DNA of 31,765 bases, taken from positions 1 to 31,765 of the IMG/VR virus record IMGVR_UViG_3300045974_001004; one strand, given 5' to 3'. Shown here piece by piece: positions 1 to 31,765 of the stretch (its first letter is position 1; every line of letters starts with the position of its first letter). Made by a program: the position numbers and the translations under genes. The notes beneath the pieces were generated by a model. That model made no database searches, had not been told where the DNA came from, and was given only the letters and a program-made list of their open reading frames with translations. This DNA comes from a virus.

Positions 1-306
1 TCATGGATGCACCCCGACCGCATCCATGCTGGTGAGCACCACGCCTGCACCGCGAGGCTTGCGCATGTGGCAGCGCACCGCACCATCTGCATCTTGCGTC
101 CAGCTACCGTTGCCGCAAATTTGTGCCGCAGCCCTCGTAAACCGTGCCTGTGTAGCTTCGCTTTTGATAGCGTCTTGCAACGCTGCAGACTGGTCCCATT
201 GCGCCTGCGCATCGCTTGGGCCGTCCAGAGTCTGCATGGCGGCGTAGAGGGCCACTATCGAAAGGGCCAGCAGCCAGTTGGTAATGGTGGTTGTAGCGTG
301 GCTCAC
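1..306 (-). CDS. Small membrane-anchored phage protein, unknown function
   Basis: 101 aa. A hydrophobic segment at about residues 11-28 (LLALSIVALYAAM) is followed by a polar, alanine-rich stretch that looks helical and a C-terminal part with two cysteines (AAQICGNGSW and VRCHMRK). This gives a single N-terminal membrane anchor with the rest probably in the periplasm. Small prophage proteins with this plan and the ICGN...VRC pattern are common hypotheticals in Burkholderiales phages (recalled, not searched). The start is GTG at 306-304, overlapping the stop of the upstream gene by 4 bp (GTGA), with an AGGGG ribosome site 8 nt before it. It is the last visible gene of the rha operon. A spanin-like role is possible but it is far from the lysis genes, so I do not claim it. 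Confidence 0.7.
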   Translation of the reverse strand: MSHATTTITNWLLALSIVALYAAMQTLDGPSDAQAQWDQSAALQDAIKSEATQARFTRAAAQICGNGSWTQDADGAVRCHMRKPRGAGVVLTSMDAVGVHP

Positions 307-608
307 AGGTCGAACCCCTGTAGTGCGGTTGTTCCTGCAAATGCAAACAGCAGTTTCCCGTCTTCTGTTAACTGTCTGGCATAGTTTCTTGCCTGGTCAT
401 TCAGTGCGCAGTAGCCTCTCCACAGAGCATCTGTGTATGTCGTATCTTTGTATCGGTTGCGTCTATAAATAGTGTTGCGCTGATTGCTGAGCGTTTTGGC
501 GCTGCTCTCGGCTTCTAAAAATAGGATCAGGTAAATGTTTTCAGTGCGCTTGGCGTCGCGATCTTCCTGAGTGAGCGCGTGGCGCTCTTGTATGGTGGAT
601 GCGTTCAT
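303..608 (-). CDS. Hypothetical phage protein in rha operon
   Basis: 101 aa, charged in the N-terminal third (QERHALTQEDRDAKRTEN), no transmembrane segment or recognised domain. The ATG at 608-606 overlaps the Rha stop codon by 4 bp (ATGA), and the 3' end overlaps the next gene in the same way, so the three leftward genes are probably translationally coupled. A longer in-frame reading extends upstream to about 1004 but lies entirely on the Rha gene in another frame, so the internal start is preferred. Function unknown; its place beside Rha suggests an accessory early or lysogeny role (inference). Confidence 0.65.
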   Translation of the reverse strand: MNASTIQERHALTQEDRDAKRTENIYLILFLEAESSAKTLSNQRNTIYRRNRYKDTTYTDALWRGYCALNDQARNYARQLTEDGKLLFAFAGTTALQGFDL

Positions 609-1402
609 GCTGCAACCCCACTCGCCAGCCGCATGTGCGAAGCATTTGCCGCAGCCGGCAGATACTTGCGCAGCGATGCAGCCAGTTCCATGCAGGCAGC
701 TTTGCAGTGCTGGTAAATGTCTTTGTAATGCAGACCAGCAGCCATTCCCTGCATCAGAGCCTTTTGCGCTGCCATTTCCACCACCGTCAGTTGACCGTGC
801 TGAAAGCAGTCCAGGCTGTCGCGGAAATTCTTGTCTGATGCCGCCTTTACCAACTCCAGCGCCGCGTACTCCATCTTGGTGATGGCCATAAAGTATTTGT
901 CGGCATGTGTGCTGCCTTGGGTGCGGGCGTAGGCCACAAACTCCTGCACGCAGCCACCCCAGGCCAGGCGCACCTGCTTGCCTTCCTGGCGGATCTGGCG
1001 CCACTCTGGACCCTGGCTGCGGTTGGCCTGTGCCAGCAGCGTGCGCTCCATCTGGTTGAAAGCGTCGATGTAGTCCAGTTTGAACTGCAATGCCTTCTTC
1101 CCCGTGAAGCCCATAGCCAGCAGGCTGAAGCCATCGCGGTTCAATGTGAACGCAGGTTCTTGGCGTACAGAACCGTTTGGTCCAACTACGTGCGTGAACG
1201 TGGGGGAAAAATATCCTTGACGTTCGCCAACCTCGACAGCCAGCGCCCGGATGCGTTTGAGCACATCGCCATGCGGTTTATTGAAGTGGCAGGCGACCGC
1301 CAATGATGTGGTGGTAGGGACGCCGTTATGGATGCCAACCAGGCTGACAAGCCCGCTGGCGTTGTGTTTTTTTGGCTGGCCGCCAAGCGTAATCGTCTGC
1401 AT
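605..1402 (-). CDS. rha: Rha family phage regulatory protein
   Basis: 265 aa. The N-terminal half (about residues 20-120) matches the pRha domain: SLAVACHFNKPHGDVLKRI, then a TLNRDGFSLLAMGFTGKKA core and a KLDYIDAFNQME segment, as in phage Rha proteins. The C-terminal half (about 125-265) is helical and not recognised. Rha was described in lambdoid phage phi-80/P22 relatives as a protein that interferes with phage growth in hosts lacking IHF; its biochemistry is poorly known, and the family often marks the lysogeny or immunity side of prophages. The start ATG has GGAG 6 nt upstream. It heads a three-gene leftward operon from a promoter at 1435-1463 that carries two copies of a repeat also present at the cro-like promoter, so it is likely under phage repressor control. 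Confidence 0.88.
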   Translation of the reverse strand: MQTITLGGQPKKHNASGLVSLVGIHNGVPTTTSLAVACHFNKPHGDVLKRIRALAVEVGERQGYFSPTFTHVVGPNGSVRQEPAFTLNRDGFSLLAMGFTGKKALQFKLDYIDAFNQMERTLLAQANRSQGPEWRQIRQEGKQVRLAWGGCVQEFVAYARTQGSTHADKYFMAITKMEYAALELVKAASDKNFRDSLDCFQHGQLTVVEMAAQKALMQGMAAGLHYKDIYQHCKAACMELAASLRKYLPAAANASHMRLASGVAA

Positions 1403-1434
1403 GGTTTTCTCCGTCTTTTTGTGAAAGTACGGAA

Positions 1435-1463
1435 ATAGTACAAAACAGATTATTCTTTGTCAA
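1435..1463 (-). promoter_or_regulatory. Sigma70-type promoter of the rha operon
   Basis: On the minus strand TTGACA (1463-1458, perfect -35) is followed after 17 bp by TACTAT (1440-1435, -10, 4/6). Transcription would begin near 1428, leaving a leader of about 25 nt before the Rha ATG at 1402. One operator-like repeat occupies the spacer and a second lies just upstream of the -35. Confidence 0.75.
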
Positions 1464-1479
1464 TCCAAAACAGATTATT
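1442..1479. promoter_or_regulatory. Two operator-like direct repeats at the rha promoter
   Basis: The 13-mer AAAACAGATTATT occurs at 1442-1454 and 1467-1479, 25 bp apart. The second copy extends to ATCCAAAACAGATTATT. The core AAaCaGaTT is nearly its own reverse complement, as expected for a dimer-binding site. One copy fills the promoter spacer and the other abuts the -35, so a bound protein would block RNA polymerase. A third copy, with one change, lies at 4312-4328 before the cro-like gene. Which regulator binds is not shown by the sequence. Confidence 0.65.
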
Positions 1480-1490
1480 TATTTTTGGCC

Positions 1491-1516
1491 AAAAAAAAGA
1501 CCATCCGTAGATGGTC
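1491..1516 (-). terminator. Intrinsic terminator of the immunity operon
   Basis: Read on the minus strand, a perfect 7-bp stem GACCATC/GATGGTC (1516-1510 with 1505-1499) with the 4-nt loop TACG is followed by eight T residues (1498-1491). It sits 24 bp after the stop of the secreted-protein gene and ahead of the rha promoter, so it separates the repressor operon from the rha operon. Confidence 0.85.
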
Positions 1517-1539
1517 AGTTCGTGGTGATTGGCGTAGGA

Positions 1540-2001
1540 CTATTGTTCGATCTCAAACCTTGTCCACTTATCGGAAAGGATGGTGCTGTTTGCAGACTGA
1601 CGACGGGTGTAGTCAATTTTCAATTCGTCTGCAGTTGGGGTAATCCCATCAAGCTGGGCAATAGCGGCAACAAGGTGCTCCTTTAGAGCAGCCTTTGCGG
1701 GCAACTTTTTGACTGTTTTTAGCGCGGCCTCGTACTCAGCTTTGATCTGGGCCTTGTTTTTGACTATGCAACCTCGCCAGTCTGGTTCAACTTGTTCAGG
1801 CAAATCGTAACGTTCGCTACCGTTTTTCTTGGTCGCTGCAATACTGGCAGCCTGAGACCGCTCCGCGCTACACGCAATCGCGCCAGCACTAACCGTGCTC
1901 TGGTATCTCTGCAATGGAGTGCCTTTGTCAACTTCGGCTGCGTGGGCTGTGACACAAAGCGCGACTCCGGCTAAAGAGAATGAACGATAGAAGGATTGCA
2001 T
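1540..2001 (-). CDS. Secreted small protein at the end of the immunity operon
   Basis: 153 aa. The N-terminus is a typical Sec signal peptide: basic start, hydrophobic LAGVALCV, and a probable cleavage site after AHA (residues 19-21), leaving a mature protein of about 132 aa with two cysteines that could form a disulfide in the periplasm. The rest is charged and helical (KAQIKAEYEAALKTVKKL) with no recognised domain. It follows the DUF3037-like gene by 22 bp and precedes the intrinsic terminator, so it is probably expressed from the repressor operon in the lysogen. A small exported protein made from an immunity operon suggests superinfection exclusion or another lysogenic conversion role; this is inference only. 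A TACGAAAC box like those at the main operator lies about 25 bp before its start. Confidence 0.7.
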   Translation of the reverse strand: MQSFYRSFSLAGVALCVTAHAAEVDKGTPLQRYQSTVSAGAIACSAERSQAASIAATKKNGSERYDLPEQVEPDWRGCIVKNKAQIKAEYEAALKTVKKLPAKAALKEHLVAAIAQLDGITPTADELKIDYTRRQSANSTILSDKWTRFEIEQ

Positions 2002-2023
2002 TTATGACTTTTCTGTTGCGAAA

Positions 2024-2917
2024 TTACGAAACGATTTCGTCAATCAGTCTCGCTGCTTCCTCAGTGCTATGGGCTACATGCATTCGCACTTGCTTGCTTT
2101 TTTGAAAAGGCCAGGTCAGGTCGTCAATTTCATTCTCAATGGCTGAAAAATCGCTCTGGCTAAAGCCGGGGGCCCCATCAGGCGGGCGCAGCGCAATGAG
2201 AAAACCCGTGCCACTGTGCTGTGCAAAGTGGTCTATAGCAACGGTCATGTGTTGGCAGGCAGGCCCCAGCGCCGCCTTGCGGTAGACATCGCTCTTGTAG
2301 TGGCAAGAGACCATTGTTCCGTATGTAAAGCGGGGGAAAAACCCTACTTTCTCAAGCCAAACAGGCATGTCCAAGTAGTGTGCTTTTCCGTCGGGTGCTT
2401 TCACAACCACCGGGTCTTCACGGAATAGTTGCCTGGTAACCTCCGCTGCAAACGTAGCCTTTACCCGGGTTCTAAAGTCTGCCGTGCTGACGCTGTAGGA
2501 ATCTGCTTTGGGCTTGTCGGCCACATTGCAGTTGATGTGCACCATTCTGGCGTACAGGTGTTCAACAATCTCCAGCGCCGAATTGCCGGCGGTTTCACGC
2601 CACGGGCTCAGGCTAATTTGCTGGCTCACGGGGAGAATGTCGCTCGCCTTTTGAGCTTGTGCAAGGTGTTCTTGCATAGCGCGCAGCAAAAATCCATATT
2701 GCTCCAGACCATGTGGGCCATATAAACATTCAAATCCGCGGGCATTGGGTATAAGTCGAAATAGTGGTTGCCCACGTGCTGCGGAAAATGCCACGCCAAT
2801 GTTGATCACTTCGCCGGTAACAATGTCCGGATGCACACGGATGGTGCACCATTTGCCAGTCACCATGGGTTTATCCATGGGCACTGCATCGTCGAACATG
2901 TTAGAAGTCAATGACAT
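2024..2917 (-). CDS. DUF3037-like protein, partner of the HipA-like kinase
   Basis: 297 aa. Residues about 22-60 carry the DUF3037 signature WCTIRVHP...GEVINIGVAF, and the C-terminal part (IENEIDDLTWPF...STEEAARLIDEI) has no fold I recognise. Function is unknown for this family, but as I recall DUF3037 genes commonly sit next to genes for HipA-like kinases, as here: the start overlaps the kinase stop by 17 bp. I infer that the two proteins act together, DUF3037 as antitoxin, adaptor or substrate. The start is uncertain: ATG 2917 has no clear ribosome site, and Met7 at 2899 is equally weak, so translation is probably coupled to the kinase gene. No signal peptide or membrane segment is visible. 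Confidence 0.72.
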   Translation of the reverse strand: MSLTSNMFDDAVPMDKPMVTGKWCTIRVHPDIVTGEVINIGVAFSAARGQPLFRLIPNARGFECLYGPHGLEQYGFLLRAMQEHLAQAQKASDILPVSQQISLSPWRETAGNSALEIVEHLYARMVHINCNVADKPKADSYSVSTADFRTRVKATFAAEVTRQLFREDPVVVKAPDGKAHYLDMPVWLEKVGFFPRFTYGTMVSCHYKSDVYRKAALGPACQHMTVAIDHFAQHSGTGFLIALRPPDGAPGFSQSDFSAIENEIDDLTWPFQKSKQVRMHVAHSTEEAARLIDEIVS

Positions 2918-3875
2918 TTTGGAACCGGACGGCGTATTTTTCGGGTGTAGGGCGTTCAGCTAGGTCGCCGTGAAGCATACCTAATCTTTTGCGCATAAGG
3001 TCGTCAATCAGCCAGGCGCGTGTCTTTACAAAGTCCAGCCAGCCTTGGCGGCTTGTAGCATCCGGCAATAGCAATTGTGCCCAGTAGGTTAACTCGCCCC
3101 AATGTTCATGCAACCGCATCGGAAGGTACTCTATGGCCCACAGGTCGTGGAGGTTAACCCCATTCCCACCGGCAATGCGGCTGTGCAATTGGTTCTCAAA
3201 TAGGCGTTCTGGGTTGAGGCTCTGTAAGCTCCAGTCTTGGTCGCTCGGCTTCTCACAGACTAGCCGGTCGTGGTCGATGACCGCAAAATCCTTGGGGCCC
3301 AGGCGCAGCAAGTTGTTGCAATGCCTGTCAGCGTTGGCCAATTGCTCGTCGAGGAAGATGGTCATGCTCAGTTGCTGCCAGGCGCAAATTTCTTTGGTAA
3401 TGATCGGGGTCAGTGTGTTGTTGAACTGCACAACCGCACTCTTGGCCTGAAGCCGCTCGCTGCAAAAGGCTGGCCAGTGGGTCACGTTGGGTGGTAGATC
3501 ACGTAGCCATCCCTTGCGTGGTTTGAGCTTTGCAAGGGGAATATTCACAATGGCAGCGGAGCTGGGCTGTTTTACGCCCATCAAATTTGCAATAAGCCAG
3601 CCTGTGGTTTCATTCATCAAGCCACGGTGGCCTGGGCCGGCAGATGGGAACAGCTTGGCACACACCTCCATTCGGCCGTGGGTTGGGTGGTTTATTTCGG
3701 CGGCGTGTACCAGGCCATGGTGCAGGTCTTCGTTGCTCATCCATTCCAAAAAACCCAGATACGCCACGTGCCCTAGTTTTGCAACTTTGTGGGTGCGCGG
3801 TGGGGTTTTGGCGTAATAGGCGGCGCTAAGACCGCTCGAGTAAGTCTGAGATTCTTCTGGCCTCGGTGTGGTCAT
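2901..3875 (-). CDS. HipA-like Ser/Thr kinase (HipA_2 type)
   Basis: 324 aa. The expected HipA-kinase elements are in order: an ATP-binding lysine in VCAKLF (K74), an acidic residue in the following helix (NET, E89), the catalytic loop NADRHCNNLL (N181, D183, R184, H185, N188) and a metal-binding D-x-D in VIDHDRL (D201, D203). Length fits the short HipA_2 type rather than full HipA (about 440 aa). Relatives of HipA phosphorylate a translation factor such as glutamyl-tRNA synthetase and cause dormancy; the target here is unknown. The start overlaps the repressor-like gene by 50 bp and has its own AGGG site; the 3' end overlaps the DUF3037-like gene. So the order is HTH protein, kinase, DUF3037, resembling a HipB/HipA toxin-antitoxin arrangement built into the phage immunity operon. 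All catalytic residues are present, so an active kinase is likely. Confidence 0.8.
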   Translation of the reverse strand: MTTPRPEESQTYSSGLSAAYYAKTPPRTHKVAKLGHVAYLGFLEWMSNEDLHHGLVHAAEINHPTHGRMEVCAKLFPSAGPGHRGLMNETTGWLIANLMGVKQPSSAAIVNIPLAKLKPRKGWLRDLPPNVTHWPAFCSERLQAKSAVVQFNNTLTPIITKEICAWQQLSMTIFLDEQLANADRHCNNLLRLGPKDFAVIDHDRLVCEKPSDQDWSLQSLNPERLFENQLHSRIAGGNGVNLHDLWAIEYLPMRLHEHWGELTYWAQLLLPDATSRQGWLDFVKTRAWLIDDLMRKRLGMLHGDLAERPTPEKYAVRFQNVIDF

Positions 3876-4233
3876 TGATTTCCCTGGGTGGATTTGCGCC
3901 GAGTGACAGATCGGCGATGCTGTTAAGCGTGGCCCACAGTGTGCTGGGCGATTGTTCTTTGCGCTCGGCCTGGATAAACCGCCGCAGTGTGGTGCGCGCT
4001 TCTTCGCTTATGCCGTTGAGCATGTCGTCAGGATCCAGGCCATGGGTAAGCCAGGCGGGTGCTACACCAAGAATGACTGCAATGCGGTTGATGTCTTCGA
4101 GCGTCGGCTGGGTTTTTCCCGCTAACCACTTTTGGACACCACCGGGCGTCATTTCCAGGGACTCCGCGAGTCTTTCCTGAGTTATCCCAGCCGCTTTTCG
4201 GGCCCGATTGGCTCTATCTCTCCAGTTTTCCAT
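3826..4233 (-). CDS. XRE-family HTH repressor, CI-like without protease domain
   Basis: 135 aa from the ATG at 4233 (AGGG about 11 nt upstream). An upstream in-frame extension to 4317 would run across the operators and is rejected. Residues about 8-62 form an XRE helix-turn-helix: RARKAAGITQERLAESLEM, then GGVQKWLAGKTQPTLEDINR and a closing AVILGVAPAWL. The remaining 70 residues are charged and helical and contain none of the Ser/Lys peptidase S24 motifs of CI/LexA repressors. Position (divergent from a Cro-like gene, across three repeated boxes) makes it the likely lysogeny repressor. Because it is translated in an operon with a HipA-like kinase, it may also be the HipB-type antitoxin. Without an S24 domain, RecA-driven self-cleavage is not expected, so induction must work differently (inference). 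Confidence 0.82.
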   Translation of the reverse strand: MENWRDRANRARKAAGITQERLAESLEMTPGGVQKWLAGKTQPTLEDINRIAVILGVAPAWLTHGLDPDDMLNGISEEARTTLRRFIQAERKEQSPSTLWATLNSIADLSLGANPPREINDHTEARRISDLLERS

Positions 4234-4256
4234 GCAAAGAGTTTCCCTCGTTCCAA

Positions 4257-4291
4257 TACGAAACGGAATATACGAAACATATTTACGAATC
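4257..4291. promoter_or_regulatory. Triple TACGAA operator in the immunity region
   Basis: TACGAAAC at 4257-4264 and 4271-4278, and TACGAATC at 4284-4291, all in the same orientation with 14- and 13-bp steps, lie between the divergent repressor and Cro-like genes. They overlap the inferred -10/-35 elements of both promoters, like the three-site operator of lambdoid phages. The binding protein is inferred to be the XRE repressor and/or the Cro-like protein. Confidence 0.65.
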
Positions 4292-4294
4292 AAA
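4267..4294 (-). promoter_or_regulatory. Leftward promoter of the repressor operon (PRM-like)
   Basis: Minus strand: TATATT (4272-4267) as -10 and TTTGAT (4294-4289) as -35 with a 16-bp spacer. It is weaker than the rha promoter, and the TACGAA boxes at 4271-4278 and 4284-4291 fall on or inside it, so autoregulation is likely. Confidence 0.5.
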
Positions 4295-4310
4295 TAATCC
4301 ATATTAGAAT
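4282..4310 (+). promoter_or_regulatory. Rightward early promoter (PR-like)
   Basis: TTTACG (4282-4287, 4/6) and TAGAAT (4305-4310, 5/6) are separated by 17 bp and would start transcription near 4317, about 20 nt before the Cro-like ATG. The third TACGAA box covers the -35, and the AAAACAGATTGTT repeat covers the start point. Confidence 0.55.
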
Positions 4311-4311
4311 G

Positions 4312-4328
4312 ATCCAAAACAGATTGTT
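4312..4328. promoter_or_regulatory. Third copy of the rha-promoter operator
   Basis: ATCCAAAACAGATTGTT shares its first 14 bases exactly with the copy at 1463-1476 before rha. It overlaps the inferred transcription start of the rightward early promoter. The same phage regulator probably controls both transcription units. Confidence 0.6.
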
Positions 4329-4336
4329 ATTGACTT

Positions 4337-4726
4337 ATGAACCTACGCGACTACCTCAAAGCCAACCGCATTACTCAGGCTGAATTTGCAAAAAAGCTGG
4401 TTCCACCCGTTAGTCAAGGCAAGGTCAACCACTGGCTACACGGCGTGCGCCGGGTGTCTCTGGTGGAGGCCATTCAGATCGAACGCATTACGGCGGGAGA
4501 GGTCAGCATGCTTGACCTTGCGCAGGTAAAAGCCCCCACCAATGCTGTATATCAAGCTACTAAAAACGTAGCAAAACCAGAAATTTACCGAACCGGAACC
4601 ATCCGCCGCCATGACTCCCGCCGTGAGCACGACGCCATAGACCCCGAAGGTGGACGCCGCGAGACATTCGGTACGGTGAGTGGTGACAGTGCCAAGCAAA
4701 TAGACGCTGCTAATCAGGGGGCCTGA
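4337..4726 (+). CDS. Cro/YdaS-like HTH regulator
   Basis: 129 aa. Residues 1-57 fit the YdaS/Cro-like fold: MNLRDYLKANRITQAEFAKK, then VSQGKVNHWLHGVRRVSLVEA and an IERITAGEVS ending typical of YdaS proteins, which act as Cro analogues in many proteobacterial prophages. The remaining 70 residues are charged and probably disordered (RRHDSRREHDAIDPEGGRR), longer than most YdaS proteins. It is the first gene of the rightward early operon and diverges from the repressor. No Shine-Dalgarno sequence is visible in the short leader. Expected role: shuts off repressor synthesis to favour lytic growth (family knowledge). Confidence 0.8.
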   Translation: MNLRDYLKANRITQAEFAKKLVPPVSQGKVNHWLHGVRRVSLVEAIQIERITAGEVSMLDLAQVKAPTNAVYQATKNVAKPEIYRTGTIRRHDSRREHDAIDPEGGRRETFGTVSGDSAKQIDAANQGA

Positions 4727-4793
4727 GGCATGTGCGGTTGGGTTTTCTTTTGTTTTCGTGGTGCTACTAACTCGTTTCTGAGAGTGGCCCTTC

Positions 4794-4831
4794 GCCTGCC
4801 CGGTGTTCGCGCACCTGGCAGGCATTTTTTT
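4794..4831 (+). terminator. Strong intrinsic terminator between cro-like and cII-like genes
   Basis: GCCTGCC (4794-4800) pairs perfectly with GGCAGGC (4817-4823), extended by an inner GGTG/CACC stem (4802-4805 with 4812-4815) around a TTCGCG loop, then A and seven T residues (4825-4831). It precedes the CII-like start by 20 bp. This is the position of tR1 in phage lambda and suggests that the replication genes require read-through or antitermination. Confidence 0.85.
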
Positions 4832-4850
4832 GATTAAAGAGGTGGCCTTC

Positions 4851-5366
4851 ATGGGTATTAGTGTCCGCACATCGTCGCTTCAAAACAATGGCAACGCACT
4901 CGCCATATCCGCCATTGGGTTGGATGTAAGCGATGCGGCCTATCACACAGCCAGCGCGTTCCCTGGTGGTGTGCCTGCATTGGCGCAGCGCCTTGGAATG
5001 AGCCAGAACACGCTGGCCCACAAGGTGAGCCTGAACAACGACACGCACCACTTGACCCTGCGCGAGGCGGTGGCCATGCAAGAGGTCAGCCAAGACAAGC
5101 GCATCACCCAGGCCATGTGTGCAGCATTGGGTGGCGTATTCCTGGACCTGAGCTGTGAAAACAAAGCCACAACCATGGAGCAGGTGATGCACATGGCCAA
5201 AGAGTTTGGCGATGTGCTTATCAGCATCAACGGTGCGGTGGCCGATGGCAAGGTCACACCGAATGAAATGCAGGACTGTGAGCGCCAAGCAGCCGAGTTG
5301 ATGGCCGCCTTGAATGCCGTGCTTGCGCAGGTGCGCAGCATGATGCCCAAGCCTCCAGCGGCATGA
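4851..5366 (+). CDS. CII-like phage regulator (Phage_CP76 family)
   Basis: 171 aa from ATG 4851, which has AGAGG 8 nt before it. The central segment (about residues 26-95) shows the Phage_CP76/CII pattern: DAAYHTASAFPGGVPALAQR, then LGMSQNTLAHKVSLNNDTHH and LTLREAVAMQEVSQDKRI. In P2- and lambda-like phages these proteins activate lysogeny promoters or early functions. The C-terminal third (MEQVMHMAKEFGDVL...CERQAAELMAAL) is helical and could mediate oligomerisation. It lies between a strong terminator and the primase gene, in the usual place of a cII gene. Confidence 0.85.
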   Translation: MGISVRTSSLQNNGNALAISAIGLDVSDAAYHTASAFPGGVPALAQRLGMSQNTLAHKVSLNNDTHHLTLREAVAMQEVSQDKRITQAMCAALGGVFLDLSCENKATTMEQVMHMAKEFGDVLISINGAVADGKVTPNEMQDCERQAAELMAALNAVLAQVRSMMPKPPAA

Positions 5367-5506
5367 GCGCCATGCATTCGCACGCCCCGACCCCCAACGG
5401 AAAACTGCAGGGCTTTGGCTCTGTTGTGTCAGTCGGTGCGCGTCAGTCGCTGACGAAGGCAGGGCCCCCCCGAAAGGTACTCCCACACCTTTCCCATTGC
5501 GGGTAA
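5363..5506 (+). CDS. Possible 47-aa protein overlapping the cII-like stop
   Basis: An open frame starts with an ATG that overlaps the CII-like stop by 4 bp (ATGA) and ends with TAA at 5504-5506. The product (MSAMHSHAPTPNGKLQGFGS then KAGPPRKVLPHLSHCG) is basic and has no recognised domain. The overlap is the only positive evidence; the hairpins in the same stretch suggest the DNA may instead be a control region. Confidence 0.25.
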   Translation: MSAMHSHAPTPNGKLQGFGSVVSVGARQSLTKAGPPRKVLPHLSHCG

Positions 5507-5581
5507 TGCGCGCCCCTTTTTCTGTGTAAGCAGTGAATCGCCAAGTTACTGACGCCTGAAACCAAAAAAAAGACACCACGA
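5428..5581 (+). promoter_or_regulatory. Structured interval before the primase gene
   Basis: This stretch holds a direct repeat GTCAGTCG (5428-5435 and 5442-5449), a 6-bp hairpin CGTCAG/CTGACG (5441-5446 with 5450-5455) and a second one AAAGGT/ACCTTT (5473-5478 with 5487-5492). Neither hairpin has a T-run. There is no good ribosome site for the primase; the last bases before its ATG are an A-rich tract and GACACCACGA. I see no convincing promoter. Confidence 0.4.
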
Positions 5582-8086
5582 ATGAGCAGCAACTACGATG
5601 ATGTGCTGGGGCAACTGACCGCTGCAGGCTTGCTAGTCGACAGTTTGGAGATCGGAAAACTACGCCGCTGCAAAGTGCAGGGCGAGTCCGAGCGGCGCGG
5701 CTGGTATCACCTGCACGAAATGCGCCTGGCCAACGGTGACGAGTTGATCGTTGGCAGCTACGGCGTTTGGCGTGGCGCTGTCAACAACGCCACCAAGGTG
5801 GAAATTACCAAGAACGAGCTCAGCGCCGAGCAGCGCGACAGCCTGCGCAAGCGCCTGGCCGAAGACAAGCGCAAGGCCGACGCCGCACGCAAAGCCGATG
5901 CAGAGCGCGCCGCCCTGGCCGCCAGCGCAGCCTGGAAAAAGTGCACCGAAGACGGCGACTGCGAATACCTGCACCGCAAGGGCGTGCGCGGCCACGGCGT
6001 GCGCTACAGCCCATCCGGCGCCATGGTCATTCCCATGCTGGATGTGGCCGGCAAGATCCACGGCCTGCAGATCATTCGCGGCCGGGCTCCACGCAAGGCC
6101 CCGGGCGAGGCTGCAGCCGCACAGGCCGCAGGGCAGGGCGCACCGCGCAAGCTGCTCGAAAAGGAATTCTGGCCCAAGGGCCTCATTAAGAAAGGCCACT
6201 TCCACCTGCTGGGCATGGCTGCTGGCGCTGCTGTCATTCTGGTGGCCGAGGGCTACGCCACCGCCGCCACACTGTTTGAAGCCACCGGCCTGCCCGTGGC
6301 CGTTGCCTTCGATGCTGGCAACTTGGCACCGGTAGCCGCCGCACTGCACACCCGCTACAAAACCGCCCAGCTTCTGATCTGCGCAGACGATGACATAACC
6401 CAAAAATGTCACGCGGTAAATGATGCCGAAACGGCAAGCCGTGGGCACCCTGTTGAATGTGGTCTGCGTGTTTGGGTTGCTGACGGCCCAAACTGCCCCC
6501 ATTGCGGCAAGCCTCACAAAGCCCAAAACGCTGGTATTGCGACCGCAAGCGCAGCCTCTCTGGAAGTTGGCGGCGCATGGCACATACCTACTTTTTCGGA
6601 TGAGCCTAAGCGCCGTGCCGACTGGCTTGATAAAGGCACCAAGCTCACAGACTTCAACGACCTGCACGCCCTCGAGGGCCTGCACGTTATCCGCGTCCAG
6701 ATCGAAGCCCGCCTCACGGCATTGAACTGGCACCCTGCTGCCAAGCGGGCAGCCACACCACAGGGGGGCGGGGTAGCGGCAAAAGACCCACTGCGCCCCA
6801 TCGAAACCGTGGACGAACTGCTGGAGCGCTATGCCCTCGTCTACGGCCAAGGCGGCACCGTGTTTGACCACCAAGAACACTGCCTGCTGCCCCTGTCAGA
6901 CATGCGCGACTTGTGCATGGGCCGATTCATCCACCGCGAATGGTCAGACCACCCCGAGCGCCAGATCGCCCGTATTGAAAACGTAGGCTTTGACCCCGCC
7001 TGCTCTGACAAAGACATTCACTGCAATCTGTGGAGCGGCTGGCCCACCACACCCGTGGCTGGTAGTTGTGAGCACCTGGTCGACCTGCTGCGCTACATGT
7101 GCGCCAAAGAGAGCAAGCCCGAGGAATTGTTTCAGTGGGTCATCCGCTGGTTGGCCTACCCCATCCAGCACCCAGGCGCCAAGATGCAAACCACCATCGT
7201 AGTGCACGGCCCCCAAGGCACCGGCAAGAACATGTTCTTTGAAGCCATCATGGGCATCTATGGACGCTACGGCCGCATCATCGACCAGAGCGCCATCGAA
7301 GATAAGTTCAACGACTGGGCCAGCCGCCGCCTGTTCCTCATTGCTGACGAAGTGGTAGCCCGGTCTGACCTCTACCACGTCAAAAACAAACTCAAGGCAT
7401 TCATCACCGGCGAGTGGATCCGCATCAACCCCAAAAACATGGCCGCCTACGACGAGCGCAACCATGTGAACATGGTTTTCCTGTCCAACGAAGCCATGCC
7501 CACCATCGTGGAGCAAGACGACCGCCGCCACGCCGTCATCTGGACCCCCGAGAAACTCAGCCCAGACTTCTACACCGGCCTCAAGGCCGAGCTGGAAAAC
7601 GGTGGCGGTGCAGCGCTCCACCACTACCTGCTGCACCTAGACCTGGGCGACTTCGGCCCCAGCAGCAAGCCACCCATGACCGACGCCAAGCGCGAGCTCA
7701 TCGACCAAAGCCTGGACAGCCCAAGCCGTTTCGTCCTGGCCTTTGAAAAGGGCGACGTGGAAGGCTTCCCCGCCAAAAGCGCCCCCAAGCTGCTAACCCC
7801 CTGCCTCAGCCAAGACTTCTACGACCTCTATGGCGAATGGTGCCGCCGCCAGGGCCTCAAGGCACTGAACCAGCCCAAGTTCATGAACGCTGTAGACCGC
7901 AAACACCAGGGCAGGGTGGAGCGCAAGCGCATCGGCGGAACCGGCAACCCCGCCCGCGTGCTCCACCTGCCGGGTGGCCACGAAGCGCCAACCGGTCAAA
8001 ACGAATCCGATTGGCTGGCCGACCGTGTCGACATATTCAAGCAAGCCGCCAAAGACTACAAAAACACCAGCGGGGTCCACGCATGA
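5582..8086 (+). CDS. Phage primase-helicase (Toprim plus SF3 helicase, DUF5906-like)
   Basis: 834 aa, a large phage/plasmid primase-helicase that would prime and unwind DNA at the phage origin. Domains: an N-terminal region with a highly charged helix (residues 80-120); a Toprim domain with ILVAEGYATAATLF (E223) and LICADDD (D269-D271); and a C-terminal SF3 helicase with Walker A GPQGTGKN (543-550), Walker B LFLIADE (584-590) and VFLSNEAMP as motif C/sensor 1 (632-640). The last 90 residues (FYDLYGEWCRRQ...RVERKRIGGTG) resemble the winged-helix domain of P4 alpha-type and D5-type proteins that bind origins. The Toprim domain carries an insertion of about 50 residues with CPHCGKPHK (C305, C308), possibly a zinc knuckle. 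An iteron array begins 20 bp after the stop codon. The following reading frame overlaps the stop by ATGA. Confidence 0.9.
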   Translation: MSSNYDDVLGQLTAAGLLVDSLEIGKLRRCKVQGESERRGWYHLHEMRLANGDELIVGSYGVWRGAVNNATKVEITKNELSAEQRDSLRKRLAEDKRKADAARKADAERAALAASAAWKKCTEDGDCEYLHRKGVRGHGVRYSPSGAMVIPMLDVAGKIHGLQIIRGRAPRKAPGEAAAAQAAGQGAPRKLLEKEFWPKGLIKKGHFHLLGMAAGAAVILVAEGYATAATLFEATGLPVAVAFDAGNLAPVAAALHTRYKTAQLLICADDDITQKCHAVNDAETASRGHPVECGLRVWVADGPNCPHCGKPHKAQNAGIATASAASLEVGGAWHIPTFSDEPKRRADWLDKGTKLTDFNDLHALEGLHVIRVQIEARLTALNWHPAAKRAATPQGGGVAAKDPLRPIETVDELLERYALVYGQGGTVFDHQEHCLLPLSDMRDLCMGRFIHREWSDHPERQIARIENVGFDPACSDKDIHCNLWSGWPTTPVAGSCEHLVDLLRYMCAKESKPEELFQWVIRWLAYPIQHPGAKMQTTIVVHGPQGTGKNMFFEAIMGIYGRYGRIIDQSAIEDKFNDWASRRLFLIADEVVARSDLYHVKNKLKAFITGEWIRINPKNMAAYDERNHVNMVFLSNEAMPTIVEQDDRRHAVIWTPEKLSPDFYTGLKAELENGGGAALHHYLLHLDLGDFGPSSKPPMTDAKRELIDQSLDSPSRFVLAFEKGDVEGFPAKSAPKLLTPCLSQDFYDLYGEWCRRQGLKALNQPKFMNAVDRKHQGRVERKRIGGTGNPARVLHLPGGHEAPTGQNESDWLADRVDIFKQAAKDYKNTSGVHA

Positions 8087-8106
8087 CCACTCAAACCACC
8101 CACTTT

Positions 8107-8339
8107 GTGCCGGATGTGCCGGGTCTGTGCCGGGCTTTGTGCCGGGTCTTTCACTCTTGTGCCGGGTGTGCCGGGTCTCCTACGTACGCACGCACAAGCA
8201 AAAACAGCACCGCCACCACACCACACAAACACGCTCACATGCGTATATGTACCCGGCACACCCGGCACACCCGGCACATGCTTGATTCATATACGTTTTT
8301 TCACACGTCACCCGGCACAGGCTCCGGCACACCCGGCAC
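8107..8339. repeat. Inverted array of 9-bp iterons, candidate replication origin
   Basis: The left arm has GTGCCGGGT or one-base variants at 8107, 8116, 8127, 8139, 8159 and 8168. The right arm has the reverse complement ACCCGGCAC at 8251, 8260, 8269, 8310 and 8331, plus a variant at 8322. Adjacent units share a 9-bp step in places (8107/8116, 8159/8168, 8251/8260/8269). The 74 bp between the arms contain ACGTACGCACGCAC and a CA-rich stretch. This fills almost all of the 308 bp without a confident gene between 8087 and 8394. Lying directly after the primase-helicase gene, it resembles the iterons of phage/plasmid P4, which are bound by the alpha primase-helicase (known for P4; inferred here). 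The arms could also fold into a long cruciform. Confidence 0.75.
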
Positions 8340-8394
8340 AGACACCCACGCGCTCGCGCCCGACTACTTTATTCATTCTTTTGAAAGTAAAAAA

Positions 8395-8643
8395 ATGGGA
8401 GAGACCGCTAAACCTCCGGCGCCACAGGCCAGCCGCACCATCCGGTGCACCCCTGACAACGCCCGCGAAATGCAGCAGACCGTTAAAAACTGGCCCGAGC
8501 TCCACGCCCTGGTGCAACACCTGCAGGCGCAGGACTTCTTCCCCGGCCTGCGCGCCCTCAGCATCACGCTCACCGGCCCCGAATCGTTCGTGGCTGGTGG
8601 TCTGGATGCGGTCAATGGCTTGAACGCCTCAAAACGCGATTAA
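8395..8643 (+). CDS. Small hypothetical early protein
   Basis: 82 aa from ATG 8395, just after an AT-rich stretch with GAAAG about 8 nt upstream. The product (MGETAKPPAPQASRTIRCTP, then NAREMQQTVKNWPELHALVQ and LRALSITLTGPE) looks like a compact soluble protein; no domain recognised. The same frame is open back to ATG 8083, which overlaps the primase stop (ATGA) and would give 186 aa. That extension is only a translation of the iteron array (CAGCAG, TRHTRHTRH), so the shorter form is preferred. It is separated from the next gene by 10 bp. Confidence 0.6.
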   Translation: MGETAKPPAPQASRTIRCTPDNAREMQQTVKNWPELHALVQHLQAQDFFPGLRALSITLTGPESFVAGGLDAVNGLNASKRD

Positions 8644-8653
8644 AGGAGTCAGC

Positions 8654-8896
8654 ATGCAGTACACATACGCTAACGTTGAACCAGGAGTTTCGATTTATGA
8701 CGTCGACAGCAAAGGAGAGCTGCGACGCGTGCTGTCGGTCAACACCGACCATAACGAAGTCTTGGTGGCGGAGCATCCCTATCGACTTGTGGGGGATAGT
8801 TTTGCCACGTATACCATCCGGTTTCGCAGCATCTCCCCCCTCTGCGGTGGCGGCCAAAGCCCCCACCTGTTTCACTGCTATGGGAGGTTGAATTGA
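8654..8896 (+). CDS. Small hypothetical protein
   Basis: 80 aa with a strong AAAGGAG site 4 nt before ATG 8654. The sequence begins MQYTYANVEPGVSIYDVDSK and includes VNTDHNEVLVAEHP, suggesting a small beta-rich domain; no family recognised. Its stop codon overlaps the TTG start of the next gene (TTGA). Base composition is lower in G+C than the primase gene. It is at the boundary between early and packaging genes. Confidence 0.65.
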   Translation: MQYTYANVEPGVSIYDVDSKGELRRVLSVNTDHNEVLVAEHPYRLVGDSFATYTIRFRSISPLCGGGQSPHLFHCYGRLN

Positions 8897-9636
8897 AAAT
8901 CAACATCCAACTCACCGGCCTCAAAGAAACCCAGGCCCGACTCGCCGCCCAGGCCAAGCAAGTCAACTACGCCGCCAGCCGGGCCATCAACACCACCGCC
9001 TTTGGCATCAGCGCCCGGCTCAAGACCGACATGGCCAGCACCTTCAAAGGTGGAGCCACCGCCTACACCCTGCGCGCCTTCAGCGTCACCAAGGCCGACA
9101 AAACCAGCCTCACCGCCGAAGTCAACCTGCGCACCGACACCCCAGAAGGCGGCACCCCCTACGCCAAAGCCCTGGCCCACCTCTTCACCGGCGGCCAGCG
9201 CAAATACAAAAAAATCGAAGGCTGGCTGCGCTCCCGTGGCATCCTGCCAGCAGGCTACAACATCGCCCCCGGCGCAGGCATGCCGCTGGACAGCTACGGC
9301 AACATGCGCCGCAACGCCCTGACCGAAATGCTAGGCGTCATCGGCACCCAGCGCACCAACCTGCGCGTCTTCCGCCGCACTGGTGCAGGCAAAGCGCAAA
9401 AAGCAGTCGGCTACTTTGTCGCCCTGCCTGGTGACCGATCCAAAAAACACCCTGGGATCTACAAGCGCATCGAAACCGGCAGCAGCAGCGCCCTGAGCCC
9501 AATGGTGCTATTCATAGCGCCCGGCGCATACCGGCAATTCATCAACCTGGAGCGCGTTGGCAATGAAGTGGTGTCCAAAACCTTCGCGCCCGCCTTTGAT
9601 GCAGAGCTGGCCAAAGCGCTGGCAAGTGCCCGATGA
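8893..9636 (+). CDS. GpZ-like minor tail / virion assembly protein
   Basis: 247 aa starting at TTG 8893: GGGAGG lies 5 nt upstream and the start overlaps the previous stop, so the unusual start codon is well supported. The N-terminus (LKETQARLAAQ, then ASRAINTTAFGISARLK) resembles the opening of prophage minor tail protein Z, and the C-terminal part contains GYFVALPGDRSKKHPGIYKR and a late MVLFIAPGAYRQFINLERV. GpZ in phage lambda acts at the end of tail assembly. Placement before the terminase genes is odd for a tail protein, since in lambda Z lies with the head-tail genes. I rate the family assignment as probable, the role as tentative. The stop overlaps the next start (ATGA). Confidence 0.6.
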   Translation: MKINIQLTGLKETQARLAAQAKQVNYAASRAINTTAFGISARLKTDMASTFKGGATAYTLRAFSVTKADKTSLTAEVNLRTDTPEGGTPYAKALAHLFTGGQRKYKKIEGWLRSRGILPAGYNIAPGAGMPLDSYGNMRRNALTEMLGVIGTQRTNLRVFRRTGAGKAQKAVGYFVALPGDRSKKHPGIYKRIETGSSSALSPMVLFIAPGAYRQFINLERVGNEVVSKTFAPAFDAELAKALASAR

Positions 9637-10463
9637 CCGACCCATTCAAAATCACCGGTCCAACCTGCATCAGCTTTAGCGGTGGACGAACCAGTGCATA
9701 CATGCTTTGGCGTGTATTGCAAAGCAATGGCGGATTGCCCGATGACGCTGTTGTCTGCTTTGCAAACACTGGAAAAGAGTGCGAGGAAACGCTGGAATTT
9801 GTTCGCGACTGTGCTGTAAATTGGCTAGTACCTATCACGTGGCTTGAGTTCCGCGATACCGAATCAAAATTCGAAGTTGTGACATTTGAAACGGCAAGCC
9901 GCAACGGAGAGCCTTTTGAAGCCCTGATTCGCAAGCGCAACTATCTACCAAACCCCGTTACACGGTTCTGCACCATAGATTTAAAGATCCGCCCGATTGG
10001 GAGATACCTGCTAACCCTTGGCATGGCAGACACAAAGACAGAAGCCGAAAACATGAGCATGATCGGCATGAGGGCAGACGAGCAACGCAGAGCCGCAAAG
10101 ATTGCTGATAAGTCACGCATTCCACTGGTAACCGCTGGAGTCAGGAAAGAGGACGTTGGAGCTTTTTGGAAAGCCCAGCCGTTTGACCTGAATTTGCCCA
10201 ATAACAACGGCGTGACGATGCACGGAAACTGTGATTTGTGCTTTTTGAAGGGGGGGGGCGCAAGTCCTATCTTTAATCGCAGAAAAGCCAATCCGTGCAA
10301 TTTGGTGGGCCAAGATGGAGGCACTGGCAAGCAAGCCAAGCGGCGCAGTATTCCGCTCAGATCGGCCCAGCTATGCGTCTATGGCGCAGTTCGCAGCCGA
10401 CCAAAACGATATGTTCGACCCACAAGAAGAAGCCATTGCGTGCTTCTGCGGGGATTGATATGA
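9633..10463 (+). CDS. PAPS reductase-family protein, frameshifted at a poly-G tract
   Basis: 276 aa as read. The N-terminal 205 residues are a clear phosphoadenosine-phosphosulfate reductase / adenine nucleotide alpha-hydrolase domain: PP-loop SFSGGRTS (14-21), FANTGKECEETLEF, RFCTIDLKIRP (C122), GMRADEQRR and GNCDLCFLKG (C200, C203). After nine G residues at 10250-10258 the reading becomes non-family (RRKANPCNLVGQDGG...). With eight Gs the frame continues as QVLSLIAEKPIRAIWWAKME, then FAADQNDMFDP and ends IACFCGD at stop 10456-10458, the C-terminus expected for phage members (274 aa). So the gene is either inactivated, sequenced with one extra G, or switched by slippage. Phage members of this family are unassigned; sulfur transfer or nucleic-acid modification is possible. 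Codon use is less G+C-rich than both neighbours, suggesting a moron-type insertion. It overlaps neighbours by ATGA at 9633. Confidence 0.8.
   Translation: MTDPFKITGPTCISFSGGRTSAYMLWRVLQSNGGLPDDAVVCFANTGKECEETLEFVRDCAVNWLVPITWLEFRDTESKFEVVTFETASRNGEPFEALIRKRNYLPNPVTRFCTIDLKIRPIGRYLLTLGMADTKTEAENMSMIGMRADEQRRAAKIADKSRIPLVTAGVRKEDVGAFWKAQPFDLNLPNNNGVTMHGNCDLCFLKGGGASPIFNRRKANPCNLVGQDGGTGKQAKRRSIPLRSAQLCVYGAVRSRPKRYVRPTRRSHCVLLRGLI
10250..10258 (+). repeat. Homopolymer tract of nine G
   Basis: Nine consecutive G residues inside the PAPS-reductase-like gene, at the point where the conserved protein changes frame. Eight Gs would restore the family C-terminus. Confidence 0.9.
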
Positions 10464-11086
10464 CCGACCCCAACCACATCACCCGCCAGCAACTAGCCGA
10501 CCTCATCGGCGCAAAGTCCCCCAGCTACATCAACGAGCTGGAGAAAAACGGCCGTGCCGTGCGCGCCACCGATGGCAAACACTGGCTCAAAGCCGAGAGC
10601 CTGGCCGCCTTCCGCGCTGGCAAAGACCCCAGCAAACAAGGCGTAGCCGACCGCCACGCCGCCGCGCGCGCGGCCGCTGCAGCATCACCACCGCCGCCCG
10701 ATGGGGGCTCACCAAATGAGCCACCCCAGCGCGCCCAGGCAGATGACCCCGCCGACCCATCCGCCGATGCAGACCCAGCCGCCCAAGGCCAATACAACTT
10801 CCAGCTATCCAAAGCCAAGCGCGAACACTTTGCCGCCATGGAGGCCGAAGCCGCCTACCGCAAGCTCTGCAAAGAACTGCTAGAGGCATCCGACGTGCGC
10901 GCCGTGCTCAGCGAAATCATCACCGTGCTGCGCACCAGCCTGGAGGGCATCCCCTACAACCTAGCCCCCATCCTCGCCGCCACCAGCGACGAAGCGCAGA
11001 TCAAGTCCACCCTGGGCGCAGAAGTAGAGCACGCCCTCAAGACCGCCAGCGAAGCCCTGTCAAAACTCGGCCGAGGCGAGTTCTAA
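10460..11086 (+). CDS. terS: Terminase small subunit (Nu1-like)
   Basis: 208 aa from ATG 10460, with GGGGA about 5 nt upstream and 1 bp after the stop of the corrected upstream gene. An in-frame extension upstream to 10295 lies on the PAPS gene and is rejected. Residues 7-60 form the winged-helix DNA-binding domain of gpNu1 type (ITRQQLADLIGAKSPSYI, then GKHWLKAESLAAFRAG). A long Pro/Ala/Asp linker (about 65-110) leads to a helical C-terminal region (LSKAKREHFAAMEAEAAYRK) expected to bind the large subunit. It would recognise the phage packaging site and load the large terminase. The large subunit follows after 4 bp. Confidence 0.85.
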   Translation: MTDPNHITRQQLADLIGAKSPSYINELEKNGRAVRATDGKHWLKAESLAAFRAGKDPSKQGVADRHAAARAAAAASPPPPDGGSPNEPPQRAQADDPADPSADADPAAQGQYNFQLSKAKREHFAAMEAEAAYRKLCKELLEASDVRAVLSEIITVLRTSLEGIPYNLAPILAATSDEAQIKSTLGAEVEHALKTASEALSKLGRGEF

Positions 11087-11090
11087 CACC

Positions 11091-13097
11091 ATGCAAGCCG
11101 CTGGCCTCTTCACCTCTGCCGCCCGGTCCATCGCACCGCGCAAGCCGCTCACCGTCAGCCAATGGGCCGATGCCAACCGCATCCTCAGCAGCAAGGCCAG
11201 CGCCATCCCCGGCCGCTGGGTCACAGACCGCACCCCCATGCTGCGCGAGCCCATGGATTGCATGTCCGCCCGCAGCCCGGTGCAAGAGGTGGTTTGCATC
11301 TTCCCAATCCAGTTTGGCAAGAGCGAGTTTGAAACCAACGTCATCGGCTACACCATGTGCGAAAACCCGGGCCCCATCATGGTGGTGCTCCCGGGCGAGG
11401 TCTCCCAAGACAAATTCATCAACCAAAAACTCAACCCCCTACTGGAAGAAACCAGCGCCTGCACCGCCGCCCTCACCAGCACCAGCAGCCGCAACGCCAG
11501 CAACACCCGTGGCTTCAAAGACTTTGCAGGCGGCCAGCTTTACATCGAGCACGCAGGCAATGCCAAGCGCCTCAAATCCACCAGCGCCAAACTGGTCTTG
11601 GCCGATGAGTTCGATAGCTTCGCCAGCAGCCTAAAAACCGGGGACGACCCCGACGCCCTGCTAGACGGCCGGCATAGCGCATTCCCCAGCACCTACAAAC
11701 GCGCCAGCGTAGGCACCCCCGAAATCATTGGCCAGTCACGCCTGGAGGCCAAGTGGGACAACTCCGACCAGCGCCACTACCACGTACCGTGCCCGCACTG
11801 CGACCACATGCACACCCTCACCTGGGAGGGCTTCCACTGGTCCGTTGGGTTAGACGGCAAAGTCACCCGCGCATGGGTCACCTGCCCAGAGTGCGGTGCC
11901 GACATTGACGAACACCACAAAGACACCATGGCCGACTGTGGCCACTGGGTGCCCACATTCCCCGGCCGCAAGATCCGTGGCTACCGTGCCAGCTTTTTGC
12001 ACTACCGCTTCGGCCTTGGCCCCCGCTGGATCGAAATGGCCCAAGCCTGGCTAGACGCCCAAGGCGACCCCGCCCGCCTAAAAACCTTCACCAACGACCG
12101 CAAGGCAATCGGCTGGGAAGACGCCGCCATGCGCAACGTCAAGCACAACGCCATTGCCGATCGTGCCGAGTCCTACCCCGTGCGCGTTGCCCCCCATGGC
12201 GTGCTGGTCATCACCGCTGGTGTCGACACCCAAGACAACCGCCTGGCCGTCCACATCACCGGCTGGGGCCGTGGCATGGCGTTCTGGACGCTGGACTATG
12301 TAGAGCTACCCGGCGACCCCGCCAGTGATGACGTTTGGGCCGCCCTTACCGAACTGCTCAACACTCCCATACTCCACGCCAGTGGCGCCACCATGCGCGT
12401 GGAGTCCGTCGCCATCGACGCTGGTGGCCACCGCACAGAGGCCGTCAAAGCCTACGTGCGCGACCGCCGCACCAAGCGCCCCCTGGCCATCTTCGGTGCC
12501 ATCCCCAACAACGCCCCGGTCCTGTCCAAAGGCAAGCTGCACGATGTGGACTGGAAGGGTAGAAGCGACAAACGCGGCGTCATGGTCCACCATGTGGGCA
12601 CCGTAGGCATTAAACACTGGCTCTACAGCCGCCTCAGCACCGATGCCGACAAGGCCCCAGACCAGCGCCTAACCCACTTCACCGACCAGTTGCCCGGCGA
12701 ATACTTCCCCGGCCTGGTGTCCGAAACCTACGACCCCCGAAAAAACCGTTTCGTCAACCGCCGCGGCGCGCGCAACGAACCGCTCGACACCTGGGTCTAC
12801 AGCTACGCCGCCGCCCACCACCCCGAGGTGCGCCTGCACCGCCTAACCCGTGCCGACTGGGACCGCATCGAGGCCATCATCCTAGCCCGCGCTGGCAAAA
12901 ATGCCATATTGACCCTTGACAACAACGGTGCGACAATAGGCCCTGTCGCGGTGGATGAAAACCCACAAAACACCCAGGCGGTTAACGAGCCGCCCCAGTC
13001 ACCAGCAGACGCTAAACCCGTGCACGCCCCCATGGCACGGCCAAGCAAACTGCCCGCGCTCCCCCGCAAAGGAGCCGGCTGGATCAAGAAATGGTGA
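11091..13097 (+). CDS. terL: Terminase large subunit, GpA family
   Basis: 668 aa, close to lambda gpA (641 aa). The ATPase has a Walker A variant FPIQFGKSE (71-79) and Walker B KLVLADEFD (167-175). Two CxxC pairs (CPHC at 234-237 and CPEC at 265-268) form a probable zinc element. The nuclease begins with ITAGVDTQDNRLAVHITGWG (D379) and continues with VAIDAGGHRTEAV. The protein pumps DNA into the prohead and cuts at cos ends, so this phage probably has cohesive ends, as do other GpA-type phages. The C-terminal 60 residues are a Pro/Ala-rich tail ending GAGWIKKW. The start lacks a strong ribosome site but follows the small subunit by only 4 bp. Confidence 0.95.
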   Translation: MQAAGLFTSAARSIAPRKPLTVSQWADANRILSSKASAIPGRWVTDRTPMLREPMDCMSARSPVQEVVCIFPIQFGKSEFETNVIGYTMCENPGPIMVVLPGEVSQDKFINQKLNPLLEETSACTAALTSTSSRNASNTRGFKDFAGGQLYIEHAGNAKRLKSTSAKLVLADEFDSFASSLKTGDDPDALLDGRHSAFPSTYKRASVGTPEIIGQSRLEAKWDNSDQRHYHVPCPHCDHMHTLTWEGFHWSVGLDGKVTRAWVTCPECGADIDEHHKDTMADCGHWVPTFPGRKIRGYRASFLHYRFGLGPRWIEMAQAWLDAQGDPARLKTFTNDRKAIGWEDAAMRNVKHNAIADRAESYPVRVAPHGVLVITAGVDTQDNRLAVHITGWGRGMAFWTLDYVELPGDPASDDVWAALTELLNTPILHASGATMRVESVAIDAGGHRTEAVKAYVRDRRTKRPLAIFGAIPNNAPVLSKGKLHDVDWKGRSDKRGVMVHHVGTVGIKHWLYSRLSTDADKAPDQRLTHFTDQLPGEYFPGLVSETYDPRKNRFVNRRGARNEPLDTWVYSYAAAHHPEVRLHRLTRADWDRIEAIILARAGKNAILTLDNNGATIGPVAVDENPQNTQAVNEPPQSPADAKPVHAPMARPSKLPALPRKGAGWIKKW

Positions 13098-13103
13098 TAA
13101 AAC

Positions 13104-13364
13104 ATGGCCGATATCGTTGACGACTTCCTCACCCGCCTGGCAAACCACCTGCCAGAAACCCCCGCCGAAGTGCGCCTCACCATCGAGCGCGAAGTGCGCA
13201 GCGAGTGGGGCGGTGCCAAGCCCTACGTCGCCAAGCAACTCAGCCGCGTAACCCGCGCCACCCTGCTGGCCCACGGCCTGCGTCAGCAGCGCCCCATGTC
13301 CGAAATCTTCGCCATGGCCAGCGTAAGCCGCCGCACCGGCTACCGCATGCTGGGCAACAAGTAG
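13104..13364 (+). CDS. Mor-like small DNA-binding protein
   Basis: 86 aa. The segment IEREVRSEWGGAKPYVAKQL matches the IR-EWGG-x-YIPK core of Mor/C-type activators of Mu-like phages, and the C-terminus (SEIFAMASVSRRTGYRMLG) looks like the recognition helix of their helix-turn-helix. It begins 6 bp after terL, at the place where lambda has the small gene W. In Mu, Mor and C activate middle and late promoters. Ten bp downstream starts the first of three identical 20-bp elements ahead of structural genes, so a role as their activator is an attractive inference, though not shown. An alternative is a small head-completion protein. Confidence 0.6.
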   Translation: MADIVDDFLTRLANHLPETPAEVRLTIEREVRSEWGGAKPYVAKQLSRVTRATLLAHGLRQQRPMSEIFAMASVSRRTGYRMLGNK

Positions 13365-13373
13365 CCCGCCACC

Positions 13374-13424
13374 GTGCCATTTTGGGCCTGAACAAACAGC
13401 GCCCCGCTCAGCACCATTGGTGCC
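13374..13424 (+). promoter_or_regulatory. Conserved 51-bp leader element, copy A
   Basis: GTGCCATTTTGGGCCTGAAC at 13374-13393 lies exactly 51 bp before ATG 13425. The sequence next to the start includes a perfect hairpin GCACC-ATT-GGTGC (13411-13423), and there is no Shine-Dalgarno sequence. Copies B and C have the same spacing. Confidence 0.8.
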
Positions 13425-15158
13425 ATGAGCACTGTACCCATCAAAGACGCGGCCGACGCTACGCGCAAGATTGACACCTTCCAGCGCACCGAGGGTCCAG
13501 ACACCGTGGAAACCCAAGCCGTCGCCGTGGTAGACCCCACCACCGGCACGCCGCTAGACTTCGCCACCCAAACCACCCTGGCCGCGCTGCTCACTGCAGC
13601 CAATGCCATCAAGGTAGCCGCCGAAGCGCTCAACACCAAAACCACCGCCGTCAACACTGGCGCGATTGCTGGCACTGTTGCGCTGGACTCCAACAGCCTC
13701 ACGGCCCTAGAGACTGTCACGGTCGGCGGTGCCGTGTCCGTGTCCAACATGGTGGCCCAAGGCATCACAGACGCGCAGATGCGCGCCACCCCGGTGCCCA
13801 TCAGCGCCCCGGCCAATTTGCCCACCAGCAAAAACGCCACCATCTTCCAATTCAGCACGCAAAACACCAGCGTGGCGCAATTGGCTGCAGCCGCCACGTT
13901 CACTGGTGTCATTGAAACGGCGCTAGATCAGCCCAGCATTTCCCTGCTGATGACGAGCGACCAACCCATCACGCTCACCGTCAAGCAATATATCGACCTG
14001 GCAGGCACTCGCGCCGTGCCCGATATTGTTTTTTACGTGGCAGCCGGCACGGGCTTTGCCCGCAGCTTCACCATCAACGGCAACTATGTGCAGGTAACAG
14101 CCACCAACACTGGCGCATCCACAACAACCACATTCAGCCTAAACACCGCATACGGCGACTTGGGCGACTCCGACTCCAGCGGCATCCAACCCGTTACTGA
14201 GCTGCCACTGGTGCTTACCGGCGCATCAGCCCAAACCGCCACCGTCAACAACATACTGGGCCCCGTGGCTGGCAGTACGGGCCTCACCGTCGCAGGCTAC
14301 CGCACGGCGTCGGTGCAAGTGGTGTCCACCGGCACGGCCGGCACATTCATTTTTGAGCAATCTAACGATGGCACCAACTGGGTGGCGCTCCCGGTGTTCA
14401 ATGCTGCGCTCACCACGGCAGTGCCCATCACCGCCGCCGTCACGGCCACCGCATCAAGCATCATCTACACCTTCCCGCTGCGCTGCACATTCCTGCGCCT
14501 ACGCATCGCCACCACCATCACGGGCGGCATCATTCAGGCTTTCACCCGCATTGGCACCGACCCGTGGACCCCCTCCGCGCAATTGATCGGCAACAACACC
14601 GCCGCCAACGTGCAGACCACGGCCACAGTCACCGGCTACCCGACCGCCGCTGCATCGGCAGACGCCTTGGCAAACCCCACCATCACCCAGGTGGGCGCAG
14701 ACGCCATGAACTTCAACGGCACCACCTGGGACCGAGAGCGCAATAACGCCAACGTCACCGTGGGCGACACCGGTGCAAAAACAGCCACTTTCTTTGGTGC
14801 CACGCAAACCAACTACAACGCCCGCGGTGCCAAGATTTTTGTACTGTGCGGCAACGTCACCGGCACCACGCCAACGCTCACCGCGCAGTTGCAAATCAGC
14901 CCAGACGGCGGCACCACCTGGCTAAACTTTGGCCCCGCGTCCACGGCCATCACCACCACCGGCAACACAATCCTCATTGACGTTTATCCAGCCAATGAGA
15001 CCGTTGCAGGCGCTACGCCCGCCGCCCTCACAACGGGTGCCACCCAAACCGTGCAGATCAATGCAGCCTTGCCCCGCACCTGGCGCATCAGCTACGTCAT
15101 TGGCGGCACAACGCCCAGCTTTACGCTCACCAACGCATACGCCGCCTACACCAACTAA
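13425..15158 (+). CDS. Beta-rich phage structural protein, probable head fibre/decoration
   Basis: 577 aa, rich in Thr, Ala, Gly and Asn, with no membrane segment or signal peptide. It has at least two similar beta domains: residues about 265-385 (FIFEQSNDGTNWVALPVF) and 450-577 (LTAQLQISPDGGTTWLNFGP, then RTWRISYVIGGTTPSFTLT). The pattern of a strand, a DG-T-W turn and a late arginine-rich strand recalls the 122-aa decoration-like protein at 19861 (KIQDSADNSSFADV, RRYIKYVGTV). A virion surface protein is therefore likely. It stands between the terminase and portal genes, unusual for a fibre. The start ATG follows element A and has no classical ribosome site. Confidence 0.6.
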   Translation: MSTVPIKDAADATRKIDTFQRTEGPDTVETQAVAVVDPTTGTPLDFATQTTLAALLTAANAIKVAAEALNTKTTAVNTGAIAGTVALDSNSLTALETVTVGGAVSVSNMVAQGITDAQMRATPVPISAPANLPTSKNATIFQFSTQNTSVAQLAAAATFTGVIETALDQPSISLLMTSDQPITLTVKQYIDLAGTRAVPDIVFYVAAGTGFARSFTINGNYVQVTATNTGASTTTTFSLNTAYGDLGDSDSSGIQPVTELPLVLTGASAQTATVNNILGPVAGSTGLTVAGYRTASVQVVSTGTAGTFIFEQSNDGTNWVALPVFNAALTTAVPITAAVTATASSIIYTFPLRCTFLRLRIATTITGGIIQAFTRIGTDPWTPSAQLIGNNTAANVQTTATVTGYPTAAASADALANPTITQVGADAMNFNGTTWDRERNNANVTVGDTGAKTATFFGATQTNYNARGAKIFVLCGNVTGTTPTLTAQLQISPDGGTTWLNFGPASTAITTTGNTILIDVYPANETVAGATPAALTTGATQTVQINAALPRTWRISYVIGGTTPSFTLTNAYAAYTN

Positions 15159-15163
15159 AAAAC

Positions 15164-15340
15164 ATGCTCCTGCTCCTGCTCAAGACCCGCACCGGGCCCT
15201 ACGTGCCCCCCGTGCCAGAGCCGCTGCAGGCCGACCGCTTCAACTACGCCGCCGCCCTGGCCAATGCCGGGCGCATCCGCTACCCTGATCCGGTCATCAG
15301 CCGCATGGCCCAGCGCCTCAAGAAACCCCGGCGCTGGTAG
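15164..15340 (+). CDS. 58-aa basic hypothetical protein
   Basis: A short frame starting 5 bp after the preceding stop: MLLLLLKTRTGPYVPPVPEP, then NYAAALANAGRIRYPDP and a basic end RMAQRLKKPRRW. Codon use (C-ending, GCC/CGC-rich) matches neighbouring genes, which supports real coding despite the size. No family recognised. The N-terminal leucine run is too short for a membrane span. Element B begins 18 bp after its stop. Confidence 0.6.
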   Translation: MLLLLLKTRTGPYVPPVPEPLQADRFNYAAALANAGRIRYPDPVISRMAQRLKKPRRW

Positions 15341-15357
15341 ACCACGCAGGCACCGCC

Positions 15358-15408
15358 GTGCCATTTTGGGCCTGAACTAAAACGCGGCCCGCCGTCACTA
15401 TCGTGGCC
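15358..15408 (+). promoter_or_regulatory. Conserved 51-bp leader element, copy B
   Basis: GTGCCATTTTGGGCCTGAAC at 15358-15377 is identical to copy A over all 20 bases and lies exactly 51 bp before ATG 15409. The sequence just before the start (CACTATCGTGGCC) keeps a weaker CAC/GTG stem and again lacks a Shine-Dalgarno sequence. Confidence 0.8.
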
Positions 15409-15966
15409 ATGACCGCCACCACCGAGCCAAGCCGCATCACGGCGGGCGATACCGTTATCTGGGCCAAAACCCTCACCGACTACCCCGCCAGCTTGGGGTG
15501 GGTCTTGGTCTACACCCTTATCAACGCCGCCGCCAAGTACAGCATCACCTGCACTGCCAGCGGTGATGACCACCGCGCCAGCGTGCCAGCCGCCACCACT
15601 GGCGCATGGGCCGCAGGCACCTACACCTGGTCAGCCGCCGTCACCCTGGGCACAGAGCGCTACACCGTGGAGCAGGGCCGCATCACCATTGCCCCCAACC
15701 TGGCCAGCGCCACCCTGCTAGACACCCGCACATCGGCCAAAAAAGCCCTAGAGGCCATCAACCTGCTGCTGGAAAACTACGGCCCAAAAGCCTACCTGCA
15801 GAGCTACGAAATCAACGGCCGCAAGCAAGCCTTCAACACCCCGGGCGACTTCATAACTTTCAGAGACAAGTTGATAGCCGAGGTAGCGCGTGAAGACAAC
15901 CTCACCCGCCTGGCCGCTGGCCTATCCCCCCGCAACCAGCTTGCCGTAAGGTTCAACAGCCGATGA
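15409..15966 (+). CDS. Probable head-completion / connector protein
   Basis: 185 aa. The N-terminal 100 residues form an Ig-like beta region (ITAGDTVIWAKTLTDYPAS, then GTYTWSAAVTLGTERYTVEQ). The C-terminal 80 residues are helical, with KKALEAINLLLENYG, YEINGRKQAF and an ending AGLSPRNQLAVRFNS that resembles small gpW-type head-completion proteins found just before lambda-type portals. I infer that it helps join head and tail; the family match is loose. GTG 15403 is an alternative start two codons upstream, but the 51-bp spacing of the leader element points to ATG 15409. The stop overlaps the portal start (ATGA). Confidence 0.6.
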   Translation: MTATTEPSRITAGDTVIWAKTLTDYPASLGWVLVYTLINAAAKYSITCTASGDDHRASVPAATTGAWAAGTYTWSAAVTLGTERYTVEQGRITIAPNLASATLLDTRTSAKKALEAINLLLENYGPKAYLQSYEINGRKQAFNTPGDFITFRDKLIAEVAREDNLTRLAAGLSPRNQLAVRFNSR

Positions 15967-17621
15967 CCCCCACCGCCACCCCCGCACTGGAGCGCACCGC
16001 CCAGCAGCAGCCCGCCCACTGGTACAACGCCCGCAATGTCTCCACCAAAAGCAGCGTTGTGCTGGGCAAATGGCTGCAGCAGCGCCCCGGTGGCATAGAC
16101 CGTGCGGGCCTCGCGCCTGTGCGCATGGCCCCCAGCATGCAGCCACCCCAGCGCCGCAACTACGCCGCCGCCCAGGTCAACCGCCTGACGCAAGGCTGGT
16201 CCACCATCAGCGGCAGCGCCAACGCCGACATTTTCCGCAGCCTAGACGCCGTGCGCGCCCGCTCCCGCAAGCTGGCCAATGATGACGAGTATGTAAAGAA
16301 GTTTCTGGCCATGGTCACCACCAACGTGGTCGGCCCCAATGGCTTTCGCTTTCAAGCCCGTGTGTATGACCAGCCCGGCAAGCCCGACACCCTGGCCAAC
16401 TCCGCTATCGAGTCCGCATGGGACCGCTTTTGCAAAAAAGGCGTGGCAGACGTTACCGGCAAAATGGCCATGCAGACCATGCTGCAGGTGCTTATCAAAG
16501 CCCTGGCGCGCGACGGCGAATGCTTGGTGCAAATCATCCGTGGCAAGGCCGCCGCCAATGCCTTTGGCGTAGGCTTCCGCATCCTAGACATTGACCGGCT
16601 AGACACTAACCTCAACCGCGCGGGCGGCTCCGGCGTTAACACCATCCGCATGGGCGTAGAGGTCAGCGAGTTTGGCCGCCCCATCGCCTACCACCTGCGC
16701 ACCCAGCACCCGGGCGAGGTCTACAACAGCGCCGTGGGCTCCAACCTCAGCACCCATGTGGTGGTGCCTGCTGAAGACATCATCCACGAATTCATCAGCG
16801 ACCGGCCCGAGCAAGTGCGCGGCATGCCATGGGCCCACGCCGCCATGATCCGCCTCAACAACCTGGGCGGGTATGAAGAGGCCGCCGTCATCGCTGCCCG
16901 CGTAGGCGCCAGCAAAATGGGGTTTTTCACCACCCCAGACGGTCAAGCCGAGGTGGTCAGCACCGGCACCGATGACGGCACCGCCGATGGTGGCCTCGTC
17001 ATGGATGCCGACCCCGGAACCTTCCAAACCCTGCCCGATGGTGTGCAGTTCCAGGCGTTTGACCCCGACTACCCCACCGCCATGTATGCGGACTTTGTCA
17101 AAGCCAACCTGCGCGGCATCGCCAGCGGCCTGGGCGTGGCTTACCACACACTGGCCAATGATCTGGAGGGCGTGTCGTTCTCCAGCATCCGCTCGGGCAC
17201 GCTGGAGGAACGCGACAACTGGATGCTTATTCAAGAGTGGTTTGCCAGCAGCATTTTGGAGCGCATGCACGGCGAATTCATGAAGGCCGCGCTCGCCTTC
17301 GGCCAGATCGCACTGCCCAACGGCTCCACGCTGCCCGTGGCCAAAATCGACAAATTCAGCGCCCACATCTTCCAGGGCCGCCGCTGGGATTGGGTCGACC
17401 CCCTGCGCGACATTCAGGCCGACATAGCCGCCATCAACGCGGGCCTCAAGAGCCCGCAAAGCGTGGCCGGTAAGCTGGGCGAAGACTACGAAGACCTGCT
17501 GGTTGAAATCAAAACCGCGCAAGACATGCGCGAGCGCATCGGCGTAACCCTGGCCAGCGCCCTGAGCCCACAGCAAGTGGCAGCCGCAGCAGGCGCAGCA
17601 GCCAGCGCCGCCAGCGCATAG
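15963..17621 (+). CDS. Phage portal protein, lambda family
   Basis: 552 aa, close to lambda gpB (533 aa). Recognisable portal features: ARSRKLANDDEYVKKFLAMV near residue 100, NVVGPNGFRFQARV, ALARDGECLVQII, and the LANDLEGVSFSSIRSGTLEE segment typical of lambda-type portals, with a final helical Ala-rich tail. The portal forms the dodecameric ring at the capsid vertex through which DNA passes and to which terminase docks. The start overlaps the previous gene by ATGA. The C-terminal eight or so residues (AAAAGAAASAASA) are low complexity. Confidence is high because the order terminase-connector-portal is preserved. Confidence 0.93.
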   Translation: MTPTATPALERTAQQQPAHWYNARNVSTKSSVVLGKWLQQRPGGIDRAGLAPVRMAPSMQPPQRRNYAAAQVNRLTQGWSTISGSANADIFRSLDAVRARSRKLANDDEYVKKFLAMVTTNVVGPNGFRFQARVYDQPGKPDTLANSAIESAWDRFCKKGVADVTGKMAMQTMLQVLIKALARDGECLVQIIRGKAAANAFGVGFRILDIDRLDTNLNRAGGSGVNTIRMGVEVSEFGRPIAYHLRTQHPGEVYNSAVGSNLSTHVVVPAEDIIHEFISDRPEQVRGMPWAHAAMIRLNNLGGYEEAAVIAARVGASKMGFFTTPDGQAEVVSTGTDDGTADGGLVMDADPGTFQTLPDGVQFQAFDPDYPTAMYADFVKANLRGIASGLGVAYHTLANDLEGVSFSSIRSGTLEERDNWMLIQEWFASSILERMHGEFMKAALAFGQIALPNGSTLPVAKIDKFSAHIFQGRRWDWVDPLRDIQADIAAINAGLKSPQSVAGKLGEDYEDLLVEIKTAQDMRERIGVTLASALSPQQVAAAAGAAASAASA

Positions 17622-17639
17622 CACTACACACCCGTGTTT

Positions 17640-17690
17640 GTGCCAAATTGGGCCTGAACAAAAACACCCAAAAATTTGACCATAGGTGCC
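17640..17690 (+). promoter_or_regulatory. Conserved 51-bp leader element, copy C
   Basis: GTGCCAAATTGGGCCTGAAC at 17640-17659 matches copies A and B at 18 of 20 positions and lies exactly 51 bp before ATG 17691. It ends GACCATAGGTGCC before the start, close to the matching part of copy A. An AGGTG may act as a weak ribosome site. Confidence 0.8.
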
Positions 17691-19565
17691 ATGAATGCAC
17701 CTGTTGTCAACGCAACCCGCAAGGCACCCACCACGCTCAAGCCTGGCACCAAGCTGGAGCGCGGCTTCGCCGTCGTGCGCAGTTCGGTTAACGAAGAAGC
17801 CCGCACCGTAGAGCTCAGCTTCGCCAGCGAATGCCCTTACGAACGCTGGTGGGGCATCGAGATTTTGGACTGCACGCCCACCGCCATGCGCATGGGCAGG
17901 CTCACCAGTGGCGGGCCGCTCCTGTGCGACCACGACACCAGAGACGTTATCGGCGTAATTGAATCCGTCCAACTAGGCGCTGACCGGGTGGCCCGCGCTG
18001 TAGTTCGCTTTGGGAAAAGCGAGCGGGCAGAGGAAGTATTCCGCGACGTAGTAGACGGCATCCGCCGCAACGTGTCGGTGGGTTACCAGATCCACCAGGC
18101 CGTGCTGGTGGAGACCAACGACGACCAAGACACCTACCGCGTGACCGACTGGGAGCCTTACGAAGTGTCACTGGTCAGTGTGCCCGCTGACGCATCCGTT
18201 GGCGTAGGCCGCAGCGCCCAGGGCGATTCCCCCGTCATCACCACCACACCCCCAACTTTCACCCAAAAGGATTCCACCGTGACTACAGCCACACCTGAAA
18301 TCGTTGCAACACCTGCAGCATCCCCCGCAGCGCCATCCATCGGCAGCCAAGACGTGCGCGCGATGGAAAACAACATGCGCAAGCAGTTCCAAGAAATGAC
18401 AGCCATTGGCGAGCAATTTGCCCGCTTCAACGGCGTAGCCCTGGCCAAAGAGGCTATCGAAAAAGGCCAAACAGTCGACCAACTGCGCGGCCTCGTCATG
18501 AATGCCATGACCGCATCGCAGACTACACAGGTCACCAATTTGGACCTCAGCAAAGCCGACCAAAAGCGCTTCAGCGTCTTCAAGGCCATTCGCGCCCTGA
18601 CCGACAAGACATGGAAGGGTGCCGAGTTCGAGCTGGAGTGCCACAACGAAATCTTGAAGCGCACCGGCCTGCCAGAGGCCGTGCATGGCGGCTTCTACAT
18701 GCCCATGGACGTGCAAAAGCGTGACTTGACCGTTGGCACAGCCTCCGCAGGCGGCAACTTGGTTGCCACCAACCTGCTGGACAGCAACTTCATCGACCTG
18801 CTGCGCGCCCGCAGCCGTGCCGCGCAGTTGGGCGCAACGCTGTTGCCCGGTCTGGTCGGCAACGTGGCCATCCCCAAGCTCACAGGCGCTTCCACAGCCT
18901 ACTGGCTCACCAATGAAGCCACGGCCATCACTGAGAGCCAGCAAACCTTTGGTCAGTTGGCATTGGCTCCCAAGAACTTGGGCGCTTACACCGAAATCAG
19001 CCGCCAGCTCATGCTGCAAAGCACGCCAGCGGCCGAGCAATTGGTCATGAACGACCTGGCCAAGGTCTTGGCCCTGGCCATTGACTTGGCCGCGTTTGAA
19101 GGCTCTGGCAGTGCAGGCCAGCCCACCGGCATCAGCGCTACCGCTGGCATCGGTGCTGTCACCGGCACATCCATTGCGCTGGCAGGCATTGTGGAGTTCC
19201 AGACCGACACAGGCGCCGCAAATGCCCTGTCGCCCAACAGCGCCTACCTGACCACCCCCACCGTGGCCGGCTTGCTCATGCAACGCCAGCGCTTCAGCAG
19301 CACAGACACACCGCTGTGGACCGGCTCTGTGCTCGATGGCCAGATGTGCGGCTACACCGCCAGCACCACCACAGCCATCACCGCTGCATCCATGATCTTT
19401 GGCGACTTTAGCCAAGTGGTCATTGGTGAGTGGGGCATGTTGGAAATCGCCCTCAACCCTTACGCCAACTTCAGCGCCGCCATCACTGGCATCCGCGCCA
19501 TCCAGTCGGTGGATGTGGGCATCCGGCAGGCCGCAGCCTTCAGCCGCGCAACGTCTATCACCTAA
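17691..19565 (+). CDS. Fused prohead protease (S78-like) and HK97-type major capsid protein
   Basis: 624 aa from ATG 17691 (a TTG five codons upstream is rejected because of the leader-element spacing). Residues about 20-175 are an HK97-type prohead protease: LERGFAVVRSS, LLCDHDTRDVIGVI (catalytic H81) and IRRNVSVGYQI (catalytic S129), then YEVSLVSVPAD. A Thr/Pro/Ala linker (about 181-220) leads to a scaffold-like helical delta segment (about 226-300) and the capsid domain with ASAGGNLVATNLLDSNFIDL, VAIPKLTGASTAYWLTNEAT and a final ITGIRAIQSVDVGIRQAAAF. One chain thus supplies protease, scaffold and shell, and must self-cleave during maturation. Combining a lambda-type portal and GpA terminase with an HK97-type capsid is noteworthy. 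A MENNMRKQF internal start could give free capsid protein. Confidence 0.9.
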   Translation: MNAPVVNATRKAPTTLKPGTKLERGFAVVRSSVNEEARTVELSFASECPYERWWGIEILDCTPTAMRMGRLTSGGPLLCDHDTRDVIGVIESVQLGADRVARAVVRFGKSERAEEVFRDVVDGIRRNVSVGYQIHQAVLVETNDDQDTYRVTDWEPYEVSLVSVPADASVGVGRSAQGDSPVITTTPPTFTQKDSTVTTATPEIVATPAASPAAPSIGSQDVRAMENNMRKQFQEMTAIGEQFARFNGVALAKEAIEKGQTVDQLRGLVMNAMTASQTTQVTNLDLSKADQKRFSVFKAIRALTDKTWKGAEFELECHNEILKRTGLPEAVHGGFYMPMDVQKRDLTVGTASAGGNLVATNLLDSNFIDLLRARSRAAQLGATLLPGLVGNVAIPKLTGASTAYWLTNEATAITESQQTFGQLALAPKNLGAYTEISRQLMLQSTPAAEQLVMNDLAKVLALAIDLAAFEGSGSAGQPTGISATAGIGAVTGTSIALAGIVEFQTDTGAANALSPNSAYLTTPTVAGLLMQRQRFSSTDTPLWTGSVLDGQMCGYTASTTTAITAASMIFGDFSQVVIGEWGMLEIALNPYANFSAAITGIRAIQSVDVGIRQAAAFSRATSIT

Positions 19566-19570
19566 AGCAC

Positions 19571-19606
19571 CACACCCCGGGCCGGTCACAAGCCAGCCCG
19601 GGTGTG
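19571..19606 (+). other. Stable hairpin after the capsid gene
   Basis: An 11-bp stem (CACA then CCCGGGC, 19571-19582 with one bulged C) pairs with GCCCGGGTGTG (19596-19606) around a 13-nt loop, 5 bp after the capsid stop. There is no T-run, so it is more likely an mRNA-stabilising or partial-termination structure than a full terminator. Confidence 0.6.
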
Positions 19607-19624
19607 CCGCACAAGACGCACCCC

Positions 19625-19864
19625 ATGGCCATCACCCAAAACCCGCTCGCTGCAGACACAGCCAAGCCCTACACCGTCACCCGCGCCTTCTATTGGGCGG
19701 GCGAGGTTGTGGTCTTCGGAACCTTGCTGCAGCTTACCAAGGCACAGGCGGCCCTGCTGCTGTCTGCCAACAAGGTAATCCCCGGCGAGCCAGCCGAGCC
19801 AGCCAAGGCCCCCAAGGCCAAAGCCGCCCCCGCAACCCCACCCACCGAAGGCGCCGCAACATGA
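19625..19864 (+). CDS. Small head protein downstream of the capsid gene
   Basis: 79 aa from ATG 19625; an in-frame extension upstream lies on the capsid gene. The pattern KPYTVTRAFYWAGEVVVFGT, then LTKAQAALLLSANKV matches the small beta-hairpin-plus-helix proteins that often follow capsid genes in phages (recalled family style, no function known). The C-terminus is a Pro/Ala/Lys tail (EPAKAPKAKAAPATPP), probably disordered. Its stop overlaps the next start (ATGA). No clear ribosome site. Confidence 0.65.
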   Translation: MAITQNPLAADTAKPYTVTRAFYWAGEVVVFGTLLQLTKAQAALLLSANKVIPGEPAEPAKAPKAKAAPATPPTEGAAT

Positions 19865-20229
19865 GCCAATTCAACTTCCCCGGCAACAGCACCACAGCCA
19901 CCCTGCTGGCCGCCGTGTCCGCAGCCAATACCGCCGCCGCTACCGGTGTCGGTGTCGACCTGCTGGACTACGAAGGCCCCGTTGTCATTGTGCAAAACCA
20001 CGGTGTCAGCACTGGCACGCTGGACGGCAAGATTCAAGACAGTGCCGACAACAGCTCTTTTGCCGATGTAGTCGGTGCCGTGTTTACACAGAGCACCACC
20101 ACGGCAGACACCAAGAGCCTGGTCATCCAAAGCAAGCAAGTGCGCCGCTATATCAAGTATGTCGGCACCGTGGTCACTGGCCCGCAAGTGGTCGGCGTCA
20201 CCATGACCGGCGTGAAGAAGTCGGTTTAA
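19861..20229 (+). CDS. Probable capsid decoration-like protein
   Basis: 122 aa. A beta-rich protein with VDLLDYEGPVVIVQNHG, LDGKIQDSADNSSFADVVGA and VRRYIKYVGTV, a pattern I associate with small proteins next to HK97-type capsid genes that coat the head. There are no cysteines and no signal peptide. It overlaps the previous gene by ATGA. Its DSADNSSFADV and RRYIKYVG motifs echo parts of the 577-aa protein at 13425, so the two may share a fold (inference). Role as decoration or head fibre is likely but not certain. Confidence 0.6.
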   Translation: MSQFNFPGNSTTATLLAAVSAANTAAATGVGVDLLDYEGPVVIVQNHGVSTGTLDGKIQDSADNSSFADVVGAVFTQSTTTADTKSLVIQSKQVRRYIKYVGTVVTGPQVVGVTMTGVKKSV

Positions 20230-20245
20230 GCGCAAGCAGCACGCC

Positions 20246-20551
20246 ATGTTTGTCGAAGACCTCACCCCCTTCTTTGATGTAGACGCCATTGGCGTCAGCA
20301 TTGCCACGGTCGGCGGGGTTGCAGGCATTGGTGTGCAGTTTGACAACGACTACGCCCTGGGCAATGTCGGCATGTTGGGCATGGCTGGCAGCCAGCCCGC
20401 CATCGTGCTGCCCAGCGTGTCGGTGCCCGTGGACCCCATTGGCACTGCGGTGCTCATCACCGCTGGCCCAGGCATTGGCAGCTATCTGGTAGCCGAGCAC
20501 AAGCCCGATGGCAGCGGTGTAAGCCGCCTGGTGCTGGAGGTGTCCGCATGA
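20246..20551 (+). CDS. Head-tail joining protein (gpFII-like)
   Basis: 101 aa, beginning MFVEDLTPFFDVDAIGVSIA and containing VQFDNDYALG and SYLVAEHKPDGSGVSRLVLE. The opening FxxDxxxFFDxxxFG-like pattern and length fit the gpFII family of neck proteins that join head and tail in lambda-like siphoviruses. The position after the decoration-like gene and directly before the tail terminator supports it. Its stop overlaps the next start (ATGA). Confidence 0.68.
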   Translation: MFVEDLTPFFDVDAIGVSIATVGGVAGIGVQFDNDYALGNVGMLGMAGSQPAIVLPSVSVPVDPIGTAVLITAGPGIGSYLVAEHKPDGSGVSRLVLEVSA

Positions 20552-20988
20552 CCACTATGGTCAGCACCACCGTTGCAGCCATTGTGGCCGCGCTCTCCAG
20601 CGGCACGCCCGTGGCCCCGCAAATCGCCCGTGTGCGCCTGCGCCCCTTGGCCGCTACCGCTACGCAAGCCGTAGTGGTGCAGCCTATGAGCCTGGAGCCC
20701 GGCCCAGAACAAACCTACCCCCTAGGTCAGCCCGTGAGCTGGACCAGCGCCATCAGCGTGGAGTGCTACGCCCGGTCAAGCGCAGCCACCACACCCGATG
20801 TGGCGGTGGACTCGCTGGTTGAGTCTGTTCACGCACGCCTTATGGCCGACCCCACGCTTGGCGGCGTGCTGATCGGCCTGCGCGTGCAGAGCATCACCTG
20901 GGATTTTGACGTGGACGGCGAGCAAACCACCTGCGCCGCCATCGTTTTCATAGCCCGGCACCGTGCCAACGGCGCCACCCTCAATTAG
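20548..20988 (+). CDS. Tail terminator protein (gpU-like)
   Basis: 146 aa. The segments VSTTVAAIVAALSSGTPVAP, VEVYAR-like ISVECYARSS and VDSLVESVHARLMADPTLGG fit phage minor tail protein U, which caps the tail tube at its head-proximal end and sets tail length together with the tape measure. A late FDVDGEQTTCAAIVFIARHR strand matches the usual beta ending of this family. It is between the neck protein and the tail tube gene, the usual place. Confidence 0.72.
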   Translation: MTTMVSTTVAAIVAALSSGTPVAPQIARVRLRPLAATATQAVVVQPMSLEPGPEQTYPLGQPVSWTSAISVECYARSSAATTPDVAVDSLVESVHARLMADPTLGGVLIGLRVQSITWDFDVDGEQTTCAAIVFIARHRANGATLN

Positions 20989-21011
20989 TAAACCCAACTG
21001 GAGCACACACC

Positions 21012-21650
21012 ATGGCTTTCAATTTCCCCGAAGGTAGCAAATTCCAATTTTCTACCACCTTTGCCAGCGCCAAGACCATCACCGCGCTGACCAACGCTAA
21101 CCCCTCCGTTGCCACATCCACCGCCCACGGTTACACCACAGGCGATGAAATTTTGCTCACTTCCGGCTGGGAAGACGCTACCAATACCATCTACCGCGTC
21201 ACTACCATCGACGCCAACAGCTTCAGCATCCAGGGCCTGAACACCAGCAACACCGCCTTCTATGCCACCGGCACAGGCACTGGCACAGCCCAAAAGCTCA
21301 GCGCGTTTAGCGATATCCCCCAGGTGTTGACCGTGTCCCCATCGGGTGGCGATCCGCGCTACACCGACGTGCAACTGCTGGCCAGCCGCAACGCCATCAA
21401 GATTCCCACGGGCTTCAATGCCACCACGCAAACGCTCACACTGGCGCACGACCCATCCAACGCCACCTACATCACCATGGTGGACACATCGCGCACCCAG
21501 ACCAAGGTTGCGTTTCGCGTGCTGGCGGGTGGCGGTGCCGAATACGGCTACGGCTACATGGCCGTGTCTGAAGTGGCCAGCAAGACCAGCAACCAGGTCA
21601 ACAGCGTGCAGGTAGCCATCAACTACCTGGGCCGCTCCATCAGCTACTGA
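21012..21650 (+). CDS. Tail tube protein
   Basis: 212 aa with a GGAG site about 8 nt before the ATG. N-terminal SKFQFSTTFASAKTITALTN is followed by an inserted beta module (residues about 30-95: VATSTAHGYTTGDEILLTSG, then YRVTTIDANSFSIQGL) that resembles the FCCH-type repeat seen in several phage tail proteins. The C-terminal half (PRYTDVQLLASRN and a final QVNSVQVAINYLGRSISY) fits the beta-sandwich of siphovirus major tail proteins. It polymerises into the tail tube around the tape measure. The inserted domain probably faces outward. The gene is followed by a structured 125-bp gap. Confidence 0.8.
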   Translation: MAFNFPEGSKFQFSTTFASAKTITALTNANPSVATSTAHGYTTGDEILLTSGWEDATNTIYRVTTIDANSFSIQGLNTSNTAFYATGTGTGTAQKLSAFSDIPQVLTVSPSGGDPRYTDVQLLASRNAIKIPTGFNATTQTLTLAHDPSNATYITMVDTSRTQTKVAFRVLAGGGAEYGYGYMAVSEVASKTSNQVNSVQVAINYLGRSISY

Positions 21651-21660
21651 TAGCCGAATC

Positions 21661-21755
21661 GTGCAGAGCAGGGCGCAGCCTTAAAAAGCGCGCCTGCCTG
21701 GTCTTGCCCGAGCTGGGCCGCCCTGCACTCCCTTACCACTCGGGCTGCATGTTTT
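21661..21755 (+). other. Structured gap after the tail tube gene, possible partial terminator
   Basis: GCCCGAG (21706-21712) pairs with CTCGGGC (21739-21745), shortly followed by GTTTTTATAG. A competing pairing joins GTGCAG...GGGCG (21661-21675) with CGCCCTGCAC (21719-21728). Such a structure between tail tube and chaperone genes could lower expression of the downstream genes. No gene is visible here. Confidence 0.4.
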
Positions 21756-21774
21756 TATAGATCGGGCTTTTCTC

Positions 21775-22110
21775 ATGGCTATCAAAATTGTTGTTTCAGA
21801 CACCGTAGGTTTCAAGGTCAAAGGCGCCATCAACGACGCGGCCGGCGTGGCCCAGTCGTTTGACTTCAGCCTCACCGCGCATCGGCTAGACACCGAACAA
21901 ATCCAACAAAAGCTCAAGGCAAAAGACGAACTCATCTACGCCGACTTCATGGTCGACGTAGTCACTGGCTGGGGCGGCGTGCGCGATGCGGACGACAAAC
22001 CCATGGACTTCAGTGAAGAAAACCTGCGCCTGCTGTTCAAGATTCGCGGTGTCGCCAACCTGGCGTTTAACACCTACATGCTTGAAGTAGGCGCCAAAGA
22101 AAAAAACTAG
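21775..22110 (+). CDS. Tail assembly chaperone, short form (gpG-like)
   Basis: 111 aa. KIVVSDTVGFKVKGAINDAA opens the protein; the core includes LDTEQIQQKLKAKDELIYAD and MDFSEENLRLLFKIRGVANLAFNTYM, typical of the small helical chaperones encoded before tape measure genes. Such proteins coat the tape measure during tail assembly. The gene ends with the slippery sequence A AAA AAC immediately before the TAG stop, so a fraction of ribosomes should shift to -1 and produce a longer form. The start has no strong ribosome site. Confidence 0.8.
   Translation: MAIKIVVSDTVGFKVKGAINDAAGVAQSFDFSLTAHRLDTEQIQQKLKAKDELIYADFMVDVVTGWGGVRDADDKPMDFSEENLRLLFKIRGVANLAFNTYMLEVGAKEKN
22101..22107 (+). other. Programmed -1 ribosomal frameshift site
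   Basis: A AAA AAC (22101-22107) is a canonical X XXY YYZ slippery heptamer, in phase with the upstream frame (GAA AAA AAC TAG) and directly before the stop. A -1 shift continues from CTA at 22107 and joins the DUF1799-like frame without a stop, ending at 22487 (fusion of 237 aa). Confidence 0.85.
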
Positions 22111-22187
22111 CCGCGCTCGCCCGCCAAGTAGCCCAAAGCAGCGCCCATGACAACACAGACCCCGCCAAGCTCCCCCAGGGCCCCGGC

Positions 22188-22487
22188 ATGTCTGTGCTGT
22201 TCCGTGCGGGCCTGCAGGCGCCAGAGCCCGAGGTTGCCTACCTGTGGCCAGACAACGTGCAAGCCTGGAACCACTGGCAAAGCGTGCAAACGCAATGGCG
22301 CACAGGCATGGGCGGCTCCACTGGGTTGGACTACGCGGGCGTGCGCGCCTATCTGGACGAAGCTGGTGTGCAAGGTAGCGAGCGCACAGACACCTTCAAA
22401 GGCATACAGGCCGCCGAGCGCGCCAGCCTTGAAGTGTGGGCAGACCAGGCCCGAGAGAGACAAGAGCAACAAGACCAAAAACACTAG
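22188..22487 (+). CDS. Tail chaperone frameshift extension (gpT-like, DUF1799)
   Basis: This frame encodes a DUF1799-type domain: LQAPEPEVAYLWPDNVQAWN, QWRTGMGGSTGLDYAGVRAY and IQAAERASLEVWADQARER. DUF1799 is the usual second half of gpGT-type fusions. The frame is open from the slippery site at 22107; translated by -1 frameshift it adds about 127 residues to the upstream chaperone. ATG 22188 is the first internal Met and would give 99 aa alone, but it has no ribosome site, so the main product is probably the fusion. It ends 11 bp before the tape measure start. Confidence 0.85.
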   Translation: MSVLFRAGLQAPEPEVAYLWPDNVQAWNHWQSVQTQWRTGMGGSTGLDYAGVRAYLDEAGVQGSERTDTFKGIQAAERASLEVWADQARERQEQQDQKH

Positions 22488-22498
22488 AGGCGCGACAC

Positions 22499-25400
22499 AT
22501 GGCAAGCAATGACATTGGCATCCGCATCAGTGCTACCGATGACGCCAGCGGCGTCTTTGGCAAAGTAGCGGCCGAGGCAGGCAAGCTGCAAAGCTCTATT
22601 GCGTCGGTCGGCAACAGCTTTGGTGCGCTTGCCGGTGCTGGTGCCCTGGCAGGCGCTGCGCTCAGCTTTGCAGGCAATGTGAAGGCGGCCATCGACCTGG
22701 CGGACAGCTTCAACAAGCTCAGTCAAAAGAGCGGCGTGGCGGTGGAGAGTCTGAGCAAGCTCAACTACGCCGCCGGCCTGGCCGACGTGTCCACCGAATC
22801 ACTCGCCACCGGGCTCAAAAAGCTCAACGTCAGCATCAGCGCAGCCGCCGGTGGCAGCGCAGAGCAGGCCGCTGTGTTCAAAGCGCTTGGCATCAGCGTC
22901 AAAGATGCGTCGGGCAACATCCTGGGCGCAGACGCCGTGCTGGTCAAGCTGGCGGACAGCTTTTCTCAGAGTGGCGACACCGCCAACAAAGCCGCCGTAG
23001 CCGTAGCTCTATTTGGCAAGGCCGGAACCGACATGATCCCGCTGCTCAACGCCGGGTCAAAAGGACTGAGCGAGATGGGCGATGAAGCCCAAAAGCTTGG
23101 CATTGTCATGGGGGCGGACTTCGCCAAAAACGCTGAAGAATTCAACGACAACCTGCACAGGATCAACCTAGCGGGCCAGGGGCTGTTTGTCACCCTGGGG
23201 GGCGATCTGGTCAAGGGCCTTGGCGCTACCGTCAAGGCTATGGCAGAGGCATCGTTAGAAGGCGGCAAGCTCGCCGCGGTGATCGCGGGCATACAGACCC
23301 TATTCACTGGCGACGATATGCACAAGAACAACGTGGCGCTAACGGAGCAAACGGATCTGATGCTCTCTTTGGAAAAGTCGCTTGTCGTCGCCCGCGAGTC
23401 CGGCAATGCAGCCTACATCAAGAGCCGTGTAGACGCCCTGGCCGCCGTCAAGGCAGAAATCAATACCACCATGGCCTACCGTCAGGTGTTGCAGGGGTTG
23501 GCAGACGACAAAGTAAAGGCAGATAAACCCAAGCCCACGCAAGACAGCGCCGGCGTAAAGGCAGCCGCCGCAGCCATCGCCAAGCGCGGCAATGTGGCAG
23601 GCCCCGCCAAAGAAACCGGCAACGCCTTCGCAGGCGAGCAAGAGGCCGCTAAAGAGTGGGCCAAGGCCCTGGAGGCCGCTGGCAAAGCCAGTGATGAGCT
23701 GATCGCCAAAAACATGGATCTGAGCAAGTCACAAGCCGCGCTTGATGTCTACCTGAAATCTACGGCCGCCGCCATCAACGAAAAAACCAACCCGGCCATG
23801 AATGACATGGTGCGGGCCGCCTACGAGGCCAACATTGCCCTGGAGACCGTGGGCAAGCTGGCCGATGTGATCGAAGCGCAGCAAAAGCGCACCAGTACCG
23901 CCCAAGACGAGACCGCCAAAGAGCGTGACCGTGTGGCCGCCATTGGGCTTACCACCGAAGCGGTAGCCGAGCTTGGCGCTGCGCGGCTGGAAGAAATGGC
24001 CATTGCCAAAGAGCGCGCGCTGCTGGCCGCCGATGAAATCGACCAGAGCGGAAACTACTCCGAGGCCATCAAATCCGAAGTGGCCGCCCTGCGCGAGCGC
24101 GCTGGCTTGCTGCGCACGGGCGCTGCCAAAGAAGCCGCAGTAGACGCTGCGAAGGCTTCCAATGAAGAATGGAAACGCGGCTGGGAAGAAACCGACCGCA
24201 TCAGCCGCGAGGTCTTCACCGCCTGGGCTACCGAGGGCGGAAGCGCAGCCAAGATCATTGGCGACACGCTCAAAAAAGCCCTACTGTCTGCAATCTACGA
24301 AGCCACGCTAAAGCCGCTAGTGATGCAGGTTTACGCATCGGTGGTAGGTGGCTCCCCCGTTGCGCAGGCCGCTAGTGGCGTGAGTAGCGCAAGCAGTGCG
24401 CTAAGTGGACTTGGCAGCCTGACGGGCGCATTCGGTAGCTCCTTATCTGCTGGTTTTAGCTCGACGATCAACAGCCTCGGGTCCACCATCGGCCTGTCCG
24501 TAGAGGGTGGCCTGGCGTCCATTGCACAAGGCACCGGAACGGCTATCGCATCAGGATTGGGCCAGATCGCAGGCGCACTTGGTCCGATTGCCATTGGAAT
24601 CGGCGCAATCTCCGCGCTGGCCAAGGCCATGGATTACAAAATTACCCCAACCGGCAGCGGAATCACCGCAACACTAGGCTCTGGCGGCGTTGCCAGCGGC
24701 TCCGCCAGTTCATACCGCCAGTTCCAGCAACAGGGTGGGCTATTCGGTGGTGGCACCACGACGAACCGCGACTGGAGCATGGCCGACGCAGGTACTACCC
24801 AGTACATCAGCGACACCACCAAGGCAGGCACCGCCGCCATCAAGGCCTATGCCGCCGCCATCGGTCTTAGCTCCACCAGCATAGACAGCTTCACCAAGGC
24901 CATTGATGTCAGCTTGGCCGGTCTTGACCCCGAGCAAGCCAAGGCCGCGATTGATAAAGCCATTGGCGGATTCTTTGATGACATGGTGTCATCAGCCTAT
25001 GCAGACCTTGCAAGCCTTGCCAAGCCCGGTGAAGCCGCAAGCGCCACATTGCAGCGCGTGGCTGCCGACCTTGTATCTGTAAACCAGGGTCTTGACCTAT
25101 TGGGCTACGCCGCGCTCACCGCCAGTGCCGACAGCGCAGCCGCAGCCGCTGGCATCGTAGATGCCTTTGGCGGGTTGGACAAGCTCAACGCATCGGTGGG
25201 CTTCTACTATGAGCATTTCTACAGCGAGAGCGAACGCGCGGCCAAGAGCACCGAAACACTGACCGCACAATTCTCCGCGCTGGGCGTGGCCGTCCCTGAT
25301 AGCCGCGAAGCGTTCCGCAAGTTAGTAGACGGCATAGACATCAGCACAGAGAGTGGGCAAAAGTTTGTGGCGCAGTTGCTGGCATTGGCCCCGGCGTTTG

Positions 25401-26602
25401 ACGCAATGGCGACCTCTGCGGCGAATGCCGCGTCAGCGGCGGCCGCTTCTGCATCGTCAATGCGGCAAGCCATGCAGTCGGCTATCAGCAACTGGGGTAC
25501 CCCGGACCAGCAGCGGCAAAGCCAAGCGGAGCAGCTACAGAAAACACTTGCCGATAGCGGCCTAAATGCGGACCTCTCCACCATCATGGGGGCTACTAAA
25601 GAATCCGTGTTGTCACTCTTCAAGACGGCGGACGCAAAAACGCAAGCGCTATTGCTAAAAAACCAGCAAGCTATTTTTGACTTTGTGAACTCGAAACCTG
25701 GCGCAGCGTCTAGCGGTGGTGGCGGCGCTGGTGACAGTAGTGGGATCGTAGGCGGAAGCGTCACCAACGACCCCGGCCGCAGCGGCCCCAGTGGCGGTGT
25801 AGGTAATGACGGCACAGCCAGCAAAGCCCTGTCAGAGTGGGCCACTGCGGCTAAGGCCGTGGCCGCGACCATGGATGATTTGCGAAAAACGTTAATCGAA
25901 GGCTCCCCGCAGAAATTTGCGGCGCTGCAAGCAGACTTCGCTATCAAGTTGGCACAAGCGCAAGCGCACGACCTTGGCGCGCTGCAATCGCTGCCCGAAG
26001 CTGCAAAGGCCCTGGTAGCGGCTGGCAAAGACAATAGCAAAACCGCCCTTGAACAGGCGCTGTTGGTAGCGCGTACCGTAAACGCTTTGTCTACTGTGGC
26101 AGGCGTAGGGCCGGGTGGTGGCGCGCCAAAAGACACGCGCACAGAGGCCGAAAGGGTTGCGCAAGACACGGCAGCTTTTGAGGCATGGAGGCAGGCTGAG
26201 CTAATTAAGAATGCGGCGGCTGCGATTGCGGCGATACCCGCGCTGAATGCTTGGGTGTCCAAAGAGATTATCAGCAAGCTACACACTACCAACACCATAA
26301 CCGGCGCAGTGATACCCGCATTTGCAAGCGGTGGGGACCACGCTGGTGGGTGGGCCATGGTGGGAGAAAAAGGCCCAGAACTTGTCAATCTGCCACCAGC
26401 GCGGATATTTAGTGCCCAAAACACAAGCGCCATGCTGCGCCCTGACAACGCAGAGCTGGTGGCAGAAATACGCGCACTGCGCGCCGAAATGGCCGCACAG
26501 GGCTCCAGCCAAAACACCACGGCTACTGCAACAACAAAGATGGCCCGCGTACTGGAGGCCGCTGCCAACGGCGGGCAGCCACTAGGGACAACAGCCATAT
26601 GA
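22499..26602 (+). CDS. Tape measure protein
   Basis: 1367 aa from ATG 22499, with AGAGG 8 nt upstream; an in-frame extension to 22436 lies on the chaperone frame. N-terminal DIGIRISATDDASGVFGKVA and LADSFNKLSQKSGVAVESLS are typical of lambda-type tape measure proteins, followed by long Ala/Lys-rich helical stretches, hydrophobic glycine/alanine segments (LGQIAGALGPIAIGIGAISA) that may enter the membrane, a Ser/Gly linker and a terminal GWAMVGEKGPELVNLPPARI motif. The length of the chain sets tail length; at about 0.15 nm per residue the tail would be at most about 200 nm (family rule, approximate). No lytic transglycosylase or peptidase motif is evident. The stop overlaps the next gene (ATGA). 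Confidence 0.93.
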   Translation: MASNDIGIRISATDDASGVFGKVAAEAGKLQSSIASVGNSFGALAGAGALAGAALSFAGNVKAAIDLADSFNKLSQKSGVAVESLSKLNYAAGLADVSTESLATGLKKLNVSISAAAGGSAEQAAVFKALGISVKDASGNILGADAVLVKLADSFSQSGDTANKAAVAVALFGKAGTDMIPLLNAGSKGLSEMGDEAQKLGIVMGADFAKNAEEFNDNLHRINLAGQGLFVTLGGDLVKGLGATVKAMAEASLEGGKLAAVIAGIQTLFTGDDMHKNNVALTEQTDLMLSLEKSLVVARESGNAAYIKSRVDALAAVKAEINTTMAYRQVLQGLADDKVKADKPKPTQDSAGVKAAAAAIAKRGNVAGPAKETGNAFAGEQEAAKEWAKALEAAGKASDELIAKNMDLSKSQAALDVYLKSTAAAINEKTNPAMNDMVRAAYEANIALETVGKLADVIEAQQKRTSTAQDETAKERDRVAAIGLTTEAVAELGAARLEEMAIAKERALLAADEIDQSGNYSEAIKSEVAALRERAGLLRTGAAKEAAVDAAKASNEEWKRGWEETDRISREVFTAWATEGGSAAKIIGDTLKKALLSAIYEATLKPLVMQVYASVVGGSPVAQAASGVSSASSALSGLGSLTGAFGSSLSAGFSSTINSLGSTIGLSVEGGLASIAQGTGTAIASGLGQIAGALGPIAIGIGAISALAKAMDYKITPTGSGITATLGSGGVASGSASSYRQFQQQGGLFGGGTTTNRDWSMADAGTTQYISDTTKAGTAAIKAYAAAIGLSSTSIDSFTKAIDVSLAGLDPEQAKAAIDKAIGGFFDDMVSSAYADLASLAKPGEAASATLQRVAADLVSVNQGLDLLGYAALTASADSAAAAAGIVDAFGGLDKLNASVGFYYEHFYSESERAAKSTETLTAQFSALGVAVPDSREAFRKLVDGIDISTESGQKFVAQLLALAPAFDAMATSAANAASAAAASASSMRQAMQSAISNWGTPDQQRQSQAEQLQKTLADSGLNADLSTIMGATKESVLSLFKTADAKTQALLLKNQQAIFDFVNSKPGAASSGGGGAGDSSGIVGGSVTNDPGRSGPSGGVGNDGTASKALSEWATAAKAVAATMDDLRKTLIEGSPQKFAALQADFAIKLAQAQAHDLGALQSLPEAAKALVAAGKDNSKTALEQALLVARTVNALSTVAGVGPGGGAPKDTRTEAERVAQDTAAFEAWRQAELIKNAAAAIAAIPALNAWVSKEIISKLHTTNTITGAVIPAFASGGDHAGGWAMVGEKGPELVNLPPARIFSAQNTSAMLRPDNAELVAEIRALRAEMAAQGSSQNTTATATTKMARVLEAAANGGQPLGTTAI

Positions 26603-27819
26603 CCGCGCAAGTCCTAGACCCCATCACCATCACTGACAGCATGCTCATTGCATGCTCGGTATCTGAGCCGGTGCCATCGTCCCCCCTGTGGGTATCAGGC
26701 ACTACTTACGCTATCGGTGACGTGCGCAGCTTGGTAGCCACCGGGCGCCAATACACCCGGCGCACGGCTGGAGCGGGCACTACCGCGCCCAATCTAGACC
26801 CGACTAATTGGACCGACTCCAACGCCGAGCCGGTGGGTATGAAATGGGTCACCGGCACCACCTATTCCGTGGGTGAGAAACGGCTGTACGCTGGGCGCAA
26901 ATACAACCGCTTGATTGCCGGTGCAGGCGCGGTGACGCCTAATTTGGACACGACAAATTGGGCCGACATTGGCGCAGCGCCAAGCGAGATCGCATGGCTG
27001 GCGACCGAGAGCTATGCCATTGGCGAACTCGTAACCCGAAGCACCACTCACCGCGTCTATGCTTCCCTTGCGACAGGGGTAGACGCCGGTTTGCCAGAGG
27101 CTACGCCTGCGCGCTGGTTTGACAGCGGACCCACAAACAAATGGGCGGCGTACGACAACTACCGGTCTACAGCCACCACATATGCGGGAACACTGACAGC
27201 CACCATCAAGCCCGGAATCATCACCGGAATGTTTTTCGCTGGTCTGGTGGGTGACAGCCTGCGCATAGTGTGCAAAAACGCCACGAGTCTGGCTGTGTAC
27301 TCAGACACCACATACAGCCTGAGTACCTACCTCACGGGCGATCTGATGTGGGAGTTTTACTTTGGCGTGCCAAGACAGCAAGACAGCTTGCGCATCGCAG
27401 ATTTGTACCCCAATGACGCGCAAGTAGAAATCACTCTCACGCCATCGCCCACCACCGGCACAGCGGCAATCGGCATCTTTGCCCCAGGGCTGTGGAATGA
27501 CATTGGATCGCCGCAGTACGGATTCAAAGCCCAGCCCGTGGACTACAGCCGCATCAAGGTAGATGAATACGGCAACACCACCATCGTCAAGGGCCTTTCC
27601 GCGAAAAACTTGAGCGGTGAATGCGTGCTCATGTCGCTGGACGATGCCCAGGCCGCAGTGGATGTGGTCTACCGCCTGGTGGGTAAGCCCTGCGCTTGGG
27701 TCATCGGCAGCAGCGCTAGTTACGACTACCTCAGCGCGTTTGGTCTTGGTACTGCTGACTTTACGGCAGCAGGCCCTGCACACGCAAACCTATCACTCAC
27801 TGTTAGAGGACTCATTTAG
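26599..27819 (+). CDS. Tail-tip protein with three CBM-like modules
   Basis: 406 aa. Residues 31-173 contain three copies of a module of about 40 residues: LWVSGTTYAIGDVR...GAGTTAPNLDPTNW, KWVTGTTYSVGEKR...NLDTTNW and a degraded AWLATESYAIGELV...ARWFDSG. The W-x-x-G-x-x-Y-x-x-G-D pattern resembles carbohydrate-binding families 5/12. A middle beta domain is followed by a C-terminal segment (KVDEYGNTTIVKGLSAKN, then a final HANLSLTVRGLI) that I associate with distal tail proteins. It comes straight after the tape measure, so it may start the tail tip and carry sugar-binding modules. The exact family is not recognised. The start overlaps the tape measure stop (ATGA). Confidence 0.65.
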   Translation: MTAQVLDPITITDSMLIACSVSEPVPSSPLWVSGTTYAIGDVRSLVATGRQYTRRTAGAGTTAPNLDPTNWTDSNAEPVGMKWVTGTTYSVGEKRLYAGRKYNRLIAGAGAVTPNLDTTNWADIGAAPSEIAWLATESYAIGELVTRSTTHRVYASLATGVDAGLPEATPARWFDSGPTNKWAAYDNYRSTATTYAGTLTATIKPGIITGMFFAGLVGDSLRIVCKNATSLAVYSDTTYSLSTYLTGDLMWEFYFGVPRQQDSLRIADLYPNDAQVEITLTPSPTTGTAAIGIFAPGLWNDIGSPQYGFKAQPVDYSRIKVDEYGNTTIVKGLSAKNLSGECVLMSLDDAQAAVDVVYRLVGKPCAWVIGSSASYDYLSAFGLGTADFTAAGPAHANLSLTVRGLI

Positions 27820-27820
27820 C

Positions 27821-29086
27821 ATGACCATCGTTGCACCTGTAGCCATCACGTCGGCGCTTTTGCCGCTTCCAGACCCCGCAGACCGATCCAGTTTTTCAGC
27901 ACGCAAACTGGAGCAATTGCGCTGGGCCAACAACGAGTATTCCACCGGGGCCAAGGCCCTTGCTGACGCTACGTATAGCAACGCTTTGAACGCCCAGGCC
28001 GATGCCGTAGCCGTCGCCATAAACAAGCTGGCCGTGGACGCCAGCACCGCACTGGCTGCAAGCTACGCAGGCGCGACAGCATGGGTATCGGGCACCACCT
28101 ATGCCATTGGCGACCGTCGCTACAGCCCTGCAAACGGCTTGGTGTACCGTCGCCTTACCGTTGGCGCAGGCACCACGGACCCGGCCAGTGATGCGACAAA
28201 CTGGGCGCCCGTTTCGGTCAATGCCCCGGCACAGGTCATCACCGCATCGGTAACGCAAGCTATCAGCGGCCAATGCCTTGCGCTAACCAATACCACGGCC
28301 CAGGCCGCTGCTACTAACTACGCGTTGGCGTCCAAAACGCAGGGTGGTGCTAATTGGACATACGTCAGCATCACTGCGACAAACAACGTCACGATGGGCG
28401 TGGACGGCAATGTAAACGCCAGCAAGTTCACCGAAGGCAGCGGCTTGGCGACACGCTATTTGATACTCAGCATACCGACCATTTCCAACATTGTTCCGCA
28501 GTGCTTGTCCATGTACCTCAAGTCAGCGGGCAGGACACTCGTGCAAGTGCTTTTTGACGATAACAGCGGCAACGGTATTAACTGCGTCTTTAACCTGGCG
28601 ACCGGATCACCCCAGAGCCTGACCAACGCGGGCAATGGGTCTGGCGTGCAGGCATCCATGGTCTACATGGGCAATGGCTGGTATGACTGCCGTATCGCTG
28701 GCACACCCAGCACCACGGCTGGCACCAGTATGCGCGCCGTCATGTACCTAAACGCCAGCAGCAGCTACACGGGCGATGGTGTCAGTGGCGTTTATATCGA
28801 TGATGTGCAGGCCGAAGCAGGCTTGGTCACTACCAGCCGCATCACCACAACCACTGCGACGGTAACCCGTGGCGCTGGCCTTGTGGCGCCGCAGCGCATC
28901 GTGCTACCCACGTCCCCCGCAGCCGACGCATGGGTCAGCGTGATAGCCGCTAACGGCATCTATACCAACGTCATCGACCCCAATGGGCAAACCCTCATGG
29001 GCATCACCGGGCCAATGGTCGTTGACAACGTAAATATCCCGGCTATCAAGCTGCAATTTATCAACGGAACTTGGAGGCTTCTTTAA
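27821..29086 (+). CDS. Tail fibre-like protein with CBM-like module and jelly-roll domain
   Basis: 421 aa from ATG 27821 (AGAGGA about 11 nt upstream); an upstream in-frame extension lies on the previous gene. An N-terminal helical part (FSARKLEQLRWANNEYSTGA) is followed by one CBM5/12-like module at residues 88-128 (WVSGTTYAIGDRRYSPANG, DATNW) and a beta sandwich at about 150-340 with LSMYLKSAGRTLVQVLFDD and MVYMGNGWYDCRIAGTPST, typical of jelly-roll domains in phage spike and fibre proteins. The C-terminal part ends KLQFINGTWRLL. Probable receptor-binding or fibre component (inference). It lies 1 bp after the preceding stop. Confidence 0.65.
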   Translation: MTIVAPVAITSALLPLPDPADRSSFSARKLEQLRWANNEYSTGAKALADATYSNALNAQADAVAVAINKLAVDASTALAASYAGATAWVSGTTYAIGDRRYSPANGLVYRRLTVGAGTTDPASDATNWAPVSVNAPAQVITASVTQAISGQCLALTNTTAQAAATNYALASKTQGGANWTYVSITATNNVTMGVDGNVNASKFTEGSGLATRYLILSIPTISNIVPQCLSMYLKSAGRTLVQVLFDDNSGNGINCVFNLATGSPQSLTNAGNGSGVQASMVYMGNGWYDCRIAGTPSTTAGTSMRAVMYLNASSSYTGDGVSGVYIDDVQAEAGLVTTSRITTTTATVTRGAGLVAPQRIVLPTSPAADAWVSVIAANGIYTNVIDPNGQTLMGITGPMVVDNVNIPAIKLQFINGTWRLL

Positions 29087-29521
29087 ATGAGCGCTTTATC
29101 AGACTTCATCGGAGGCGCCCCAAAGGCATGGGTCACCGGTACTACATACGCCGTTGGTGTGGTCGTCTTCAGCCCTACAGACTACCAGTATTACATGCGC
29201 AAGACCGCAGGCGCAGGCGCTACCGACCCCGTTACAGACACAACGAATTGGCAACCCACAGGCGCACGCGCAATCAAATCTATCCAGCGCGGGGCGGTGT
29301 CATACACCGGCAACACGGGCACCACGGTCACCGTCAGTGCTGTGGTGACGGCCAAGAGCCAGTTGGTCTGGGGTGGTGTCGGCGCAGATTCCAGCACGCC
29401 ACTTTGGACGGTGCCAATCTCCATGTTTTTAACAAACTCAACAACCATCACGGTGTCCACCGCGCCATGCAGTGCCGGGACGCTTGTGCGCGGTAGCTGG
29501 GAATTGATTGAAAGGTATTAA
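29087..29521 (+). CDS. Small tail protein with one CBM-like module
   Basis: 144 aa, starting immediately after the previous stop (TAAATG). Residues 15-55 form the same module as in the two preceding genes (AWVTGTTYAVGVVVFSPTDY, then DPVTDTTNW), and the remaining 85 residues are a beta domain (GAVSYTGNTGTTVTVSAVVT, SMFLTNSTTITVST). Together these three genes seem to form a tail-tip set sharing a sugar-binding module. No signal peptide or membrane segment. Confidence 0.65.
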   Translation: MSALSDFIGGAPKAWVTGTTYAVGVVVFSPTDYQYYMRKTAGAGATDPVTDTTNWQPTGARAIKSIQRGAVSYTGNTGTTVTVSAVVTAKSQLVWGGVGADSSTPLWTVPISMFLTNSTTITVSTAPCSAGTLVRGSWELIERY

Positions 29522-29523
29522 CC

Positions 29524-29958
29524 ATGTATTACGCACAAATCAGCTTGACAACAGGCATCTGCTTCGCAGAGACGGAGCTACACAGCGCAATAGATGCGCC
29601 CGACATGATTGCAATTGAAAACATGGATGGGTCACGGCTCGGGAAAATCTACGCCGATGGCGTTTTCACACAACCGGAACCCATTGCGGCCCCCCGGCAC
29701 ATTACTCAACTTGCTTTTCTCAATCGCTTCACAGATGCCGAAGCCATCGGCATTGATCTAGCAAGCATAGGGTCTACGACGCAGGCCGCCACCATGCGCC
29801 GATACCTGAACAAGGTTAATGCAGCCGAGTTCATCGACCTTGACCGTGCCGACACCAGGGCTGGAGTGCAGGCGCTGGAGGCTGCGGGCGCGCTGGCTGT
29901 GGGCCGCGCTACCACCATATTGGATGCAGAAGTGCAGCCCACTGAGCGCTACAAATGA
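29524..29958 (+). CDS. Tail-region protein of unknown function
   Basis: 144 aa. N-terminal YAQISLTTGICFAETELHS; then a helical C-terminal half (ITQLAFLNRFTDAEAIGIDL, MRRYLNKVNAAEFIDLDRAD, GVQALEAAG). Proteins with the phrase ITQLAFLNRFTD near the middle occur next to tail fibre genes in many proteobacterial prophages (recalled), where they may help fibre assembly. Only 2 bp separate it from the previous gene; its stop overlaps the next start (ATGA). Confidence 0.6.
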   Translation: MYYAQISLTTGICFAETELHSAIDAPDMIAIENMDGSRLGKIYADGVFTQPEPIAAPRHITQLAFLNRFTDAEAIGIDLASIGSTTQAATMRRYLNKVNAAEFIDLDRADTRAGVQALEAAGALAVGRATTILDAEVQPTERYK

Positions 29959-30515
29959 GCAGCCTACACAAGCTAAAGCGCGATGCGCCAGCCGCTCCGT
30001 ACAAGCAGCAGCGGCCCACGTTCCGATCTGGCGATATCTTCGCGCAGAGCCACGGCGGGTGTGGTAGCTGGAAAGACATCAAGGTCATGCTGGTGCGCGC
30101 GTTTACGCTGTCCACCTACAGCCACGTGGGCGTGATTGATGTGGACCCTGTCGATGGTCGCGTTTACGCCGTGGAGGCCGTGCAGCCCGTTGTCCACCGC
30201 GTGCCACTATCCACGATTGGCAGCTTCTACCACCTACCCATGCGCCACGCCAAATGGGGATGGCAAGCCCGTGCGCTGGTGGCTATCGCTCTTGATACAC
30301 CCTACAGCCAGTGGGACGCCATCCGGGCATTCTTCAGCCCGTTGCCAGCAGGCACATTGACCGAATGCGCCGCGCTGACACGCGAAATCTTGATGCGCTG
30401 CGGTGTGGACCTTGGGCCTATGTCCCGGCCAGACGCAGTGGTGCAACGCGCCCTAGAGCATGGGTCATCAATCACATTCATTCAACAAAAGCAGGAGGAT
30501 TCCCGTGGCGCTTAA
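29955..30515 (+). CDS. Permuted papain-like hydrolase (YiiX/NlpC-P60 type)
   Basis: 186 aa. The active-site order is permuted relative to classical NlpC/P60: SGDIFAQSHGG, then STYSHVGVIDV (H57), VYAVEAV (E74) and later TLTECAALTREIL (C138), as in YiiX/YaeF-like proteins. The family cleaves amide bonds in peptidoglycan or lipids. At the tail/lysis boundary it could be a tail-tip peptidase opening the cell wall during entry, filling the place of lambda gpK, or an extra lysis enzyme. No signal peptide. It overlaps the upstream gene by ATGA and the downstream GTG-started gene by 11 bp. Confidence 0.72.
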   Translation: MSSLHKLKRDAPAAPYKQQRPTFRSGDIFAQSHGGCGSWKDIKVMLVRAFTLSTYSHVGVIDVDPVDGRVYAVEAVQPVVHRVPLSTIGSFYHLPMRHAKWGWQARALVAIALDTPYSQWDAIRAFFSPLPAGTLTECAALTREILMRCGVDLGPMSRPDAVVQRALEHGSSITFIQQKQEDSRGA

Positions 30516-30771
30516 CGATGACAGCAAATGGCACTTGGACAAGAAAGTCCCTCTATCCCTGATCTTCGCCATGCTTGTGCAGACCGGCATAGTCATCAAT
30601 GCCGTAGCAGACATCAAGAAGGATGTGGAAGTGCTGAAGTCGCAAGTCATCGCCCAACATGAGCGTGACGAGCGACAAGACAAGACGACAGGAGAGGCTT
30701 TTACGCTGCTGCGCAATGCGCTGGAGCGCATGGACCAGAAGCTAGACCGGTTGGTGGAGAAGCGCAAATGA
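30505..30771 (+). CDS. Single-membrane-span lysis-region protein with coiled coil
   Basis: 88 aa from GTG 30505, chosen because AGGAGGA lies 5 nt upstream; an ATG-started longer reading upstream is on the preceding gene. Residues 16-34 (PLSLIFAMLVQTGIVINAV) form one membrane helix, and residues 36-88 are a charged coiled coil (IKKDVEVLKSQVIAQHERDE, RMDQKLDRLVEKRK). This plan resembles XhlA-type or accessory holin proteins. It sits between a cell-wall hydrolase and the endolysin, so a lysis role is likely. Confidence 0.75.
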   Translation: MALNDDSKWHLDKKVPLSLIFAMLVQTGIVINAVADIKKDVEVLKSQVIAQHERDERQDKTTGEAFTLLRNALERMDQKLDRLVEKRK

Positions 30772-31262
30772 ACCTATCCACCCATTTCACCCTGGCTGAA
30801 CTAACCGACAGCCAAACGGCAGCACGCGAAGGAATCAACAACGATCCTCCGCTTGAAGTGGTGGCTAACCTCAAGCGCACGGCGGCAGGGCTGGAGCGGG
30901 TGCGCGTCCTGCTGAATGCCAATGCAATCAACGTATCAAGCGGGTATCGATGCGAAGCGCTTGAACGTGTCATCTGCGATAAGTCCTATGCCGCATGGTG
31001 TACCAAACACGGCTTGCAGGTAAACGCGGGCTCCTGGCGGCTCTACTTTGAGTCAAAAGACCACCCAAAGGGCAACGCAGCGGACATTAAGTGCCCAGGC
31101 TTTGGCGCTCCAGAAGTTGTCATGCGTGCAATCACCGGCAGCGACATCGCCTATGACAAGTGCATTTTGGAGTTCAACCAGTGGGTGCATGTCAGCTTTT
31201 CAGATAAACCCCGGCGTCAAGCGCTGGTGATCGACAACAAAGGAACGAGGGCATACCAATGA
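30768..31262 (+). CDS. Endolysin, peptidase M15 family
   Basis: 164 aa. Peptidase M15A pattern: HFTLAELTDSQTA, LERVRVLLNANAINVSSGYR, then zinc ligands H99 and D106 in HPKGNAADIKC and H141 in FNQWVHVSF. These enzymes cut peptide cross-links of peptidoglycan (D-Ala-D-Ala or L-Ala-D-Glu bonds). Compared with the usual family, a stretch of about 25 residues with two cysteines (ICDKSYAAWCTKHGL) lies between the GYRC motif and the first zinc ligand. No signal peptide, so release depends on the holin. It overlaps both neighbours (ATGA). Confidence 0.87.
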   Translation: MNLSTHFTLAELTDSQTAAREGINNDPPLEVVANLKRTAAGLERVRVLLNANAINVSSGYRCEALERVICDKSYAAWCTKHGLQVNAGSWRLYFESKDHPKGNAADIKCPGFGAPEVVMRAITGSDIAYDKCILEFNQWVHVSFSDKPRRQALVIDNKGTRAYQ

Positions 31263-31765
31263 ACTGGCTCGAAACACTCAAGACCCTGGCGCCAACGGTG
31301 GCCACTGCCCTGGGCGGCCCCTTGGCTGGCGCGGCTGTCTCTGCGCTTGGCTCAATCCTTGGCGTGGAGCAGCCCACGCAAGACAACATCGCCCGGCTGT
31401 TCAAAGATGGCCAATTGAGCCAAGAGCACCTGGCCGAAATCCGCAAGCTGGAACTGGAATACCAGAACCAGGAGAAAGAGCGCGGTTTCAAGTATGCTGA
31501 ACTGGAGTACAAGAACCAAGACAGCGCCCGCCAGATGCAGATCGCCACCCATAGCAAGATGCCCGCGGTGCTCACCGTCATGGTGACCGTGGGGTTTTTC
31601 GGCATCCTGAGCCTGCTGTTTTTCCACCCGGAACTGAAGGGCAACGAGATTGTCATGGTCATGGTGGGTCAGTTGTCGGCAGTCTGGGCCGGGTGTGTGG
31701 CTTTCTACACCGGCACGACCTACGGCAGCGCAAACAAGAATGCGCTGTTGGCGGGTAAGGGCTAG
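31259..31765 (+). CDS. Three-helix phage holin
   Basis: 168 aa. A hydrophobic N-terminal segment (APTVATALGGPLAGAAVSAL, residues 11-30), a charged coiled coil (about 50-98) and two C-terminal membrane helices (VLTVMVTVGFFGILSLLFF, 104-122; IVMVMVGQLSAVWAGCVAFY, 131-150) ending GTTYGSANKNALLAGKG, which is typical of the Holin_3TMs family. It would form the membrane holes that release the endolysin. The order endolysin then holin is reversed relative to lambda. Complete; the stop is the last codon of the window. Confidence 0.88.
   Translation: MNWLETLKTLAPTVATALGGPLAGAAVSALGSILGVEQPTQDNIARLFKDGQLSQEHLAEIRKLELEYQNQEKERGFKYAELEYKNQDSARQMQIATHSKMPAVLTVMVTVGFFGILSLLFFHPELKGNEIVMVMVGQLSAVWAGCVAFYTGTTYGSANKNALLAGKG

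What the first reader, a model, noticed from the sequence alone, without database searches (positions are those of the whole stretch)
1540..4233. Repressor, HipA-like kinase and DUF3037 protein form one immunity operon
Seen: four leftward genes with overlaps of 50 and 17 bp and a 22-bp gap, closed by one terminator. The first is an XRE protein in the CI position, the second a HipA-like kinase with all catalytic residues (K74, NADRH, D-x-D), the third a DUF3037-like partner, the fourth secreted. Known: HipA kinases are toxins controlled by XRE HipB; DUF3037 has no assigned function. Inference: the phage repressor may double as antitoxin, so loss of repression or of the prophage frees the kinase, giving abortive infection, superinfection immunity or stabilised lysogeny. 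This is the best candidate for an undescribed system.
Basis: partly seen in the sequence, partly recalled or inferred. Interest (0 to 1): 0.82.

Follow-up and report, generated by a model that had tools for sequence, protein, structure and literature searches.

The report
HipA-like kinase pair in phage immunity operon
A prophage carries, on the same transcript as its lysogeny repressor, a divergent version of an already described anti-phage gene pair (a HipA-like kinase and its probable DUF3037 antitoxin), and this placement recurs in many unrelated prophages, which suggests that such phages arm their hosts against rival phages with a toxin kinase.

Summary
Four leftward genes (XRE repressor 3826-4233, HipA-like kinase 2901-3875, DUF3037-like protein 2024-2917, putative secreted protein 1540-2001) are packed with overlaps of 50 and 17 bp and a 22-bp gap, and end at a terminator at 1516-1499. 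The kinase + DUF3037 pair is not undescribed: it is PADLOC candidate PDC-M66, validated as DS-6/HipAD in E. coli and in the Retron-Sda1 operon, where deleting DUF3037 is toxic, deleting the kinase abolishes defence and deleting the HTH gene has no effect. So DUF3037, not the repressor, is the likely antitoxin. The window pair is a very divergent relative: about 25-30% identity to its nearest kin, and no PADLOC or Pfam HipA_2 hit of its own. What is new is the setting. In 10 of 10 phage- or prophage-borne pairs found, the pair follows the CI-type repressor on the same strand (the lambda rexAB position), with mutually unrelated repressors and in separate branches of the kinase tree; none of 17 non-phage pairs is so placed. 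Best reading: a rex-position, lysogen-expressed, HipAD-like toxin-antitoxin defence cassette. The repressor-as-antitoxin idea is not supported.

The parts
3826..4233 (-). CI-position XRE repressor, 135 aa, HTH_3, no S24/LexA peptidase domain
   Evidence: diverges from Cro-like 4337-4726
2901..3875 (-). HipA-like kinase, 324 aa, divergent HipA_2 / PDC-M66A-type, catalytic residues intact (K74, E89, D176, D183, N188, D201)
   Evidence: (PHROG 11186, E 5e-25)
2024..2917 (-). DUF3037-like partner, 297 aa, probable antitoxin
   Evidence: (PHROG 27972, E 3e-18)
1540..2001 (-). putative exported 153-aa protein, last gene of the operon; no relatives found, membership in the system doubtful
   Evidence: signal peptide by eye only
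1499..1516 (-). intrinsic terminator closing the operon
4315..4325 (-). candidate operator AATCTGTTTTG in the cI/cro intergenic region, beside the cro start
1441..1476 (-). two further copies of AATCTGTTTTG (1441-1451, 1466-1476), 25 bp apart, on either side of the -35 hexamer of the pRha promoter (TTGACA starting at 1463)
605..1402 (-). pRha-family regulatory protein, separate transcription unit beyond the terminator, apparently under the same operator
4337..4726 (+). Cro-like divergent regulator
4803..5366 (+). CII-like regulator (Phage_CP76)

Best explanation
The prophage carries a lysogen-expressed, HipAD-like toxin-antitoxin defence cassette in the lambda rexAB position. The CI-type repressor and the kinase/DUF3037 pair are transcribed together in the lysogen. 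DUF3037 holds the kinase inactive. Infection by a competing phage disturbs that balance, the kinase is released and phosphorylates a host target (in HipA and HipT an aminoacyl-tRNA synthetase), and growth of cell and invader stops. The repressor supplies lysogen-specific transcription only; it is not the antitoxin. Shown here: operon anatomy, intact catalytic residues, conserved pairing of kinase and DUF3037, recurrent cI-operon placement. Inferred from tested relatives: the kinase is toxin and defence effector, DUF3037 is antitoxin. Not known: trigger and target.
For: DUF3037 lies next to the kinase in almost every locus, usually with a 4-bp overlap. Relatives were tested by others: Retron-Sda1 operon, kinase deletion abolishes defence against Bas51, DUF3037 deletion is toxic, HTH deletion has no effect (PMC12548924); DS-6/HipAD, a catalytic mutant loses defence and AlphaFold3 predicts that the two proteins bind each other (PMC13092281). 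In 10 of 10 phage-borne pairs a CI-type HTH gene is the first or second gene upstream on the same strand, against 0 of 17 non-phage pairs (a Fisher test with 11 phage loci, counting one kinase without DUF3037, gave p 5e-8). In the kinase tree the window falls in a clade of five, all cI-linked (support 97/94), and well-supported branches force at least 4 changes of the trait, so the slot was probably filled more than once. The cassette is accessory: GC 0.538 against 0.607 for the rest of the phage, below any equally long stretch there; absent from 108 loci of related phages, about 35 of which reach back to CII.
Against: No function was tested for this divergent branch. The window kinase scores in neither PADLOC PDC-M66A nor Pfam HipA_2; DUF3037 is sub-threshold. 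AF2 models are weak (pLDDT 68 and 73). DS-6B carries a DUF1829 domain that the window protein lacks. Co-transcription is inferred from spacing and terminator, not measured. Non-phage context was judged by eye. The 10 phage loci are not fully independent: three belong to one Moraxellaceae-type branch.
Confidence: 0.7

Rival explanations
1. The phage repressor is itself the (co-)antitoxin, as HipB is for HipA: it binds the kinase, so loss of repression or of the prophage frees the toxin.
For: XRE + kinase in one operon recalls hipBA; the two genes overlap by 50 bp. In L146 a small HTH-like protein overlaps a related kinase by 4 bp and no DUF3037 is found.
Against: The pair occurs without any adjacent XRE on plasmids and chromosomes. 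Repressors next to phage-borne pairs are unrelated outside the HTH, some with S24 domains. HTH deletion did not affect Sda1 defence while DUF3037 deletion was toxic.
Confidence: 0.08
2. An addiction module that stabilises the prophage: loss of the prophage frees the kinase and kills cured cells; phage defence is secondary or absent.
For: TA-like arrangement; DUF3037 deletion toxic in a relative; relatives sit on very small plasmids, where an addiction role would make sense.
Against: Tested relatives defend against phage and need the kinase for it. Chromosomal copies without a mobile element are common.
Confidence: 0.15
3. A control module of the lysis-lysogeny decision: the kinase phosphorylates phage or host regulators and so biases maintenance or induction, as RexA is reported to influence the lambda switch.
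For: Repeated placement on the repressor transcript. The repressor has no S24 domain, so induction must run through another route.
Against: The pair is also common outside phages, with no switch to control; no candidate substrate is known.
Confidence: 0.07

Closest known systems
HipAD / DS-6 (Brenes & Laub 2025, as cited in DefensePredictor, PMC13092281) = PADLOC PDC-M66; HipA-DUF3037 part of Retron-Sda1 (PMC12548924)
   Same: HipA-like kinase next to a DUF3037 protein; intact catalytic residues; HipAD was reported from E. coli prophages
   Different: Very low identity; the window kinase falls outside the PDC-M66A and HipA_2 models; no DUF1829 domain; sits on the transcript of the phage repressor. 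The position of HipAD within E. coli prophages could not be checked (paper not held).
lambda rexAB and RexABpp of Pseudomonas putida prophage P1 (PMC12894663)
   Same: Position downstream of the CI repressor, on the same strand; exclusion of other phages by the lysogen (for the window, proposed only)
   Different: Kinase/DUF3037 instead of RexA/RexB; different mechanism; no sequence relation was tested
HipBA
   Same: HipA-superfamily kinase in an operon behind an XRE gene
   Different: The antitoxin is probably not the XRE protein; no match to the HipA domain families
HipBST (PMC10627512)
   Same: Tripartite layout in which DNA binding and neutralisation are on separate proteins; Foldseek finds HipS-HipT (8ezr) among kinase folds
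   Different: The third protein is DUF3037-like (297 aa), not HipS, the homologue of HipA N-subdomain 1; gene order differs

Membership tests
HipAD / DS-6 / PDC-M66 | HipA_2-type kinase with catalytic K, E, D...N, D residues | tested here: met
   Residues invariant or nearly so in 17 relatives including the window; 9 of 17 relatives hit PF20613 HipA_2
HipAD / DS-6 / PDC-M66 | Adjacent DUF3037 partner | tested here: met
   17-bp overlap; PF11236 sub-threshold for the window itself, but homologous to members that score in PF11236 and PDC-M66B
HipAD / DS-6 / PDC-M66 | Window proteins match the PADLOC PDC-M66A and PDC-M66B models | tested here: not met
   No PDC-M66A hit; PDC-M66B E 0.05 only. Hence described as a divergent relative that probably works like HipAD, not as a member of PDC-M66 as PADLOC defines it
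HipAD / DS-6 / PDC-M66 | Kinase-dependent defence, neutralised by DUF3037 | not testable with these tools
   Shown for relatives only
HipBA toxin-antitoxin | XRE protein is the antitoxin | tested here: inconclusive
   Unrelated repressors, pairs without XRE, and published deletion data for a relative argue against it
HipBA toxin-antitoxin | Full HipA domain architecture | tested here: not met
   No HipA-family Pfam or NCBIfam match for the window kinase
rexAB-type exclusion | Location immediately downstream of cI on its transcript | tested here: met
   Position and strand; recurrent in 10 phage-borne pairs. Co-transcription itself inferred
rexAB-type exclusion | RexA/RexB homology | not tested
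   No RexA or RexB sequence was compared; no Rex family appears among the Pfam and PHROG hits

The most novel reading that the evidence does not exclude
The cI-linked clade is a lysogeny-status guard: kinase, DUF3037 and phage repressor act as one unit that fires when the repressor is inactivated, for example by an anti-repressor of an incoming phage, so that immunity and abortive infection are coupled.
Probability: 0.08. Interest if true: 0.8.

Novelty: new variant of a known kind. Interest (0 to 1): 0.45.

Why it matters
HipA-DUF3037 pairs have only just been recognised as defence systems. Here a divergent, phage-borne branch is found, invisible to current defence-finding models, that sits on the lysogeny-repressor transcript in prophages with unrelated repressors. 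That gives a simple handle for finding more of them (look downstream of cI) and makes testable whether prophages in beta- and gammaproteobacteria use kinase toxins the way lambda uses rexAB.

Tried and rejected
Single-protein scans for the window kinase found no relatives in viral or genome contigs nor in plasmids; relatives were reached only through the Moraxella phages and profile searches. PDB sequence search gave nothing useful for either protein. Foldseek of the DUF3037 model gave no significant match; of the kinase model only generic protein kinases and, lower down, HipS-HipT, on a weak model. Rejected: a chance arrangement (conserved pairing and residues), a decayed kinase (catalytic residues kept), the repressor as antitoxin. 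The secreted protein was considered part of the system because L156 carries a lipoprotein-like ORF between its CI and kinase and L006 one after DUF3037, but no homology was found, so it is left as doubtful cargo. Brenes & Laub 2025 is not held.

Full report
Observation. The XRE protein has a clear HTH_3 domain and no S24 peptidase match. It diverges from a Cro-like gene and a CII gene, so this is the immunity region of a temperate phage. The window is a whole IMG/VR record of 31,765 bases, with no host genome held.

What the pair is. The window kinase has no Pfam, NCBIfam (above cut-off) or PADLOC match of its own; it matches PHROG 11186 (E 5e-25). The partner matches PHROG 27972 (E 3e-18) and, weakly, PF11236 and PDC-M66B. 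Moraxella phages Mcat22 and Mcat18 carry relatives of both, adjacent, behind a phage-repressor gene. Profiles built from these reached about 30 loci. Among 17 representatives, 9 kinases hit HipA_2 and 9 hit PDC-M66A; 4 partners hit PDC-M66B and 5 hit DUF3037. So the window pair belongs by homology to the HipA_2-DUF3037 superfamily but lies outside the current PADLOC models. Catalytic residues are kept throughout.

What is known. PMC12548924 identified HipA/DUF3037 as PDC-M66 beside Retron-Sda1: kinase deletion abolished defence against Bas51, DUF3037 deletion was toxic, and HTH, ncRNA and RT were dispensable. PMC13092281 validated DS-6 (= HipAD, found independently in a study of E. coli prophages), with loss of defence in a catalytic mutant and a predicted complex. 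The pair is therefore not undescribed, and its antitoxin is probably DUF3037.

Role of the repressor. Pairs on plasmids and in chromosomes mostly lack an adjacent XRE gene. In phages, the adjoining repressors fall into several types with no similarity to each other beyond the HTH: S24 type in L006, L156 and L157; a short type in Mcat22 and L004; another in D14P and L136; singletons in the window, L147 and L153. A protein that had to fit the kinase would be expected to be conserved with it. The repressor is better seen as the provider of lysogen-specific expression.

Placement. Ten non-redundant phage or prophage loci carry the pair: the window, Mcat22, L004, Pseudomonas phage D14P, an Acinetobacter prophage (L006), L136 (the same virus as L154), L156, L157, L147, L153. 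In all of them a CI-type HTH gene is the first or, in L156, the second gene upstream on the same strand, most with a divergent cro or CII gene nearby. L146 has CI, a small HTH gene and a kinase but no DUF3037; L139 has an HTH gene and a kinase in uncertain context. Of 17 non-phage pairs none is so placed, and 10 further loci found with the PDC-M66B model look chromosomal without an adjacent repressor. The Fisher p of 5e-8 used 11 phage loci, L146 included; non-phage status was judged from neighbouring genes by eye.

Evolution. The window kinase groups with L136, Mcat22, L004 and L156 (97/94), all cI-linked; well-supported branches require at least four changes of the trait over the tree. Many branches are long, so deeper placements are uncertain. 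The cassette is GC-poor relative to the phage (0.538 against 0.607), and no relative of kinase or DUF3037 is present in 108 loci of phages related through primase or terminase, about 35 of which include CII; many of the others are short fragments.

Regulation. AATCTGTTTTG occurs three times exactly in the window, where 0.43 matches are expected even with one mismatch allowed: once beside the cro start and twice around the -35 of the pRha promoter, just beyond the operon terminator. The likely binder is CI or Cro; pRha would then belong to the same regulon. This is inference.

Mechanism. Most likely: expression in the lysogen, neutralisation by DUF3037, release of the kinase on infection by another phage, phosphorylation of a host translation factor, growth arrest. 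Trigger and target are unknown. AF2 models and Foldseek agree with a kinase fold but add nothing on the partner.

Verdict. Observation confirmed; interpretation partly supported; a new variant of a known kind, of moderate interest because of its recurrent, repressor-linked placement and its invisibility to current defence models.

Noticed in passing
window 1441-1476 and 4315-4325: Three exact copies of AATCTGTTTTG: two around the -35 of the pRha promoter and one beside the cro start, suggesting that pRha (605-1402) is under the same operator as the lysogeny switch.
   Followed up: partly
window 3826-4233: The repressor lacks an S24/LexA peptidase domain, so induction probably does not go through RecA-stimulated cleavage; an anti-repressor route (pRha?) is possible.
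   Followed up: partly
L146 7225-9137: Prophage with CI, a second small HTH protein overlapping a related kinase by 4 bp, and no DUF3037: a possible kinase variant with a different partner.
   Followed up: no
L156 5427-5849 and L006 7859-8308: Small lipoprotein-like ORFs next to the pair in other prophages, in different positions and without evident similarity to the window's secreted protein.
   Followed up: partly
L007 (3.85-kb Klebsiella plasmid) and similar 3.5-4.7-kb plasmids: Very small plasmids devote close to half of their length to a HipA-like kinase and a DUF3037-like gene.
   Followed up: partly
window 4256-4278: Direct repeat ATACGAAAC, two copies 14 bp apart, just upstream of the repressor start; possible further operator.
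   Followed up: no
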